From: Bacteroides zhangwenhongii
Lineage (GTDB): Bacteria; Bacteroidota; Bacteroidia; Bacteroidales; Bacteroidaceae
Length of the DNA: 64,000 nt
Assembly (NCBI RefSeq): GCF_009193325.2
Contig: NZ_CP059856.1
Location: forward strand, 4,588,001 to 4,652,000
Direction of reading: 5' to 3'
The notes below the pieces were generated by a model. It searched no databases. It saw nothing but the letters and a program-made list of their open reading frames with translations, and had not been told where the DNA came from. Position numbers and translations under genes: made by a program. This document shows, in pieces, positions 1 through 64,000 of the stretch (position 1 is its first letter; every line of letters starts with the position of its first letter).

Positions 1-2
1 AG

Positions 3-1448
3 CCCTATTATGATGACGGAGGAGGGAACATCATTATGAGTACTTATTCCAAACCTTTATATAACAATCAAGGTGAATTGTACGCCATCTTTATCGCCAG
101 CATATCCCTTTCACAGTTTACCGACAACATAAGTCTGATGAAGCCCTATCCTACCAGCTACACCTACTTACTTAGCCGCAACGGAAGTTTCCTGACTCAT
201 GAAGACAGAAGTAAGATTCTGAATGAAACCGTATTCGCAGAATCATTTGCAACGGATAATCGGGCACAGGAACAAATTGGGCACGATATGCTGGCAGGAC
301 AAACCGGAACAATGCGGTTCAACAATTTAGGAACGGATTCATATGCTTTCTATACCGCTATCCCAGAGACCGGATGGTCTGTATGTACAGTCTGTCCGAG
401 CCGGATTATCCTTCAGGAGCTGGATAGCACTTCCCGAAAAATCATTTATACTTTCCTGATCGGCATACTAATACTGTTCATAATTGTATATAGTATTATC
501 CGACGACTGGTACGCCCATTGGAACAGTTCTCCCAATCGGCCCGTGAAATTGCTACCGGAAGATTTGATGTAACTTTACCACAGGTCTATTCCAAGGATG
601 AAATCAAGGATTTGCACGATTCTCTGGCTTATATGCAAAAATCCCTGTCTGCTTACGTAAGTGAATTAAAAGAAACGACAGCCCACAAAGAACGGATCGA
701 AAGTGAGCTTTCCATAGCTAGAGAAATACAGATGGGAATGATACCCAAGATCTTCCCGCCTTACCCCGACCGTAACGACGTGGACTTACATGCTATCTTA
801 CATCCCGCCAAAGAAGTGGGAGGCGATCTTTATGACTTCTATATGGATGGCAACCGACTCTACTTCCTGATAGGAGATGTATCGGGAAAAGGCGTGCCGG
901 CTTCCCTATTCATGGCTATCACCCGTAGCCTATTCCGCACCCTGTCCCATCAAGTAGATTCACCGGCCAAAATCGTCACAGAGATGAACAACTCAATCTC
1001 TAACAGTAACGAATCCAATATGTTTGTGACACTAATTGTCGGAATTCTTGACTTATCAACAGGCAAAATGAAAATCTGCAATGCCGGTCATAATCCTCCC
1101 ATACTCATACATCCGGACAAGCACGTATCATTCTTGGAGTTTCCGACTCAGATATTCGTAGGAGTCATTGATAGCTCTACATATACGGACACAGAAATTA
1201 CCTTAGAAAAAGGAAGTAAGTTATTCCTTTATACAGATGGAGTTACAGAAGCTGAGAATGCGGAGAAGGAGCTTTATGGTGATGAAAAATTACAGAAAGT
1301 TTTATCTGATAATGCCTCTTCGGATGTGCGCACTATCGTCGATGTCATTGTCACCTCCATCGCAGACCATGTGCAAGAAGCTGAAGCCAGTGATGACCTG
1401 ACTATCTTACTCATTCAATACGAACCCGAATATAAAATCATTAACTAA
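3..1448 (+). CDS. SpoIIE-family serine phosphatase with extracellular sensor, 5' partial
   Basis: This is the C-terminal part of a membrane-anchored PP2C-type (SpoIIE/RsbU) protein phosphatase. The reading frame is open to the left edge, and codons before the first internal ATG (36) read PYYDDGGNII, typical of a dCache-type sensor, so the true start lies outside the window. In order I see the end of the extracellular sensor (to about residue 140 counted from position 36), one membrane helix (IIYTFLIGILILFIIVYSII), a HAMP linker with a short coiled coil, and the phosphatase domain with metal-binding acidic motifs GGDLYDF and GDVSGKG. By family, it would dephosphorylate an anti-sigma-factor antagonist in a partner-switching circuit. 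The RsbW-like kinase begins 9 bp downstream, which supports that role. No STAS-domain partner is visible here. Confidence 0.9.
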   Translation, partial: PYYDDGGGNIIMSTYSKPLYNNQGELYAIFIASISLSQFTDNISLMKPYPTSYTYLLSRNGSFLTHEDRSKILNETVFAESFATDNRAQEQIGHDMLAGQTGTMRFNNLGTDSYAFYTAIPETGWSVCTVCPSRIILQELDSTSRKIIYTFLIGILILFIIVYSIIRRLVRPLEQFSQSAREIATGRFDVTLPQVYSKDEIKDLHDSLAYMQKSLSAYVSELKETTAHKERIESELSIAREIQMGMIPKIFPPYPDRNDVDLHAILHPAKEVGGDLYDFYMDGNRLYFLIGDVSGKGVPASLFMAITRSLFRTLSHQVDSPAKIVTEMNNSISNSNESNMFVTLIVGILDLSTGKMKICNAGHNPPILIHPDKHVSFLEFPTQIFVGVIDSSTYTDTEITLEKGSKLFLYTDGVTEAENAEKELYGDEKLQKVLSDNASSDVRTIVDVIVTSIADHVQEAEASDDLTILLIQYEPEYKIIN

Positions 1449-1457
1449 TACATCATT

Positions 1458-1865
1458 ATGGAAAAAGAAATAACAATCTCGAACAATCTAAACGAAATAA
1501 CTGTTTTAGCCAGTTTTATAGAAGAAGTAGGCGAAGAACTTTCTCTGTCTGTAGAAACAACCATGAATATCAATCTGGCTCTAGAAGAAGCTGTTGCCAA
1601 TATCATCATGTATGCCTATCCTCCACAAGAGCAGCATGCCATTTTGCTAAAAGTAACGGCTACCGAAAAACAACTGATATTCCTTCTGACGGATAAAGGA
1701 GCCTCTTTCGACCCCACACAAGTGGAAGATGTGGATATTACACTTCCTATTGAAGAACGTCCTATCGGGGGATTGGGTATTTTCCTGATTCGAAGCATTA
1801 TGAATGAAATATCCTACCAACGCATCGATAACGAAAATCGACTAATAATGAAGAAAGATATTTAA
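1458..1865 (+). CDS. RsbW-like anti-sigma factor serine kinase / ATP-binding protein
   Basis: A 135-residue cytosolic GHKL ATPase of the RsbW/SpoIIAB type (HATPase_c_2). The N box with EEAVANIIMYAY, the DKGASFDP box and the glycine-rich GGLGIFLIRSIM lid are all present, so nucleotide binding is expected. The length fits the family. It starts 9 bp after the SpoIIE-type phosphatase and is almost certainly co-transcribed with it; the pair would form the kinase/phosphatase arms of a partner-switching switch. The controlled sigma factor or STAS antagonist is not visible. The transcription unit ends in a perfect inverted repeat just downstream. Confidence 0.88.
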   Translation: MEKEITISNNLNEITVLASFIEEVGEELSLSVETTMNINLALEEAVANIIMYAYPPQEQHAILLKVTATEKQLIFLLTDKGASFDPTQVEDVDITLPIEERPIGGLGIFLIRSIMNEISYQRIDNENRLIMKKDI

Positions 1866-1867
1866 CA

Positions 1868-1901
1868 TTATCCGGAAAAGGTTGCATTGTTTTCCGGATA
1901 A
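1868..1901 (+). terminator. Perfect 12-bp hairpin after rsbW-like gene
   Basis: TTATCCGGAAAA and TTTTCCGGATAA form a perfect 12-bp stem around a 10-nt loop directly after the stop codon at 1865. There is no long U tract, so it may be a weak intrinsic terminator or an RNA 3'-end stabiliser. It separates the phosphatase/kinase pair from the regulator gene. Confidence 0.65.
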
Positions 1902-1928
1902 AACGATGGGGCATATTAAAGATTTTAT

Positions 1929-1936
1929 TATCTTTG
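1929..1936 (+). promoter_or_regulatory. Putative -7 element for the hybrid regulator
   Basis: TATCTTTG matches the Bacteroides -7 consensus TAnnTTTG and lies 28 bp before the ATG at 1965. No good -33 TTTG is seen. Confidence 0.5.
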
Positions 1937-1964
1937 GTGCCATTATTAATCTTATGACCTAATA

Positions 1965-4900
1965 ATGAGCAACCTTAAAAATATAGTCATTTGCCTGCTA
2001 TTTCTGTATTTAGGTACCCATTCCGCTTTTTCGGAAATTCCGGAACCTATCAACTTTTCTTATATCTCTATCAATGAAGGATTGTCACAAAGCACTGTAT
2101 TCGCCATTGATCAGGACAAACGGGGCAATATGTGGTTTGCCACTTATGATGGGGTAAACAAATATGATGGATACGCATTCACAGTTTACCAACACAATGA
2201 AGATGATCCTAACAGCATTGCCAATGACATTTCAAGAATTGTCAAGACCGATAGTCAGGGACGGGTTTGGATAGGAACACGAGACGGTCTATCTTATTAT
2301 GATGAAGAAAAAGACCAATTCAAGAACTTTTTCTATGAAAAAAAAGGCAAACGGCAACAGGTCAACGGCATCGCAGAAATCTCTCCTGAGCAATTGTTGG
2401 TAAGCACACAGGAAGGTCTGATCATGTTCGACAGCCAAGAATCCAAGTTTGTAGAAGATGCTTTCAGCACTGCCATGCACAAAATCATAGCTTCCGCTCT
2501 TTACCGGCATGGCGACATAATCTATATCGGTACGATGGAAGACGGGCTTTACAGTTATTCCGTCACTCAAAAAAATCTGGAGAAAGTGACTCCTATATTG
2601 GATACCAAGCGGATTCAGGCTATTTTACAGCAATCTCCCACCCGAATATGGATAGCTACCGAAGGGGCAGGCTTATTATTGCTCAATCCGAAAACTAAAG
2701 AACTAAAGACATACCTCCATTCCTCCTCCGATCCGAAAAGTATAAGTTCCAATTACATACGTTCTCTGGCATTGGATTCACAAAACCGTCTATGGATAGG
2801 AACTTTCAATGATTTGAATATTTATCACGAAGCCAGTGACTCGTTCGTCTCATATAGCAGCAGTCCGGTAGAAAGCGGCAGCCTTTCGCAACGTTCCGTC
2901 CGAAGTATTTTTATGGATTCACAGGGAGGAATGTGGCTTGGCACCTACTTTGGCGGTCTCAACTATTACCATCCCATCCGAAACCGATTCAAGAATATAC
3001 AGCGCATCCCATATAAGAACTCGTTGAGTGACAATGTAGTAAGCTGTATTGTAGAAGACAAGGACAAGAATCTGTGGATAGGAACCAATGACGGCGGATT
3101 AAATCTATACAACACCAAGACACAACATTTCACCCATTACGCCTTGCAAGAAAACGAGCGTGAAATCGGTATCGGTTCCAACAATATCAAAGCTGTATAT
3201 GTGGATGAAGAAAAATCATTGGTATATATAGGTACACACGCCGGAGGATTGAACGTCCTCCACCGTAACAGTGGACGGATGGAAAGTTTCAATCAGCTGA
3301 ACAGCCAGCTTGTCAATGAGAATGTATATGCCATCCTTCCCGACAAAGACGGTAATCTCTTATTGGGAACACTCAGCGCTTTAGTCCGTTTCAATCCGAA
3401 AGAACGCAGTTTTACAACCATAGAAAAAGAGAAAGACGGCACGCCTTTCACTCCCCAACGAATCACAATCTTATTCAGGGATTCCCACAAACGACTTTGG
3501 ATTGGCGGCGAAGAGGGTATATCAGTCTTTCAACAGGAAGGACCGGAAATACAAGAAGTTACGATACTACCTGAATCATCAGTTACAAAGTTATTTACCA
3601 ATTGCATTTACGAGGCTTCCAATGGTATTATTTGGATAGGCACACGTGAAGGAGTCTATTGCTTTAATGAGGAAGAAAAAACAATCAAACGATACACTAC
3701 AATTAATGGACTGCCCAATAATGTGGTCTACGGCATACTGGAAGATACTTTCGGACGACTTTGGCTGAGTACCAATCGTGGTATTTCCTGTTTCAATCCG
3801 GAAACGGAAAAGTTCCGTAACTTTACAGAATCGGATGGATTACAAAGTAATCAATTCAACTCTTCCTCCTACTGCCGCACTGCCAACGGGCAAATGTACT
3901 TTGGTGGTATCAATGGTATCACTACTTTCCGTCCGGAGTTGTTGCTGGACAATCCATACACTCCACCGGTAGTAATAACCAAGCTACAGCTATTTAATAA
4001 AACGGTCCGCCCGGACGATGAAACAGGCATATTGACTAAAAACATCAGTGAAACTGAAAGTATCACACTGAAATCCTGGCAAACAGCTTTCACCATTGAG
4101 TTCGTCGTATCCAATTATATTTCAGGACAACATAATACTTTCGCTTACAAGCTGGAAGGATACGATAAAGAATGGTATTATCTGACAGATAAACGTAGTG
4201 TTTCCTACTCTAATCTGCCACAAGGGACTTATCATTTCATGGTAAAAGCCGCCAATAGTGACGGTAAATGGAACACTATCCCAACTGTACTCGAGATTAT
4301 CGTACTTCCGATATGGTATAAAACATGGTGGGCTATTCTTCTTTTCCTAGCCACTTTTATCGGCTTCATCACTTTCGTTTTTCGTTTCTTCTGGATGCGC
4401 AAAAGCATGGAAGCTGAACTGGAAATAGAACGCAGGGACAAAGAACATCAGGAGGAAATCAACCAAATGAAAATGCGTTTCTTCATCAATATCTCCCATG
4501 AACTTCGTACCCCATTGACTCTTATCCTGGCTCCTCTGCAGGATATCATCAATAAGATAAGCGATCGTTGGACACGAAACCAATTAGAATATATCCAACG
4601 AAACGCTAATCGTCTGCTACACCTTGTCAATCAGTTGATGGATTATCGCCGTGCCGAACTCGGAGTATTCGAATTGAAAGCCAAGAAAGCGAACGCTTAC
4701 CAACTGATACAAGAAAATTTCTTGTTTTATGATAAACTGGCACGCCACAAAAAGATAACTTATACTCTCCACTCCGATCTGGAAGATAAAGAGGTACTTT
4801 TTGATCCTAATTATCTGGAATTGATAGTAAACAACCTGCTTTCGAATGCTTTCAAATATACAGAAAGCGGCCAAAGCATTACTGTCACGTTGAAGGAAGA

Positions 4901-6026
4901 AAATAATTATCTGGTGTTGCAAGTCAGTGATACCGGTATCGGTATTCCTATCAATAAACAGGGAAAAATATTCGAGCGTTTCTACCAGATCGAAAGTGAA
5001 CATGTAGGAAGTGGTATCGGACTTTCATTGATACAACGTCTGGTCGAACTACATCACGGACATATCGAACTGGATAGCGAAGAAGGAAAAGGAAGTACGT
5101 TCTCCGTCTATCTGCCACAGGACATAAGTATCTACAAGCCCTCCGAACTGGCTGCCAACGGCAATAAGAGCGAGGAGGAACAGGTATATTCCACCAATTC
5201 CAAAGAAATGTATTTCATCGACACGGAAAAGGTGGAGAATGAAGCTATAGAATCCGGTGACAAAAAGCGAGGAACCATTCTCATCGTAGAAGACAACAAT
5301 GAAATCCGGCACTATCTAAGTAGCGGGCTTGCCGAACTGTTCAATATATTAGAGGCAGGAAATGGTGAAGAAGCATTGGAGAAACTGAAAGGAAATGAGG
5401 TAGATATTATCGTGACTGATGTGATGATGCCCGTTATGGATGGTATCAAGTTATGCAAAAATGTGAAACAGAACATTCCGACCTGTCACATTCCGGTAAT
5501 TATGTTATCAGCCAAAAGCGAAATAAAAGACCAGATGGAAGGTCTGCAAATGGGTGCGGACGACTACATCCCCAAACCTTTCTCTCTTTCGATCCTGACC
5601 ACGAAGATACAAAATATGATGCGTACACGCAGACGTATGCTTGAACGTTATTCCAAGTCTTTGGAAGTAGAACCCGAAAAGATCACGTTTAATGCCATGG
5701 ACGAGGCTTTGCTTAAACGTGCCGTAAGTATTGTAGAAAAGAATATGGACAATATCGAGTTCTCCACCGATGAGTTTGCCAGAGAAATGAACATGAGCCG
5801 CTCCAACTTGCACTTGAAACTGAAAGCGATTACCGGTGAATCCACGATCGACTTTATACGTAAGATTCGTTTCAACGAAGCTGCCAAACTATTGAAAGAC
5901 GGACGTTATACCGTAGCGGAAGTCAGTACAATGGTGGGATTCAATACCCCGTCTTACTTTGCTACAAGTTTCAAGAAATATTTTGGATACCTACCGACAG
6001 AATATATTAAGAGGACAAAAGGATAA
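1965..6026 (+). CDS. Hybrid two-component system regulator (HTCS) of the heparin/heparan sulfate PUL
   Basis: A 1353-residue one-protein two-component system. A signal peptide (about 1-24) is followed by an extracytoplasmic beta-propeller sensor built of repeats with WIGT/WFAT-type turns (about 30-700), a Y_Y_Y domain (about 700-780), a membrane helix (about 787-810), HisKA with phospho-acceptor H845 in ISHELRTP, an HATPase_c domain with DTGIGIP and GSGIGLSL boxes, a receiver domain with phospho-acceptor D1152 in VTDVMMP, and a C-terminal AraC-type helix-turn-helix (about 1245-1353). Such proteins bind an oligosaccharide in the periplasm and activate the neighbouring PUL; here that is the downstream heparinase locus. 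The effector is inferred to be a heparan sulfate oligosaccharide. Its stop codon is fused directly to a truncated ATPase gene. Confidence 0.93.
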   Translation: MSNLKNIVICLLFLYLGTHSAFSEIPEPINFSYISINEGLSQSTVFAIDQDKRGNMWFATYDGVNKYDGYAFTVYQHNEDDPNSIANDISRIVKTDSQGRVWIGTRDGLSYYDEEKDQFKNFFYEKKGKRQQVNGIAEISPEQLLVSTQEGLIMFDSQESKFVEDAFSTAMHKIIASALYRHGDIIYIGTMEDGLYSYSVTQKNLEKVTPILDTKRIQAILQQSPTRIWIATEGAGLLLLNPKTKELKTYLHSSSDPKSISSNYIRSLALDSQNRLWIGTFNDLNIYHEASDSFVSYSSSPVESGSLSQRSVRSIFMDSQGGMWLGTYFGGLNYYHPIRNRFKNIQRIPYKNSLSDNVVSCIVEDKDKNLWIGTNDGGLNLYNTKTQHFTHYALQENEREIGIGSNNIKAVYVDEEKSLVYIGTHAGGLNVLHRNSGRMESFNQLNSQLVNENVYAILPDKDGNLLLGTLSALVRFNPKERSFTTIEKEKDGTPFTPQRITILFRDSHKRLWIGGEEGISVFQQEGPEIQEVTILPESSVTKLFTNCIYEASNGIIWIGTREGVYCFNEEEKTIKRYTTINGLPNNVVYGILEDTFGRLWLSTNRGISCFNPETEKFRNFTESDGLQSNQFNSSSYCRTANGQMYFGGINGITTFRPELLLDNPYTPPVVITKLQLFNKTVRPDDETGILTKNISETESITLKSWQTAFTIEFVVSNYISGQHNTFAYKLEGYDKEWYYLTDKRSVSYSNLPQGTYHFMVKAANSDGKWNTIPTVLEIIVLPIWYKTWWAILLFLATFIGFITFVFRFFWMRKSMEAELEIERRDKEHQEEINQMKMRFFINISHELRTPLTLILAPLQDIINKISDRWTRNQLEYIQRNANRLLHLVNQLMDYRRAELGVFELKAKKANAYQLIQENFLFYDKLARHKKITYTLHSDLEDKEVLFDPNYLELIVNNLLSNAFKYTESGQSITVTLKEENNYLVLQVSDTGIGIPINKQGKIFERFYQIESEHVGSGIGLSLIQRLVELHHGHIELDSEEGKGSTFSVYLPQDISIYKPSELAANGNKSEEEQVYSTNSKEMYFIDTEKVENEAIESGDKKRGTILIVEDNNEIRHYLSSGLAELFNILEAGNGEEALEKLKGNEVDIIVTDVMMPVMDGIKLCKNVKQNIPTCHIPVIMLSAKSEIKDQMEGLQMGADDYIPKPFSLSILTTKIQNMMRTRRRMLERYSKSLEVEPEKITFNAMDEALLKRAVSIVEKNMDNIEFSTDEFAREMNMSRSNLHLKLKAITGESTIDFIRKIRFNEAAKLLKDGRYTVAEVSTMVGFNTPSYFATSFKKYFGYLPTEYIKRTKG

Positions 6027-6959
6027 GTCCAAATCCAAAAAAATGCTCGAAAAAAGAAAATTATCATCATTGATGAAGCACAACGTATCGAAAATATAGG
6101 ATTACGCTTAAAACTAATCACCGACCAAATAAATGGAATACAATTGATTGCCACAGGAAGTTCCTCGTTCGACTTAGCCAATAAAGTAAATGAGCCTCTT
6201 ACCGGAAGAAAATGGGAATATAAAATGTACCCTCTTTCTTTTCAAGAAATGGTCAATCATCATGGTTTACTGGATGAAAAACGTCTGTTACCACACCGCT
6301 TGGTTTTTGGCTATTATCCGGATGTAGTTACACATCCCGGTTCGGAAAGTGAAATTCTGAAGTTACTATCAGACAGCTACCTATATAAAGATATTTTAGA
6401 TTGGGAACACATCAAAAAGGCAGACAAGATTGTAAAACTCCTTCAAGCACTGGCTTTTCAAATAGGCTCTGAAGTCTCTTATAATGAATTAGGACAATTA
6501 TGTGATCTTGATCCGAAAACAGTAGAACGCTATGTTATATTGCTCGAACAATCATATATAATCTTCCGTTTAGGTTCATTCAGCCGTAATCTCAGGAATG
6601 AACTAAAAAGCAGCCGAAAAATATATTTCTATGATAATGGAATACGTAACGCTGTAATCGCCAACTTTTCGTTAGCAGAAACCCGTTCAGATATAGGAGC
6701 TTTATTTGAGAATTTCCTTGTTTCAGAACGAATCAAATATCTTCAATATCACCATTTATGGCATAACACATGGTTTTGGCGTACAACTGCCATGCAGGAA
6801 ATAGACTTGATAGAAGAAGGAAATGGAAAGTTAATGACTTATGAATTCAAGTGGAATCCCAAACGTTCTGCCAAATTTCCAAGAGCATTTTCTGAGAATT
6901 ATCCGGGAGCTACTTTTACAGTAATAACTCCGGAGAATATAGAAGAATTTTTATTGTAA
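6027..6959 (+). pseudogene. 5'-truncated AAA_14/DUF4143 ATPase remnant
   Basis: From the codon right after the regulator's stop, an open frame reads through a Walker B segment (KKIIIIDEAQRIE), the sensor segment QLIATGSSSFDL, and a full C-terminal DUF4143 region ending near EEFLL. Family members are about 380-400 residues with a Walker A P-loop near the N terminus; here everything before Walker B is missing and no ATG lies in frame at a sensible place (the earliest usable start is a TTG at 6144). The gene therefore looks decapitated by a rearrangement whose breakpoint coincides with the 3' end of the regulator. The downstream part is not obviously decayed, so truncation may be recent. Confidence 0.8.
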
Positions 6960-7142
6960 AACAGCAATATGAACCTCTCTTTCATCGCCTGTGACATTTT
7001 TGTAGTTATTCTAAGTATTATAGGGGGAAATACAAAAATGTTGCAGTCCTCATTATCAAAGGTTTAAGTCCAAAAACAAGGGTAAAATAGAATAAGTTTA
7101 CAAAAAACAACAGGATGTTTTCGCTTTTTTCCAAGAGAAAAG

Positions 7143-7214
7143 TGCATTTTTTCTTTAATGCATTACAGTTGTGTAACCGATAAGTTACACTTGTCTTTCC
7201 ATGTGGTTACACAA
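7143..7214 (+). promoter_or_regulatory. Cluster of inverted repeats upstream of the PUL
   Basis: Within the 507-bp gene-free stretch 6960-7466, TGCATT (7143-7148) pairs with AATGCA (7157-7162). TTGTGTAACC (7169-7178) is a perfect inverted match of GGTTACACAA (7205-7214), with a third GTTACAC copy at 7184-7190 that also pairs with the first. These could be operator sites or an RNA hairpin. They lie more than 200 bp upstream of the likely promoter. The rest of the stretch shows no gene. Confidence 0.4.
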
Positions 7215-7432
7215 CAGCAACCGGTCGATTACTCAACTCCAACTCATTAACTCTATTAGACGAACTTATCAAAAGACCAAGATGTTTTGCATAATATAAG
7301 TAGACGAGATTATTAACACTACAGCACAATTCTACAAAATGCTACGGCCTTTTCCACGTATCAAACAGGAACATTGCACAAAATTGAAATACTATTCAAT
7401 AAAATTATCCATAATCAGGCTACTTTACTCCA

Positions 7433-7440
7433 TATATTTG
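7433..7440 (+). promoter_or_regulatory. Putative -7 promoter element for the first PL12 gene
   Basis: TATATTTG matches TAnnTTTG and lies 50 bp before the preferred ATG at 7491. No clear -33 box is seen, as is common at activator-dependent PUL promoters. Confidence 0.5.
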
Positions 7441-7490
7441 CAGAGAAATAAATCAGTACTCAGAAATTGCGTAAACTAATAATTAATACT

Positions 7491-9623
7491 ATGAACTTCG
7501 GTAATAAATTAGGTATCCACATATTGTTATTTCTTATCGCCACGTTTATAGCGTGCACTGACAACGACATTCAGGAAAACAATAATAATCTTCCTCCCAA
7601 AGACGAGCCAACCCCTCCTCAGGAAGAGGCCGAAGAACATTTATTTGATATTCTCAATCTTGATTATCCGGGATTAGAAGAAATAAAATCTTTATATAAA
7701 AGCGGTGAGAATGATGCAGCAATGCAAAAGTTACTTACCTACTACAGAAGCAGAACGGCCATTGAAAACCCCAATCTGACTGCTACTCTTAATGACACGG
7801 AGCAAGGTTATGCCGATTATGCCATAGACGAATATCGTTTTTACGTCAATGACAATTACTTGGAAGACAAAGATCGGAAAATTCCATATTCACTGAAAAG
7901 TAACGGCCAAACGATTAATTGGCAATTTGCTCCCGAAGGTGCTGATAATGAATATCAAAAGCAGTTACATCGCCATAATTGGATACCAATGCAGGGCAAA
8001 GCCTATCAAAAATCCAAGAATGAAAAATATATGCTTTCATGGAAAGAAGTATATACAGATTGGATACTCAAAAATCCAAAGCCGAATGGGAAGCCGGACA
8101 AATTCCAATGGCACCAGCTCCAAATGTCCACACGTATTATGGGGCAAACAGAATCTTTCGAGTATTTCAAATCCTCCCCTCATTTCACTCCGGAATGGCT
8201 TTCCTTTTTCCTCATACATTTTGCTGAACATGCCGATTATTTATCTATGTACAAATATTCCGGAGAAAACAATATTCTACTAAGCCAGGCAGTAGCATTG
8301 GTATTTGCCGGAACATTGTTTCCGGAACTTAAGAATGCCCCACAATGGCAGAAAACAGGATGTGAGATTATAAATGATCAAACTACAAAGTTATTTTTGG
8401 AAGATGGAATGACTAACGATCTCTCTCTTCATTATCATATAGGCATAGTAGACGGACTTTATGATCTCAAACGGCTTATCCAACTGAATAAATTGCCGGA
8501 CAATCTGCTCTCACCGCAGCTCGATGAAACACTTTTGAAAGCCACCAAAGTTGTCATGCACTTCACATACCCAAGTTATTTTGAGAAAGGAAGCAAACAG
8601 TGCAGTCCCGCATTCAATGATTCATGGATAAAAACACGCAGTGTATTAAACAAAAACTTTGTGAAGTATGCGGCAATGTTTCCGGAAGATTCTGAATTAA
8701 AGTATATGCAAACGTATGGTAATGAAGGCACTCTTCCCGACAGCAGAATCAAAACATTCGAAGATTCCGGATTTTATGTATTGCGCAACGGTTGGACACC
8801 AGAGTCTACAATGCTGATACTTAGCAATAACATATCTTCCAAGTTACAAGACTCAAGCCATAACCAACTTGATAACGGAACATTCGAGTTATATCATAAC
8901 GGTCGTAATTTCTTTCCGGACTCCGGAGTATGTTCATATATGAAAGAGGATGATGCAGAAGTAATGAAACTACGCAGATGGTTTCGGCAAACCAAAGCGC
9001 ACAATACAATGGTACTGGGAAAATCTGAAGATCATGAAGATATCGGTGCAGAAAATATCAGCAAGGCAGAAGGCAAGTTACTACTAAAAGAAGAAAATGC
9101 CGACCAACAACTCATAGTTACCGAAAATCAAGGATACAATGATTTCAAACACCGCCGTGCTGTTTTTTATGTAAAACAACCGACCGAATTTTTCGTATTG
9201 GTAGATGAAGGATTTGGCACAGCAACCGGTTATGCAAAATTATATTTCCATCTTTGCGATGAAACATCTGTAAATAATGTTATTCTGGACAGTCAAGAGG
9301 CAGGCGCACATACTACCTTTGAAAACAATAACTTATTAATCCGAAGCTTTGGAAATCAGGCCATCACCCTAAAGCCTTTTGATGGACGGATATCTTATCA
9401 GACCGACAGAAAATACTCAACAAGAAAAGCCTATTCACTTGTTATGAAGAAACAAAGAAGTATCCCCGTGCGATACATTACCATACTATATCCGGTCAGT
9501 AAGGTTTCCAATCAAAAGATCAGTGCAAAATTTACTGATGACTCGTCAAACTCAAACCATGTTTCTATTGAAGTGACTATCAGTAATCAGGTATATCCAC
9601 TAAGCTTTCAACTCAAACACTAA
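7491..9623 (+). CDS. PL12-family heparinase II/III-like lyase lipoprotein (extra copy)
   Basis: A 710-residue heparin/heparan sulfate lyase-like protein. I start it at ATG 7491 rather than TTG 7467 because this gives a clean lipoprotein signal (ILLFLIATFIAC, then D-rich tether), which suggests export to the cell surface or outer membrane. An alpha/alpha-toroid N-terminal half begins with the family signature LNLDYPGLEEIK, followed by the heparinase II/III beta-sheet half with DNGTFELYHNGRNFFPDSG. It is strikingly similar throughout to the protein at 12245-14410, pointing to local duplication. One difference is that the conserved W-x-x-Q-P stretch before DNGTFEL reads SSHNQLDNGTFEL here. Substrate specificity is inferred from family and context. 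Confidence 0.88.
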   Translation: MNFGNKLGIHILLFLIATFIACTDNDIQENNNNLPPKDEPTPPQEEAEEHLFDILNLDYPGLEEIKSLYKSGENDAAMQKLLTYYRSRTAIENPNLTATLNDTEQGYADYAIDEYRFYVNDNYLEDKDRKIPYSLKSNGQTINWQFAPEGADNEYQKQLHRHNWIPMQGKAYQKSKNEKYMLSWKEVYTDWILKNPKPNGKPDKFQWHQLQMSTRIMGQTESFEYFKSSPHFTPEWLSFFLIHFAEHADYLSMYKYSGENNILLSQAVALVFAGTLFPELKNAPQWQKTGCEIINDQTTKLFLEDGMTNDLSLHYHIGIVDGLYDLKRLIQLNKLPDNLLSPQLDETLLKATKVVMHFTYPSYFEKGSKQCSPAFNDSWIKTRSVLNKNFVKYAAMFPEDSELKYMQTYGNEGTLPDSRIKTFEDSGFYVLRNGWTPESTMLILSNNISSKLQDSSHNQLDNGTFELYHNGRNFFPDSGVCSYMKEDDAEVMKLRRWFRQTKAHNTMVLGKSEDHEDIGAENISKAEGKLLLKEENADQQLIVTENQGYNDFKHRRAVFYVKQPTEFFVLVDEGFGTATGYAKLYFHLCDETSVNNVILDSQEAGAHTTFENNNLLIRSFGNQAITLKPFDGRISYQTDRKYSTRKAYSLVMKKQRSIPVRYITILYPVSKVSNQKISAKFTDDSSNSNHVSIEVTISNQVYPLSFQLKH

Positions 9624-9628
9624 AAGTT

Positions 9629-9727
9629 ATGCAAAAATATATTCAAGCAATTAGTTGGAATTTATTATTTTTATTCCTATTTTTGTTAGCAACCTGTAAA
9701 TCTCTCGTTAACCTTATAAACACATAA
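9629..9727 (+). CDS. Possible 32-residue lipoprotein-like peptide
   Basis: A short frame of 32 codons starts 5 bp after the PL12 stop and ends 8 bp before the GH95-like ATG. The peptide is a hydrophobic helix with a plausible lipobox (FLLATC followed by K) and a nine-residue tail. It may be a micro-lipoprotein or the leftover signal peptide of a deleted gene. No strong ribosome-binding site is seen, and no homologue is known to me. Confidence 0.3.
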   Translation: MQKYIQAISWNLLFLFLFLLATCKSLVNLINT

Positions 9728-9735
9728 ATAGCACT

Positions 9736-12005
9736 ATGAATATTCAACGCAGATACTATAACTGTATCCTTCTGCTTTTAATCTGCCTTTGTAGTGCGGA
9801 TGTTTATTCTATGGATATCAAGCAGAATATAAATTGGCCTCAATTTATGAGTCAGCAGGATATGATATGGGAAAGATTACCGGAATATTGGTATGACTCA
9901 GCCTATCTAGGTAACGGCAGGTTGGGAGTAATGATCTACAAAGAACCGGATAAAAACTATATACGCCTGGAAACAGGAAACTGTGATGTACACGATCATC
10001 GTGCAAAAAGAGATGTATTTGGAATTCCCCGACTACTTACCGGGCATTTTGCTTTACACCCTAAAGGAGAAATAATCAGCGGCAAGATGCGTCTTGATCT
10101 TTGGAACGCAGAGGCTTCAACCGAAATCACCACTACGAAAGGAATTATCCATCTACAAACTTTCGTTCATGCTGATGATATGATCATCGTAGTTAAAGCA
10201 ACTACCGAAGGAGACGAACATGACTTTCGATGGGAATGGATAGCTGCTGAAGCCAACAGCCCGCGTTATCTATTATTCAAAAGGCAAGGAAAAACGAATA
10301 AGATCCCCGAAGGTTATGAACTCAATCCTTCCCCTACTAACAGCAAAGAAAATGAGATAAACTTATCTATACAAGAATTATTGGCAGGAGGAGAAACAAC
10401 CGTAGGATGGCAAGAGACAAAAACGTCTCCACAAGAAAGAATCTTATGGATAAATCTTACACACACTTATCCACAAAGTACTTCAAAAAAGATTTGTAAA
10501 GCAGAAATACGCCAAGCTATACGTAAAGGTTATGCAGCACTTCAAAACGCTCATCGGCAATGGTGGAACTCTTATTATCCCGCTAGTTTCATCAGCTTAC
10601 CGGATGCAAAGAAAGAAAATTTCTACTGGATTCAAATGTATAAACTAGCCTCAGCTACTCGTGGCGAACGGGCATTAATAGATAACACCGGTCCGTGGTT
10701 ATCTGAAACACCGTGGCCAAATGCTTGGTGGAACCTCAACGTGCAACTCACCTACTGGGCACTGAATGCTTCCGACCATTTGGATTTAGCCGCATCTCTA
10801 GAGAATGCACTCTATAATCACATTGACCAACTACGCTTGAACATACCTGCCGCATATCGTCACAACTCATTGGGCATAGGTGTTGCTTCAAATTTGGAAT
10901 GCATGACGACCACTGTAGGAATTCCCGGTAAAGGAAAAGCACAAGTGGGGCTTCTTCCTTGGGCCTGCCATAATCTTTGGCTTATTTATCGTCATAAAAT
11001 GGATGATGAAGTTTTGCGTAACAAATTGTTCCCGCTATTAAAAGGGGCTATCAATTACTATCTTCATTTTATCCAAAAAGGAGAAGACGGCAAATATCAT
11101 CTACCTGAAACTTATTCTCCCGAATATGGTGTAACGGAAGACTGTAACTTTGACCTTGCATTATTATATTGGGGTTGTCAGACCTTATTGGAGTCAGCAC
11201 AGCGATTGCAGATTCAAGATCCACTAAATTCAACCTGGAAAGATGTATTGGATAATCTCACTCCGTATCCGATGGATGAAAATGGGTTACTTATTGGAAA
11301 AGACACACCTTATGCTTTCTCCCACAGGCATTATTCACACTTGCTTTCCATCTATCCTTTATACCTTATTAATAAGGAGCAACCAAACAATACCCGACTT
11401 ATAGAGAAATCATTAGCCTTTTGGCAAAGTAAACCGAAAGCTCTTTTAGGTTACTCATGTACAGGTGCATCCTCTATATCTTCCGCTATTGGAAAAGGAA
11501 ACGAGGCTCTATCCTATCTAAATAAATTATTTGGCAAGTTCCTTAGTTCGACCACTATGTATAAAGAAAGCGGCCCGGTTATCGAGACGCCACTATCAGG
11601 TGCACAATGTATACATGATATGTTAATACAAAGTTGGGGGGGAAACTCCGTATTTTCCCTGCACTGCCGGACGTTTGGAAGGATGTCTGCTTCTCCGGTT
11701 TACGCACAGAAGGAGCATTCAAAGTATCTGCCAACAGAAAGGATGGGAAAACACTGTTTATCCACATCAAAAGTCTTACAGGAGAACCATGTATCGTAAC
11801 TACCGACATCGTTAATCCCATATTCAAAGGGAAACGGACGTTTACTGTACAAGCCACCACCAACGATACGTATCAAATTGATTTAAAGAAAGGAGAAGAG
11901 GTCTTGATCTATCCTCAAGGAAAGATTCCGGACTTCATAATCTCTCCCATTCCACCTGTTTCCAAAAATCACTTTGGACTAAAAAACGTCCAAACCAACA
12001 CCTAA
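9736..12005 (+). pseudogene. GH95-like glycoside hydrolase, frameshifted at a G7 tract
   Basis: An exported protein (signal MNIQRRYYNCILLLLICLCS) with the layout of a GH95-type enzyme: an N-terminal beta-sandwich containing LGNGRLGVM, an (alpha/alpha)6 catalytic core (about 280-620, with PWLSETPWPNAWWNLNVQ), and a C-terminal beta domain. At 11636-11642 a run of seven G shifts the frame: upstream reads SWGGNSV and runs to a stop at 11799, whereas the next frame continues as GGKLRIFPALPDVW with the family C-terminal domain to 12005. Eight Gs would restore one frame of about 756 codons. It is a pseudogene, a phase-variable gene or a sequencing artefact. GH95 members are mostly alpha-L-fucosidases or galactosidases; the activity in this PUL is unknown. 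Confidence 0.8.
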
Positions 12006-12192
12006 AAATGTACAAAAGCCTTCCTCTATATATGTATGAGAAGGTTACATTATGACATACAAAAGACCTATTTTCAAGTCATAAACAGTTTTTTTGAACA
12101 GAAATAGCATATGATTCAACAAAACTAATATCAAAAAAACATTTTTGAACAAAGCCTGAACAACTTCGGCTAATCGTTATATATAAAGAGAT

Positions 12193-12200
12193 TACATTTG
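12193..12200 (+). promoter_or_regulatory. Putative -7 promoter element for the PL12-SGBP-SusCD unit
   Basis: TACATTTG matches TAnnTTTG and lies 45 bp before the ATG at 12245, in the only sizeable gap (12006-12244) of this part of the locus. Confidence 0.55.
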
Positions 12201-12244
12201 CAAACAGTAAAATATAACTTTTAATAATTAAAACCTAATAAAGT

Positions 12245-14410
12245 ATGAAGAACATCTTCTTTATTTGCGTGTTCTCACTGATTGCATTTACAGGATGCAC
12301 AGATGACGACGAACTCTACAAAAACAGTGGAAAAGATTCTGCCGAGGAGGAAACTAGTTTCCCTAACGAAGAAATTGATCAACGTTTATTTGAAGTTATC
12401 AATTTAGATTATCCTGGCTTGGAGCAAGTAAAAAATTGGTATGAAACTGGTAACTATTACTCTGCATCCAAAGCTCTACTCGAATATTATAGAGGTAGAA
12501 TTGGCATCATTAACCCTTATGTATCCTTAAACTCTATTACAACAAAGCAAGCAAGATATGCAGAATTAGCATTAGCAGAAAATAATTATCGTTTTTATGT
12601 TAATGATAATTATGTAGAAGAAAAAGATCTTGGAAATGGTAAAGAAAAAGTTCCCTATAGCTTAAAGTCAGGAAAAGAGATCAATTGGGAATTTATTCCT
12701 AAAGATGCTGATAACGAATATCGCAAGCAGTTGCATCGACACAATTGGATTCCATTTCAGGCTATGGCATATCAAAAAACCCAAGATGAAGCATATATGT
12801 TGGGATGGAAAGATGTATATTCAGATTGGGTATCCAAATTCCCAAAAACAGAAACCGTTGTAGATGAATTTGCATGGTGGCAATTACAAGTATCCACACG
12901 TCTAATGGGGCAAGCACAAGCATTTGAATATTTCAAGTTTTCATCCAATTTCACACCCCAATGGCTTTCTTTCTTTTTAGTTCACTTCTCAGAACATGCC
13001 GATTTTTTACTAAAAAACCGCTATAAAGATGAAAACAATATTCTATTTAGCCAAATAATCTCAATGGTATTTGCCGGAACTTTATTTCCTGAATTTAAGG
13101 ATGCTCCTCAATGGCAAGCAGAAGGTTGTAGAATCATTAATGAGCAACTTGAAAAACAATTCTTACCGGACGGAATGCTTAGTGACCTTTCTTTGCATTA
13201 CCATATAGGTATATTAGACGAACTTTATAACCTTAAAAGACTTATCCAGGAGAATCATCTACCGGAAAACTTACTCACTTCTAAACTTGACCAAATTTTA
13301 GAGAAAGCAACTGAAATAGTTATGCATTTTACCTATCCCAATTATTTTGAGGCAAGCAGTAATGACTATTGCACATCGGCATTCAATGATTCGTGGATGA
13401 AAACAGAAAGTGTATTAGAGAAAAACTTTAAGAAATACGCTGAAATGTTCCCCAATAATCAAGAATTAGCGTGGATGGCAACTCGTGGTGGACAAGGACA
13501 TGCACCAAGCGCAGGAATAAAAGTTTTCGAGAACTCCGGACACTATATTCTACGAAATGGATGGGATAAAACTTCAACTATGCTAATACATAGTAATAAC
13601 TATTCAAATGAAAAGATGGATATATGGAGTCACAATCAACCGGATAACGGAACATTTGAATTATATCATAATGGGCGTAACTTTTTCCCTGATTCCGGAG
13701 TATCTTCTTATGTAGGTACTGGAACTCCTAATAATATTCGCAGTTGGTTCCGTCAAACAAAATCGCATAACACAATGATTCTAAGCAATAAAGAAGCAGA
13801 AGACAATGATGAACCTAATGCAAAAAGATATGGAGATGAAGATATCAAAAACACCTTAGGTAAATTAATTCGTAAAGGTGAAACTAATCAATATCAGTTT
13901 ATTGCTACTGAAAATCAAGGATACGATAACTTTACTCATAGACGTTCCATCTTCTTTGTCACACCCAAAGAAAAGCCATTCTTTGTAATAGTAGATGAAG
14001 GTATAGGAACAGCAACTGGATTCAGCAAACTATATTTCCACCTCTGTGATGATAAAACGGAAGAATCTGTTTCCTTAGATACAGATAACTACGGAGCACA
14101 TACAACATTCGATGATAATAACAACTTATTCATACGTAGCTTTGGAAATGTAAATATCACACAGAATGAAGTTAAGGGATATATTTCTTACGATACCAAA
14201 GGGAAATTCCTTGCCCGTAAAGCCTATTCACTCGTAATGAAAAAAACAGCAGATAGACCAGTACGTTATATAACCGTTATATATCCCATTTCAAACGAAA
14301 CACCTGACATCTCAGCTACATTCACAGATATTGAGGAATCTATTGAAGATGCTGTAAAATTAGAGGTTACGGTAAATGATCAGACATATGAATTAGGATA
14401 CACTAAATAA
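12245..14410 (+). CDS. PL12-family heparin/heparan sulfate lyase, lipoprotein
   Basis: A 721-residue lyase with a lipoprotein signal (FSLIAFTGC followed by TDDDE), so probably on the outer membrane. The N-terminal toroid starts at NLDYPGLEQVK (about residue 55), and the C-terminal heparinase II/III sheet domain holds WSHNQPDNGTFELYHNGR with the conserved His/Gln/Asn cluster. In position it corresponds to the PL12 gene that precedes the surface binding protein and SusC/SusD in the B. thetaiotaomicron heparin PUL (BT4662, from memory). It would make endolytic cuts that create oligosaccharides for SusCD import. It shares long blocks with the protein at 7491-9623. The next gene starts 33 bp downstream, and its AT-rich composition matches the following three genes. 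Confidence 0.9.
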   Translation: MKNIFFICVFSLIAFTGCTDDDELYKNSGKDSAEEETSFPNEEIDQRLFEVINLDYPGLEQVKNWYETGNYYSASKALLEYYRGRIGIINPYVSLNSITTKQARYAELALAENNYRFYVNDNYVEEKDLGNGKEKVPYSLKSGKEINWEFIPKDADNEYRKQLHRHNWIPFQAMAYQKTQDEAYMLGWKDVYSDWVSKFPKTETVVDEFAWWQLQVSTRLMGQAQAFEYFKFSSNFTPQWLSFFLVHFSEHADFLLKNRYKDENNILFSQIISMVFAGTLFPEFKDAPQWQAEGCRIINEQLEKQFLPDGMLSDLSLHYHIGILDELYNLKRLIQENHLPENLLTSKLDQILEKATEIVMHFTYPNYFEASSNDYCTSAFNDSWMKTESVLEKNFKKYAEMFPNNQELAWMATRGGQGHAPSAGIKVFENSGHYILRNGWDKTSTMLIHSNNYSNEKMDIWSHNQPDNGTFELYHNGRNFFPDSGVSSYVGTGTPNNIRSWFRQTKSHNTMILSNKEAEDNDEPNAKRYGDEDIKNTLGKLIRKGETNQYQFIATENQGYDNFTHRRSIFFVTPKEKPFFVIVDEGIGTATGFSKLYFHLCDDKTEESVSLDTDNYGAHTTFDDNNNLFIRSFGNVNITQNEVKGYISYDTKGKFLARKAYSLVMKKTADRPVRYITVIYPISNETPDISATFTDIEESIEDAVKLEVTVNDQTYELGYTK

Positions 14411-14443
14411 TCAACCTATAATAATAACTAATACTGATATAAA

Positions 14444-16780
14444 ATGAGTCTAAGAAAATTAACATTTAGTTTTTTGGCGATTCTAATAGTTACAGTTTCA
14501 CCGCTGTTCTATGCTTCTTGTTCTGATACAGAAACAACAGACTCGTCCAACTTCGCACTTTATTATACAGGATTGACCAACATAGCTCCGTCTATGACCG
14601 GAACAATCAGTAAACCTACATACAAAGGTAGTGCCCCTTCTGATTTTACAATTACCGGTATCACACTTAACAATGAAGTGTATACAGGAAATTGTTTTCA
14701 GATTGATTCTGAAACTGGAGTAATTTCTGTGCAAAACACAGAAAACGCAACTAAAGGACATTACAAAATCTCCATCTCGTGCGTATCTGGAGGGACTCGA
14801 TATGAATATAAAGATATTGTAATTGTTAAATTATTAGCATCCGCTCCCAAAAGCGTAATAATCACTCCTAAATTAATACAGGCTGATTACGGAGATATCA
14901 TCAATAAAAATAGTGAAATTGATATGCCTATAGCCCAAATAACAACAACTGGTGAAGAACATATCTCCATCAGTTCATACACAGTTTCTGATGTATTCAA
15001 AATCACCAATGAGAATACAGAAGAACCTGTTTACGAATTAGTAACAACAGAAGGTATTAAAGAATGTTTCAGTATCTCTCAAGAAGGAGAATTCACTATT
15101 GTACAAGATGAAAAATCAAAAATTTTAGAACCAGGTGCTTTATATGCAGTTAGTATTCTATTATCAACCCGTACAAATGAATATTTGTTGGATGAGAAAA
15201 ATAGTATTAACATTAAAGTAACATCTAAACCACTTAATTTCTTCTATGATCCCGCAGAAGGAGAATTAGAAGAAGAAAGTACAGCTACGCCAGAAGGAAC
15301 AACTTTCGAATCGGTACTTCCAACATATCAGGGAGCCACAGATGGATTAAAATTTAGCATTTATACAATCGAACCTGCCATCGAACAAGAAGTTATTAAA
15401 ATTAATGAAAATACAGGTAAACTATATGTAGAAGCTGGACATGGATTACAAAAAGGAACAACCTATAAGATTAGTGTATGTGCAAGAAATATGTACAATG
15501 AAGAAGGAGAGATAGGAACAGTTATTGAAAATGCCTATTCTTTAAAAACAGTAGCATTTATCGCAAAATTTGATCAATTTTATTATGAAAATGAAACAAA
15601 TACAATTGAAAGAATGGAACTTGGTCCATCATACACTATAGAGCCAACTATAGTCGGTGGAGGTGAAAACATTAAATATACACTTATTGAATGTGAACCA
15701 GAGTTACAAAAAAACATTGAATTTAATACAACGACAGGCGCTATCACTATGAAAGAGGGAAATAAATTAGTGATAAATGATGAGGGTAAAGACTCTTATA
15801 CGATGAAAGTCAAAGTTGCTAACTCAAAATATGAAAAAGAAGCCAATATAACTTTCAAACTAACTCAAAATATAGATAGGATTACATACATTCATTGTGG
15901 TAATAATTTAGATACAAACGGTAATGCATTACCGGGTATTCAATACGAAAATCAATTTAGATTCAATAGTGAAAATGATATGAATAAAACTTTCACTATA
16001 AAAACCAATGCTTATCCTAATGCTAAGATTACATTTAAATACGAAAAACTTTCTACATCAGTAAATGCGAATATTTCTAATAATGAAATTACATTCTCTG
16101 GTTGGAAAGGAGATGCAGCCACATCCAATATCGGAATTATCACTGCAACAGTGAATGATAAGACAGAACTTAAAGTCCCTGTTTTCTTCCATTTCAACAA
16201 TTGGACAAAATACAATCAAGATAATGTCAAAATCGAATATTATCCCTTTGTGTTACACGTTAATCCACATAAAGGAGGAATATCAACATCTCCTAAAATA
16301 ATCCTTAAAGGAGAACCTGACAGTGAACTTTCAGGTGATGTACGTAAGAAGTTCTTATTGGAATATCGTAGAAACTTCAACTACTACAATTTTGGAGGCA
16401 ATCATACTAATGGCATACCTTATGACAAAAACGACCCCAATAAAATCTCACCATTCATGGCTCATTTATGGCAAGCTTGTGGACAAAAAAATAATGCAAA
16501 CAAACCACCGATGGCATTTTTCACAAACAGTGGCTACAAAGATAATAGTTCTCAATCCTTAGGTTATGTAATTAATTACAATCCGAATACTATAGAATAC
16601 AAAAACCATGAACATTCAGTGAATATCATTAAAGATATGTGGAAAGATAGCGAGGGATACGCTAATGGATTTATGGCAGCAGAAATGACTTTCTGTACTG
16701 ATGGTATAATAGGAAATGTTAACGGTGGGGGTAAAGCAACACCACTAATCATTTGGTTCGATGAAAATTACGAAGAGTAA
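14444..16780 (+). CDS. Surface glycan-binding protein (SGBP), multi-domain lipoprotein
   Basis: A 778-residue lipoprotein (signal ending FYASC followed by SDTE) with no catalytic motif. Successive beta-rich Ig/cadherin-like modules recur with a pattern of PTYKG..., FQID/IKINENTG, and G-x-TYKI-x-V (about residues 40-130, 150-260, 270-370, 380-480), followed by a larger C-terminal domain rich in aromatic residues. Its place directly before SusC in a heparinase locus, and its architecture, fit the heparin-binding SGBP (BT4661-like). It would extend from the cell surface and hold glycan for the SusCD pair. It was likely co-transcribed with the PL12 upstream. The gene is notably AT-rich. Confidence 0.8.
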   Translation: MSLRKLTFSFLAILIVTVSPLFYASCSDTETTDSSNFALYYTGLTNIAPSMTGTISKPTYKGSAPSDFTITGITLNNEVYTGNCFQIDSETGVISVQNTENATKGHYKISISCVSGGTRYEYKDIVIVKLLASAPKSVIITPKLIQADYGDIINKNSEIDMPIAQITTTGEEHISISSYTVSDVFKITNENTEEPVYELVTTEGIKECFSISQEGEFTIVQDEKSKILEPGALYAVSILLSTRTNEYLLDEKNSINIKVTSKPLNFFYDPAEGELEEESTATPEGTTFESVLPTYQGATDGLKFSIYTIEPAIEQEVIKINENTGKLYVEAGHGLQKGTTYKISVCARNMYNEEGEIGTVIENAYSLKTVAFIAKFDQFYYENETNTIERMELGPSYTIEPTIVGGGENIKYTLIECEPELQKNIEFNTTTGAITMKEGNKLVINDEGKDSYTMKVKVANSKYEKEANITFKLTQNIDRITYIHCGNNLDTNGNALPGIQYENQFRFNSENDMNKTFTIKTNAYPNAKITFKYEKLSTSVNANISNNEITFSGWKGDAATSNIGIITATVNDKTELKVPVFFHFNNWTKYNQDNVKIEYYPFVLHVNPHKGGISTSPKIILKGEPDSELSGDVRKKFLLEYRRNFNYYNFGGNHTNGIPYDKNDPNKISPFMAHLWQACGQKNNANKPPMAFFTNSGYKDNSSQSLGYVINYNPNTIEYKNHEHSVNIIKDMWKDSEGYANGFMAAEMTFCTDGIIGNVNGGGKATPLIIWFDENYEE

Positions 16781-16799
16781 AACTAATAATCTAATAATT

Positions 16800-19700
16800 A
16801 TGCACAATATAATAACCAAAACAATTAGCCATAGAGGGTTCATCACCCTCTTGGCTCTGGTCATGTCAATTAGTCTGTATGCCCAGAATTTAGTTAAAGG
16901 AACAGTTGTAGATGAAACTGATCTTCCGTTAATTGGAGCAACTGTTTTAATAAAAGGAAATAGTGGAGGAACAATTACTGATATTGATGGTAATTATTCT
17001 ATCAATGCCCAAAAAGGAAATATCATTGTGGTTTCCTATATCGGATATAAAACACAGGAAGTGAAATATACCGGTCAGCAAAGAGTAAACATAAAAATGG
17101 TACCAGATAATCAAGCATTAGATGAAGTAGTTGTAGTAGGTTACGGCTCTATGAAACGTAGTGACTTGACTGGTTCTGTTGCTTCGGTAGCAGCAAAAGA
17201 TGTTGCAGGTTTCCAAAGTAGTTCTGTCATTGGAGCTTTAGGAGGTCAAATTGCCGGTGTACAAATCACTCAATCTGATGGTGGTCCTGGTTCCGGTTTC
17301 AATATCAATATTCGTGGTGTCGGTACAATGACCGGAGATGCTTCTCCTCTACTCATTGTAGATGGATTCGAAGTAGATAATATTGATAATATTGCCAACT
17401 CAGATATTGAGTCTATGGAATTTTTGAAAGATGCTTCTTCTTCTGCTATTTATGGTGCACGTGCAGCTAATGGTGTTGTAATGATCACTACTAAATCAGG
17501 AAAAATCGGAAGACCCACAGTTACATATAACGGTTCTGCCAGCTATCGTAAAATTACTAAAAAGCTAGACCTCCTCAACCCTTATGAATTTGTAAAATTA
17601 CAAGGGGAAATTAATGAGAAGTATCCGGATACATATTATAAAGTGGGAAATGATGATGATGGTATTCCATATCGTTATCAATCATTAGAAGATTATATCG
17701 GTCAAAGCGGAGTAGATTGGCAGGATGAAACATTCAATCCTACTTGGTCACAAGATCATAACCTTTCAATCACAGGTGGAGACGAAAAAACCACATACTC
17801 TCTTTTGTTCACACGTTACAATGAAAACGGTATTTTCAACAACAGTGGATTTGACAGAACAACAGCTAAGTTTCGTTTAAAACAAAAACTTACCAAGAAA
17901 CTATCGTTTGATGCAACTATGAACTACGCACAAACAAATAGAAGAGGAGTTGGAACAACAGCAGACAGCGGACGTTTTAATATGTTGGCACAAATTTTAA
18001 GTGCACGTCCTACCGGTGGTCTTAAATTGACAGATGAAGAATTACTAGCTTCTGCAATCGACCCGGTAATGCTAGAAGATGGAAGTAGTTTAGCGCAAGT
18101 AAACCCTGTAAGACAAACAGAATCTGTAACCAATAAAAAAAGAGCTGAAATGTGGTCAGCTAATGTTTCCTTAAACTGGGAGATTATTAAAGGACTGACT
18201 TTCAGAACAGCAGCCACTTATAACACAACAAACAATCGTATAGACAAATTCTATAAAGACGGTTCGAAGGAAGCATTCCGTAATGGACAAAAGCCTTATG
18301 GAGATACTCAAATGGGACGCGATTTGCGTTGGACAAATTCTAACCAATTGACATGGAAGCAAAAAATCAACAAGAAAAACAGCTATGACATCATGCTAGG
18401 ACATGAAATTGCTTACCGTAGCAGCGAATATCTATTAGGACAGGCAATGGACTTTCCCGTTGATTATTTAGGTAATAACAATTTAGGACTGGGGGCTACC
18501 CCAAGCAAAGTCGTTACGGACTTTGGCGACAAAAAGTTATTGTCTTTCTTTGCACGTGGTAATTACAACTATGACAATCGCTACTTACTAACAGCTACAG
18601 TACGTGCTGATGGTTCTACAGTATTTTCAAAGAAAAACAAATGGGGTTTCTTCCCTTCATTCTCTGCTGCATGGCGTGTATCAGAAGAAGCCTTTATGAA
18701 AGATATCGAATGGGTGTCTAATTTCAAAGTACGCTTTGGATGGGGTATCGTTGGTAACGACCGAATCTCTAATTATCTCTCACTTGATTTGTATCAAAAC
18801 AACAGATATGGCGTTGGTAACAGTTTAGTAACTGTACTTACTCCTAAACAAATTAAGAATCAAGATTTGAAATGGGAAGGTTCATCAAGTGTCAATTTAG
18901 GAGTAGACTTAGGTTTCTTTGATAACCGTTTAAACTTTACAGCAGATTTCTTCATCAAAAACACAAAAGATTTGCTGTTAGCTCAAGAATTAGCACATGT
19001 CACCGGACATAGTACTCAATATCAAAATATTGGAAAAATACAAAACCGTGGTATAGAGTTAAATCTTAGCAGTACTAACATTCAGACGAAATCATTCACA
19101 TGGAATACCAATTTCAATATTTCCTTCATTCGTAATGAACTAAAGTCATTAGAATCCGGTGCTAATTATAAAACAACTCGTTCCGGTTTTGACGGAAACT
19201 TTACACAAGATGATTATATAGCTATTGTGGGTTCATCATTAGGCTTGATTTACGGGTATGAATTTGATGGTATCTACCAAAGTTCTGACTTTTACATAGA
19301 TGGATATACAGACGCGAACAATCCTAAATATATTTTAAAGGAAGGAGTAGTAAATAACACTCGCTATACTGATGCAGATGGTTTACGTCCTGGCGTTGTA
19401 AAATATAAAGATCAGAATGGTGATGGCATTATTACTTCGGAAGACCGTACAGTAATAGGTAACGCACTTCCTAAATGGTATGGTGGTATTACAAATACAT
19501 TCAACTATAGAGGAATAGATTTAAGTTTCATGTTCCAGTTCAATTATGGGAATGACATCTATAATGCTACACGTTTGTATGCCACACAAACTAGAAATGG
19601 CCGTAGAAACATGATGGCAGAAGTAGCCGATCGTTGGAGTGAAACAAATGCATCTAATAAAGTACCTTCGGTTAAAGGTTATATAACAAATGATGTATAT

Positions 19701-19964
19701 TCTCGTTTTGTAGAAGATGGTTCCTTCTTACGTTTGAAGAATGTTACTCTCGGATACACGTTACCGCATAAATGGACTAAGAAATTTTATGTATCTAAAT
19801 TACGTGTTTACGCCAGTGGACAGAATCTATTCTGCATCAATGGATACAGTGGATATGATCCGGAAGTTAGTACGGCAGGAAGTAATCCTATGACACCAGG
19901 TTTAGACTGGGGTGCTTATCCTAAGAGTAGAGTATTTACATTCGGTATTGATCTTCAATTCTAA
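16800..19964 (+). CDS. SusC-like TonB-dependent outer-membrane transporter
   Basis: I start this at ATG 16800 rather than 16761, because the downstream start gives a proper signal peptide (HRGFITLLALVMSISLYAQ) and avoids overlap with the SGBP gene. The 1054-residue protein has a carboxypeptidase-D-like beta domain (GTVVDETDLPLIGATV), the SusC box and TonB-facing segment LDEVVVVGYGSMKRSDLTGS, a plug domain, and a C-terminal beta-barrel ending in a phenylalanine (VFTFGIDLQF) as outer-membrane proteins do. Together with the SusD partner 11 bp downstream it would import heparan sulfate oligosaccharides into the periplasm at the expense of TonB energy. Confidence 0.95.
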   Translation: MHNIITKTISHRGFITLLALVMSISLYAQNLVKGTVVDETDLPLIGATVLIKGNSGGTITDIDGNYSINAQKGNIIVVSYIGYKTQEVKYTGQQRVNIKMVPDNQALDEVVVVGYGSMKRSDLTGSVASVAAKDVAGFQSSSVIGALGGQIAGVQITQSDGGPGSGFNINIRGVGTMTGDASPLLIVDGFEVDNIDNIANSDIESMEFLKDASSSAIYGARAANGVVMITTKSGKIGRPTVTYNGSASYRKITKKLDLLNPYEFVKLQGEINEKYPDTYYKVGNDDDGIPYRYQSLEDYIGQSGVDWQDETFNPTWSQDHNLSITGGDEKTTYSLLFTRYNENGIFNNSGFDRTTAKFRLKQKLTKKLSFDATMNYAQTNRRGVGTTADSGRFNMLAQILSARPTGGLKLTDEELLASAIDPVMLEDGSSLAQVNPVRQTESVTNKKRAEMWSANVSLNWEIIKGLTFRTAATYNTTNNRIDKFYKDGSKEAFRNGQKPYGDTQMGRDLRWTNSNQLTWKQKINKKNSYDIMLGHEIAYRSSEYLLGQAMDFPVDYLGNNNLGLGATPSKVVTDFGDKKLLSFFARGNYNYDNRYLLTATVRADGSTVFSKKNKWGFFPSFSAAWRVSEEAFMKDIEWVSNFKVRFGWGIVGNDRISNYLSLDLYQNNRYGVGNSLVTVLTPKQIKNQDLKWEGSSSVNLGVDLGFFDNRLNFTADFFIKNTKDLLLAQELAHVTGHSTQYQNIGKIQNRGIELNLSSTNIQTKSFTWNTNFNISFIRNELKSLESGANYKTTRSGFDGNFTQDDYIAIVGSSLGLIYGYEFDGIYQSSDFYIDGYTDANNPKYILKEGVVNNTRYTDADGLRPGVVKYKDQNGDGIITSEDRTVIGNALPKWYGGITNTFNYRGIDLSFMFQFNYGNDIYNATRLYATQTRNGRRNMMAEVADRWSETNASNKVPSVKGYITNDVYSRFVEDGSFLRLKNVTLGYTLPHKWTKKFYVSKLRVYASGQNLFCINGYSGYDPEVSTAGSNPMTPGLDWGAYPKSRVFTFGIDLQF

Positions 19965-19975
19965 TAAAGAACGCA

Positions 19976-21682
19976 ATGAAAAAGATATTTTATTATATAT
20001 TATTGTCAGCGATGTGCATACTTCCTTTCTCATGCTCGCTTGACGAAGAATCTCGGACAGAGATTGATAAAAATAGATTCATGAAAAACGCCTTAGAAGC
20101 GGAAACTGTATTGTTAGGCGTTTATCAAAGTTTAGTGAGTGATGCAATGTATGGCTACCACCTCTCAATTCTGTTCAATTTAGCAACAGATTGTGAACAA
20201 GTAGAAGGAAATACTACAGAAAATTATCGTATCATTCCTGCCAATGCTTTTAATGCAAGCCAAGCGGAAATACAACAAACATGGGCTGCTTTGTATAAAG
20301 CTATTTATAATGCAAATGATTTCATGGAGATTCTTCAACAACGGATGAATGATTTCAATGAAACAGACAAACAATTGGCTTATATTTACATAGCCGAGGC
20401 AAGAGCTATTCGTGGTATGTGCTATTTCGAGTTGGTACGCAGATTTGGTAATGTGCCATTAATGACTAATACAGCAATGTCCGAACAAGCTCCAAGTACT
20501 TTCGTTCAGGAAAAACCTGAAACTATTTATAAATTTATTGAAGAAGACCTGTTACATGCTATACAAACACTTCCTTATGCAATAGACGATACAAATCGCC
20601 AAAGCAATAAATACCGTATGTCCAAGGGAGCTGTTTTAGGACTATTAACTAAAGTCTATGCTACATGGGCAGGTTATCCAGTCAAAGATCACACAAAATG
20701 GGCAGAAGCAGCCAAAACAGCGAAAGTTCTGGTCGAATCACAAAAACATGATTTATTAAATGACTTTGAACAATTATGGGACAATACTTGTAATGGTGTT
20801 TGGGATCCGACCGAAAGTCTAATTGAAATTAGTTTCTACAGCCCAACAGCATCTGGTGGTGCCAGCGACCCATGTGGACGTATTGGAAAATGGAATGGAG
20901 TAAAAACAACAATGCTCGCTGGAGAACGTGGTAGTTGTGCTGGTAATGTTAAAGTTGTTCATCCTTTTGTTTTAAAATGGAGAGAAAAAGACTTAGCAGA
21001 CGGCGAAGTATATCATCCGGAAACTGTTAAAGATAAACGTCTAAATCTTTCTGTAGCAAATTACCAGTATAATCCAAATAAAGTTTTATATGCTAAAGGT
21101 AAAAGTGATACTGATAAAAAAGCATTAGAAAACGACGCACTAAGTACACAAAAAAACAAAGAAAAACAAAACTATACACCTGCCAAATGGGACATTGAGA
21201 AATACGTAAAAAACAAATTAATCAATAATGACAAATCAAACGTCAATTGGTATTTCTTACGTTATGCCGACGTATTACTATTATATGCAGAAGCTCTCAA
21301 TGAATGGAAGCAAGGTCCGACTAAAGAAGCATATGATGCAATAAATAAAGTACGTGAACGTGCCTATGGAAACAACAAATATAACTTAAAGAACTTGTCT
21401 TACGAAGACTTCCGTAAAGCTATCCAAGACGAACGTGCTTATGAACTTGCATTCGAAGGACACCGCCGTATGGACTTAGTACGTTGGGACATCTACTATA
21501 AAACTGTTAAAGAAACATCCAATGCAATCACAGAGTGGTTCTTTGATAATGATATGGTCAAAAACAAAGCATATAATACTGCAGGAAGATATACAGTGTT
21601 TGGCAAACATGAACTTTACCCTATCCCACAACGTGATATGGATTTATGTGAACAGTTTGTACAAAATCCCAAATGGAACTAA
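19976..21682 (+). CDS. SusD-like surface glycan-capture lipoprotein
   Basis: A 568-residue lipoprotein (signal ending ILPFSC followed by SLDEE) of the SusD/RagB family. The TPR-rich helical fold is recognisable from YIYIAEARAIRGMCYFELVR, the mid-region KAYATWAG-type helices and the C-terminal segment RYADVLLLYAEALNE...VRERAYG...ERAYELAFEGHRRMDLVRW, all signatures of the family. It caps the SusC barrel and binds the incoming glycan. A strong hairpin follows the stop, so this is the last gene of the first transcription unit. Confidence 0.95.
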   Translation: MKKIFYYILLSAMCILPFSCSLDEESRTEIDKNRFMKNALEAETVLLGVYQSLVSDAMYGYHLSILFNLATDCEQVEGNTTENYRIIPANAFNASQAEIQQTWAALYKAIYNANDFMEILQQRMNDFNETDKQLAYIYIAEARAIRGMCYFELVRRFGNVPLMTNTAMSEQAPSTFVQEKPETIYKFIEEDLLHAIQTLPYAIDDTNRQSNKYRMSKGAVLGLLTKVYATWAGYPVKDHTKWAEAAKTAKVLVESQKHDLLNDFEQLWDNTCNGVWDPTESLIEISFYSPTASGGASDPCGRIGKWNGVKTTMLAGERGSCAGNVKVVHPFVLKWREKDLADGEVYHPETVKDKRLNLSVANYQYNPNKVLYAKGKSDTDKKALENDALSTQKNKEKQNYTPAKWDIEKYVKNKLINNDKSNVNWYFLRYADVLLLYAEALNEWKQGPTKEAYDAINKVRERAYGNNKYNLKNLSYEDFRKAIQDERAYELAFEGHRRMDLVRWDIYYKTVKETSNAITEWFFDNDMVKNKAYNTAGRYTVFGKHELYPIPQRDMDLCEQFVQNPKWN

Positions 21683-21692
21683 TCTAATCCCT

Positions 21693-21724
21693 CTCCAATA
21701 TGCCCCTAACCAGGCATATTGGAG
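21693..21724 (+). terminator. Perfect 12-bp hairpin after susD
   Basis: CTCCAATATGCC pairs perfectly with GGCATATTGGAG around an 8-nt loop, 10 bp after the susD stop. The following sequence has only short T runs (near 21738), so it may be an intrinsic terminator, an attenuator or a 3'-end stabiliser. Confidence 0.65.
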
Positions 21725-21818
21725 AATATTAAAACCTTTTTCAACAAAATCAATATTTGAAAAGCCTTAATTAAATGCCTTTTCAACAATCCTGTAACAT
21801 AAAATTAGAGCTTTCGCC

Positions 21819-21826
21819 TACTTTTG
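21819..21826 (+). promoter_or_regulatory. Putative -7 promoter element for the enzyme operon
   Basis: TACTTTTG matches TAnnTTTG and lies 37 bp before the GH88 ATG, implying a second transcription unit from 21863 to 33385. Confidence 0.5.
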
Positions 21827-21862
21827 CATCAGTTACAAAACTTCTAAAAACAATCACTTAAA

Positions 21863-23167
21863 ATGAATAACATGAAAAAGAAACTCGTTCTCTTTGCTTC
21901 GGTTACAATTGCGCTTGCATCGTGCCAAACAGCCCCTAAGGAAGACTACAGTTGGATAAAAAAAGGACTGGATGTAGCTTCTGCACAATTACAGCTTTCC
22001 GCAGAGGAAATTAATGGCACAGGTATGTTGCCGCGTTCTATCCGTACAGGCTACGATATGGACTTCCTTTGCCGTCAGTTAGAAAGAGACTCACTGACTT
22101 TCAAAGACTCACTTCGTGCACAACCGACTGCAGAGCAATTAGGTAAACGCCGTCTTTGTGGCGTTTATGACTGGACAAGCGGTTTCTTCCCTGGTTCTTT
22201 ATGGTACGCATACGAACTGACAGGAAACGATACTCTGAAAGCACAAGCCATTCAATATACAAATCTCTTGAATCCTGTACGCTATTACAAAGGCACACAC
22301 GATTTAGGCTTCATGATCAATTGCAGTTATGGCAATGCCGAACGTCTGGCCCCTAACGATACTATCGCAGCCGTGATGAAAGAAACAGCTGATAATCTTT
22401 GCGGACGTTTCAACGATTCTATCGCCGCTATCCGTTCATGGGATTTCGGAACATGGAACTTCCCGGTTATCATCGACAACATGATGAACCTCGACCTTCT
22501 GTTTAACGTAGCAAAAGCAACAGGTGACAACAAATATAAAGACATCGCCGTTAAACACGCTATGACTACTATGAACAACCACTTCCGCCCGGATTATACT
22601 TGCTGGCATGTAGTGAGCTACAACAACGACGGAACAGTAGAACGCAAACAGACTCATCAAGGCAAGAACGATGATTCTTCATGGGCACGCGGTCAGGCAT
22701 GGGCTGTATATGGTTACACAGCTTGCTACCGTGAAACAAACGACACTACTTTCTTGAACTTTGCAGTGAAAGTAGCCGACATGATAATGGATCGTGTGAA
22801 GACTGACGACGCTATTCCTTATTGGGACTATGACGCTCCTGTGACAGAAGAGACTCCGCGTGATGCATCGGCCGCAGCTGTTACTGCTTCTGCATTAATC
22901 GAGTTGAGCACTATGGTTCCCGACGGACAGAAATATCTGGATTACGCAGAAAAGATTCTGAAGAGTTTGTCAAGCGATGCATACCTCGCAAAAGTTGGCG
23001 ATAATCAAGGATTTATCCTATTGCACTCTGTCGGCTCATTGCCTAACGGTTCTGAGATAGACACTCCGCTAAACTATGCCGACTACTACTATCTGGAAGC
23101 ATTGAAGAGATTCATGGAGTTGAAGAAGTTGAGAGTTGAGAATGGAGAGTTGAGAGTGATTCAGTAA
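21863..23167 (+). CDS. GH88 unsaturated glucuronyl hydrolase
   Basis: A 434-residue lipoprotein-signal protein (VTIALASC followed by QTAPK) of family GH88. These enzymes hydrate and release the 4,5-unsaturated uronic acid left at the non-reducing end by polysaccharide lyases. The (alpha/alpha)6 fold is clear. The two expected acidic positions are in THDLGFMINCSYG and VIIDNMMNLDLLF, and SSWARGQAWAVYG and ETPRDASAAAVTASAL are further signatures. It heads the second operon of the PUL. A shorter start (MKKK, 21872) is possible. The last about 14 residues (KLRVENGELRVIQ) are encoded by a GA/TTGAG-rich repeat typical of intergenic repeats, so the native C terminus was probably altered. Confidence 0.92.
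   Translation: MNNMKKKLVLFASVTIALASCQTAPKEDYSWIKKGLDVASAQLQLSAEEINGTGMLPRSIRTGYDMDFLCRQLERDSLTFKDSLRAQPTAEQLGKRRLCGVYDWTSGFFPGSLWYAYELTGNDTLKAQAIQYTNLLNPVRYYKGTHDLGFMINCSYGNAERLAPNDTIAAVMKETADNLCGRFNDSIAAIRSWDFGTWNFPVIIDNMMNLDLLFNVAKATGDNKYKDIAVKHAMTTMNNHFRPDYTCWHVVSYNNDGTVERKQTHQGKNDDSSWARGQAWAVYGYTACYRETNDTTFLNFAVKVADMIMDRVKTDDAIPYWDYDAPVTEETPRDASAAAVTASALIELSTMVPDGQKYLDYAEKILKSLSSDAYLAKVGDNQGFILLHSVGSLPNGSEIDTPLNYADYYYLEALKRFMELKKLRVENGELRVIQ
23121..23158 (+). repeat. TTGAGAGT-type repetitive tract forming the gene's 3' end
   Basis: The last codons of the GH88 gene consist of near-repeats of GAGAGTTGAGAATGGAGAGTTGAGAG composition. A related AAAGTTAAAAGTTGAA tract forms the last codons of the ROK gene and continues into the gap at 29438-29490. 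This looks like a dispersed Bacteroides intergenic repeat captured by coding sequence. Confidence 0.45.
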
Positions 23168-23215
23168 TATAAGAGTAAGAGTCCAATAGCAAATTTTAAA
23201 ATCGTAAAGTATATC

Positions 23216-25216
23216 ATGAATAAAACTTTAAAATATATCGTCCTACTGACATTTGCATGTTTCGTAGGCAAAGGTTATGCCCAAGAGTTGAAAAGCGAAG
23301 TATTTTCACTTCTCAATCTGGACTACCCGGGACTGGAAAAAGTGAAAGCACTCCATCAGGAGGGTAAAAATGAAGATGCAGCCAAAGCATTGCTTGATTA
23401 CTATCGCGCACGTACAAACGTGAAAACTCCGGATATCAATCTGAACAAAATCACTATCGGTAAAGAAGAACAGAAATGGGCAGACGACGCGCTGCAACAT
23501 ACTTTCTTTGTACACAAAGGTTATCAACCTTCTTATAATTATGGAGAAGACATCAACTGGCAATATTGGCCGGTGAAAGATAACGAACTCCGTTGGCAGT
23601 TGCACCGTCACAAATGGTTCACTCCGATGGGTAAGGCTTACCGCATATCCGGTGATGAGAAATATGCCAAAGAATGGGCTCATCAGTATATCGACTGGAT
23701 CAAAAAGAATCCGTTGGTGAAGATGGACAAGAAAGAATATGAGCTAGTAAGTGATGGCAAAATCAAAGGTGAAGTGGAAAACGTACGTTTTGCATGGCGT
23801 CCGTTGGAAGTGAGCAACCGTCTGCAAGATCAGACCTCACAATTCCAACTGTTCCTCCCCTCTCCTTCCTTCACTCCGGATTTCCTGACTGAGTTCTTGG
23901 TGAACTATCACAAACACGCTGTACATATTTTGGGCAATTACTCAGATCAAGGTAACCACTTGTTGTTTGAAGCTCAGCGTATGATTTATGCCGGTGCTTT
24001 CTTCCCTGAATTCAAGGACGCTCCGGCATGGAGAAAGAGCGGCATTGATATCCTGAACCGTGAAATTCATGTACAGGTATATGAAGATGGGGGACAATTC
24101 GAGCTTGACCCGCATTATCATCTTGCCGCAATCAATATTTTCTGTAAAGCATTGGGTATCGCAGACGCAAACGGATTCCGCAAAGAATTCCCACAAAACT
24201 ATCTGGATACTATCGAAAGCATGATTATGTTCTATGCAAACATCTCTTTCCCCGACTACACAAATCCGTGTTTCAGTGACGCAAAACTGACAACAAAGAA
24301 GGAAATGGTGAAGAACTACAAATCATGGAGCAAATTGTTCCCGAAAAACCAGGCTATCAAATACTTCGCAACAGAAGGTAAAGAAGGTGCATTGCCGGAT
24401 TATATGTCTAAAGGATTCTTGAAATCAGGTTTCTTCGTATTCCGCAACTCTTGGGGAACGGACGCTACTCAAATGGTGGTGAAAGCCGGTCCGAAAGCTT
24501 TCTGGCACTGCCAACCGGACAACGGTACATTCGAACTGTGGTTCAATGGCAAAAATCTGTTCCCGGATTCAGGTTCGTATGTGTATGCAGGCGAAGGTGA
24601 AGTAATGGAACAACGCAACTGGCACCGTCAGACTTGTGTTCACAATACTGTGACTCTGAACAACAAAAATCTGGATACAACTGAATCTGTAACTAAATTG
24701 TGGCAGCCGGAAGGAACAATCCAAACGCTGGTGACTGAAAACCCAAGCTACAAAAACTTGAAGCACCGCCGTTCCGTTTTCTTCGTCGACAACACATACT
24801 TTGTAATTGTAGACGAATTGGCAGGCAGCGCCAAAGGTTCCATCAACCTTCATTATCAAATGCCGAAGGGAGAAATCGCAAACAGTCGCGAAGACATGAC
24901 ATTCCTTACTCAGTTCGAGGATGGAAGCAACATGAAACTGCAATGTTTCGGTCCTACCGGCATGACTATGAAAAAAGAACCGGGATGGTGTTCTACAGCT
25001 TACCGCAAACGCTACAAACGTATGAATGTATCATTCAACGTGAAGAAAGACGGCGAAGAAGCTGTACGTTATATCACTGTAATCTATCCGATAAAGAAAA
25101 GCGCAGATGCCCCTAAATTTGACGCTAAATTCAAGAACAAAGCGTTCGATGAAAATGGTCTGGAAGTAGAAGTGAAAGTAAACGGAAAGAAACAGTCACT
25201 AAAATACAAAATATAG
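23216..25216 (+). CDS. PL12-family heparinase III-like lyase, periplasmic
   Basis: A 666-residue lyase with a cleavable SPI signal (VLLTFACFVGKGYAQ), so soluble in the periplasm, unlike the two lipoprotein homologues upstream. The toroid domain starts at LLNLDYPGLEKVK; the C-terminal sheet domain carries FWHCQPDNGTFELWFNGK and RNWHRQTCVHNT, matching heparinase III-type enzymes. It corresponds in position to BT4657 of B. thetaiotaomicron (from memory), which depolymerises low-sulfated heparan sulfate oligosaccharides. It lies between GH88 and the sulfatase in one operon; the sulfatase ATG is 6 bp downstream. Confidence 0.93.
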   Translation: MNKTLKYIVLLTFACFVGKGYAQELKSEVFSLLNLDYPGLEKVKALHQEGKNEDAAKALLDYYRARTNVKTPDINLNKITIGKEEQKWADDALQHTFFVHKGYQPSYNYGEDINWQYWPVKDNELRWQLHRHKWFTPMGKAYRISGDEKYAKEWAHQYIDWIKKNPLVKMDKKEYELVSDGKIKGEVENVRFAWRPLEVSNRLQDQTSQFQLFLPSPSFTPDFLTEFLVNYHKHAVHILGNYSDQGNHLLFEAQRMIYAGAFFPEFKDAPAWRKSGIDILNREIHVQVYEDGGQFELDPHYHLAAINIFCKALGIADANGFRKEFPQNYLDTIESMIMFYANISFPDYTNPCFSDAKLTTKKEMVKNYKSWSKLFPKNQAIKYFATEGKEGALPDYMSKGFLKSGFFVFRNSWGTDATQMVVKAGPKAFWHCQPDNGTFELWFNGKNLFPDSGSYVYAGEGEVMEQRNWHRQTCVHNTVTLNNKNLDTTESVTKLWQPEGTIQTLVTENPSYKNLKHRRSVFFVDNTYFVIVDELAGSAKGSINLHYQMPKGEIANSREDMTFLTQFEDGSNMKLQCFGPTGMTMKKEPGWCSTAYRKRYKRMNVSFNVKKDGEEAVRYITVIYPIKKSADAPKFDAKFKNKAFDENGLEVEVKVNGKKQSLKYKI

Positions 25217-25222
25217 TAATTG

Positions 25223-26830
25223 ATGAAAAAACCCTCTACCCTATTCCTCCCGTTGGCTGCATTAAGCCTTGCTTCATGCAGTGGTCAAAAGAAGGAAGAA
25301 GCCAAACAGCCGAACATCATTTTCATGATGACGGATGACCATACCACCCAGGCGATGTCATGCTATGGAGGAAATCTGATCCAGACTCCTAACATGGACC
25401 GGATTGCCAACGAAGGTATCCGTTTCGATAATTGTTATGCTGTCAATGCCCTCTCCGGCCCTTCACGTGCTTGTATCCTGACCGGTAAATTCAGTCACGA
25501 AAACGGCTTTACCGATAATGCCAGCACTTTCAACGGTGACCAGCAGACATTTCCAAAGCTTCTTCAACAAGCCGGATATCAGACTGCCATGATCGGCAAG
25601 TGGCACCTTATCAGTGAGCCGCAAGGTTTCGACCATTGGAGCATCCTTAGCGGTCAGCATGAACAAGGCGACTATTACGATCCTGACTTCTGGGAAGACG
25701 GTAAACATATCGTTGAAAAAGGATATGCAACAGACATTATCACAGATAAAGCCATCAAATTCCTCGAAGGCCGTGACAAGAGCAAACCGTTCTGCATGAT
25801 GTATCATCAGAAAGCACCGCACCGCAACTGGATGCCTGCTCCCCGCTATCTGGGTATCTTCAACAATACTACCTTTCCCGAACCTGCCAACTTGTTCGAC
25901 GACTACGAAGGACGTGGAAGAGCGGCTCGTGAACAGGATATGTCTATCGAACATACTTTGACTGACGACTGGGATCTCAAACTGCTGACTCGTGAAGAAA
26001 TGCTGAAAGATACTACCAACCGTCTTTACAGTGTGTACAAACGTATGCCTGCCGAAGTACAGGACAAATGGGATTCTGTGTATGCACAACGTATCGCAGA
26101 ATATCGTAAGGGCGACTTGAAAGGCAAAGAGTTGATCAGTTGGAAATACCAACAGTATATGCGCGATTATCTGGCTACCACATTGGCAGTGGACGAAAAC
26201 ATCGGTCGCCTGATGAATTATCTCGAAAAGATTGGTGAGCTGGACAATACAATTATTGTCTATACCTCCGATCAAGGTTTCTTCCTCGGTGAACATGGCT
26301 GGTTCGACAAACGCTTCATGTATGAAGAATGCCAGCGTATGCCGCTTATCATCCGTTATCCGAAGGCAATCAAAGCAGGAAGCGTAAGCAATGCGATCAG
26401 CATGAATGTTGACTTTGCCCCTACTTTCCTCGACTTTGCCGGGGTGGAAATACCATCGGATATTCAAGGTGCCTCGCTGAAACCGATATTGGTGAACGAA
26501 GGCAAAACTCCTGCCGACTGGCGAAAAGCAGCTTATTATCATTATTATGAATACCCTGCCGAGCACTCTGTAAAACGCCATTACGGTATCCGTACCCAAG
26601 ATTTCAAACTGATTCATTTCTACAATGACATTGATGAATGGGAAATGTACGACATGAAAGCCGACCCCAGAGAAATGAATAATGTTTTCGGCAAACCGGA
26701 ATATGCAGAAAAACAAAAGGAACTGATGCAACTTCTTGAGGAGACTCAAAAACAGTACAAAGACACCGATCCCGATGAGAAAGAGAAAGTTCTTTTCAAA
26801 GGGGATCGCCGACTAATGAAAAACAGATAA
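25223..26830 (+). CDS. S1-family sulfatase, likely GlcNAc-6-O-sulfatase
   Basis: A 535-residue lipoprotein (LSLASC followed by SGQKK) of the alkaline-phosphatase/type I sulfatase family. The start at ATG 25223 is preferred over the TTG at 25220. The formylglycine signature is LSGPSRACILTG, with serine (S78) at the position to be oxidised, so it needs an anaerobic (anSME-type) maturase encoded elsewhere. Metal-binding residues are in MMTDDHTTQ and YTSDQGFFLGEHGWFDKR. In the related heparin PUL the sulfatase at this place (BT4656, from memory) removes 6-O-sulfate from glucosamine; that specificity is inferred here from context. It is the only sulfatase in the window. Confidence 0.92.
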   Translation: MKKPSTLFLPLAALSLASCSGQKKEEAKQPNIIFMMTDDHTTQAMSCYGGNLIQTPNMDRIANEGIRFDNCYAVNALSGPSRACILTGKFSHENGFTDNASTFNGDQQTFPKLLQQAGYQTAMIGKWHLISEPQGFDHWSILSGQHEQGDYYDPDFWEDGKHIVEKGYATDIITDKAIKFLEGRDKSKPFCMMYHQKAPHRNWMPAPRYLGIFNNTTFPEPANLFDDYEGRGRAAREQDMSIEHTLTDDWDLKLLTREEMLKDTTNRLYSVYKRMPAEVQDKWDSVYAQRIAEYRKGDLKGKELISWKYQQYMRDYLATTLAVDENIGRLMNYLEKIGELDNTIIVYTSDQGFFLGEHGWFDKRFMYEECQRMPLIIRYPKAIKAGSVSNAISMNVDFAPTFLDFAGVEIPSDIQGASLKPILVNEGKTPADWRKAAYYHYYEYPAEHSVKRHYGIRTQDFKLIHFYNDIDEWEMYDMKADPREMNNVFGKPEYAEKQKELMQLLEETQKQYKDTDPDEKEKVLFKGDRRLMKNR

Positions 26831-26846
26831 ACTAATTACTAAAACC

Positions 26847-28475
26847 ATGGATAGAAGAAAGTTCTTAAAAAACACAGGCTGGTCTTTCCTCGGATTGGCA
26901 GCTTCGGGCAGCTTATTGGGTGCTTGTGCACCGGGTAGCAAAGATGCAAAGAAAATCATGCCATCGGCAAGCGACCTCAAAATGTATTGGGGAGACTTAC
27001 ATAACCACTGTAACATCACATACGGACACGGCGATATGCGCGACGCTTTTGAAGCAGCAAAAGGACAATTGGATTTTGTCAGCGTCACTCCCCATGCCAT
27101 GTGGCCGGATATTCCCGGAGCGGACGATCCTCGTCTGAAATGGGTAATCGATTATCATACAGGTGCTTTCAAACGTTTGCGTGAAGGTGGTTACGAGAAA
27201 TATGTAGCCATGACAAACGAATACAATAAAGAAGGTGAATTCCTCGCTTTTATCGGCTACGAAGCTCACAGCATGGAACATGGTGACCATGTCGCACTGA
27301 ACTATGACCTGGATGCACCGCTTGTTGAATGTACTTCCATTGAGGACTGGAAACAAAAAGCCAAAGGACATAAAGTATTTATCACTCCGCACCACATGGG
27401 TTATCAAGGTGGTTATCGTGGCTACAACTGGAAATGTTTCACCGAAGGAGATCAGACTCCGTTCGTAGAGATGTATTCCCGTCACGGTCTGGCGGAAAGT
27501 GATCAGGGAGATTATCCGTATCTGCATGATATGGGACCTCGCCAATGGGAAGGAACCATTCAATACGGTCTTGAGTTAGGGAATAAGTTCGGTATCATGG
27601 CTTCTACCGACCAGCATTCCGGTTATCCGGGAAGTTACGGAGACGGACGTATCGGAGTGCTTGCTCCATCGTTAACCCGTGATGCAATCTGGGACGCACT
27701 CCGTACCCGTCACGTATGCGCCGCAACAGGTGATAAGATTCTTATCGATTTCCGATTGAATGATGCCTTTATGGGAGATGTAGTTCGCGGAAACAGCCGT
27801 CGCATCTATGTGAATGTAACCGGTGAAAGCTGTATCGACTATGTAGATATTATAAAGAACGGTCAGATTCTGGCCCGCATGAACGGTCCGTTGACTCCGG
27901 TTGCTCCGGAAGGTGACACGGTACGTTGCAAAGTGAAGATGGATTTCGGTTGGAACCGCGAAGAACAATATGTACACTGGCAGGGTAAACTGTCTTTGGA
28001 TAAAGGAAAATTGCACGGTGTAACTCCTTGCTTCCGTGGTGCGGCCTTCACTTCTCCGCAAGAAGGTGAAACAGAATTCCACACGCACGTCAACCGCATC
28101 GTTTCCGTGAACGACAAGGAAACCGAACTGGATATGTACAGCAGCAAGAATCCGAATACTACCACAGCGGCTATGCAGGCTGTAATACTTGATGTGGAAA
28201 TGCCGAAAGACGGTAAGATTATCGCAGAATTCAATGGCAAGAAGTTTGAACATACATTAGGTGAACTGCTTGAAGGTTCACGTTCGCACTTTATGATCGG
28301 CTGGTTGAGCGAAGCGATCCTCTTCAACCGCGCTATGCCGGAAAGTTGCTTCACGGTAGAACATTACATGGAGGATAAAGAGCCTCAACGTGATACGGAT
28401 TATTACTATGTACGCGCCCGTCAACGCGACGGACAATGGGCGTGGAGTTCACCGATCTGGGCAGAAAGAGTGTAA
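26847..28475 (+). CDS. Tat-exported DUF3604 protein (PHP-like metal-dependent hydrolase)
   Basis: A 542-residue protein with a twin-arginine signal that also has a lipobox (MDRRKFLKNTGW..LLGAC), so it is probably exported folded with its metal already bound. The DUF3604 domain resembles the PHP metallo-hydrolase fold: YWGDLHNHCNITYGHG supplies an HxH metal motif, SVTPHAMW and FITPHHMGYQGG give further histidines, and MASTDQHSGYPGSYGDGR gives an acidic/His motif. Its reaction is not established to my knowledge. Tight coupling to a sulfatase (16-bp gap) and ROK kinase (18-bp gap) in a heparan sulfate operon suggests it acts on lyase products, perhaps a sulfated or N-substituted disaccharide; this is inference only. 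Confidence 0.85.
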   Translation: MDRRKFLKNTGWSFLGLAASGSLLGACAPGSKDAKKIMPSASDLKMYWGDLHNHCNITYGHGDMRDAFEAAKGQLDFVSVTPHAMWPDIPGADDPRLKWVIDYHTGAFKRLREGGYEKYVAMTNEYNKEGEFLAFIGYEAHSMEHGDHVALNYDLDAPLVECTSIEDWKQKAKGHKVFITPHHMGYQGGYRGYNWKCFTEGDQTPFVEMYSRHGLAESDQGDYPYLHDMGPRQWEGTIQYGLELGNKFGIMASTDQHSGYPGSYGDGRIGVLAPSLTRDAIWDALRTRHVCAATGDKILIDFRLNDAFMGDVVRGNSRRIYVNVTGESCIDYVDIIKNGQILARMNGPLTPVAPEGDTVRCKVKMDFGWNREEQYVHWQGKLSLDKGKLHGVTPCFRGAAFTSPQEGETEFHTHVNRIVSVNDKETELDMYSSKNPNTTTAAMQAVILDVEMPKDGKIIAEFNGKKFEHTLGELLEGSRSHFMIGWLSEAILFNRAMPESCFTVEHYMEDKEPQRDTDYYYVRARQRDGQWAWSSPIWAERV

Positions 28476-28493
28476 ATCAAGTATTAAAATGAT

Positions 28494-29453
28494 ATGGAAA
28501 AAGAATACGCTATAGGAATTGACCTTGGCGGAACTTCAGTGAAATACGCCCTTATTGATAATGAAGGCGTATTTCATTTTCAAGGGAAGTTGCCGTCGAA
28601 AGCCGATGTATCGGCAGAAGCGGTCATCGGACAGTTGGTTGCCGCCATCAATGAAGTGAAGGCTTTTGCAAAAGAACAGAATTGTAAGATTAACGGTATA
28701 GGAATCGGAACACCGGGTATCGTAGATTGTACGAACCGAATCGTTCTGGGAGGTGCGGAGAACATCAAGGGATGGGAAAACCTATGTTTGGCAGACCGCA
28801 TTGAAGCAGAAACCGACATTCCGGTTTTATTGGGGAATGACGCTAACCTGATGGGACTAGGTGAAACTATGTACGGGGCAGGCAAAGGGGCGACTCATGT
28901 TGTTTTCTTAACGGTAGGAACCGGTATCGGCGGTGCAGTTGTTATCGACGGTAAATTATTCAACGGTTTTGCCAATCGGGGAACGGAATTAGGGCACGTA
29001 CCCTTAATTGCCGATGGAGAGCCCTGCGCTTGTGGTTCTGTCGGCTGTCTGGAGCACTATGCTTCTACTTCCGCTCTCGTACGACGTTTCAGTAAACGAA
29101 TAGCAGAAGCCGGTATCTCCTATCCGGGCGAAGAGATCAACGGTGAATTAATTGTGCGTCTTTACAAACAAGGCGATAAGATTGCCACCGAATCACTGGA
29201 AGAACATTGCGATTTTCTGGGACACGGTATTGCCGGATTCATCAATACCTTCAGCCCTCAGAAGATTGTGATCGGCGGAGGCCTTTCCGAAGCCGGTGAT
29301 TTTTATATCCGGAAAGTGAGTGAAAAAGCACACCGTTATGCTATCTCCGACTGTGCCGTGAATACGGAAATCATGGCTGCCGCATTAGGCAATAAGGCAG
29401 GAAGTATCGGGGCCGCTTCCCTCTTCTTTAATGGAAAGTTAAAAGTTGAATAA
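28494..29453 (+). CDS. ROK-family sugar kinase
   Basis: A 319-residue cytosolic sugar kinase. The phosphate-binding GIDLGGTSVKYALID is at the N terminus. Then come GIGTPGIVD, the catalytic-Asp segment LLGNDANLMG, the second phosphate motif TVGTGIGGAVV, and the ROK zinc motif CACGSVGCLEHYAS. Glucokinase, GlcNAc kinase or ManNAc kinase are the usual ROK activities; given the operon, a (N-acetyl)glucosamine released from heparan sulfate is the likely substrate. Its last residues (NGKLKVE) come from an AAAGTTGAA-type repeat that continues into the gap before the transporter gene. Confidence 0.92.
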   Translation: MEKEYAIGIDLGGTSVKYALIDNEGVFHFQGKLPSKADVSAEAVIGQLVAAINEVKAFAKEQNCKINGIGIGTPGIVDCTNRIVLGGAENIKGWENLCLADRIEAETDIPVLLGNDANLMGLGETMYGAGKGATHVVFLTVGTGIGGAVVIDGKLFNGFANRGTELGHVPLIADGEPCACGSVGCLEHYASTSALVRRFSKRIAEAGISYPGEEINGELIVRLYKQGDKIATESLEEHCDFLGHGIAGFINTFSPQKIVIGGGLSEAGDFYIRKVSEKAHRYAISDCAVNTEIMAAALGNKAGSIGAASLFFNGKLKVE

Positions 29454-29495
29454 ACTCTCGACTTCCAATTGTCAACTTTCAACTTATTCAAAATT

Positions 29496-30764
29496 ATGAA
29501 AAGAAATATAGGAATGCTGGCGCTGATAATGGCGTTTTGGTTCACAATCTCGTTTATCACTAATATTCTGGGACCACTTATTCCGGACATCATTCACAAC
29601 TTCAATTTAAGTGACCTGGCAATGGCGGGTTTTATCCCGACTTCTTTCTTTCTGGCTTATGCCATCATGTCCATTCCCGCCGGGTTACTGATCGACCGTT
29701 TCGGTGAAAAGCCGGTATTGTTCGGCGGATTCCTAATGCCGTTTATCGGAACTATTCTGTTTGCTTGTATGCATACCTATCCGATGTTGCTGGCTTCTTC
29801 CTTCATCATCGGCTTGGGGATGGCTATGCTGCAAACGGTACTGAATCCGCTTCAACGTACTGTGGGAGGGGAAGAGAACTATGCGTTCGTTGCCGAACTG
29901 GCGCAATTTATGTTTGGAATCGCTTCTTTCCTGAGTCCTTTAGTGTATACTTATCTGATTCGTGAACTTGATCCGGCAACGTACACAGCCGGAAAAGGAT
30001 TCTTCATTGATTTATTGGCAGATGTCACCCCGCGGGAAATGCCTTGGGTATCGCTTTATTGGGTATTCGCCTTAATTCTGTTGGTCATGTTGATTGCCGT
30101 CAGTCTCTCCCGTTTCCCGAAAATAGAATTGAAAGAAGACGAGAAAAGCGGATCAAAGGATTCCTATCTGGCTTTATTCAAACAAAAGTATGTATGGCTG
30201 TTCTTTATGGGAATCTTCTGTTATGTCAGCACAGAGCAGGGCACTTCTATCTTTATGAGTACATTCCTCGAACAGTATCATGGAGTCAACCCTCAAACAG
30301 ATGGCGCGCAAGCCGTTAGTTATTTTTGGGGATTGATGACGGCCGGTTGTCTGGTCGGAATGTTGCTGCTGAAGTTGATTGACAGCAAACGATTGTTACA
30401 GATTTCGGGAGTATTGACGATTGTGTTGTTGCTTTCCGCTTTATTCGGAAGCAAGGGAATTGCTTTGATTGCTTTCCCTGCCGTAGGATTCAGCATTTCA
30501 ATGATGTACTCCATCGTGTTCTCTCTGGCCTTGAATTCCGCCTCACAACATCATGGCTCTTTTGCCGGTATTTTATGTTCCGCAATCGTAGGCGGAGCAG
30601 GCGGTCCGATGATTGTCAGCACGATAGCCGATGCTACGTCGCTAAGAACAGGTATGTTGTTTATCCTGGTCTTTGTAGGATACATCACGTTCATCGGCTT
30701 TTGGGCTCGCCCGTTGATTAACAATAAGACAGTGAAACTGAAAGAACTGTTTAAAAAAGCATGA
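29496..30764 (+). CDS. MFS sugar transporter (inner membrane)
   Basis: The frame opens at a TTG (29469), but ATG 29496 gives the natural membrane start (MKRNIGMLALIMAFWFTI) and avoids the repeat region. The 422-residue protein has about 12 membrane helices and the FucP/NagP-like major facilitator pattern, with GLLIDRFGEKPVLFGG as the loop 2-3 motif. It presumably moves monosaccharides or disaccharides released by GH88 and the sulfatase from periplasm to cytosol, where the ROK kinase phosphorylates them. The stop codon overlaps the start of the PL15 gene (ATGA), indicating translational coupling. Confidence 0.9.
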   Translation: MKRNIGMLALIMAFWFTISFITNILGPLIPDIIHNFNLSDLAMAGFIPTSFFLAYAIMSIPAGLLIDRFGEKPVLFGGFLMPFIGTILFACMHTYPMLLASSFIIGLGMAMLQTVLNPLQRTVGGEENYAFVAELAQFMFGIASFLSPLVYTYLIRELDPATYTAGKGFFIDLLADVTPREMPWVSLYWVFALILLVMLIAVSLSRFPKIELKEDEKSGSKDSYLALFKQKYVWLFFMGIFCYVSTEQGTSIFMSTFLEQYHGVNPQTDGAQAVSYFWGLMTAGCLVGMLLLKLIDSKRLLQISGVLTIVLLLSALFGSKGIALIAFPAVGFSISMMYSIVFSLALNSASQHHGSFAGILCSAIVGGAGGPMIVSTIADATSLRTGMLFILVFVGYITFIGFWARPLINNKTVKLKELFKKA

Positions 30765-33385
30765 TTATGAAACAACGAAGCTATATTCTCCTTTTGTTTT
30801 CCATCCTGTTATCCGCAAACGGATATGCCCAGAAAGGTATTATGCGCCTTAGCCAACAGACATTGATGCATGAGGTACGTGAAACTCCTTCGCCACTGGA
30901 CGGACAGCATATTGCAGTTAATCCGCCACGCTTCATGTGGCCGGATAAGTATCCGCATCTCGGCGCCGTACTCGACGGTGTGGAAGAAGAGGATTTCAAA
31001 CCGGAAGTAACTTATCGTATCCGCATCGCACGTGATCCGGAGTTTAAGTCGGAAGTTATCACTGCCGAAAGGAAATGGGCATTCTTCAATCCTTTCAAAT
31101 TATTCGGGAAAGGAAAATGGTATTGGCAGCACGCATACGTTGACAAAGACGGTAAGGAGGAATGGTCGCCTGTTTACCATTTCTATGTAGACGAGCAGAC
31201 GCGTACTTTCAACCCGCCTTCACTGCAAGAAGTATTGGCTAAATTTCCAAAGACTCATCCCCGTATTCTGCTCGATGCGAACGACTGGGATAACATCATC
31301 GAACGGAATAAGAACAACCCGGAAGCACAGGCGTATATCACAAAGGCCAATAAATGTTTGAATCACCCGCTGAAACATCTGGAAGAGGAAATTGATACGA
31401 CACAGGTTGTGAAACTGACGAACATCGTGCAATACCGTTCTGCACTGATTCGGGAAAGCCGGAAGATTGTAGACCGTGAAGAAGCGAACATTGAAGCAAT
31501 GGTACGCGCTTATCTGCTGACTAAAGATGAGGTGTATTATAAGGAAGGTATCAAACGCCTTTCTGAAATTCTCTCATGGAAAAACAGCAAGTATTTTGCA
31601 GGAGATTTCAACCGCTCCACGATTTTGTCGATGAGTACTTCGGCATACGATGCATGGTATAATCTGATGAAACCGGAAGAAAAAAAGCTGCTCTTGAGAA
31701 CGATCCGCGATAATGGCAAGAAGTTCTATCATGAGTATGTCAATCATCTGGAAAACCGTATTGCCGACAATCATGTCTGGCAAATGACTTTCCGTATTCT
31801 AAATATGGCAGCTTTCGCTACGTACGGCGAACTTCCGATAGCTTCTACTTGGGTGGATTATTGTTACAATGAATGGGTATCTCGCCTGCCGGGACTTAAT
31901 ACGGACGGGGGATGGCATAATGGCGATTCTTATTTCCATGTCAATCTCCGCACGTTGATCGAAGTGCCTGCTTTCTACTCTCGTATCAGTGGATTCGATT
32001 TCTTTGCCGACCCGTGGTATAACAACAATGCACTTTATGTCATCTATCAGCAACCGCCATTCTCCAAATCTGCCGGACAGGGGAATTCTCATGAGACAAA
32101 GATGAAGCCGAACGGTACACGTGTGGGCTACGCAGATGCACTGGCACGTGAATGTAATAATCCGTGGGCGGCAGCTTATGCACGTACGATATTGGAAAAA
32201 GAACCGGACATCATGAAGAAAACATTCTTAGGTAAATCCGGCGACTTGACTTGGTACCGCTGTACTACTAAAAAATCATTGCCGAAAGAGGAACGTTCAT
32301 TGGCTGAGCTCCCTATGACAAAAGTATTCAACGAAACGGGAATAGCAACGATGCATACTTCATTGGGAGATATAGGTAAGAATGCCATGCTTTCATTCCG
32401 TTCGAGTCCTTACGGTTCCACTTCTCATGCACTGGCTAATCAGAATGCTTTCAACACGTTCTATGGTGGGAAGGCTATTTTCTACAGTAGCGGTCATCGT
32501 ACCGGTTTTACGGATGATCATTGCATGTACGCCTACCGCAATACACGTGCGCACAATAGTATTCTGGTCAATGGCATGACGCAGAAGATAGGTACGGAAG
32601 GATACGGCTGGATTCCACGTTGGTATGAAGGGGAAAAGATTTCCTATATGGTGGGTGATGCGTCCAATGCGTACGGAAAAGTCACTGCTCCCATTTGGCT
32701 GAAACGCGGTGAGCTATCGGGTACTCAATATACTCCGGAAAAAGGATGGGATGAGAACAAACTGGATATGTTCCGCCGTCATATCATCCAATTAGGCAAT
32801 AGTGGCGTATATGTGATTTATGACGAACTGGAGGGTAAAGAGGCTGTAACATGGAGTTATCTTTTGCATACGGTAGAACTTCCTATGGAAATGAAAGAAC
32901 TTCCGAACGAAGTGCAAGTTACGGGCAAGAATAAGGCAGGCGGAGTTTCTGTAGCTCACCTCTTCAGTTCGGCTAAGACAGAACAGGCTATTGCAGATAC
33001 TTTCTTCTGTGCTCCGACAAACTGGAAAAATGTAACGAACGCACAAGGGAAAACTCTGAAATATCCTAATCACTGGCATTTCTCTTCTACAACCGTTCCA
33101 TGCAAGGTTGCCCGTTTCTTAACGGTTATGGATACTCATGGAAATAATCGCCCGGATATGAAAGTAGTCCGTAACGGTAATACCGTTCAAGTCGGAGATT
33201 GGGTTATCAACTGCAATCTGACTGAGAAAGGAAAAGCCGCTATCACCGTCACCAACAAATCTGAAAAGGCTTCTTTGAACTATGATGCAGGTAAAAAGGA
33301 AGGTGCAACAATTGTAACCGATCAGATAAAAGGCAAACAGATCAGTAAAGTACTGACGGATTATTTGCCGGACTTTGAGATATAA
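30761..33385 (+). CDS. PL15-family exolytic heparin/heparan sulfate lyase
   Basis: An 874-residue protein with an SPI signal (ILLLFSILLSANGYAQ), so periplasmic; ATG 30767 is an equally good start. The DUF4962-like N-terminal beta domain (PPRFMWPDKYPHLG) precedes an (alpha/alpha) toroid (about 150-480) and a C-terminal heparinase II/III-type sheet domain with SSPYGSTSHALANQNAF and NTRAHNSILVNG, which hold the candidate catalytic residues. The size and order match the PL15 exolyase of the B. thetaiotaomicron heparin PUL (BT4652, from memory), which trims oligosaccharides to unsaturated disaccharides. It is the last gene of the operon and is followed by a terminator. Confidence 0.9.
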   Translation: MIMKQRSYILLLFSILLSANGYAQKGIMRLSQQTLMHEVRETPSPLDGQHIAVNPPRFMWPDKYPHLGAVLDGVEEEDFKPEVTYRIRIARDPEFKSEVITAERKWAFFNPFKLFGKGKWYWQHAYVDKDGKEEWSPVYHFYVDEQTRTFNPPSLQEVLAKFPKTHPRILLDANDWDNIIERNKNNPEAQAYITKANKCLNHPLKHLEEEIDTTQVVKLTNIVQYRSALIRESRKIVDREEANIEAMVRAYLLTKDEVYYKEGIKRLSEILSWKNSKYFAGDFNRSTILSMSTSAYDAWYNLMKPEEKKLLLRTIRDNGKKFYHEYVNHLENRIADNHVWQMTFRILNMAAFATYGELPIASTWVDYCYNEWVSRLPGLNTDGGWHNGDSYFHVNLRTLIEVPAFYSRISGFDFFADPWYNNNALYVIYQQPPFSKSAGQGNSHETKMKPNGTRVGYADALARECNNPWAAAYARTILEKEPDIMKKTFLGKSGDLTWYRCTTKKSLPKEERSLAELPMTKVFNETGIATMHTSLGDIGKNAMLSFRSSPYGSTSHALANQNAFNTFYGGKAIFYSSGHRTGFTDDHCMYAYRNTRAHNSILVNGMTQKIGTEGYGWIPRWYEGEKISYMVGDASNAYGKVTAPIWLKRGELSGTQYTPEKGWDENKLDMFRRHIIQLGNSGVYVIYDELEGKEAVTWSYLLHTVELPMEMKELPNEVQVTGKNKAGGVSVAHLFSSAKTEQAIADTFFCAPTNWKNVTNAQGKTLKYPNHWHFSSTTVPCKVARFLTVMDTHGNNRPDMKVVRNGNTVQVGDWVINCNLTEKGKAAITVTNKSEKASLNYDAGKKEGATIVTDQIKGKQISKVLTDYLPDFEI

Positions 33386-33404
33386 ACTTATAGTATTCAA
33401 ATGA

Positions 33405-33431
33405 AAACAGGGGGGCTTTGCCCTCCTGTTT
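33405..33431 (+). terminator. Terminator of the PUL enzyme operon
   Basis: AAACAGGGGGGC pairs with GCCCTCCTGTTT (12 bp with one G-T wobble) around a TTT loop, 20 bp after the PL15 stop, followed by T/C-rich sequence. Confidence 0.8.
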
Positions 33432-33490
33432 CCATCTTTCCTTCTTCCTAACGTTCATTAATTTAGGGATATTCCTAAAATAATAAAATT

Positions 33491-33528
33491 AAAGGCAACT
33501 ACTTCATTGCGAATTAGTTGCCTTTTTT
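33491..33528 (+). terminator. Hairpin in the IS left end
   Basis: AAAGGCAACTA (33491-33501) pairs perfectly with TAGTTGCCTTT (33515-33525), followed by more Ts. Lying between the left inverted repeat and the transposase, it probably blocks read-through transcription from outside into the transposase. A C6...G5 inverted pair (about 33543-33576) sits just before the transposase start and may also sequester the start region. Confidence 0.7.
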
Positions 33529-33597
33529 GTATCTTTAAGCACTCCCCCCAAAAAACGGTTTGACGGCCAAAACGGGGGTAATTAAATATAAAAACAC

Positions 33598-34953
33598 ATG
33601 GTAAAGATACAAAAAATTTCAGAAATCGAACCTAGTTTAGGTTTTACCGAGTTCGATATACTAAAAAAATATCGTCAAAGTTTTGCAACGAGTGAATTAG
33701 GTCGGCTCCATTCTCTGTTTCCTTTCTCGGCACTGGCCCGCCAAATGCATTTGAAGTCTTCCACTTTGGGGCGTAAAAGTTATTTTTCTCCCGAAGGTAA
33801 AATAGCCTTGATGGTCTTGAAGTCCTATACCAACTTCTCCGATTCACAACTGATCGAACATTTAAACGGTAATATTCATTACCAGATATTCTGTGGTGTT
33901 CAGATTGATCCTCTTCATCCACTGACCAATTCAAAAATCGTCAGTGCAATCCGTCAGGAACAGGCGGAACATCTTGATATTGAGTCCCTCCAGCTTATTC
34001 TGGCTGAGCACTGGAAACCTTACCTTGAAAACCTTCATGTCTGTATGACCGATGCCACCTGTTATGAAAGTCATCTGCGCTTTCCTACCGATGTCAAACT
34101 CTTATGGGAAGGTATTGTATGGCTTCACCGTCATCTGTGCAAACATTGCCGTACATTGCACATACAACGTCCCCGTAACAAGTATCTTGATGTAAGCCGC
34201 GCCTACCTTGCTTATAGCAAACTTCGTAAACGCAGGAAATCACAGACCCGTATGATTAAACGCAGGTTACTTCAGTTGTTGGAAAAGTTACTTGAGCAGC
34301 TGAAGCTGCTTCATTCATCCTACAGGGACAGGCTTACACTATCCTCCGATTACCAAAGACGTTTCTCGGTCATACAGAGGGTCCTTGAGCAAGGGAAGTA
34401 TTTATTTGCAGGTGAAAAAGTGTCCGACCGTATTGTGAGTATCGACCGGCATTACCTTCGTCCCATTATCAGAGGCAAGGAAACCAAATCCGTTGAATTC
34501 GGCGCCAAAGTCAACAATATACAGATAGATGGGATCTCCTTCATAGAACATATCTCCTTTAAGGCTTTCAACGAAGGAATACGTTTGAAGGACTGTATTC
34601 GTCTGCAACAACTGACCGGGGTTAGAGTGAAGGCGCTGGCAGCGGATTCAATCTATGCTAATAATGCCAACCGGAAATTTTGTACAAGATATCACATCAG
34701 TACTTCCTTTAAGCGTAAGGGCAGAGCGGCCAAAGACGAGCCGCTTCGTAAGATCTTACGGTCGGAACTCGGCCGTGAAAGAGCCACCCGCCTGGAAGGA
34801 AGCTTTGGAACACAGAAACAACATTACTCACTGGCCAGGATAAAAGCCAGAAACAGGAAAACGGAAATGCTTTGGATTTTCTTTGGAATACATACGGCCA
34901 ATGCGGTATGTATGATAGAAAAGGTTGAAAAGAAAATAAGAAAGGCTGCATAA
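33598..34953 (+). CDS. IS5/IS1182-like DDE transposase
   Basis: A 451-residue transposase. The N-terminal DUF772-type region (KSYFSPEGKIALMVLKSYTN, FSDSQLIEHL) is followed by the RNase H-like DDE core: CMTDATCYES gives the first Asp, VKALAADSIYANNANRKF the second, and TRLEGSFGTQKQHYSLARIK the catalytic Glu region, ending in WIFFGIHTANAV as usual for this group. The frame is complete and shows no decay, so the protein may be active even though the element around it is split by another IS. Confidence 0.88.
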   Translation: MVKIQKISEIEPSLGFTEFDILKKYRQSFATSELGRLHSLFPFSALARQMHLKSSTLGRKSYFSPEGKIALMVLKSYTNFSDSQLIEHLNGNIHYQIFCGVQIDPLHPLTNSKIVSAIRQEQAEHLDIESLQLILAEHWKPYLENLHVCMTDATCYESHLRFPTDVKLLWEGIVWLHRHLCKHCRTLHIQRPRNKYLDVSRAYLAYSKLRKRRKSQTRMIKRRLLQLLEKLLEQLKLLHSSYRDRLTLSSDYQRRFSVIQRVLEQGKYLFAGEKVSDRIVSIDRHYLRPIIRGKETKSVEFGAKVNNIQIDGISFIEHISFKAFNEGIRLKDCIRLQQLTGVRVKALAADSIYANNANRKFCTRYHISTSFKRKGRAAKDEPLRKILRSELGRERATRLEGSFGTQKQHYSLARIKARNRKTEMLWIFFGIHTANAVCMIEKVEKKIRKAA

Positions 34954-35125
34954 TCTGACTAAAATGAGAGGTAAACAGGAGAGGTTTTAACTTCCCCTAA
35001 AAAAGACATGTACATAATGCAAGGTTGGAAGAGAAAACATAAGAATATGTAAATAATATTCTATAAAAAAGGATGAAGGAATGGGGAGTTGACAGAAAAA
35101 ATTAAGAGAAAAGCTCACGTAAGGT

Positions 35126-36490
35126 GGCAGTGTCCATAATATTGTGTAAATGTAAACGGGATTCAGTTATAAGTTCTCTTATATCTGGATTCTGTTTTCA
35201 AAAATAAGCATAAACTGGTTCATAATCAATCCCCAGTTAGTAATCGGCATTGTCCATTTCTTCTCAATCTCCATCAAGGAAAGGTATACCATCTTCTTCA
35301 CTGCGTCATCCGACGGGAATGAAAGCTTTGATTTAGTGTACTTTCTGATTTTTCCATTCAGATTTTCAATGAGATTTGTGGTATAGATTATTTTTCTGAT
35401 TTCCAATGGGAACTGAAAGAAAACAGTCAGATCATCCCAGTTGTTCCTCCATGAAAGAATGGCATAAGGGTACTTCCCTCCCCATTTCTTTTCCAGATTA
35501 TCAAGCTCCGCGGCAGCAACTTCCTTGTTTGGCGCATTATAGATATTCTTCATATCTGCCGTGAACTCTTTTTTGTCCTTGTAAACGACATATTTACATG
35601 AGTTTCTTATCTGATGTACAACACAAATCTGAGTTGATGACTGAGGGAATACGGTACGTATAGTGTCCGTAAATCCGTTCAGGTTATCGGTACAGGTTAT
35701 CAGTATATCTTGTACCCCACGGGCCTTCAAGTCAGTGAGAACACCCATCCAGAAGGCGGAACTCTCTGATTTACCCACCCACATGCCAAGAACTTCCTTC
35801 AAGCCGTTTTGTTTCAGGCCGACACAGAGATAGACAGTCTTGTTGATAATCTTCCCGTTGTCACGGACCTTGAAGACAATACCGTCCATCCAAACGATGA
35901 GATAGACCGGGTCCAAAGGACGGTTCTGCCATTCTTGAGCAGCCTGGTTTACTTTGTTTGTGATGATGGAGATGGCAGAGGTGGAGAGTTCTATCTCATA
36001 GATCTCGCGCATCTCTTCTTCTATATCGGACACACTCATTCCTTTGGCATATAAGGAGATAACAAGCTTTTCTATGGAAAGCCCGCGGCTTTCATGCTTG
36101 GGGACTACTATGGGTTCAAACTGACCGTTGCGGTCACGAGGGATGGGTATGACAGCCTCGCCGTGCTCGGTCTGGATTTTCTTGGGGTAACTGCCGTTAC
36201 GGGAATTACCACTGTTATTGCCGGAAACAGAATGTTTCTCATAACCCAAATGAGCATCCATCTCACCTTCAAGCATCTTCTCCAGCACTTGGGCGTGGAG
36301 CTGCTTTAGGAACTTGCTTACGTCTGCCTCAGTTTTGAAATGGCTGAGGAACTCCTTGGTTAAAACCTCATCAGGCACTACATGATTCTCTTTCATAATC
36401 TTTTTCATTTTGCAAATCTATTAAATAAAAAAATACGAAACTCGTACTGAATCCCGTATTTTACATTTACACAAAATATTTTATAGTGCC
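35126..36490 (-). mobile_element. IS256-family insertion sequence, 1365 bp, with 8-bp target duplication
   Basis: Both ends read inward GGCA...GTGTAAATGTAAA over about 31 bp of imperfect inverted repeat. They are flanked by the direct repeat CGTAAGGT at 35118-35125 and 36491-36498, the 8-bp target duplication expected for this family. The single transposase gene fills the element on the minus strand. Restoring the empty site joins AAGAGAAAAG (35104-35113) to CTTTTCTCTT (36503-36512), so the element landed in the loop of a hairpin inside the older IS. Confidence 0.93.
35179..36408 (-). CDS. IS256-family (Mutator-type) transposase
   Basis: A 409-residue transposase of the IS256/Mutator type. 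[18 protein letters not shown] and [13 protein letters not shown] carry the two Asp residues, [19 protein letters not shown] contains the catalytic-Glu region typical of the family (NxIExxN), and [13 protein letters not shown] is the C/H signature. The frame is full length with no stop, so the element could be active. Confidence 0.93.
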
Positions 36491-36554
36491 CGTAAGGTAA
36501 AACTTTTCTCTTGATTTATGAGAAAGAGGAACATTTACTGAATATCCCTAAAAG

Positions 36555-36836
36555 TCACGCATTCTTCACTATATCCGTAAAATCAGACCAGTTCTCTACT
36601 TTGTAACCTCTGATATCACGAACGGACTTCTTAAACCAATTTATTTTCGACAAGGCCATAATCGCCTTAATAACATTACCTAAATCATCACTTTCGGTTA
36701 GATAAGTACTACCTTGCACCCAGTTAAAGCCATTTCGTCTTAAAACTTCTTTTATTTCAAAATAAGCATTATTGTAAGGTTCACCATAATGCTTTTTGAG
36801 ATCCGAAATGACCATATCGAAACTTATTGCAAACAT
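36555..36836 (-). CDS. VapD-like toxin (Cas2-fold ribonuclease family)
   Basis: A 93-residue protein resembling VapD: the N-terminal strand FAISFDM, then [25 protein letters not shown], and the end [20 protein letters not shown] follow the family pattern. VapD proteins are small endoribonucleases with a ferredoxin/Cas2-like fold and act as toxins or persistence factors in several bacteria. Its first 13 bases overlap the end of a 64-residue upstream frame, indicating translational coupling with an antitoxin-like partner. An IS ends 2 bp after the stop codon; the protein has normal length and seems intact. Confidence 0.78.
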
Positions 36837-37018
36837 TCCTCTTCTTTTAGTGGTTTAAACAAATCTTTCTGCCCGAAAAAGATAACTCCCTTATCTGTCT
36901 TCGCAGAGATGACAATGCCAATAAAGGGATTGTTTTCAACCTCTATCACCGTTGCCGGCGTCCAGTCGGCAAGCATAGTCAAATCGGGTGATACTAATAC
37001 TTTGTCTCCTATTTCCAT
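36824..37018 (-). CDS. Small protein upstream of vapD, putative antitoxin
   Basis: A 64-residue acidic protein starting [19 protein letters not shown] and predicted to form a small SH3-like beta-barrel (alternating hydrophobic strands, for example [14 protein letters not shown]). Its stop overlaps the vapD-like start by 13 bp. Small SH3-like VapX antitoxins precede VapD in Haemophilus; whether this protein is homologous cannot be judged here, but position and size fit an antitoxin. Confidence 0.65.
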
Positions 37019-37045
37019 AATGAGTTACCATTTAATTTATGAGAA

Positions 37046-37053
37046 CAAAGATA
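37046..37053 (-). promoter_or_regulatory. Putative -7 element of the toxin-antitoxin pair
   Basis: On the minus strand TATCTTTG matches TAnnTTTG and lies 27 bp before the ATG whose first base is 37018. Confidence 0.5.
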
Positions 37054-37081
37054 AGTACTTAAATTTGCACGAACAAGTATT

Positions 37082-38557
37082 TTATGGATTATTACCCAGC
37101 CAACATTCAATAACCGGCTTTTCATGCAAATAATCAGGCATACACATACCAGTCATTGCACCGACATAAGTAGGATCTGATATTGAATAATATGCTCCTT
37201 TATATATATAGCCACTTCCTTCAATCGGGCAAGTCAGTCTAACCGCAACACACTCATGACCGGGATATTTAACTAAATGACAATCAAGGTTCAAAACGTA
37301 TCTTAACAGATATGCATAAAATACAGCACGATCTTCACAATCACATTGGGGATAATAAAGAAGCTCTTCCATAAAGAAAGGCTTTTCGTAGCCGAATTGC
37401 TGACTATCCGTAGCATACGGAAAAGCATATTGCACGAACTTTAAAATACGATTGACAGCTTCCAGTTCACCTAAGCCGCTTACCTGTTTCTTTACCTGTT
37501 CTACAATTATTCTCCTCAATTCAGGTTGCAAAATCGACACAGCATAACAAGAGACAGGCATTTGCGGATAATGAGACAGCATCTTCATTAATGTCACAGA
37601 GACCTCGCTTTCAATGGCAAACTGACCATCAGTAAGACTAAACCTTCTCCATTCATTCACAGGCAAAGTTACCGGATGTTGGAATATTAAATCCACCTCC
37701 TTACCTGCCTTATCTACTTCCGGTATTTCATAAGTTGAAATGACCGGTGTCTTTTCTTCCCGCCCCTTCAATTCATCATAATAAATATGGTACTTCTTCC
37801 CATCTAATTTAATAAAAGAACGCCCATAGACCATCTGACGAAAAGGGATTAGTAAAACCAACTGTTTCGTATCAGTGATTCCCAAACGAACATCATAACC
37901 CAAATGTACCAATGCAAAATGAGTAAATACTATACGAGTTTCGGACGTCCCTCCTGTAAAAGATTGATTGACGCAATGACGTACCAAATCAACCTCCAGC
38001 CAGTCATTAAAGCCATAAGTAGAAACAATCTCTTTCATTCCGGATATCCATTGAAAACCAATATGTTTTTTCTGCATCATTTCCCAATATGCAGAAATGT
38101 TTTGTAACGTAGAAAAGGAAACAGGTTCTTTTTCCTTTTCTATCTCTGGTAATTCTATCTCCAAATCGTAAAAGGTATATACTCTTTTCTTATTTAGAGG
38201 TAAATCCGAAAGCGCTTTTAGCGGGATATCTGTTTTATTCAATGATATGGTATCCGTCACAGGAACAGTGTCAAGCAGCCAAGGAGAAGATAAAACAACT
38301 CCTTTAGCCGAATTGACAACAGGTTGTTTTTCAGGTTTAGGAATCATATCAGCCTTTTCTCCTATGAAACTTTGATAGTCCTTCCAAATTCCTTTCAGAT
38401 ATTCAGAATGCCTTTCGAGCATATTCCTCCGATGAGTATCATACTTATTCAGCATTTCTTTCCGATACTCATCAAAAGTCTGTTTCTCTTGTTGTGCAGA
38501 TAGTACTATCACACAAAAGGACAAAACTAATCCCGCTAAAATCCGCTTCGCTTTCAT
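37082..38557 (-). CDS. Exported transglutaminase-like cysteine protein
   Basis: A 491-residue protein with an SPI signal (ILAGLVLSFCVIVLSAQ). After a charged helical segment (about 25-75) and a mixed domain comes a transglutaminase-like core: YYPQCDCEDRAVFYAYLLR gives the candidate nucleophile (C407 in DCED, with C405 close by), YPGHECVAV gives H434, and YSISDPTYVGA gives the Asp. The family includes peptidases and cross-linking or cyclising enzymes. It is the last gene of the minus-strand operon headed by the caspase-like protein, so both cysteine enzymes may act on the same exported substrates. Its promoter-proximal region is duplicated at 39437-39479. Confidence 0.72.
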   Translation of the reverse strand: MKAKRILAGLVLSFCVIVLSAQQEKQTFDEYRKEMLNKYDTHRRNMLERHSEYLKGIWKDYQSFIGEKADMIPKPEKQPVVNSAKGVVLSSPWLLDTVPVTDTISLNKTDIPLKALSDLPLNKKRVYTFYDLEIELPEIEKEKEPVSFSTLQNISAYWEMMQKKHIGFQWISGMKEIVSTYGFNDWLEVDLVRHCVNQSFTGGTSETRIVFTHFALVHLGYDVRLGITDTKQLVLLIPFRQMVYGRSFIKLDGKKYHIYYDELKGREEKTPVISTYEIPEVDKAGKEVDLIFQHPVTLPVNEWRRFSLTDGQFAIESEVSVTLMKMLSHYPQMPVSCYAVSILQPELRRIIVEQVKKQVSGLGELEAVNRILKFVQYAFPYATDSQQFGYEKPFFMEELLYYPQCDCEDRAVFYAYLLRYVLNLDCHLVKYPGHECVAVRLTCPIEGSGYIYKGAYYSISDPTYVGAMTGMCMPDYLHEKPVIECWLGNNP

Positions 38558-38584
38558 TACAAACTAATCTATTCCTGTGATTTA
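38547..38584. repeat. Direct repeat copy 1 (real gene junction)
   Basis: This 38-bp stretch contains the start codon and first codons of the transglutaminase-like gene plus the stop of the Sel1-type gene. It recurs at 39437-39479 with a 5-bp internal duplication (AATCT) and otherwise near identity. Confidence 0.8.
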
Positions 38585-39337
38585 TCTAAGCGTTTTTCTT
38601 CCGTGACATACAGGACAAATTGGGGTATGATGTGTATGTGGAGAAGTACGGCTGCATTTAGGACAATAGAAGTTGCTTCCACTAGTATATTCTGCCCCAT
38701 AAATTATTTTTTCACCACCGACTCCCGTTCCATTACATCCCGGACAAGTCCTCCCTGACGAAGAAGAGGAACCACGACTACTCCCAGAAGAAGGAATTGA
38801 AACATCATTTACTCCAAGTTGAAAAGCAAGCATATTTTTTACAGCCACCCTAAACTTCTCGCGCATATCATCAGTCGCAGGATAGAAACCTTCTTTATTG
38901 ATACGAGCTACCGCCTCAATACAGTTTTTCACACCCATTTTTGAACCAATGTCATACATTTCTTTTGCTAAATCATGACTCACTGTGATACCATATCCTA
39001 GCTCAAGACATATACCTAGATAATATATCGCTTCTTTTAAATCATTATCAACCGCTTTCTTAAAAAACTTAAATGCACTATCATAATCTCTATGTGATAA
39101 ATCTATTTTACCACGCATAAAAGCAGCTTCTGCCATTCCACTATTATAAGCTCGCTGATTCATATATGCAGGATTCACTATTTTTCCAGTACCACCACAT
39201 GAAAAACAAGGCACATAGCCAATAGAGAGCCACGATCCTCCACTTCCTCCACATACTGTACAAGTTATTTTTTCCTGTGAGAATAATGTTATTGGAATGA
39301 TCAACGATATCATAAAAAACAAAAAGTAACGTTTCAT
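38582..39337 (-). CDS. Exported Sel1-repeat protein with DnaJ-type zinc motifs
   Basis: A 251-residue exported protein (signal YFLFFMISLIIPITLFS). Near the N terminus CTVCGGSGGS and CFSCGGTGK form a CxxCxGxG pair as in the DnaJ zinc centre. The middle has Sel1/TPR-like helices (AFKFFKKAVDNDLKEAIYYLG, YGITVSHDLAKEMYDIG). A serine-rich linker leads to a second cysteine cluster (CPGCNGTG, CPKC, CPVCHGRK). The combination suggests a scaffold or folding helper in the cell envelope. The gene is flanked by direct repeats, indicating it was inserted between two genes that were once adjacent. Confidence 0.75.
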   Translation of the reverse strand: MKRYFLFFMISLIIPITLFSQEKITCTVCGGSGGSWLSIGYVPCFSCGGTGKIVNPAYMNQRAYNSGMAEAAFMRGKIDLSHRDYDSAFKFFKKAVDNDLKEAIYYLGICLELGYGITVSHDLAKEMYDIGSKMGVKNCIEAVARINKEGFYPATDDMREKFRVAVKNMLAFQLGVNDVSIPSSGSSRGSSSSSGRTCPGCNGTGVGGEKIIYGAEYTSGSNFYCPKCSRTSPHTHHTPICPVCHGRKTLR

Positions 39338-39436
39338 AATTAATTGCTTTTAATTATTATTTGATGAGAAATCTGAAAACATTTATAATGAGAAATCAGT
39401 CTTAACCAATGCGATACTAACACTAATCAAATCCAT

Positions 39437-39479
39437 TTCGCTTTCATTACAAACTAATCTAATCTATTCCTGTGATTTA
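39437..39479. repeat. Direct repeat copy 2 (fossil gene junction)
   Basis: Read on the minus strand, this copy carries the end of the 216-residue gene (codons for SQE and stop TAG) and then a relic ATGAAAGCGAAA matching the first codons of the transglutaminase-like gene, soon closed by a stop. It shows that the transglutaminase gene used to follow directly. The remaining gap to 39338 has no gene. Confidence 0.78.
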
Positions 39480-40114
39480 AATCCTTCTTTGATAAAATCA
39501 CTTATCTTTCCGGCATACTTTTGTGCGGCAGCCGATTCTTTCATTGCATTCTCGTATGCCCGTATGCGTGCCTTAGTAGCTGCACTTTCACTGGCTATAA
39601 AGTAACTTTGCATTTCAAAAGTACCATCACCATTTTCACGAATAACGGTAAAGCTCTGTTCCAATTCACCTTTTATTTCCTTTTCCACTTCACGTTCGTA
39701 GGCTGCATAGAAATGCTCAAACTCACTGGTTCCTTCCGTTCCGTCTCCGGAAATATCGGAAACAACCCTACCTTTCACATGGCTACCGGCTTTTTGCGCA
39801 TAAGTTACTACCGCATTATTATAAGCCATCTGTACACCGACATTTTTAGATTTGAACTTTGAAGCAACTCCAAGTACTTCTACCGCATCATCCCCCATCG
39901 TAGACAATCTATCAAAATGCTTTAATAAAACTACATCCGCACTGCGGGATGAACCGTAAATTTTCCAGTTTCCTTGTTTCAATTCTTTTTGCTTGGCTTT
40001 AAATTCTTTCTTTAATGCCTTTTCCAATGCCTTGTTCTGAGCTTGAAGCTCGGTTGTTGATACTATTACTAATAATGTCAACAAGAATACAATTATCTTC
40101 TTCATAATATCCAA
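39464..40114 (-). CDS. Exported protein of unknown function, LPP20-like
   Basis: A 216-residue exported protein (signal KKIIVFLLTLLVIVSTTELQAQ; M4 is an alternative start). A charged coiled-coil segment (ALEKALKKEFKAKQKELKQG) precedes a domain with repeated alanine-rich helices (AAYEREVEKEIKGELEQ, SAATKARIRAYENAMKES) of the kind seen in LPP20/FlgP-type proteins. The family call is weak. It starts right at the stop of the lipoprotein gene upstream (0-bp gap), so it is co-translated with it. Its last codons lie in a duplicated junction. Confidence 0.6.
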   Translation of the reverse strand: MDIMKKIIVFLLTLLVIVSTTELQAQNKALEKALKKEFKAKQKELKQGNWKIYGSSRSADVVLLKHFDRLSTMGDDAVEVLGVASKFKSKNVGVQMAYNNAVVTYAQKAGSHVKGRVVSDISGDGTEGTSEFEHFYAAYEREVEKEIKGELEQSFTVIRENGDGTFEMQSYFIASESAATKARIRAYENAMKESAAAQKYAGKISDFIKEGFKSQE

Positions 40115-40813
40115 TTAAAAATGTATTTCTTTTGTTTCACTATATTTTGTTCCTTTAGAACTCTGCACAGCTGCATAAACATAACAGAAGGACCAACCTG
40201 TTACAGGTATAGACGCTTGAAAAGAGCCATTCACAATCTCACATTCTATAAAACTAACAGCACTTGAGTATGTCCCATAATAAAATCCAACTTTTTTAAT
40301 TGAGTATTCAGTGCCTGAATAATCAATATTACAACGGGCTTTTACATAAGGTTTGCTATAACTCAAACTGAGTCCTTCAGGCTTTGGCATCGGAACATAG
40401 TCGGAATTATCAATATATTCAGGTCCTATAGTCACAGTTCCTCTTGAGGTTGTAATATACGCGCCAACATAGCAATATCTCATATTATCAGATAGAAAAT
40501 TGGATATACCCTCTGTAGTAAACACATTACCACTGACCGTACATTTTATTTTCGTCCCTGTATTATAAGTAACTCCTTCATTATCTCCATAAAAGAACCC
40601 GACTTCAAGAATTGGTAAATCATCCTCATGATACTCAATTCTGCAACTAGCAGAGACAATATCCTCAACTACTTCCAAACTCAAATCCACCGGAATCGGA
40701 ACACTTCTTTCACTGTCTCCGCTCCAATCAAACGGATCTTCCGAACATCCCACATACATAGCGGATGCACAAATCAAAAATAATAACCTTACATATTTCA
40801 TATACATAATCAT
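40115..40813 (-). CDS. Lipoprotein with two fibronectin-III-like modules
   Basis: A 232-residue protein with lipoprotein signal (FLICASAMYVGC followed by SEDPF), probably starting at M5 (MKYVRLL). Two related beta-sandwich modules follow: ILEVGFFYGDNEG..YCYVGAYITTSRGT and IKKVGFYYGTYSS..FCYVYAAVQSSKGT. The conserved VGF(F/Y)YG and Y-x-x-A-x-I-x-(T/S)S-(R/K)GT pattern is common in Bacteroides surface proteins and suggests a binding or spacer role. No catalytic residues are evident. Confidence 0.68.
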   Translation of the reverse strand: MIMYMKYVRLLFLICASAMYVGCSEDPFDWSGDSERSVPIPVDLSLEVVEDIVSASCRIEYHEDDLPILEVGFFYGDNEGVTYNTGTKIKCTVSGNVFTTEGISNFLSDNMRYCYVGAYITTSRGTVTIGPEYIDNSDYVPMPKPEGLSLSYSKPYVKARCNIDYSGTEYSIKKVGFYYGTYSSAVSFIECEIVNGSFQASIPVTGWSFCYVYAAVQSSKGTKYSETKEIHF

Positions 40814-40832
40814 TGTCTTTTAAATTATCAAT

Positions 40833-41309
40833 TCATTTATTTTCTCTTTCCCATAGGTCTACAAACACTTCCTTGTGAAAAGTCTCTTTATCCTGCTTAT
40901 TCGCAGATAACTTTTTACAAAGTGCCTTCAATACGTCATCTTTCCTTAGTTTTAGAGTGATATACACTGTATATTTCCCATTCTTCTCCTTAATTACATT
41001 TTCATCAGTCACAGTCACATTCTGCAATAACATATTGGCGGTCATCCGAGTCTCTGTCATAAAATCATCGGCGGACTTTCCCGTTTCACTATTATGCTCA
41101 ATATAACTCTTCGTCACATTTTCCACTTTGCCATTCACCATTGTAGCCAATGTGTTTTTAGCAAACAGTAGTGCCTTCTGACGTGCTGAAATTACTGAAG
41201 CTGTAGTTGCACTTTGAGTTGTCTTGAAATACTGACCATCTCCCAAACTCTTCATAGCAAATACGCAACAATTCATTCCTAAAAATAAGATTAATAAATA
41301 GCACTTCAT
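40833..41309 (-). CDS. Small exported LPP20-like protein
   Basis: A 158-residue exported protein (signal CYLLILFLGMNCCVFA). The pattern SARQKALLFAKNTLATMVNG...VTVTDENVIKEKNGKYTVYITLKLRKDDV closely follows the LPP20/FlgP fold, whose members are envelope proteins often found next to DUF4384 or caspase-like genes. The start overlaps the stop of the upstream DUF4384-like gene (ATGA), so translation is coupled. Confidence 0.68.
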   Translation of the reverse strand: MKCYLLILFLGMNCCVFAMKSLGDGQYFKTTQSATTASVISARQKALLFAKNTLATMVNGKVENVTKSYIEHNSETGKSADDFMTETRMTANMLLQNVTVTDENVIKEKNGKYTVYITLKLRKDDVLKALCKKLSANKQDKETFHKEVFVDLWERENK

Positions 41310-42331
41310 TTCACCTCCTTATTTAAGTTATCAATAATTAAGTCAACCACACTAATCTGCAAATCCGGCTTCCGAACCCTGTTCTGTTGTAACCAAAGCG
41401 CAAATTGTCGGGAAGTTACCGAAGGAAGTCCACTGTACCCTTCAGGAAGTTCTTTATGTTCAGTATCGCCCATTGTAAAAAAGAAATCTTTTGTAAAAGG
41501 AGTTTCCGAAAAGAGATAATAGACACGAATAGCATCATATTCTCTATCGGTCATCAGTTCAAGCTCATCTACCATTTTCTGCTCTTTCAGCGGAACAGCA
41601 GACAAATCGAAGAAAGAATGCCAACGGTTAGCCTCTACCCAAACATCATCTTCGTGATCGAAAGCCGCATAAGGAAGCATACGAAACGCATTTTCTCCAT
41701 TGTCCATGAACAAGACCAAGTGTCCGGACTTCGTACTACGAAACCGGGTGATAAACAAATCACCTTGTCGAAATACCGAATCAATACCGACGGACAATTT
41801 AGCTTCTCTTTTCAGAATCGCCTGCTCTACAACCACCTGTTTCCGTCCATTCAAAATCTGAAACTCAAACTGCGGAAGGATTTGCCTTAAAGGTTGCGCA
41901 TAACCCTTTACCCGACATGTCCACTCTATGGCAGCTACTTTCTTTTTCAGTTCTCCCCTGCGGTTTGCCTTCATAATCTCCGCTTCTTTCGAACTCCATT
42001 CCGGTTCCATAAGATCCGCTTTCCAAATCCCCTGTGGAAATTGGGAAGACAAATCGACATAGTACTCCGAATGGCGAAGCTCGCTTTCAAAAGATTTCAT
42101 AAAGTTACCGTAAGCGATGGAAGTACCGAATTTCTTCTCAATAGCTTCTTGCTGTGCCATATTCAAAAGCCCTTCCCGGTCGAGTTCCTCTCCGCAGGGA
42201 ATCTTTATGGAAGTACAACCTTCCACTAACACCCAATCCGAAGAAGGAACTCCGTGAAAAATCTGTGAACGACCGGACACGGTGTACAGCAAGACTCCCA
42301 CTATCAGGCATATCTTTCCTTTCACACCCAT
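41306..42331 (-). CDS. DUF4384-like exported protein
   Basis: A 341-residue exported protein (signal GKICLIVGVLLYTVSG). The N-terminal half contains alanine/glutamate-rich helices (LLNMAQQEAIEKKFGTSIAYG) and a conserved WTCRVKGYAQ strand. The C-terminal half (about 185-305) has the DUF4384 pattern FRQGDLFITRFRSTKSGHLVLFMDNG...RMLPYA, a domain frequently attached to caspase-like peptidases. Here it is a separate gene in a caspase-headed operon, suggesting the pieces work together. The role is unknown. Confidence 0.7.
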   Translation of the reverse strand: MGVKGKICLIVGVLLYTVSGRSQIFHGVPSSDWVLVEGCTSIKIPCGEELDREGLLNMAQQEAIEKKFGTSIAYGNFMKSFESELRHSEYYVDLSSQFPQGIWKADLMEPEWSSKEAEIMKANRRGELKKKVAAIEWTCRVKGYAQPLRQILPQFEFQILNGRKQVVVEQAILKREAKLSVGIDSVFRQGDLFITRFRSTKSGHLVLFMDNGENAFRMLPYAAFDHEDDVWVEANRWHSFFDLSAVPLKEQKMVDELELMTDREYDAIRVYYLFSETPFTKDFFFTMGDTEHKELPEGYSGLPSVTSRQFALWLQQNRVRKPDLQISVVDLIIDNLNKEVK

Positions 42332-42340
42332 CTTTCTTTC

Positions 42341-43024
42341 CTAATAAGCTTTCAAAGTAGAATGTTTCTTCAAGAAACGGCTACCTCCAAACCAGAATCC
42401 TACCGACAGCGCATGAACCGGTTTCGCTTTATTTCCCAATCCAGCTTTGTCAATTGTTTTACTCATGCAGAAGTGTTTATAGCCGACACGAAAATTACCA
42501 AATTCTATTCCGACTCCAAACTGATAACCAAGAATAAAAGGCCGAGTACCGGTATCTTCCCAAACTTCCGGATCATCCTTCGGACTTCTATCCCATGAAT
42601 CTGACGAGGATATGTCCGCATAAGGAGTAATACCACCATTCAAATATACCCGGGCACGATTTGTCAGCAAATATTTTACTTCCACTTCCAAAGGAATATC
42701 CACACCCATAGATTGTGTATAAGTATCATAACCGTCAAAAGTACTGCAATCTTCCACCCACATGAAGCCTAATCCTGCCCGTAATGACAAAGCGAGGTAA
42801 TTAGGAGTCCAGTTACGGGGTAAAAGATAATCCATCATAAAGTTTGCCTGACCGAATAACCGTCCTGTTTTGTCTTCATTCTGAAAATAACCGTCAGAGT
42901 CATATTCATAAGCAGAGCTAAATCCGGGACCTCCTTCAAAGCCAAAACGCCACTGCGCATTTCCTTTCACAGAAAATACAAATAAAACACACAGTAGCCC
43001 TACTGTTTTTATTATTGTCTTCAT
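42341..43024 (-). CDS. Outer-membrane beta-barrel protein
   Basis: A 227-residue protein with SPI signal (TVGLLCVLFVFSVKGNAQ) and eight or so amphipathic strands alternating with polar loops (WRFGFEGGPGFSSAYEY, LALSLRAGLGFMWVED, FRVGYKHFCMSKTI, HALSVGFWFGGSRF). It fits an 8- to 10-stranded porin-like barrel. It lies between the caspase-like and DUF4384-like genes with gaps of about 20 and 10 bp and may be the outer-membrane anchor or exit of this system. Confidence 0.72.
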   Translation of the reverse strand: MKTIIKTVGLLCVLFVFSVKGNAQWRFGFEGGPGFSSAYEYDSDGYFQNEDKTGRLFGQANFMMDYLLPRNWTPNYLALSLRAGLGFMWVEDCSTFDGYDTYTQSMGVDIPLEVEVKYLLTNRARVYLNGGITPYADISSSDSWDRSPKDDPEVWEDTGTRPFILGYQFGVGIEFGNFRVGYKHFCMSKTIDKAGLGNKAKPVHALSVGFWFGGSRFLKKHSTLKAY

Positions 43025-43043
43025 TATTCACTAATTTGTTAGT

Positions 43044-45290
43044 TTAATATTTTATGAATGTATCTTTTGCACGTGCACTTACTTGGAGTACAGGATTCTG
43101 ATGCACTTGTTCACCTTCCAACTCTTTCACTAAATAAGGCACTCCCGTTGCCTGTTCGTCCGACAAATACTTATATAGCTCATCAAACGTCAATGTTCCA
43201 TCACCATTTAAGTCCGATTGTGCCTTATTCTGCATAGCTTTAAACAGGACATACGAAAACAGTCCATGCTTCTTATCTTTATACCAATTGGCGTATTGAT
43301 CTTCTTTCGCAGCCGACAATATGACGAATTTCGCCAATTTATCAGGTTTAGGACGACGAACAAATTCCGTAGCCGATGCTTCCATCGTTATCTCCTGTCC
43401 TGAGAAACAAGCATCAGTAATCACATTCACTTTATCCACCGGCAATGCCCCCAATACTTTATAGATACTCTGTAAAGAAGTAGCCTGTTCCTTGCAACTT
43501 TTCGGGTTCGAACGGACTCCCAGCAAATAGGGTTGTCCCATAAACGGATATCCATGACCGGAATAGAAAAAGTAAACTTCTTTGGCTCCTGTGGCAGCTA
43601 CCATCTGAGCCAACTTACCTTCCTGTCCGTCTACGCCAAAGATGTCATCAAAATCTTTCTTATCGGCGTTGGCCTTAAACAAGATATTATTTTCTTCCAC
43701 TCCCAACGTCTTTATCAGATAATCACGCATCGTTTTCGCGTCATTGACAGCATATTTCACCGGACCGACCTTAGTAGTTCCCTGTTTTCCGGTAGCAACC
43801 TGATAATCAGTATTACCAATAATCACCGCCACGGCATTTGACTTAACCTGCGCAACCGGAATATTAATATCTACATCCGATTTCCGGTCGTACACATTTT
43901 CCTGATAGGAAGCTATTTCGGGATATTTCTTTTGGAAAGCATTATGTATCGTAATTTCTACAGCCACACGACGATATTGCGCTCCCACCTCTTTAGCTAT
44001 TTCCGCAAAATGTTCGTAGCGCATATCCGCTGCCCTGAAAGGACCTACATGCGCCATCATAAAATCTTTAATATCCAATGTACGCAAATAAGCAAGCTGT
44101 TCATTAGAACTAATCCCTTTTTCTTTGTTTACCGAAACATAGCTATATGCTCCGTTCACAAAACATTCCGCGTCTTTGATTTCACCGAAACTGCCATCGT
44201 ATGCAACTGCATTTCTAAATGGAGCCGCATCTGTTCCTCCAATAATCTTCACAGTCACTTTAGTTCCCGGCACAATATATTCTTCCAGCTTCGACTCAAC
44301 TGTTGTTTTTATTATGCCTGCGGTCTGAAGTGCCGCCTGCGAATCTTTCAAGCGGTATTTCCCAGCCGACCAATCTTCAGTAGCTTGTGATATATTCATC
44401 TTCTTAACATAATCGGAAACGACCTGAACATCATAGCGCACCTTCATATTATATTCCACCGCCCCGTCTTTTCTTACTTCCGGCATGACTTCGGCATTCA
44501 CGTCCACCTTCGTATTCTCCGTCAGTTGATTATTGGCACGCAATAAGGCAATCGCCGTAGCCAGCATTTCCTTCAGATCATCCTTGATGTCTTTCGTCAC
44601 ATCTTCCGCTTTCTTCACAGCTTTCTTCACTTCTTCCACTCTCTGCCGTGTTTCCAGATTCTCGTTTTTCTTCTTTTCCGATGCCATCCACGTAGGATTA
44701 TAAGGTACTAACGCCAATTCCTGCGTCCTTCCTCCGCCACTCCCGGCAAGTTCGAAGCGATGCAAATCATCACCGACTTGTATTAATAAGGTAGCCGTAC
44801 GGCGTCCTTTCAAAGATTTACGGATAGGTATATTCACCTCTCCTTTCAAACTCTTACCAGGTATCAAATTCATTTTGGAAGAAGGCAACGCTTTATAGGT
44901 CGCTCCATCCAATGTCAGCCGGACATTCTTATCAGCATTAAAGAGTAAACTGCTACCTTTTTGCAGTTTGACTTCCAAAACAAAAGTCATCATTCCACGA
45001 TTGGACTTTCTACCAAAGTTTGACACCACACAGAAACTGTTCGGGCAAACAGAGATCAAATCATTAACCCTGACATTCGTGTCGAGTTGTGGCCAATTAG
45101 GATCATTTACATCAAAAGGTTTTTCCATATCCGACTTCACATCCCGCCACCCCACGTTGGGCAGTATCGATGTTTTAACCGGATTAACGGATGAAGACTT
45201 CTGAGCGTAAGCATCCACATTACATACCAGCATGATAGCACAGCACATAGCCGTCATCACACTACTGTTCTTCTTACATTTGTTCTTCAT
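43044..45290 (-). CDS. Exported caspase-like (C14-type) cysteine protease
   Basis: A 748-residue exported protein (signal CAIMLVCNVDAYAQ). The N-terminal part has two beta domains (about 30-200) with a coiled-coil linker (EKKKNENLETRQRVEEVKKA, about 205-250) and a middle region of OmpA/LPP20-like alpha-beta pattern (about 260-470). The caspase-like domain (about 485-720) shows AVIIGNTDY, the catalytic H579 in FYSGHGYP and C628 in ITDACFSGQE, and ends with an EF-hand-like calcium loop DLNGDGTLTFDEL. By analogy with metacaspases and gingipains it probably cleaves after basic residues and may be calcium dependent. It heads an eight-gene operon. Its targets are unknown. Confidence 0.82.
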   Translation of the reverse strand: MKNKCKKNSSVMTAMCCAIMLVCNVDAYAQKSSSVNPVKTSILPNVGWRDVKSDMEKPFDVNDPNWPQLDTNVRVNDLISVCPNSFCVVSNFGRKSNRGMMTFVLEVKLQKGSSLLFNADKNVRLTLDGATYKALPSSKMNLIPGKSLKGEVNIPIRKSLKGRRTATLLIQVGDDLHRFELAGSGGGRTQELALVPYNPTWMASEKKKNENLETRQRVEEVKKAVKKAEDVTKDIKDDLKEMLATAIALLRANNQLTENTKVDVNAEVMPEVRKDGAVEYNMKVRYDVQVVSDYVKKMNISQATEDWSAGKYRLKDSQAALQTAGIIKTTVESKLEEYIVPGTKVTVKIIGGTDAAPFRNAVAYDGSFGEIKDAECFVNGAYSYVSVNKEKGISSNEQLAYLRTLDIKDFMMAHVGPFRAADMRYEHFAEIAKEVGAQYRRVAVEITIHNAFQKKYPEIASYQENVYDRKSDVDINIPVAQVKSNAVAVIIGNTDYQVATGKQGTTKVGPVKYAVNDAKTMRDYLIKTLGVEENNILFKANADKKDFDDIFGVDGQEGKLAQMVAATGAKEVYFFYSGHGYPFMGQPYLLGVRSNPKSCKEQATSLQSIYKVLGALPVDKVNVITDACFSGQEITMEASATEFVRRPKPDKLAKFVILSAAKEDQYANWYKDKKHGLFSYVLFKAMQNKAQSDLNGDGTLTFDELYKYLSDEQATGVPYLVKELEGEQVHQNPVLQVSARAKDTFIKY

Positions 45291-45474
45291 TTGTAAGTAA
45301 CTATTAAATAATTAAACTAAAAAATAAGATTGTTCAGTTGGCTTGATAGCGCAGGGTATATATAGAAGAGAGCATATACCTGGCATTAAAGAAAATGGAA
45401 CTATAAACAAATTGCACTGTTTCATTGCATTCTATTGTTTGTTTTGCTTATAGCCTCCCCGGATTGGGCAATAA

Positions 45475-45700
45475 ATAAAAAGGCATGGGAGTCTGTACTT
45501 TTGCTTATCCCGCATTCAGGCTCTCGCATTGCCCATCTGTAAGGATAAGCAACGCAGCTAGCCCACGCCAAGATGAGATATACAGAACACCATGCGCAGC
45601 ATAATGTTTGATACGACACCTTAAGTGGACGCTTCCCGTTGCCGTATCTCCCTACAGATTTCAAATTTGCGAGATTCGAATGCAGAAGATAACGTTTGGT
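45475..45700 (-). ncRNA. Candidate structured non-coding RNA
   Basis: On the minus strand this stretch is GC-richer than its surroundings and full of paired segments: TTGCTTATCC with GGATAAGCAA (10 bp, about 45543-45552 and 45501-45510), GATACG with CGTATC, ATGGG with CCCAT and GGGCAAT with ATTGCCC. It ends with a T5 run in ATGCCTTTTTATTT (about 45472-45488). An 80-codon frame (45422-45664) overlaps but is rich in Cys/Trp and lacks any domain or ribosome-binding site. I believe the same sequence recurs in other Bacteroides genomes and may be a 6S-like or other regulatory RNA, but I cannot confirm this. Ends are approximate. Confidence 0.45.
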
Positions 45701-45721
45701 AAACGCCTTTCTTAATTATAA

Positions 45722-45752
45722 AAAGTCCCCGCCGCCCCCTCTGGGGCTAGCT
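45722..45752 (-). terminator. GC-rich hairpin followed by T run
   Basis: On the minus strand AGCCCC pairs with GGGGACT (one bulge) around a G/C-rich loop and is followed by TTTTTAT, as in an intrinsic terminator. It may instead be the 5' boundary of the RNA candidate downstream. No upstream gene on this strand needs it within 600 bp. Confidence 0.4.
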
Positions 45753-45886
45753 GGATGTTGCAAATATAGAAAGTAATATTAAAACATACAAACTTTCTTT
45801 TATTTTTATTTTTTCTCCACGATGACAACCCAATACAATTCACGAAAACCAACGAACTAATATGTATGGATTTAAAATTTCAAAGT

Positions 45887-45937
45887 CCTTCACCTTTTCG
45901 CCATAACGTCCTATTCATCGTCGTTTGCGGGTGAAGG
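45887..45937. repeat. Inverted repeat CCTTCACC/GGTGAAGG
   Basis: CCTTCACC (45887-45894) is matched by GGTGAAGG (45930-45937), directly followed by the AAGGGCCTT palindrome. The loop is 35 nt. A separate palindrome CACATATATGTG lies at 45959-45970. These may be parts of a conserved intergenic element in the gene-free stretch 45291-46372. Confidence 0.45.
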
Positions 45938-46070
45938 GCCTTCCCCTCATCAGTCTTTCACATATATGTGAATAGGGCACATACCCAGCCATGTTTTACT
46001 AATAGACAACTTCTTCTTCCCTATAGCCAAACTTCTCTTCATCAGTAACTAAATCTCGGTTTGACTAGTC

Positions 46071-46171
46071 GCAATCTATAAACGAAGCCTTTGATTATAA
46101 AAACGAAGGTTGCGTTTATATAAATGAAGCCTTTGTTTTTATAAACGCAATCTTCGTTTATAGTTTCATTG
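46071..46171. repeat. Nested inverted repeats with TATAAACGAAG units
   Basis: CTATAAACGAAG (46076-46087) is perfectly inverted at 46152-46163. Inside, TTGCGTTTATA (46110-46120) pairs with TATAAACGCAA (46140-46150), and ATAAAAACGAAGG pairs with CCTTTGTTTTTAT with one wobble. Flanking GCAAT/ATTGC extends the outer stem. At least four related units (AAACGAAG, AAATGAAG, AAACGCAA) alternate, so two competing folds are possible. The function is unknown. Confidence 0.6.
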
Positions 46172-46318
46172 CTGTAAAACGGAAGTTTAGATATAATCAT
46201 AAGGAAGTTAGGATATAAGAGAACACAAGTCTTACTACAATAAAAAGCATTCAAAGCTACGCACAACGGGAGCAGTTTCAAACTTTATTAAATATATTCC
46301 TATATTAAATATATTCAT

Positions 46319-46326
46319 TACCTTTG
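46319..46326 (+). promoter_or_regulatory. Putative -7 promoter element of nfo
   Basis: TACCTTTG matches TAnnTTTG and lies 46 bp before the nfo ATG. Confidence 0.5.
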
Positions 46327-46372
46327 CAATCATAGCCAACATAATCATCTCATACAATTAATAGATATCACA

Positions 46373-47206
46373 ATGAAAAAAATAGGCGCACATGTAAGTG
46401 CATCCGGCGGGGTAGAGCTTGCCCCCGTCAATGCGCATGAAATAGGAGCAAACGCGTTTGCTTTGTTCACCAAGAATCAACGCCAATGGGTAAGCAAACC
46501 ATTGACGGAAGAAAGTATCGCTCTCTTCAAAGAGAATTGTAATAAATATGGTTTCCAACCGGAATACATCTTGCCTCATGATAGCTATCTCATCAATTTG
46601 GGACATCCGGAAGAAGAAGGACTTGCCAAAAGCCGTGCCGCTTTTCTGGACGAAATGCAACGCTGCGAACAGCTTGGCCTGAAGTTATTGAATTTTCATC
46701 CTGGAAGTTCTCTCAATAAGATATCAATCGAAGACTGTTTATCCCTTATCGCAGAAAGTATCAATCTGGCGTTAGAAAAGACAAAAGGCGTGACGGCCGT
46801 TATCGAAAATACAGCCGGACAAGGCAGTAACTTGGGAAACGAATTCTGGCAACTTAAATATATCATTGACCGGGTGGACGACAAAAGCCGGGTAGGTATT
46901 TGTCTGGACACCTGCCATACTTATACGGCCGGTTACGACCTTGTCAACGAGTACGATAAGGTCTTTGATGAATTTGACAAGGAAGTAGGTTTCGGTTATC
47001 TCCGTGGGATGCACCTGAATGATTCCAAGAAAGCATTGGGCAGCCACGTAGACCGCCACGACAGTATAGGCGAAGGCCTGATAGGAAAGGCTTTCTTTGA
47101 AAGACTGATGAAAGATCCCAGATTCGATAATATCCCACTCATACTCGAAACTCCGGATGAAAGCAAATGGGCAGAAGAAATTTCATGGCTCAGAAGCATT
47201 GAATAA
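46373..47206 (+). CDS. nfo: Endonuclease IV (AP endonuclease)
   Basis: A 277-residue zinc-dependent AP endonuclease that cuts 5' of abasic sites in base-excision repair. All family signatures are present: [11 protein letters not shown] at the N terminus, the metal ligands in [58 protein letters not shown] and LILETPDE. Length is normal. It is transcribed alone, convergent with the ClC channel gene; the two stops are only 5 bp apart. Confidence 0.97.
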
Positions 47207-47211
47207 TCCGG

Positions 47212-48783
47212 TCAATAAATATTTGCCATGCTGACCAAAGGTTCATATAGTTTCTCGATATCTTGTGAATCCATTTCTATCTGAACCTGGTCGCCCGGCA
47301 TTAGCGTTTGTCCCTTAGGCGCACAATCTTTCTTATCCCGATGGACATTAATGATAATGCAACGTTCCGGCAAGCGAAGTTCATCTACAATTTTCCCGTC
47401 TAAATAAGAACCGCTCATCACCTCAACAGACAAGGTATAGCGTGTTTCCTCCTTAAATGCGGGCGAATGAATCATATCTTCATATAAAGTTACATTAAGG
47501 GGTTTTATCTGGAGCATTTCCGTGAAATAATAAGTCAATCCTCCTACAACAATCGACGGATAGAATACTTCCAGATGTCCTGTTATCTCCGTTATCAAGA
47601 CGATAGCAGTCAAAGGAGTACGGACGACTGCCACCAGAAAAGCAGACATACAAATCAACATGATATAACTAATATTCTCATAGGCAATGACTCCCTGTTG
47701 AACCATAATCAAGGCTATAATTTGCCCAAGCAGTCCGCCTGTCACTAATGTAGGAATGAAACTTCCTCCCGGCAATCCCGAAGAAAAAGAAAAAATACTA
47801 AAGACCAAGTGTAATAACATCATACCTACAATCCAGAGAATATGCATATCCGGATGCATAGCCTGCGAAAGCAAGAACTGTTCCCCTCCCCCAGTCAGAT
47901 TGACTTCAGTCATAGAAATCATGAAAGCAATGAAAAGCAGATACAGCATTTTCACATATTCCGGGTGCTTGATGGCAGGATAAATACGTTTCACCTGAAG
48001 AGTAGTTATAGAGAACAGTTTTCCGAAAACAGAAATAACAGCAGCCAGCAAAAGAAACAGTTTCACTTGCGACCAAAACGTCATGCCCGGCACTATCGCA
48101 TCTATCTGGAAATAAGGATTAATCGGAAAAATCCAACTGGCAACCCCACCGGCTACTACCCCCGCCAAAAGAGTTGTAATGGCGGTTTTCGGAGCGTCAA
48201 ACCGCTCTATGGACTCAATAACCAACAGCGATGAAGCCAACGGCGCAGCGAAAGCAGCCGCCAACCCGGCACCTGCCCCCGCAGACAGTAATTGTTTCCG
48301 CTCACCGGCAAGCACTCTGCCCCATTTGGAAACCAAACAGCCTACATAGGAGCCGATCTGGACGGAAGGTCCTTCACGCCCTAAAGAAAGTCCCGTACTC
48401 AACGCAAGTATTCCACCTACAAATTTAGAGATCAATTCAATCAGAGGATGTTTATATTCCACCCTCCCGTTAATGACACCTCGTGTCTGCGGAATACCTC
48501 CCCCTGTTATCAAAGGCATTTTCTTGACCAGCCAGGAAACAAATACCAGAATGCCCCACATCAATAGAAAAAGGGGGATATACCAATACCATTTGGGATG
48601 AGAGTTGAAAAAGTCGTAACGCAGATTGAAGAAATATTGAAGCAAATAATGATAAGGGACAGCAATAAGCCCCGTCAGCAATCCAACAAAGATACTGACG
48701 AAGTAAAGCCGCGCATCAATCAATTTCAGTTTGAAGATTCGCCAACGGCCGTCATCTTTTATTTTTTTCATCAATCTAAACAT
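47212..48783 (-). CDS. ClC-family chloride channel/transporter with TrkA-C-like tail
   Basis: The frame extends to 48828, but ATG at 48783 (MFRLMKKIK) is a more natural start; the product is about 523 residues. The ClC signatures are GGGIPQTRG (GxGIP), GLSLGREGPSVQIG (GREGP) and SSGLPGGSFIPTLVTGG (GxFxP), within about ten membrane helices. A C-terminal TrkA_C-type domain (about 440-520, SYLDGKIVDELRLPERCIIIN) may bind a ligand. It moves chloride, probably in exchange for protons; whether it is channel or exchanger cannot be read safely here. Confidence 0.9.
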   Translation of the reverse strand: MFRLMKKIKDDGRWRIFKLKLIDARLYFVSIFVGLLTGLIAVPYHYLLQYFFNLRYDFFNSHPKWYWYIPLFLLMWGILVFVSWLVKKMPLITGGGIPQTRGVINGRVEYKHPLIELISKFVGGILALSTGLSLGREGPSVQIGSYVGCLVSKWGRVLAGERKQLLSAGAGAGLAAAFAAPLASSLLVIESIERFDAPKTAITTLLAGVVAGGVASWIFPINPYFQIDAIVPGMTFWSQVKLFLLLAAVISVFGKLFSITTLQVKRIYPAIKHPEYVKMLYLLFIAFMISMTEVNLTGGGEQFLLSQAMHPDMHILWIVGMMLLHLVFSIFSFSSGLPGGSFIPTLVTGGLLGQIIALIMVQQGVIAYENISYIMLICMSAFLVAVVRTPLTAIVLITEITGHLEVFYPSIVVGGLTYYFTEMLQIKPLNVTLYEDMIHSPAFKEETRYTLSVEVMSGSYLDGKIVDELRLPERCIIINVHRDKKDCAPKGQTLMPGDQVQIEMDSQDIEKLYEPLVSMANIY

Positions 48784-48870
48784 ACTACCACTCTTCACCG
48801 TTTTATACGCATGACATACAACAACCAAAACAGGGTAGTGGTTTCAGACAAATGAAGATTTAATTTCCAA

Positions 48871-51618
48871 TTAGCGTCCCATCAGATTCAAGCGTAGAAT
48901 AGCGTGTACCATAAAATAAGAACCCAAAGCGTTGTAATCCGTATCACGGATAGCGGTAGCGGTAATGGTACGTATCATTGAAACATCCTGACGGAGCATA
49001 TCATATATCTTGAAGTGGAGCAACAATTGTTTCCGCTTCAAGAAGGCTTTCGACAACTGACAATTCCACATCAGATTCTCCCGAGCATAACCTTCGTAAC
49101 CATAGCCGGAACGTTGGAAATAGGTAAGATCGGTATACAATTCCATTCCCCAAGGGAGATAATATTGTACTTCCGTCCCGAAACGATAATCATACGTTTC
49201 CGTACGCGTTTCTTTCACATTGTTGTGCGAATTATTATAAAGCAACTCGGCACGTGCGCTGATCTCCATCTGCTTTGTCCGATACGTTAATTGCAGACGT
49301 TGACGGGCGGTAAGATGTTTCACAGTACTTTTCACGGGAGCTTCTTTATTGATAGTGGTATACCCGTTCTGATTCCGGTATTGCACATATGAGTAGGTGC
49401 GGAATATCCAGCTTCGGTTTCTGAAAGGAGTGTTGAGGGAGAAAGAACCCAAAGCCCGCCAATTCCCGTTCAGATTGAGTGGAGTCGTGGTCCGTACCCC
49501 CGTTTCGCTATCATACGTCACTTGATTGGTTACGCTATTAATCGTGTTTTCAACCAAAGCGGTGGCAACCATATTCCGTTGACGTTTCATATTGTAGGAA
49601 TTGAAATTCAACGTAAATGTATTTATATAAGAAGGTTTCAAAGAAGGATTACCCACCCGGATGTTCAAAGGATTGGTACGATCTGTCACAGGCTGCAGAT
49701 CACGTATATTGGGTTGGCGACTCTTTCCCCGATATACTATTTGCAAACGGGTACGCTTGGAGAACTTATAACGGAAATTGACGGTAGGAGAGAAATTAAA
49801 AACAGATCTTTCCAATTGATTTTCCGGATCATCCTTCAATACGGAATGGCTCACAGACTTCTGAGGTTCAAAGTCGGCACCTATATTATAGTTATATTTC
49901 TTTCGGGAAGTGCGAACCGCAACATTAAACAAGTGATTGCTATACTGATTTTCGAAACAGTTGCTTGCCTCTTCATCATAATCGGGAGTAAATTCGTCCA
50001 AATCCTTATCCCAATTGTAAACGAAATGATCGGAATTATTCGCCCGATACTGATAACTGTAACGGAACTGAAGAAAATGCAACCAAGGTAACGGCTCTAC
50101 ATAGACCAGTTGTACCCGATAATTATAGCCGTCTATTTCGTCTTCTATCTTTTGATTCTGAACTTTTTCCGTATTGTTCTTAAAATAATGCGTGGTAGAA
50201 AGATTCTTTCTGTCCGTTGAAGAGGCATTACTTCCATAATCCACTTTCAAGGCTATATTTCTCCCCATCCGACTCAGTTTACGACTGAGTTGCATCATCA
50301 TCGTTACATTGTACGAAGAATTATGATTGGTTCCGGATGACTCTTTCTCATTAAGCAAAACATCATTCCCCCACCCTTGCTGGAAACTACCGTTACGTCT
50401 GTCATTCGCGGCAGTACGGTATTGGGGACGAAAGATTAAGGTTGTAACAGAATCCATCTTCCATTCCAAAAACACATTTGCGATCAGATTGTCATTTTTC
50501 AGGCGGTTGCGCCCCGTACTTTGCGTTATCGACTTATCTTGACGGAGAAAGTTATCGACTGTCGTACGACTATCTTCCAGCCTGTCCGTACCTACATATT
50601 GAATATTCGAACGAAATTTAACGCGTTGCCAATCGTATGTAGCGTTAATACCTAAAGAACGGGAAGTAGTCAGTCCTTTTTGTGTACGCAGGTTACCGCT
50701 GGAGACTGCTGATTCTTTTTGCATCTCAGAGAATCCCTGATTATTCGTATTATTCAGGTTTCCGATAATAGTCAATTGGGAGTTGTCGCGAAAACGGTTC
50801 AATGTATTGGCCAGTTCATAACGGTCTTTGCTTCCATATCCACCCATAAAATTCTCCATCCAACCGAGTTTCATATTCTTTTTCACAGACAGATCGAGAA
50901 TCATTTCTTCCTCCCCGTCATCAATCCCCGTAAGACGTGCCAAATCAGACTTACGTTCATACGCTTTCAGCTTTTCCACCATTTCCACCGGGAGGTTCTT
51001 TAATGCCGCTTTCGGATCGTCGGAAAAGAACTCTTTTCCATCTACCAGAATCTTCTTCACTTCTTTTCCATGAATCAACAATTTTCCGTCCGCATCTATC
51101 TCTCCACCGGGAAGTTGCTTCACTAAATCTTCCAACATCGAACCTTCGGGAGTACGAAAAGCAGACGCATTAAAGACGGTTGTATCTTCTTCGGTTACCG
51201 CCATAGGCGCTTGTCCTACCACAACGGTTTCATCCAAAGCAATTACTTCCGGAGCTAAAGGTATATCACCCAGATTATTTTTATGACTGTCCGCTACAGG
51301 CGATACTTCCCGATAAACCGCAGTGTATCCGATAAAAGAGACATGAAGCAACAAAGACTTATTTTTGGGAGCGGCAACGGTCAATCGGAATTTACCTTCC
51401 GCATCGGTTGCCCCTCCTACTAACAGGGAGCTATCCGATAAAGCCAAAAGCCGGACCGTAGCAAACGGTACCGGCTGATAGGTTTCCGAATCAACGACAC
51501 GTCCGAAGAAACGCTTTCCACCGGACTGCGCATAAGCAGCCAAACTGATAATCAGCAAGAAGACATAACAACTAATCAAACGCCGCTGAAAAAAACAAAT
51601 ATGGCTGCCTATGTTCAA
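48871..51618 (-). CDS. TonB-dependent-receptor-like outer-membrane beta-barrel (OMP_b-brl_3 type)
   Basis: A 915-residue outer-membrane protein with an SPI signal (CYVFLLIISLAAYAQ), an N-terminal carboxypeptidase-regulatory-like beta domain (GRVVDSETYQPVPFATV), a plug-like domain (LDETVVVGQAPMAV, SMLEDLVKQLPGGEIDADG) and a C-terminal barrel of the OMP_b-brl_3 kind. There is no SusD partner, so nutrient import of the SusC type is unlikely; the substrate is unknown. It is the distal gene of an ECF sigma/anti-sigma operon, which suggests its level responds to an envelope signal. Confidence 0.85.
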   Translation of the reverse strand: MNIGSHICFFQRRLISCYVFLLIISLAAYAQSGGKRFFGRVVDSETYQPVPFATVRLLALSDSSLLVGGATDAEGKFRLTVAAPKNKSLLLHVSFIGYTAVYREVSPVADSHKNNLGDIPLAPEVIALDETVVVGQAPMAVTEEDTTVFNASAFRTPEGSMLEDLVKQLPGGEIDADGKLLIHGKEVKKILVDGKEFFSDDPKAALKNLPVEMVEKLKAYERKSDLARLTGIDDGEEEMILDLSVKKNMKLGWMENFMGGYGSKDRYELANTLNRFRDNSQLTIIGNLNNTNNQGFSEMQKESAVSSGNLRTQKGLTTSRSLGINATYDWQRVKFRSNIQYVGTDRLEDSRTTVDNFLRQDKSITQSTGRNRLKNDNLIANVFLEWKMDSVTTLIFRPQYRTAANDRRNGSFQQGWGNDVLLNEKESSGTNHNSSYNVTMMMQLSRKLSRMGRNIALKVDYGSNASSTDRKNLSTTHYFKNNTEKVQNQKIEDEIDGYNYRVQLVYVEPLPWLHFLQFRYSYQYRANNSDHFVYNWDKDLDEFTPDYDEEASNCFENQYSNHLFNVAVRTSRKKYNYNIGADFEPQKSVSHSVLKDDPENQLERSVFNFSPTVNFRYKFSKRTRLQIVYRGKSRQPNIRDLQPVTDRTNPLNIRVGNPSLKPSYINTFTLNFNSYNMKRQRNMVATALVENTINSVTNQVTYDSETGVRTTTPLNLNGNWRALGSFSLNTPFRNRSWIFRTYSYVQYRNQNGYTTINKEAPVKSTVKHLTARQRLQLTYRTKQMEISARAELLYNNSHNNVKETRTETYDYRFGTEVQYYLPWGMELYTDLTYFQRSGYGYEGYARENLMWNCQLSKAFLKRKQLLLHFKIYDMLRQDVSMIRTITATAIRDTDYNALGSYFMVHAILRLNLMGR

Positions 51619-51665
51619 TTTTGTGTCGATTTAGTAAAATAAAACTCTAATAATAAACCTAATCT

Positions 51666-52232
51666 TTATTTTTCACCTTGACGCGGAGCACGAGGCTTCT
51701 GTCCCTCATGGTGTCCTTGTCCCGGTTTACGTCCTTTTTTTCTACGGTCAAATTCTTTTTTGAATTTATTCGCATTGCTTTTCTCCTGTTGATAGATCTT
51801 CATAATCTGCTTCTGAGAAAGTATCTTGCTAAACTCGTTATAATACTTTTCACGAATATCCAACATTTTGCGACTCTGAGCAAATTGGTTCTTCAACATC
51901 GCCGCTATCTCCGTATCAGTCATAGACGGCCGTTGACCTTCTCTTTTAGCATTTGCTTCCGCACCTTGTGCTTTTTCCGCTCTGGGCTTACGGTTCATCA
52001 TGCGACATTCACGCAATTCGTTCAGATATTTCTCGTAGACAGGAGTAAACTTAGCTGCTGTTGCATCATCCAACATCAACGTTTTAACCATCTGATTGGT
52101 CTGCATCTGCACCATTTGTTCCTGCGTAGGACGCTGTTTCTTTTCTCTGTTATCATTGTTTTGAGCAGAAAGGCTCATCTGACTCCCCAACAGGAGAGCA
52201 CCCAAAAGTACATAAATAAATTTCATCTTCAT
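51666..52232 (-). CDS. Periplasmic Spy/DUF4890-like protein
   Basis: A 188-residue exported protein (signal YVLLGALLLGSQMSLSAQ) rich in charged helices: MVQMQTNQMVKTLMLDD, AAKFTPVYEKYLNELRECR and MLDIREKYYNEFSKILSQKQIMKIYQQE. This resembles the LTxxQ/Spy repeat pattern, with a basic, glycine/histidine-rich tail (RRKKGRKPGQGHHEGQKPR). Spy-type proteins act as periplasmic chaperones or metal-responsive sensors. It sits between the anti-sigma-like gene and the outer-membrane receptor, with gaps of about 35-50 bp. Confidence 0.72.
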   Translation of the reverse strand: MKMKFIYVLLGALLLGSQMSLSAQNNDNREKKQRPTQEQMVQMQTNQMVKTLMLDDATAAKFTPVYEKYLNELRECRMMNRKPRAEKAQGAEANAKREGQRPSMTDTEIAAMLKNQFAQSRKMLDIREKYYNEFSKILSQKQIMKIYQQEKSNANKFKKEFDRRKKGRKPGQGHHEGQKPRAPRQGEK

Positions 52233-52265
52233 AATCTTTACGTTTTAAATAATTGATTGAGTTAC

Positions 52266-52619
52266 TTAATTTAAAAATATATCGTTTTCAGAGAAGCTGA
52301 CGAGCTCTTCCAACTCCTCATCCGACAATTCTTTAATCCACTTATCTACCGCGTCCGTACCATTACTTCTATCGACAGCCAATATCGAAGAAGGCGACTT
52401 AACGTCATTTATCTGACGCAAGGACGGAACGAATAAGAATCCGGCTAATATTGCCGCCATCGTAACAACCGCAGAAACAATCAGTTTCAAATGTGACTTC
52501 CGCCGTTGCTTTACTCCCGCACGCTCCATCACTCTCCGTTGCATATCTTCGAAAAAGCCATCAGGAGTACGGTAAGGGGTACGTTTTCCAATATCGTCAA
52601 AATCAAAATCCTTTTTCAT
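52266..52619 (-). CDS. Putative membrane anti-sigma factor
   Basis: A 117-residue protein with a short cytosolic segment containing TPYRTPDGFFEDMQRRVMERA, one membrane helix (LKLIVSAVVTMAAILAGFLFV) and an acidic periplasmic tail (WIKELSDEELEELVSFSEND). It begins 4 bp after the ECF sigma stop codon, the normal place for a cognate anti-sigma factor. No zinc-finger (ZAS) motif is seen, so it belongs to the simpler Bacteroides type. Confidence 0.75.
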   Translation of the reverse strand: MKKDFDFDDIGKRTPYRTPDGFFEDMQRRVMERAGVKQRRKSHLKLIVSAVVTMAAILAGFLFVPSLRQINDVKSPSSILAVDRSNGTDAVDKWIKELSDEELEELVSFSENDIFLN

Positions 52620-52623
52620 TCTT

Positions 52624-53163
52624 CTATCTATTTAATATGTATTCCTTTATTTTCTCTTTTGCATAATGGTAGTTTACTTTAAGTGTTTCCACCTTACTAT
52701 CCAAGATTCGTGCTATTTCTTCGTATTCGAGTTCATCGTAATAACGCAAGTTGAACACAAGACGTTGTTTCTCCGGTAAACTCAAAATAGCTTCCTGAAA
52801 TTTCACTGCCAACTCATTCTCGTAATCAATGTAATCAGAAGCTTGCAACTTGTTTATTAATTCCTCTTGAATCTCTTCGGAGGCAACGTTTCCTTCTTCT
52901 TTACGGTCATTCAGCAAACGCAGACTTTCATTTGTCGCGATCCGATAAATCCACGTACTCAAAGAACTTTCACTACGGAACTGGTCTAAGTGCCGGAACA
53001 CGCGGATAAACACTTCTTGAAGTACGTCCTCTGCATCTTCATGAGATACAACCAGTCTACGAATATAATTGTATATCGGCTCCTGAAAAACGTCCATCAA
53101 CATCTTGAATCCCCGTTCGCGATTCGAGGCACAAGTTTCTCTGATTTTATTCTCATTTATCAT
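52624..53163 (-). CDS. ECF-type RNA polymerase sigma factor
   Basis: A sigma-70 family, ECF-group sigma factor. Region 2 is MLMDVFQEPIYNYIRRLV..EDAEDVLQEVFIRVFRHLDQF..LSTWIYRIATNESL, and region 4 is LSLPEKQRLVFNLRYYDELEYEEIARIL. I place the start at 53163 (MINENKIRE, 179 residues); 53199 is also possible. Starts farther upstream (to 53316) are excluded because the frame would run through the terminator of the gene behind it. It would direct transcription of its own operon (anti-sigma, Spy-like protein, receptor) and other envelope genes. Confidence 0.9.
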   Translation of the reverse strand: MINENKIRETCASNRERGFKMLMDVFQEPIYNYIRRLVVSHEDAEDVLQEVFIRVFRHLDQFRSESSLSTWIYRIATNESLRLLNDRKEEGNVASEEIQEELINKLQASDYIDYENELAVKFQEAILSLPEKQRLVFNLRYYDELEYEEIARILDSKVETLKVNYHYAKEKIKEYILNR

Positions 53164-53286
53164 CGATTCTTTTTCTGAACTTTGTCTATTAGAACGCATA
53201 AAAGTGTGGAAGTTAAATACAGAATCTTGCTTTTTGCTTTTATTAACGAGTGAAGGATATGGAAGGAAATAATAATAAGATAAAAA

Positions 53287-53326
53287 AAACGTCTCCATAA
53301 GCTCTGCCAAGAGCATGAAGACGTTT
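53287..53326 (-). terminator. Terminator of the DUF4250 gene
   Basis: AAACGTCT and AGACGTTT pair (8 bp) with an inner CTCT/AGAG stem; read on the minus strand it is followed by a run of eight Ts. Confidence 0.85.
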
Positions 53327-53372
53327 CGGATATCCGGATAGATTGTTAGTCTGTAAATTAAAGAAAAGACCG

Positions 53373-53549
53373 TTACCAGAATTTATTATGTTCTGCACTA
53401 TATTCAAAGCCTGCGGCTTTTAATTGACTCACCAGCTCTTCCTTATCTACATCCATATCTTCACAAAGTTCATCAAGCGAAGAATAGCAATCCCGCAATT
53501 TCATATTGATAACGCTAAACAGCATCATCGGATCTTTAGGTAACTCCAT
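53373..53549 (-). CDS. DUF4250 family small protein
   Basis: A 58-residue cytosolic protein from the preferred start MELPKDPMMLFSVINMKLRD; the frame extends nine codons upstream, but a promoter element covers that part. The short helical pattern, with DELCEDMDVDKEELVSQLKAAGFEY, corresponds to the DUF4250 family. Its function is not known to me. It has its own promoter and terminator. Confidence 0.82.
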   Translation of the reverse strand: MELPKDPMMLFSVINMKLRDCYSSLDELCEDMDVDKEELVSQLKAAGFEYSAEHNKFW

Positions 53550-53575
53550 AATATACAATCTTTTTAAACCGGACA

Positions 53576-53583
53576 CAAAGTTA
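53576..53583 (-). promoter_or_regulatory. Putative -7 promoter element of the DUF4250 gene
   Basis: On the minus strand TAACTTTG matches TAnnTTTG, 26 bp before the ATG at 53549. Confidence 0.5.
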
Positions 53584-53781
53584 CAGTAATCTCATTGAAC
53601 GGCAAAACAAATTGAGGACCAACTTTTTTCTATTCCGCAGAAAGACTTGATTTGTAAAACAAGCATCTGCAAGCAATATGGTATAGATATATAAAAAAAG
53701 CAGCGGTTCTATTAGCCGATTTACTTCTTTCCCGACAATACCAAATATAAAGAAAAGTATCGCAAGAAACTTCTGAACGCA

Positions 53782-53814
53782 AAAAGCGTGCAACTCATTG
53801 AGCTGCACGCTTTT
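53782..53814 (-). terminator. Terminator of dnaK
   Basis: AAAAGCGTGCAACTC pairs with GAGCTGCACGCTTTT around an ATT loop with a single bulge, just after the dnaK stop. T runs on both sides mean it may act in either direction. Confidence 0.85.
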
Positions 53815-53847
53815 GCTTATTGTTTATTATCTGTTTCCTTATCGGAA

Positions 53848-55761
53848 TCATTTGACTTCCTCAAAATCAGCATCCTGTACATTATCTCCATGCTTGCTGT
53901 TATCTTGCTGACCAGCACCGCCATTCATATCAGGACCTGCTTGCGCTCCACCCTGTGCACCGCTCTGAGCGTACATTTCAGCACTTGCAGCTTGGAAAGC
54001 AGTATTGATTTCCGCCATAGCAGTATCGATAGCAGCCAAATCCTGAGCTTTATGAGCATCTTTCAGTTTCTGCAAAGCAGCTTCAATCGGAGCTTTCTTG
54101 TCAGCAGGTAACTTATCGCCCAATTCGTTCAACTGATTTTCAGTAGAGAAAATTACACTATCAGCTTGATTCAGCTTATCAATCTTCTCACGCTCCTTCT
54201 TATCTGCTTCAGCATTAGCTTCAGCTTCAGCCTTCATCTTTTCGATTTCCTCCTTGCTCAAACCGCTGGAAGCTTCGATACGGATAGCCTGTTCTTTACC
54301 GGTAGCCTTGTCTTTTGCAGATACTTTCAAGATACCGTTGGCATCGATGTCGAATGTAACCTCAATTTGAGGAACACCACGACGAGCCGGAGCAATACCT
54401 GTCAAATTGAACTGACCGATTGATTTATTCTGTGCAGCCATCGGACGTTCTCCCTGTAATACGTGGATAGTAACTTCCGTCTGGTTATCGGCAGCAGTAG
54501 AGAAAGTCTCACTCTTACGAGCCGGGATGGTAGTGTTAGCGTCAATCAGCTTAGTCATTACGCCACCCAGCGTTTCGATACCCATTGACAACGGAGTAAC
54601 ATCCAACAATACCACACCTTTGATTTCATCTGTCAAAACAGCACCCTGCACAGCAGCACCTACAGCAACAACTTCATCCGGATTCACGCCCTTAGAAGGA
54701 GTCTTGCCGAAGAAATCTTCTACCAGTTTCTGAACAGCCGGGATACGGGAAGAACCACCTACAAGGATTACCTCATCGATATCGGCATTGTTCAAACCTG
54801 CATCGCTCATCGCTTTCTTACATGGTTCAAGACAAGCCTGAATCAATCCGTGAGCCAAAGATTCAAATTTAGCACGAGTCAACGTCTTAACCAAGTGCTT
54901 AGGTACACCGGCTACCGGCATAATGTACGGCAAGTTGATTTCTGTGCTTGTAGAAGAAGAAAGTTCAATCTTAGCTTTTTCAGCAGCCTCTTTCAAACGT
55001 TGCAGAGCCATCGGATCCTGAGTCAAGTCAGCACCTTCATCATTCTTGAATTCCTGTACCAACCAATTGATGATTACCTGGTCGAAGTCATCGCCACCCA
55101 AGTGAGTGTCACCATTTGTTGAAAGCACTTCAAATACACCACCACCGAATTCGAGGATAGAGATATCGAATGTACCACCACCAAGGTCGAATACAGCAAT
55201 CTTCATATCTTTGTGAGCCTTATCCAGACCGTAGGCAAGAGCTGCGGCTGTCGGTTCGTTTACAATACGTTTTACTTCCAGACCAGCAATTTGTCCGGCT
55301 TCTTTTGTAGCCTGACGTTGAGAGTCAGAGAAATAAGCAGGAACGGTAATCACAGCTTCTGTCACTTCTTGTCCCAAATAGTCTTCAGCGGTTTTCTTCA
55401 TCTTCTGAAGAATCATTGCAGAAATTTCCTGCGGAGTATACAGACGACCGTCAATATCCACACGCGGAGTATTGTTGTCACCTTTCACTACTTTATAAGG
55501 AACACGCTCTACTTCTTTCTGTACTTGATCCCAAGTTTCACCCATGAAACGTTTAATAGAGAAAATCGTACGCGTAGGGTTGGTAATAGCCTGACGCTTA
55601 GCAGGATCACCCACTTTACGTTCACCACCATCCACAAAAGCAACTACTGAAGGAGTTGTGCGCTTACCTTCACTGTTTGCAATTACTACCGGTTCGTTAC
55701 CTTCAAATACGGCAACACAAGAGTTTGTTGTTCCTAAGTCAATACCAATAATTTTTCCCAT
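53848..55761 (-). CDS. dnaK: Molecular chaperone DnaK (Hsp70)
   Basis: A 637-residue Hsp70. The nucleotide-binding domain begins [13 protein letters not shown] and contains [13 protein letters not shown] and [11 protein letters not shown]. The linker [12 protein letters not shown] leads to the peptide-binding domain, and the tail ends in the usual acidic DADFEEVK after a Gly/Ala/Gln-rich stretch. It folds and disaggregates proteins with DnaJ and GrpE; neither partner is adjacent. It is a single-gene unit; the 268 bp upstream (55762-56030) show no obvious promoter element of the TAnnTTTG kind and no CIRCE-like repeat. Confidence 0.98.
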
Positions 55762-56030
55762 GATCGTTATTTTTTATTTATTATTTATTCTATAATTTCT
55801 TTTGTCCGGTTGTTTTTCCATCCTTTTCCTAGGGTGTAATCCCAAACGGACGTTTATTAAAAGACAAACCGTATGCCAAAAAGAAATTATACGAATGCTT
55901 GACATAATATCTGCCAAAAAGACAGTTTCAACAAATAAAACACTGCTGACACAGTCAAACCCGGACACTATCAGCAACTGACTCATTAAACAAATACAGG
56001 CGGTTCTGGTTCAATGCCAACAAAAAAAAT

Positions 56031-56063
56031 ATGCCTATGTCGTCATGTGCGACACAGGCATAC
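56031..56063 (-). terminator. Terminator of the META-domain gene
   Basis: TGCCTATGTCG pairs with CGACACAGGCA (one mismatch), placed 27 bp after the stop of the META gene and followed by T-rich sequence on the minus strand. Confidence 0.7.
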
Positions 56064-56089
56064 CTTATTATATATATTATTCTTACTTA

Positions 56090-56878
56090 TTACTTTTCCA
56101 AGACGAGCACTAATGCATTATTTGCGTCATACAAACCGATTCCGCCACCTGATAATACATCAAACGACTTCACCTCATTCAAGGCTTTCAGAATCTTACC
56201 TTCCGTTTCCATGTCCGGACAAGCCATCATCGTGCTTGCCACTCCCGGAAAAGAGATTGATTTAGCATTGCTTGCACTGGTTTCAAAGCCACCGTTTATC
56301 AAGTTACATCCGGCATTGCCATGAATCGTTTTCTTTTTCACATCAAAAGCGATGAAAGGTTGCTTTTCCATCCCAGAAGGGATTGCTTCGCCATTCGCTT
56401 CCTTTATTTTCCATTCTCCATTCAAAACAGACAATTTCACATTAGCCTCCTTCTTTTCAAGAACCACAACCGGACGATTGGATGCATTGCAAAGATACAT
56501 TTTATCTTTACCGGCTTTCTTATATCCTTTTACTTGTGCCAAAGCACCCAATACATTTCTCTCAGTAGTCATATCCGGACACATCATCTTCGTACCCGCC
56601 ATCGCGCCCAACGAAAGGCTTCCCGGTTTCGCATTTACATCGAAACTACCCATCATACGATTACAGCCGCTATTACCGGACACACGACCGGTTGCAGTAT
56701 CAAAAGTAATAAAAGGAAGGGTTCTGCTTTCGCCCGGAGTCACTTTCGAGCCATTGACCTCTATGATATTCCACTCGCCATTGATTGATGACAAAGGTAT
56801 TGCCTTCTCTACTGAACGGCATGAAGACATTGCAAGCGCTGTACCCGCAATGCAAATTGAAACTAGTACTTTATTCAT
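56090..56878 (-). CDS. Lipoprotein with two META (HslJ-like) domains
   Basis: A 262-residue lipoprotein (AGTALAMSSC followed by RSVEK). Two tandem META domains are visible: the first about 30-140 (LSSINGEWNIIEVNG, SGNSGCNRMMGSF, MMCPDMTTERN), the second about 150-262 (LSVLNGEWKIKEANG, HGNAGCNLINGGF, MMACPDMETEGK). Each carries the GNxGCN motif and the MxCPDM segment. Relatives such as HslJ are envelope proteins linked to heat or antibiotic stress; the exact role is unknown. The neighbourhood with dnaK fits a stress theme, but it has its own promoter. Confidence 0.9.
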   Translation of the reverse strand: MNKVLVSICIAGTALAMSSCRSVEKAIPLSSINGEWNIIEVNGSKVTPGESRTLPFITFDTATGRVSGNSGCNRMMGSFDVNAKPGSLSLGAMAGTKMMCPDMTTERNVLGALAQVKGYKKAGKDKMYLCNASNRPVVVLEKKEANVKLSVLNGEWKIKEANGEAIPSGMEKQPFIAFDVKKKTIHGNAGCNLINGGFETSASNAKSISFPGVASTMMACPDMETEGKILKALNEVKSFDVLSGGGIGLYDANNALVLVLEK

Positions 56879-56908
56879 ATTGTTATAACGTTTAAGTTAA
56901 ATTGAGGA

Positions 56909-56916
56909 CAAAGATA
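56909..56916 (-). promoter_or_regulatory. Putative -7 promoter element of the META gene
   Basis: On the minus strand TATCTTTG matches TAnnTTTG, 30 bp before the ATG. Confidence 0.5.
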
Positions 56917-56993
56917 CCAAAAAAAATGAGAATAGACTTCACAAAGGTAAATAAAAAGAGAGCGAGACGAATGATTATCTAAAAATAATCACG

Positions 56994-57001
56994 TATATTT
57001 G
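56994..57001 (+). promoter_or_regulatory. Putative -7 promoter element for the 57052-59788 genes
   Basis: TATATTTG matches TAnnTTTG, 50 bp before the ATG at 57052. Confidence 0.5.
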
Positions 57002-57051
57002 CTCCATAAACAATTCTAATATTCTTAATTTTTAATTCGCAATTAAAGAAA

Positions 57052-58245
57052 ATGGGTAGAGTTCTTATTATTGGTGCAGGTGGTGTTGGTACTGTCGTTG
57101 CACACAAAGTGGCACAGAATGCCGACATTTTTACAGATATAATGATTGCCAGCCGTACGAAAGAGAAATGCGATAAAATCGTCGAGGCAATAGGTAACCC
57201 CAATATAAAAACAGCAAAAGTCGATGCCGACAATGTGGACGAGCTGGTAGCTCTGTTCAATGATTTCAAACCGGAAATGGTGATTAACGTTGCCCTCCCC
57301 TATCAGGACCTAACCATTATGGAAGCGTGTCTGAAAGCAGGAGTAAACTATTTGGATACCGCCAATTACGAGCCGAAAGATGAAGCTCATTTCGAATACA
57401 GTTGGCAATGGGCATATCACGACCGTTTCAAAGAAGCAGGACTGACAGCCATTCTTGGTTGTGGATTCGACCCGGGAGTAAGCGGTATTTATACAGCTTA
57501 TGCAGCCAAACATTATTTCGATGAGATTCATTATCTGGATATTGTAGATTGTAATGCCGGAAACCACCACAAGGCATTTGCAACAAACTTCAATCCGGAA
57601 ATCAATATCCGTGAGATTACGCAGAACGGACGTTATTATGAAAACGGTAAATGGGTAACTACCGGTCCTCTGGAAATTCATAAGGACCTGACTTATCCGA
57701 ATATCGGTCCACGTGATTCATACCTTCTATATCATGAGGAACTGGAATCATTGGTAAAACATTTCCCGACTATCAAACGTGCACGTTTTTGGATGACTTT
57801 CGGACAAGAATACCTAACTCATTTACGCGTTATCCAAAACATTGGCATGGCTCGCATTGACGAGGTCGATTATAATGGGGTGAAGATTGTACCTCTGCAA
57901 TTCCTCAAAGCAGTTCTGCCTAACCCGCAGGACTTGGGCGAAAACTACGAAGGCGAAACTTCTATCGGCTGCCGTATACGTGGTTTGAAAGACGGAAAAG
58001 AACGCACCTACTATGTGTACAATAATTGCAGCCACCAGGAAGCATACAAAGAAACAGGTATGCAGGGAGTGAGCTATACAACCGGAGTTCCGGCAATGAT
58101 CGGAGCTATGATGTTCTTTAAAGGCGAATGGAAACGTCCGGGCGTAAACAACGTTGAAGAATTCAATCCGGATCCGTTCATGGAACAACTCAATAAACAA
58201 GGCCTTCCGTGGCATGAAGAGTTCGACAAAGATTTGGAATTGTAA
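57052..58245 (+). CDS. Carboxynorspermidine synthase (saccharopine dehydrogenase family)
   Basis: A 397-residue NAD(P)-dependent enzyme of the saccharopine dehydrogenase/LYS9 family, most like carboxynorspermidine dehydrogenase (synthase), which condenses aspartate semialdehyde with a diamine in the alternative polyamine pathway. The Rossmann motif VLIIGAGGVGTVVAHK is at the N terminus; NVALPYQDLTIMEACLKAGVNYLDTANYE and ILGCGFDPGVSGIYTAYA are family signatures. The decarboxylase partner (nspC) is not in the window. It probably shares a transcript with bcp, whose ATG is 29 bp downstream. Confidence 0.9.
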   Translation: MGRVLIIGAGGVGTVVAHKVAQNADIFTDIMIASRTKEKCDKIVEAIGNPNIKTAKVDADNVDELVALFNDFKPEMVINVALPYQDLTIMEACLKAGVNYLDTANYEPKDEAHFEYSWQWAYHDRFKEAGLTAILGCGFDPGVSGIYTAYAAKHYFDEIHYLDIVDCNAGNHHKAFATNFNPEINIREITQNGRYYENGKWVTTGPLEIHKDLTYPNIGPRDSYLLYHEELESLVKHFPTIKRARFWMTFGQEYLTHLRVIQNIGMARIDEVDYNGVKIVPLQFLKAVLPNPQDLGENYEGETSIGCRIRGLKDGKERTYYVYNNCSHQEAYKETGMQGVSYTTGVPAMIGAMMFFKGEWKRPGVNNVEEFNPDPFMEQLNKQGLPWHEEFDKDLEL

Positions 58246-58274
58246 GAGTAGCCCTGTTCGATAAAAAGAAAGTT

Positions 58275-58730
58275 ATGATAAACGTAGGAGATAAAGCACC
58301 GGAAATCTTGGGAATCAATGAAAAAGGCGAAGAAATCCGTTTAAGTGCTTATAAAGGGAAAAAGATTGTGTTGTACTTCTATCCGAAAGACAACACGTCG
58401 GGGTGTACCGCGCAAGCGTGTAATCTGCGCGACAACTACTCCGAACTACGCAAAGCCGGCTATGAAGTAATCGGTGTCAGTGTAGACAATGAGAAATCAC
58501 ATCAGAAATTCATCGAGAAAAACAATCTTCCTTTCACGCTGATTGCCGATACTGACAAGAAATTAGTAGAAGAGTTCGGTGTGTGGGGAGAAAAGAAGCT
58601 GTACGGACGCGCTTACATGGGAACTTTCCGCACTACTTTCCTGATTAATGAAGAAGGAATAGTAGAACGGATTATCACTCCCAAAGAGGTGAAGACCAAA
58701 GAACACGCCGCACAGATTTTAAATCAATAA
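58275..58730 (+). CDS. bcp: Thioredoxin-dependent peroxiredoxin (BCP/PrxQ)
   Basis: A 151-residue AhpC/TSA-family peroxidase of the BCP/PrxQ type. The peroxidatic Cys is in FYPKDNTSGCTAQACNLRD, with the second Cys five residues on (CTxxxC), the normal PrxQ resolving arrangement; YGRAYMGTFRTTFLI is another signature. It reduces hydrogen peroxide and organic peroxides using thioredoxin. It lies 23 bp before recA. Confidence 0.95.
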   Translation: MINVGDKAPEILGINEKGEEIRLSAYKGKKIVLYFYPKDNTSGCTAQACNLRDNYSELRKAGYEVIGVSVDNEKSHQKFIEKNNLPFTLIADTDKKLVEEFGVWGEKKLYGRAYMGTFRTTFLINEEGIVERIITPKEVKTKEHAAQILNQ

Positions 58731-58753
58731 ATCTATTAATTGTAGAATAAGGT

Positions 58754-59788
58754 ATGGCAAAGAAAGACGAACTTAATTTTGAAACAGATAATAAAATGGC
58801 ATCAAGCGAAAAACTAAAAGCCTTACAGGCAGCCATGGAAAAGATAGAAAAGAGCTTCGGTAAAGGTTCTATCATGAAAATGGGTGACGACAGTGTTGAA
58901 CAAGTAGAAGTGATCCCGACAGGCTCCATAGCCTTGAACGTGGCACTTGGCGTGGGAGGTTACCCAAGAGGTAGAATCATCGAAATTTATGGTCCGGAAT
59001 CTTCCGGTAAAACGACATTGGCCATTCATGCCATTGCCGAAGCACAAAAGGCTGGCGGTATAGCAGCTTTCATTGATGCAGAACATGCTTTCGACCGTTT
59101 CTATGCATCTAAACTAGGTGTAAACATCGATGACCTGTACATCTCCCAGCCGGACAACGGGGAGCAGGCATTGGAAATTGCAGAACAACTGATCCGTTCC
59201 TCCGCTATCGACATTATCGTAATCGACTCCGTTGCCGCATTGACTCCTAAAGCTGAAATTGAAGGTGACATGGGTGACAACAAAGTAGGTCTTCAGGCAC
59301 GTTTGATGTCTCAGGCATTACGTAAGTTGACAGCAGCAGTCAGCAAGACACGTACAACTTGTATCTTTATCAATCAGTTGCGTGAGAAAATCGGTGTAAT
59401 GTTCGGCAGTCCGGAAACAACTACCGGTGGTAATGCCTTAAAATTCTACGCATCCGTACGTTTGGATATCCGTCCGGGACAACCGATCAAAGATGGTGAA
59501 GAGATTCTGGGCAAACTGACTAAAGTAAAAGTCGTGAAGAATAAAGTGGCTCCTCCTTTCCGGAGAGCAGAATTTGATATCATGTTCGGTGAAGGTATCT
59601 CCCATTCCGGAGAAATCGTTGACTTGGGTGCCGATCTGGGAATCATCAAGAAAAGCGGTTCATGGTATAGTTACAACGACACGAAGCTGGGACAGGGACG
59701 CGATGCCGCCAAACAATGTATTGCCGACAATCCGGAACTTGCAGAAGAGCTGGAAGGACTGATCTTTGAAGAGTTAAAGAAAAAATAA
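58754..59788 (+). CDS. recA: Recombinase RecA
   Basis: A 344-residue RecA. Walker A is [19 protein letters not shown], Walker [11 protein letters not shown], and the conserved loops [12 protein letters not shown] and [20 protein letters not shown] are complete. The N-terminal segment is slightly extended ([20 protein letters not shown]), as in other Bacteroidales. It pairs homologous DNA and activates the SOS response. No SOS box was recognised. The gene ends before a tandem 15-bp repeat and a strong bidirectional terminator. Confidence 0.98.
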
Positions 59789-59813
59789 TCACTCCCACCT
59801 TACAGTTTTTCAA

Positions 59814-59843
59814 AGCTGTAATCGGAGGAGCTGTAATCGGAGG
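59814..59843 (+). repeat. Tandem 15-bp repeat after recA
   Basis: AGCTGTAATCGGAGG occurs twice, head to tail (59814-59828 and 59829-59843), between the recA stop and the terminator. Probably a slippage duplication without coding role. Confidence 0.75.
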
Positions 59844-59857
59844 GTTGAGGGTTGTAC

Positions 59858-59908
59858 AAAAAGAAGTGGGAGAATATCGTACGAAACGAACATTCTCCCA
59901 CTTCTTTT
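59858..59908. terminator. Long bidirectional terminator between recA and the YeiH-type gene
   Basis: AAAAGAAGTGGGAGAAT pairs perfectly with ATTCTCCCACTTCTTTT, with an inner TCGT/ACGA pair. A and T runs flank both sides, so it should stop both convergent genes. Confidence 0.93.
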
Positions 59909-59934
59909 ATATATTATCTTATCCTTATTCTTAC

Positions 59935-60930
59935 TTATGCAAAATAATAGATATATGCCAATGTACTCAAACTAATGACTACCCATAACGCTATTCCCTG
60001 CAATAACGGTTTTACGCCAACTGCTTTCAGAACATCTATCGAAAGAGAAGCACCAATAAAGAACATCGTAATTGTCAATGTCTTGCGAGCAATTCCATTA
60101 ATAGCATTTCCAATTTCCGGCATTCCATCCAGCAAATAAGTATTTACGATCATTGCCAGTACAAAGTAGAAAATAAACCAGGGAATACTAATCTTCTGCC
60201 CCTTACTCTTAAAAATGAATGAAGTAGCGAAAGCTATCGGAATAATCCAAAGAGCACGAGTCAATTTGATGGTAGTAGCCACCTTCAAAGCCTCCTCTCC
60301 ATAAGCAGCACCGGCTCCAACCACAGAACTTGTATCATGGATAGCAATAGCCGCCCAAGTACCAAACTCATGTTCGCTCATGTTCAGAGCATGACCAATC
60401 ATTGGAAATATGAAAAGCGCGATAGCATTCAAAATAAAGATAGTACCCAATGCCACAGACATTTCACTATCTTTTGCCTTCAATACCGGTCCTACTGCCG
60501 CAATGGCACTACCACCGCAAATAGCCGTTCCCGAACTGATCAGATAAGAAGTATTTCTATCTATCTTAAATATCTTGCGTCCGATAAACCAACCTATCGC
60601 CAATGTACCTACCACCGAAATAATAGTAAACTCCATCCCTTCCTTACCGGAAGCCAACGCTGATTGCAGATTCATACCGAATCCTAATCCGACAACGGAG
60701 TATTGCAATAGATATTTAGAAGTCTTTTTATTGAATTTCGGATGTGCCTGTCCGCAAGTCAATGCAAAAATAAGTCCGAGGAACAGAGCTACCGGAGGAG
60801 TCACCCATGCAGACCATGCCTGCAAACCCGGAATATAATCCAAAAATAAGAAAAGAGTCAAAGTAGAAAGCAGGGCGACATAAATAGTCTTATTTTTTGC
60901 CTGCAATGTTTTTGTAGCTGTTGAAATCAT
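59935..60930 (-). CDS. YeiH-family (UPF0324) inner-membrane protein, putative sulfate exporter
   Basis: From the preferred start MISTATKTLQAKNK (the frame opens 15 codons earlier, over the promoter element) the product is 331 residues with about ten membrane helices. Signatures of the UPF0324/YeiH family are YSVVGLGFGMNLQSAL, SSGTAICGGSAIAAVGP and AIHDTSSVVGAGAAYG. The family is annotated as putative sulfate exporter or transporter; experimental support is thin, so the substrate is uncertain. It is transcribed alone. Confidence 0.88.
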   Translation of the reverse strand: MISTATKTLQAKNKTIYVALLSTLTLFLFLDYIPGLQAWSAWVTPPVALFLGLIFALTCGQAHPKFNKKTSKYLLQYSVVGLGFGMNLQSALASGKEGMEFTIISVVGTLAIGWFIGRKIFKIDRNTSYLISSGTAICGGSAIAAVGPVLKAKDSEMSVALGTIFILNAIALFIFPMIGHALNMSEHEFGTWAAIAIHDTSSVVGAGAAYGEEALKVATTIKLTRALWIIPIAFATSFIFKSKGQKISIPWFIFYFVLAMIVNTYLLDGMPEIGNAINGIARKTLTITMFFIGASLSIDVLKAVGVKPLLQGIALWVVISLSTLAYIYYFA

Positions 60931-60961
60931 ATAATATATCTTTAATTGTTTTTCTGGAGCG

Positions 60962-60969
60962 CAAAGGTA
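60962..60969 (-). promoter_or_regulatory. Putative -7 promoter element of the YeiH-type gene
   Basis: On the minus strand TACCTTTG matches TAnnTTTG, 31 bp before the ATG at 60930, which supports the shorter start. Confidence 0.5.
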
Positions 60970-61172
60970 TGACAAACAATCAAGACACGCTAATCGTTTC
61001 TAATTATACGTTATAACTTTTAGTTATAGCTCTAACCTCTTCTTTATCAAGATTACCTTATTACACTTCTACAATATCTTTTCCAAAAGGTGATAACGCT
61101 AATACCGCCAAGCAACAACCATAAAAGATTCATTAAACAGCCCATATAAAAGTCAGATTTTATTTCTATCTA

Positions 61173-61901
61173 TCAGTCTAATAATCCCGGATAAAAGTAC
61201 TTTACCCACGCTACATAAGTATCTTGAGCAGAGAGACAAGTATCTAGCAAATATCCACGAGTAGTCGCGAACTCCCTAAGTCCACGATAATAAAATTGCT
61301 TATGGCGCTCATCTATAATAAATGGAACGATATTATGACGAAGGCATTCACGAAACATAATCAGCCGCCCTACCCTACCATTACCATCTTGAAATGGATG
61401 AATTCTTTCAAAACAATAATGATATTCTATAATATCTTCAAATGTTACACAGACAATTGAATAGTATTTATCATTCAAATTCGCTATTTCCGCATCTACA
61501 TTATCAGGCATTACAGTCTGAATACCTCCAACCTCATTTGGATATTTTTTCCAATCACCTACATTAAACCAAGCTTTCGCTGCATCCGCCGTTCCAGTTT
61601 TCAATATTCGATGAAATTCTTTAATCAATTTTCCAGATAAGGGTTCATCAATGGTATCAAGCAAATAATCAAAAGCCACAAAATGATTGGATGTCTCAAT
61701 TATATCATCAACCGGTACAGCCTCTTCATCCCTAAAACCTATAGTACGAGTTTCAAAGATAAAACGAGTTTGTTCTTCAGTAAGCCTACTCCCTTCTATT
61801 CGATTAGAGTTATAAGTCAAACTCACTTGGGTTTTATGATACAATCCCCCTTTTCGCTTAGATTGCTTTTCCTCCAAAAGATATGCAGTAATACTATCCA
61901 T
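61173..61901 (-). CDS. Fic-domain AMP-transferase
   Basis: A 242-residue Fic protein. The active-site motif HPFQDGNGRVGR (HPFx[D/E]GN[G/K]R) is complete, preceded by the usual helix EDIIEYHYCFERI. Near the N terminus TYNSNRIEGSRL contains the inhibitory (S/T)xxxE(G/N) motif, so it is a self-inhibited class II Fic protein. By family it transfers AMP from ATP to hydroxyl side chains of a target protein; the target is unknown. No extra DNA-binding domain is present. It is a single-gene unit. Confidence 0.92.
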   Translation of the reverse strand: MDSITAYLLEEKQSKRKGGLYHKTQVSLTYNSNRIEGSRLTEEQTRFIFETRTIGFRDEEAVPVDDIIETSNHFVAFDYLLDTIDEPLSGKLIKEFHRILKTGTADAAKAWFNVGDWKKYPNEVGGIQTVMPDNVDAEIANLNDKYYSIVCVTFEDIIEYHYCFERIHPFQDGNGRVGRLIMFRECLRHNIVPFIIDERHKQFYYRGLREFATTRGYLLDTCLSAQDTYVAWVKYFYPGLLD

Positions 61902-61929
61902 ACTTCTATCGTTCTTAACAGATGAAGAA

Positions 61930-61937
61930 CAAAGATA
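61930..61937 (-). promoter_or_regulatory. Putative -7 promoter element of the Fic gene
   Basis: On the minus strand TATCTTTG matches TAnnTTTG, 28 bp before the ATG. Confidence 0.5.
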
Positions 61938-62127
61938 GTAAGAAGAATGAGAACTGTATAACTTTTCAATAAACTTTCTTTTCCAATAAACCCATTTCGT
62001 AAAAAAACATTACGCATTTCTGTTTTATCTTCAGTAATAGAAGATTATTTTATTATTCCAATTCATAATCAACTGATTAAATTGTCAAACTGAGCTCACA
62101 AACGGAAACGTTTAACAAAACGCTCTA

Positions 62128-62352
62128 TTAAATAATATACATAATTATTGCGACTAAAGTACATACCAATTCAGTTATTGGATTTGCAACAGATAAAACA
62201 ATCAGTTGAAAAATTTCTTTATTTTCCAATACTATGGAGTCTAATGCTATATATATAGCAACTTGTATCAATATAGATAACATTATCAATTCCACGAATA
62301 AAAACGTATGCTTCAACTTACAGTTGGTTGTAACAGTCTCATTTATTTTCAT
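62128..62352 (-). CDS. Small membrane protein of unknown function
   Basis: I place the start at 62352 (MKINETVTTNCKLKH, 74 residues) because AGGAGAG lies just upstream of this ATG; the frame opens 15 codons earlier. The product has two hydrophobic helices (TFLFVELIMLSILIQVAIYI and LVCTLVAIIMYII) separated by a polar loop with PIT. No family recognised. It could belong to the nearby TM2/GYF cluster, but spacing is large (about 230 bp). The stretch 62398-62586 shows nothing convincing. Confidence 0.5.
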   Translation of the reverse strand: MKINETVTTNCKLKHTFLFVELIMLSILIQVAIYIALDSIVLENKEIFQLIVLSVANPITELVCTLVAIIMYII

Positions 62353-62586
62353 ATTATACTCTCCTATATTACGACTATATTTTTTACAAACTAACAATCT
62401 TTAAAAAGATGAGATTAAGTAAACATATAAAAAGAAAGGATTTGTATTTGATTCCACTTCTACGGAATAATTTATATTTCATCCTTTATTTAATTAGAAT
62501 AAGGGGAAATGACTATCATGAATTAGAAAGACGCTCCTTAAATCTTCCTCATTCACTAAGCCATTCCCCCCACAACAATAACCTAA

Positions 62587-63036
62587 TTAGCCATATTTTT
62601 GATGAAATTCATTATCATTCATCGTAAGTAAAATTATTCCCTCAATAAACGCAATTATAGTAATTAAGACAGGGACAAAAACAGTCCAACAGAAAAACCA
62701 AAATAACAATAAATATGCTATACCTTGTCCATTTTTGCCTAAATAGAATTTATGTATTCCTAATCCACCTAAAAATATAGCAAGCATCCCCGCTGTCGTC
62801 TTACTTTTCGTAGATTGCGCGTATTGAGGAGTATATTGCTGCGTACTCTGAGGCGTTTGTTGGACAGTAACCTGTACCACTGTATTTGACGGAGTTTGTA
62901 CTTCCGACGACTTTTTTTCTTGATTTGGTTCTGTTTGTACTACCGCACCACAATATGCACATTTCCTTTGAAAAGGATCAGCACCCACAATTAATTTATT
63001 GCCACCGCATACGGGGCATTTTATTTCTTCACTCAT
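62587..63036 (-). CDS. Zinc-ribbon and TM2-domain membrane protein
   Basis: Start at MSEEIKCPVCGG (63036), because the upstream codons overlap the previous gene. The 149-residue product begins with a zinc ribbon (CPVCGGNKLIVG, KCAYCGAVV), continues with a Gln/Thr/Ser-rich linker (TVQQTPQSTQQYTPQYAQ), and ends with a TM2 domain of two membrane helices (AGMLAIFLGGLGIHKFYLG, LITIIAFIEGIILL). TM2 proteins are found next to SPFH or GYF_2-type genes in many bacteria; the function is unknown. The ATG lies 1 bp after the stop of the coiled-coil gene. Confidence 0.82.
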   Translation of the reverse strand: MSEEIKCPVCGGNKLIVGADPFQRKCAYCGAVVQTEPNQEKKSSEVQTPSNTVVQVTVQQTPQSTQQYTPQYAQSTKSKTTAGMLAIFLGGLGIHKFYLGKNGQGIAYLLLFWFFCWTVFVPVLITIIAFIEGIILLTMNDNEFHQKYG

Positions 63037-63037
63037 A

Positions 63038-63763
63038 TTACAATGTATTTTTAATGTAAGATATATATTCTGTAAAGTTTTCAATTTCCCGGGTCAAAGT
63101 ATCCATATCCACCTCGACACTCTCTTTCCGTATCTGGAAATACGATTTTAATCCATTCAGCTTGATATTAATATCCTCTACTACAGTTGCATTACGTTCT
63201 AACTTTTCTGCCGGAATAGCCGCTATTTTATCTAACAGAATTTTCAATTGCTGCCCCTGCCTATCTTTCTGTTCACTATCAACATCACGTAAAGCCTGTC
63301 GATACTCCATCATTACCATTTGCGTAGAAGCTAAATGGCTTTTCCGAACCATCACGGATTGCTCTATTTCTTTTTGTTTCTCTGCCTGTACATTCCCACC
63401 GATTCCGACAATGCTAATCAATGCAACAAAGATTAAAAAGATAACAAGTAAACCCGCATAATAGTATTTAGTATCAACAGTATCGGATAAAAAAACATTG
63501 AAAACCAGCATCCAAATAGCTTCCGACAATATGAAGTAAAACAACTGCATACTAATGGAAGTATTACGAACCGTGGTTAATTTTCCATTAGTAAAAAATG
63601 GAAGATTACACAAGAGCATAATCTCTAATATAGAAGTGACCACCATATTAGCGTAAAATAAATGAGTCTTTTCCTCTGGACCTAACAAATAAAACAGTCC
63701 TATCGTAATCCCGACTATCACAAGTATAGCCACAAATAAAATCAAGAAATTCTTTGCTTTCAT
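63038..63763 (-). CDS. Membrane protein with C-terminal coiled coil, unknown function
   Basis: A 241-residue protein with four membrane helices in the first half (LILFVAILVIVGITIGLFYL, VTSILEIMLLCNLPFF, MQLFYFILSEAIWMLVFNVF, YYAGLLVIFLIFVALISIVG) and a cytosolic coiled-coil second half (about 125-241, charged heptads such as EKQKEIEQSVMVRKSHLAS). No catalytic motif. It is adjacent to the TM2 gene and about 45 bp behind the GYF_2 gene, so a three-gene cluster is likely. I do not recognise the family. Confidence 0.65.
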   Translation of the reverse strand: MKAKNFLILFVAILVIVGITIGLFYLLGPEEKTHLFYANMVVTSILEIMLLCNLPFFTNGKLTTVRNTSISMQLFYFILSEAIWMLVFNVFLSDTVDTKYYYAGLLVIFLIFVALISIVGIGGNVQAEKQKEIEQSVMVRKSHLASTQMVMMEYRQALRDVDSEQKDRQGQQLKILLDKIAAIPAEKLERNATVVEDINIKLNGLKSYFQIRKESVEVDMDTLTREIENFTEYISYIKNTL

Positions 63764-63807
63764 AAGTATATATATATGATTAATATTTTAATTTACACAC
63801 TCCACCA

Positions 63808-64000
63808 TTACAAGCCTGGAGGTGGAGGGGGTGGCATTAAAGAGAACAAAGCTGCAATTTCCACAACATTTTCAGCCAACACCCACGATTGTGAGCCGAC
63901 TTTGCAGACATAAGTAGTTTTTGTTAACTGCCCATTCAACGCCATATCTTTCAGAACCTCCATAGTAAAAGGTCCCGTAGTTTGTCCATTTTGTGCTATA
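63808..64000 (-). CDS. GYF_2 (DUF4339)-domain protein, 5' partial
   Basis: Only the last 63 codons are inside the window; the gene continues past 64000. They read IAQNGQTTGPFTMEVLKDMA, then an extension typical of the GYF_2/DUF4339 fold (TTYVCKVGSQSWVLAENVVE), and end in a run of six prolines (MPPPPPPGL). The domain usually recognises proline-rich peptides, and such proteins often carry an N-terminal zinc-ribbon or SPFH domain; what is upstream here cannot be seen. Confidence 0.8.
   Translation of the reverse strand, partial: IAQNGQTTGPFTMEVLKDMALNGQLTKTTYVCKVGSQSWVLAENVVEIAALFSLMPPPPPPGL

Follow-up and report, generated by a model that had tools for sequence, protein, structure and literature searches.

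The window analyzed here is the whole 64-kb stretch of Bacteroides zhangwenhongii DNA (contig NZ_CP059856.1), and its ORF list places eight minus-strand ORFs (g1 to g8) in a span of exactly 37082-45290. The intergenic gaps from g1 to g8 are 19, 9, -4, 19, 0, 126, and 24 bp, in exact agreement with the original prediction of eight minus-strand genes with gaps of -4 to about 126 bp. The features are as follows.

45761..45792, minus strand: weak Bacteroides-type promoter-like match, TTTG-N20-TATATTTG, ~470 bp upstream of the operon
43044..45290, minus strand: g1, 748 aa, an N-terminal beta-rich region, a probable OmpA-like domain, and a C-terminal caspase (C14), fused (sequence, Pfam, and structure)
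43935..44525, minus strand: probable OmpA-like domain, g1 residues 256-452 (GGTD ... NEQLAYLRT ... YRRVAVEI; alignment, topology, and a weak profile match)
43080..43832, minus strand: caspase domain, g1 residues 487-737, with H579 and C628 (Pfam C14)
43179..43214, minus strand: EF-hand-like loop DLNGDGTLTFDE, g1 residues 693-704, within the caspase domain (Pfam under the cutoff, plus pattern)
42641-42671, minus strand: second Bacteroides-type promoter match, inside g2 (pattern scan)
42341..43024, minus strand: g2, 227 aa, small outer membrane beta-barrel (OMP_b-brl, 29.1 bits; cutoff, 28.7)
41306..42331, minus strand: g3, 341 aa, DUF4384 family with a FlgT_N/LPP20-like N-terminal part (alignment and Pfam matches of relatives)
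40833..41309, minus strand: g4, 158 aa, LPP20-like (profile related to the g6 family, with members in common)
40115..40813, minus strand: g5, 232 aa, probable lipoprotein, judged by eye to have two Ig/FN3-like modules and a Cys that precedes SED
39464..40114, minus strand: g6, 216 aa, LPP20-like and recurrent in cassettes, listed from TTG with an ATG three codons in (profile and neighborhoods)
38582..39337, minus strand: g7, 251 aa, Sel1/TPR protein with DnaJ-like CxxC zinc motifs (Pfam under the cutoff)
37082..38557, minus strand: g8, 491 aa, transglutaminase (TG)-fold cysteine enzyme, LapG-like (alignment and fold matches)
37331..37342, minus strand: g8 D406-C407-E408-D409, catalytic Cys with acidic flanks, as in the LapG-type calcium motif (alignment)
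37256..37258, minus strand: g8 H434 (alignment)
37175..37177, minus strand: g8 D461 (alignment)

All eight products passed a crude test for a hydrophobic N terminus, and they apparently are exported, as had been claimed; the test is loose, because a neighboring VapD-like ORF passes it too. We infer cotranscription of the eight genes from their spacing. Bacteroides-type promoter matches numbered 7 in the window versus 3.4 expected, and promoter- or terminator-like sites were no commoner than in shuffled sequences. An Rfam search over 36400-46400 gave two microRNA matches only, both far under the gathering score and taken as chance.

Among the eight window sequences themselves, only the g1 caspase and the g2 barrel exceeded their Pfam cutoffs. 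The g1 product matched Peptidase C14 (PF00656) with 49.2 bits (cutoff, 21.4; E value, 7.4e-13), and its His-Cys dyad was present. The predicted catalytic residues H579 and C628 proved real: they were invariant in 32/32 aligned relatives (alignment built with 31 of 50 listed homologues), and both residues were found in 70 of 71 caspase ORFs from the fetched loci and the window. An EF-hand-like loop was common to all 32 close relatives under a loose pattern versus 7 of 71 caspases in general under a stricter one, and it therefore looks like a subfamily trait; calcium gating as a general property of these caspases was rejected on the latter count.

The domain preceding the caspase is probably OmpA-like, although this assignment is weak. 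Its topology is b-a-b, hairpin, a-b-b, and a structure match was obtained to MotB (2zvz; TMt, 0.47; rmsd, 8.9). Profile comparison, with an OmpA profile built from a cleaned set of 32 rows, gave collinear motifs at a low Prob of 22-42% (controls, 0.1-9.5%). D354 and R403, candidates for the Asp and Arg with which OmpA contacts peptidoglycan, are invariant in the g1 alignment. Pfam OmpA (PF00691) did not match g1, and it was absent among 25 of the 60 families listed for 13 split or fused proteins.

The g8 product had been described as transglutaminase-like, with a C407/H434/Asp triad. The triad was confirmed, with D461 as the Asp: it was invariant in 48/48 aligned members (alignment built with 47 of 120 listed sequences, out of 1,659 homologues), and the catalytic Cys was kept in 97 of 101 TG relatives and absent in 4. 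At the sequence level, Asp and Glu flank this Cys in all 48 aligned members. The Asp-Cys-Glu motif, whose counterpart in DvhG is D316/C317/E318, occurred in 93 of 101 ungapped TG relatives versus 0 of 28 canonical transglutaminase-core loci (those of 30 in which the catalytic Cys could be located). LapG was among the best fold matches of g8, with scores only slightly higher than those of further TG-fold proteins (TglA 9crn, 8.8; many at 7 to 8), so the fold does not settle the chemistry. Because LapG ranked among these matches and the LapG-type Asp-Cys-Glu is kept, g8 looks more like a LapG-like protease than a cross-linking transglutaminase. The alternative of a true transglutaminase for cross-linking exported proteins, with a caspase in the processing role, was downgraded after this fold and motif work, and we regard it as highly improbable.

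Profile searches placed g8 in neither established family. PF06035 (Peptidase_C93) was listed for 0/48 TG members at an E value of ≤1 and matched nothing in the organism's own genome; PF01841 (transglutaminase core) gave no match for g8 and weak matches for 8/48 members (best, 5e-4). A profile search of PDB sequences returned nothing over the catalytic part and one N-terminal match (E value, 0.28). LapG and DvhG, the periplasmic calcium-dependent proteases of the Lap and Dvh adhesin systems, share with g8 the TG fold, the export-type N terminus, the C-H-D triad, and the Asp/Glu beside the Cys. Unlike them, g8 lacks a Pfam C93 match and is paired with a caspase, and its Cys-His and His-Asp spacings are 27 and 27, compared with about 37 and 17 in LapG. 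The eight products include no LapD-like protein or T1SS adhesin, and no AAG-type LapG site ([TAP]AAG) was found in them.

The g2 barrel is barely over its cutoff, and it did not reach that of the type IX secretion PorT/SprT model NF052311 (17.5 bits; cutoff, 125). The DUF4384-like label of g3 comes from its relatives, 10/15 of which match DUF4384 (PF14326), and not from g3 itself, which has no Pfam match; FlgT_N matched weakly in 2/15. Likewise, the label of the two LPP20-like proteins (g4 and g6) comes from one LPP20 (PF02169) match among 16 members (E value, 0.0028), and the window sequences do not reach it. FlgT and LPP20 are flagellar outer membrane proteins; the eight genes include none that is flagellar and have DUF4384 instead. 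The two-module lipoprotein g5 probably stands, by eye only, with an atypical lipobox-like Cys (YVGC), and other cassettes carry fn3-type or fimbrillin-like lipoproteins. Sel1 and DnaJ-type zinc motifs are seen in g7, under the Pfam cutoffs.

Lack of co-occurrence of these genes in other genomes had been named beforehand as the refuting outcome, and the neighborhood check across the order failed to refute. Of 98 sampled TG-like ORFs, 21 had a same-strand caspase within 7 kb, versus ~0.4 (0.44) expected under uniform placement, an expectation for which no more than 7 caspases were counted in any genome. This count refers to TG ORFs of >250 aa; at all lengths it was 22/101. The TG-centered set comprised 100 loci (L102-L201), of which L153 and L155 were dropped for having no TG ORF; TG sites in two earlier loci (L055 and L063), both adjoining a caspase, were not recounted, and ORFs in fetched loci were called by a greedy longest-ORF procedure. 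The 21 neighborhoods spanned 12 families by our own tally, and 18 of them also carried DUF4384- or LPP20-like genes. In caspase-centered loci (L032-L071; 45 caspase ORFs), TG genes were near 7, G3 near 11, G6 near 10, G4 near 8, OmpA-like domains near 10, and any of these near 21, figures that are biased because the loci were partly chosen via the OmpA-like domain.

The clustering could reflect a regional grouping of envelope genes with no functional coupling. Membership does vary. For 77/98 TG-like ORFs, no caspase lay within 7 kb on the same strand (in L119 and L167, one lies on the opposite strand), and 108 of 399 genomes in the family were matched by the g8 search; TG-like proteins are therefore found apart from caspases as well. 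Many fetched loci stop at contig ends, so that misses are partly technical. Conservation does not extend to the barrel, the lipoprotein, or g7; in the fetched loci, the g2 profile found the window and L031 only, and the g5 and g7 profiles found the window only, except that the g7 profile gave weak Sel1-type matches in two caspase ORFs. With the window included, these relatives (2, 1, and 1 ORFs for g2, g5, and g7, respectively) were too few for a neighborhood statistic. The closest operon relative, L031, has the caspase, barrel, lipoprotein, g6, g3, and g4, but its 21 kb contain no TG gene; the single TG match of that genome lies elsewhere, and no caspase was seen by eye in the 4 kb inspected there. 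Against mere grouping stand the ~50-fold excess of the TG-caspase neighborhood over uniform placement and a gene order repeated across families, and we consider that explanation rather unlikely. Fewer than eight genes make up the conserved core, which consists of a putative OmpA-like sensor, a caspase, a DUF4384 protein, an LPP20-like protein, and a TG-like enzyme, the first two being fused in the window.

The original prediction had treated the separation of DUF4384 from the caspase as informative. This did not hold, since DUF4384 is a separate neighbor in the cassettes listed; what splits and fuses is the predicted OmpA-like domain and the caspase. In the window they share one gene, and 10 of the 59 other genomes searched in the genus have them as two genes side by side; in split cassettes, the OmpA-like domain forms the end of a distinct protein with a WD40-type propeller. 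TPR and propeller partners would suit a sensor in an envelope-level cell death or anti-phage module, in which envelope damage triggers the caspase as executioner via the OmpA-like/propeller protein. Passages on bacterial conflict systems, in which caspase-like peptidases are common, treat bacterial caspases as effectors of intracellular-type systems (PMC7159879), and the best NCBIfam model for g1 was an EACC1-associated caspase, though far under its cutoff (54.7 versus 140 bits). Against this, every product looks exported, PADLOC gave a generic caspase model for g1, a weak PDC-M01B for g7 (E value, 0.0047), and nothing for the other six, and the split pair in L034, L039, and L041 adjoins a gene resembling a CCA-adding enzyme (by eye) in a chromosomal setting. 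We judge such a module improbable.

Arg-gingipain, a clan CD protease, processes Bacteroidales fimbrillins and is, as predicted for g1, an exported Cys protease; unlike the g1 caspase, it belongs to family C25 and is T9SS secreted. The operon might mature a pilus-like, fimbrillin-type surface polymer, with the exported caspase replacing the arginine gingipain of Porphyromonas and the lipoprotein as substrate. In L042, the caspase and TG genes flank a run of three lipoprotein genes whose products have Mfa_like_1 domains; Rgp trimming is required for Mfa1 polymerization (PMC5954841), and orthocaspases cut after positively charged residues (PMC6426788). Among the accessory proteins scanned, however, no other cassette showed fimbrillin domains, neither the window operon nor its lipoprotein has the Mfa_like_1 or fimbrillin match that a type V pilus would call for, and the TG, LPP20, and DUF4384 members are left unexplained. 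We consider fimbrillin maturation unlikely.

By comparison of loci, genes for caspases with an export-type N terminus, for a probable OmpA-like domain, and for DUF4384, LPP20-like, and TG-fold proteins occur jointly across many families, and both predicted enzymes mostly retain their catalytic residues. Of the multipart envelope machine originally proposed for processing or cross-linking, what stands is a system of several parts that apparently is exported and includes two cysteine enzymes, and nothing found supports cross-linking. That the operon specifies an envelope device with two proteases, modular in makeup and recurrent among the Bacteroidales, seems to us to have somewhat short of an even chance. 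In such a device, the OmpA-like domain would hold the caspase on the peptidoglycan, close to the outer membrane, and the DUF4384 and LPP20-like proteins would form a scaffold associated with that membrane. The LapG-like enzyme and the caspase would cleave stretches that lie in the periplasm, either in the barrel or the surface lipoprotein encoded alongside or in other surface proteins, and cleavage would release or mature surface proteins or outer membrane partners. Calcium may gate both proteases, through the LapG-type Asp-Cys-Glu site and the EF-hand-like loop of the g1 caspase subfamily. The substrate, order of action, and trigger are all inferred.

Bacterial metacaspases of the Peptidase C14 family, which share the C14 domain and HC dyad with g1, are known from operons, and a survey counted 14 metacaspase operons with OmpA and 23 with proteolysis domains; in the parts of that survey covered here, neither a fusion of OmpA with a caspase nor a cassette of the caspase/TG/DUF4384/LPP20 type is described (PMC3501461). 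The parts are known, and their combination is undescribed in the literature searched. More tentatively, and doubtful at present, the peptidoglycan-tethered exported caspase and the LapG-like protease would work as a proteolytic cascade, gated by calcium, through which the bacterial surface is edited, with a propeller or OmpA-like sensor and an LPP20/DUF4384 outer membrane scaffold, i.e., an extracytoplasmic caspase pathway of an undescribed class. In a recurrent cassette with export-type N termini and a LapG-like partner, bacterial caspases would acquire a defined and testable function at the surface of cells of an abundant bacterial order. Such a cassette would also suggest how bacteria could control surface proteins through proteolysis in the periplasm that does not involve the Lap proteins named to date.

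The operon recurs in part across Bacteroidales, where the profile of g8, its transglutaminase-like (TG), LapG-like cysteine enzyme, matched 89 of 393 genomes; a g8 search of the window's family matched 108 of 399. Up to 20 kb was retrieved around the g8-profile places, ORFs were labelled with iterated profiles, and neighbors within 7 kb were counted for 98 TG ORFs of >250 amino acids, window included. A same-strand caspase was found near 21 of the 98, versus 0.44 expected under uniform caspase placement, and was absent within 7 kb for the other 77. Besides the window, the 20 caspase-positive loci carried 11 family labels, making the window's family the twelfth. LPP20-like genes resembling g4 and g6, whose profiles overlap, lay near 41 and 39 TG ORFs, respectively, and a g3-like (DUF4384-family) gene lay near 18; at least one of the three types was also present in 18 of the 21 caspase-positive neighborhoods.

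Some TG-like ORFs were long, at about 830 to 930 amino acids (L117 5602-8223, L124 8093-10744, and similar loci); in the two scanned, the extra sequence matched SBBP beta-propeller repeats, and several lay near g4-like genes. In four TG-family ORFs (L187, L194, L195, and L196), the catalytic Cys was replaced by Ser or Asp in the alignment; these would be either inactive relatives or misaligned sequences.

The g1 caspase protein was also used as a query against 100 genomes, and g8 relatives adjoined some of the caspase genes. In 10 same-genus genomes (L034-L043; 59 other same-genus genomes searched), g1 region 238-456 and the caspase domain corresponded to two adjacent genes. An identical five-gene order (propeller/OmpA-like protein, caspase, g3, g6, g8) was shared by two loci from different families, L102 and L103. 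The cassette was enlarged in L042 (same genus) by genes for three fimbrillin-like lipoproteins and one CarboxypepD_reg-like protein, and in L150 by genes for two CarboxypepD_reg proteins, one of which also has OMP_b-brl; it was rearranged, extended, or reduced in L164, L176, L184, L161, and L120. Among seven other caspases scanned, N-terminal repeats were of the TPR (four), LRR (one), and WG (one) types. WD40-type propellers occurred in all 12 separate OmpA-like proteins and were absent from g1, the thirteenth member of that alignment. In the window, the OmpA-like and caspase partners form a single polypeptide (g1), and this fusion argues for their functional coupling.

In three same-genus loci (L034, L039, and L041), the OmpA-like/caspase gene pair had no nearby TG and adjoined, by eye, a gene resembling a CCA-adding enzyme. 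The only other C14 match of the window's genome, elsewhere on the chromosome (L206 1423-2373), was a caspase that is small, consists of a single domain, and has an export-type N terminus.

The OmpA-like domain of g1 is probable. Pfam did not recognize OmpA in g1; in its predicted model (mean pLDDT, 73.5), a b-a-b unit, a hairpin, and an a-b-b unit follow one another across roughly residues 277-448. Foldseek placed the MotB periplasmic domain (2zvz) 48th, among weak rows (TMt, 0.47; rmsd, 8.9). Against 32 OmpA rows, motifs of the domain profile were collinear, with modest probabilities of 22 to 42% versus 9.5% for the best control.

The closest whole-operon relative found, L031, kept the order caspase, barrel, lipoprotein, g6, g3, g4, with no TG in its 21-kb locus. 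The single TG match of that genome lay elsewhere, and the 4 kb inspected there showed no caspase by eye. In the 20-kb locus of the second TG copy of the window's genome (L105), no ORF was labelled as a caspase; an ORF that is g6-like by eye lay about 8 kb from that copy. Because of the caspase-less TG ORFs, L105, and the TG-less L031, the caspase-side module is separable from the TG.

The eight minus-strand ORFs with short gaps (37082-45290) and the catalytic residues named in the original prediction were correct, and these residues are conserved in relatives. Export signals of the products were judged by a loose hydrophobicity rule. The DUF4384, LPP20, and transglutaminase labels were not reached by the window's own proteins in Pfam or NCBIfam and held only via relatives: DUF4384 matched 10 of the 15 sequences aligned for g3, LPP20 matched 1 of 16 for g4/g6, and Transglut_core matched, weakly, 8 of 48 for g8.

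Upstream of the operon, a palindrome-like stretch (46073-46166) gave only microRNA-like Rfam matches, on both strands and far below the gathering score. Two ORFs followed just downstream (35179-36836, minus strand): one transposase-like, resembling IS256 by eye, and one VapD/Cas2-like (Pfam Cas2, 24.8 bits versus a cutoff of 23.8; NCBIfam VapD, 45 of 100 bits). The window also holds a locus that may serve heparin/heparan sulfate use:

1965-33385, plus strand, polysaccharide-utilisation-type locus: hybrid two-component regulator, two heparinase II/III proteins, SGBP_BT4661-like protein, SusC/SusD-type pair, sulfatase, GH95-like, DUF4995, and DUF4962 proteins.

The cassette was not described in the titles and abstract beginnings searched on bacterial caspases/metacaspases, DUF4384/LPP20, and BTLCP of Bacteroidetes (few subscription papers covered), nor in the available portions of PMC3501461, PMC7159879, and PMC6426788. 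The nearest published statement in these portions concerns 14 metacaspase operons with OmpA domains (PMC3501461). We infer the cassette's function, substrate, and trigger; the proposed role in processing or cross-linking should narrow to processing. Undescribed within that part of the literature, the cassette is real and recurrent and is built from known domain types.
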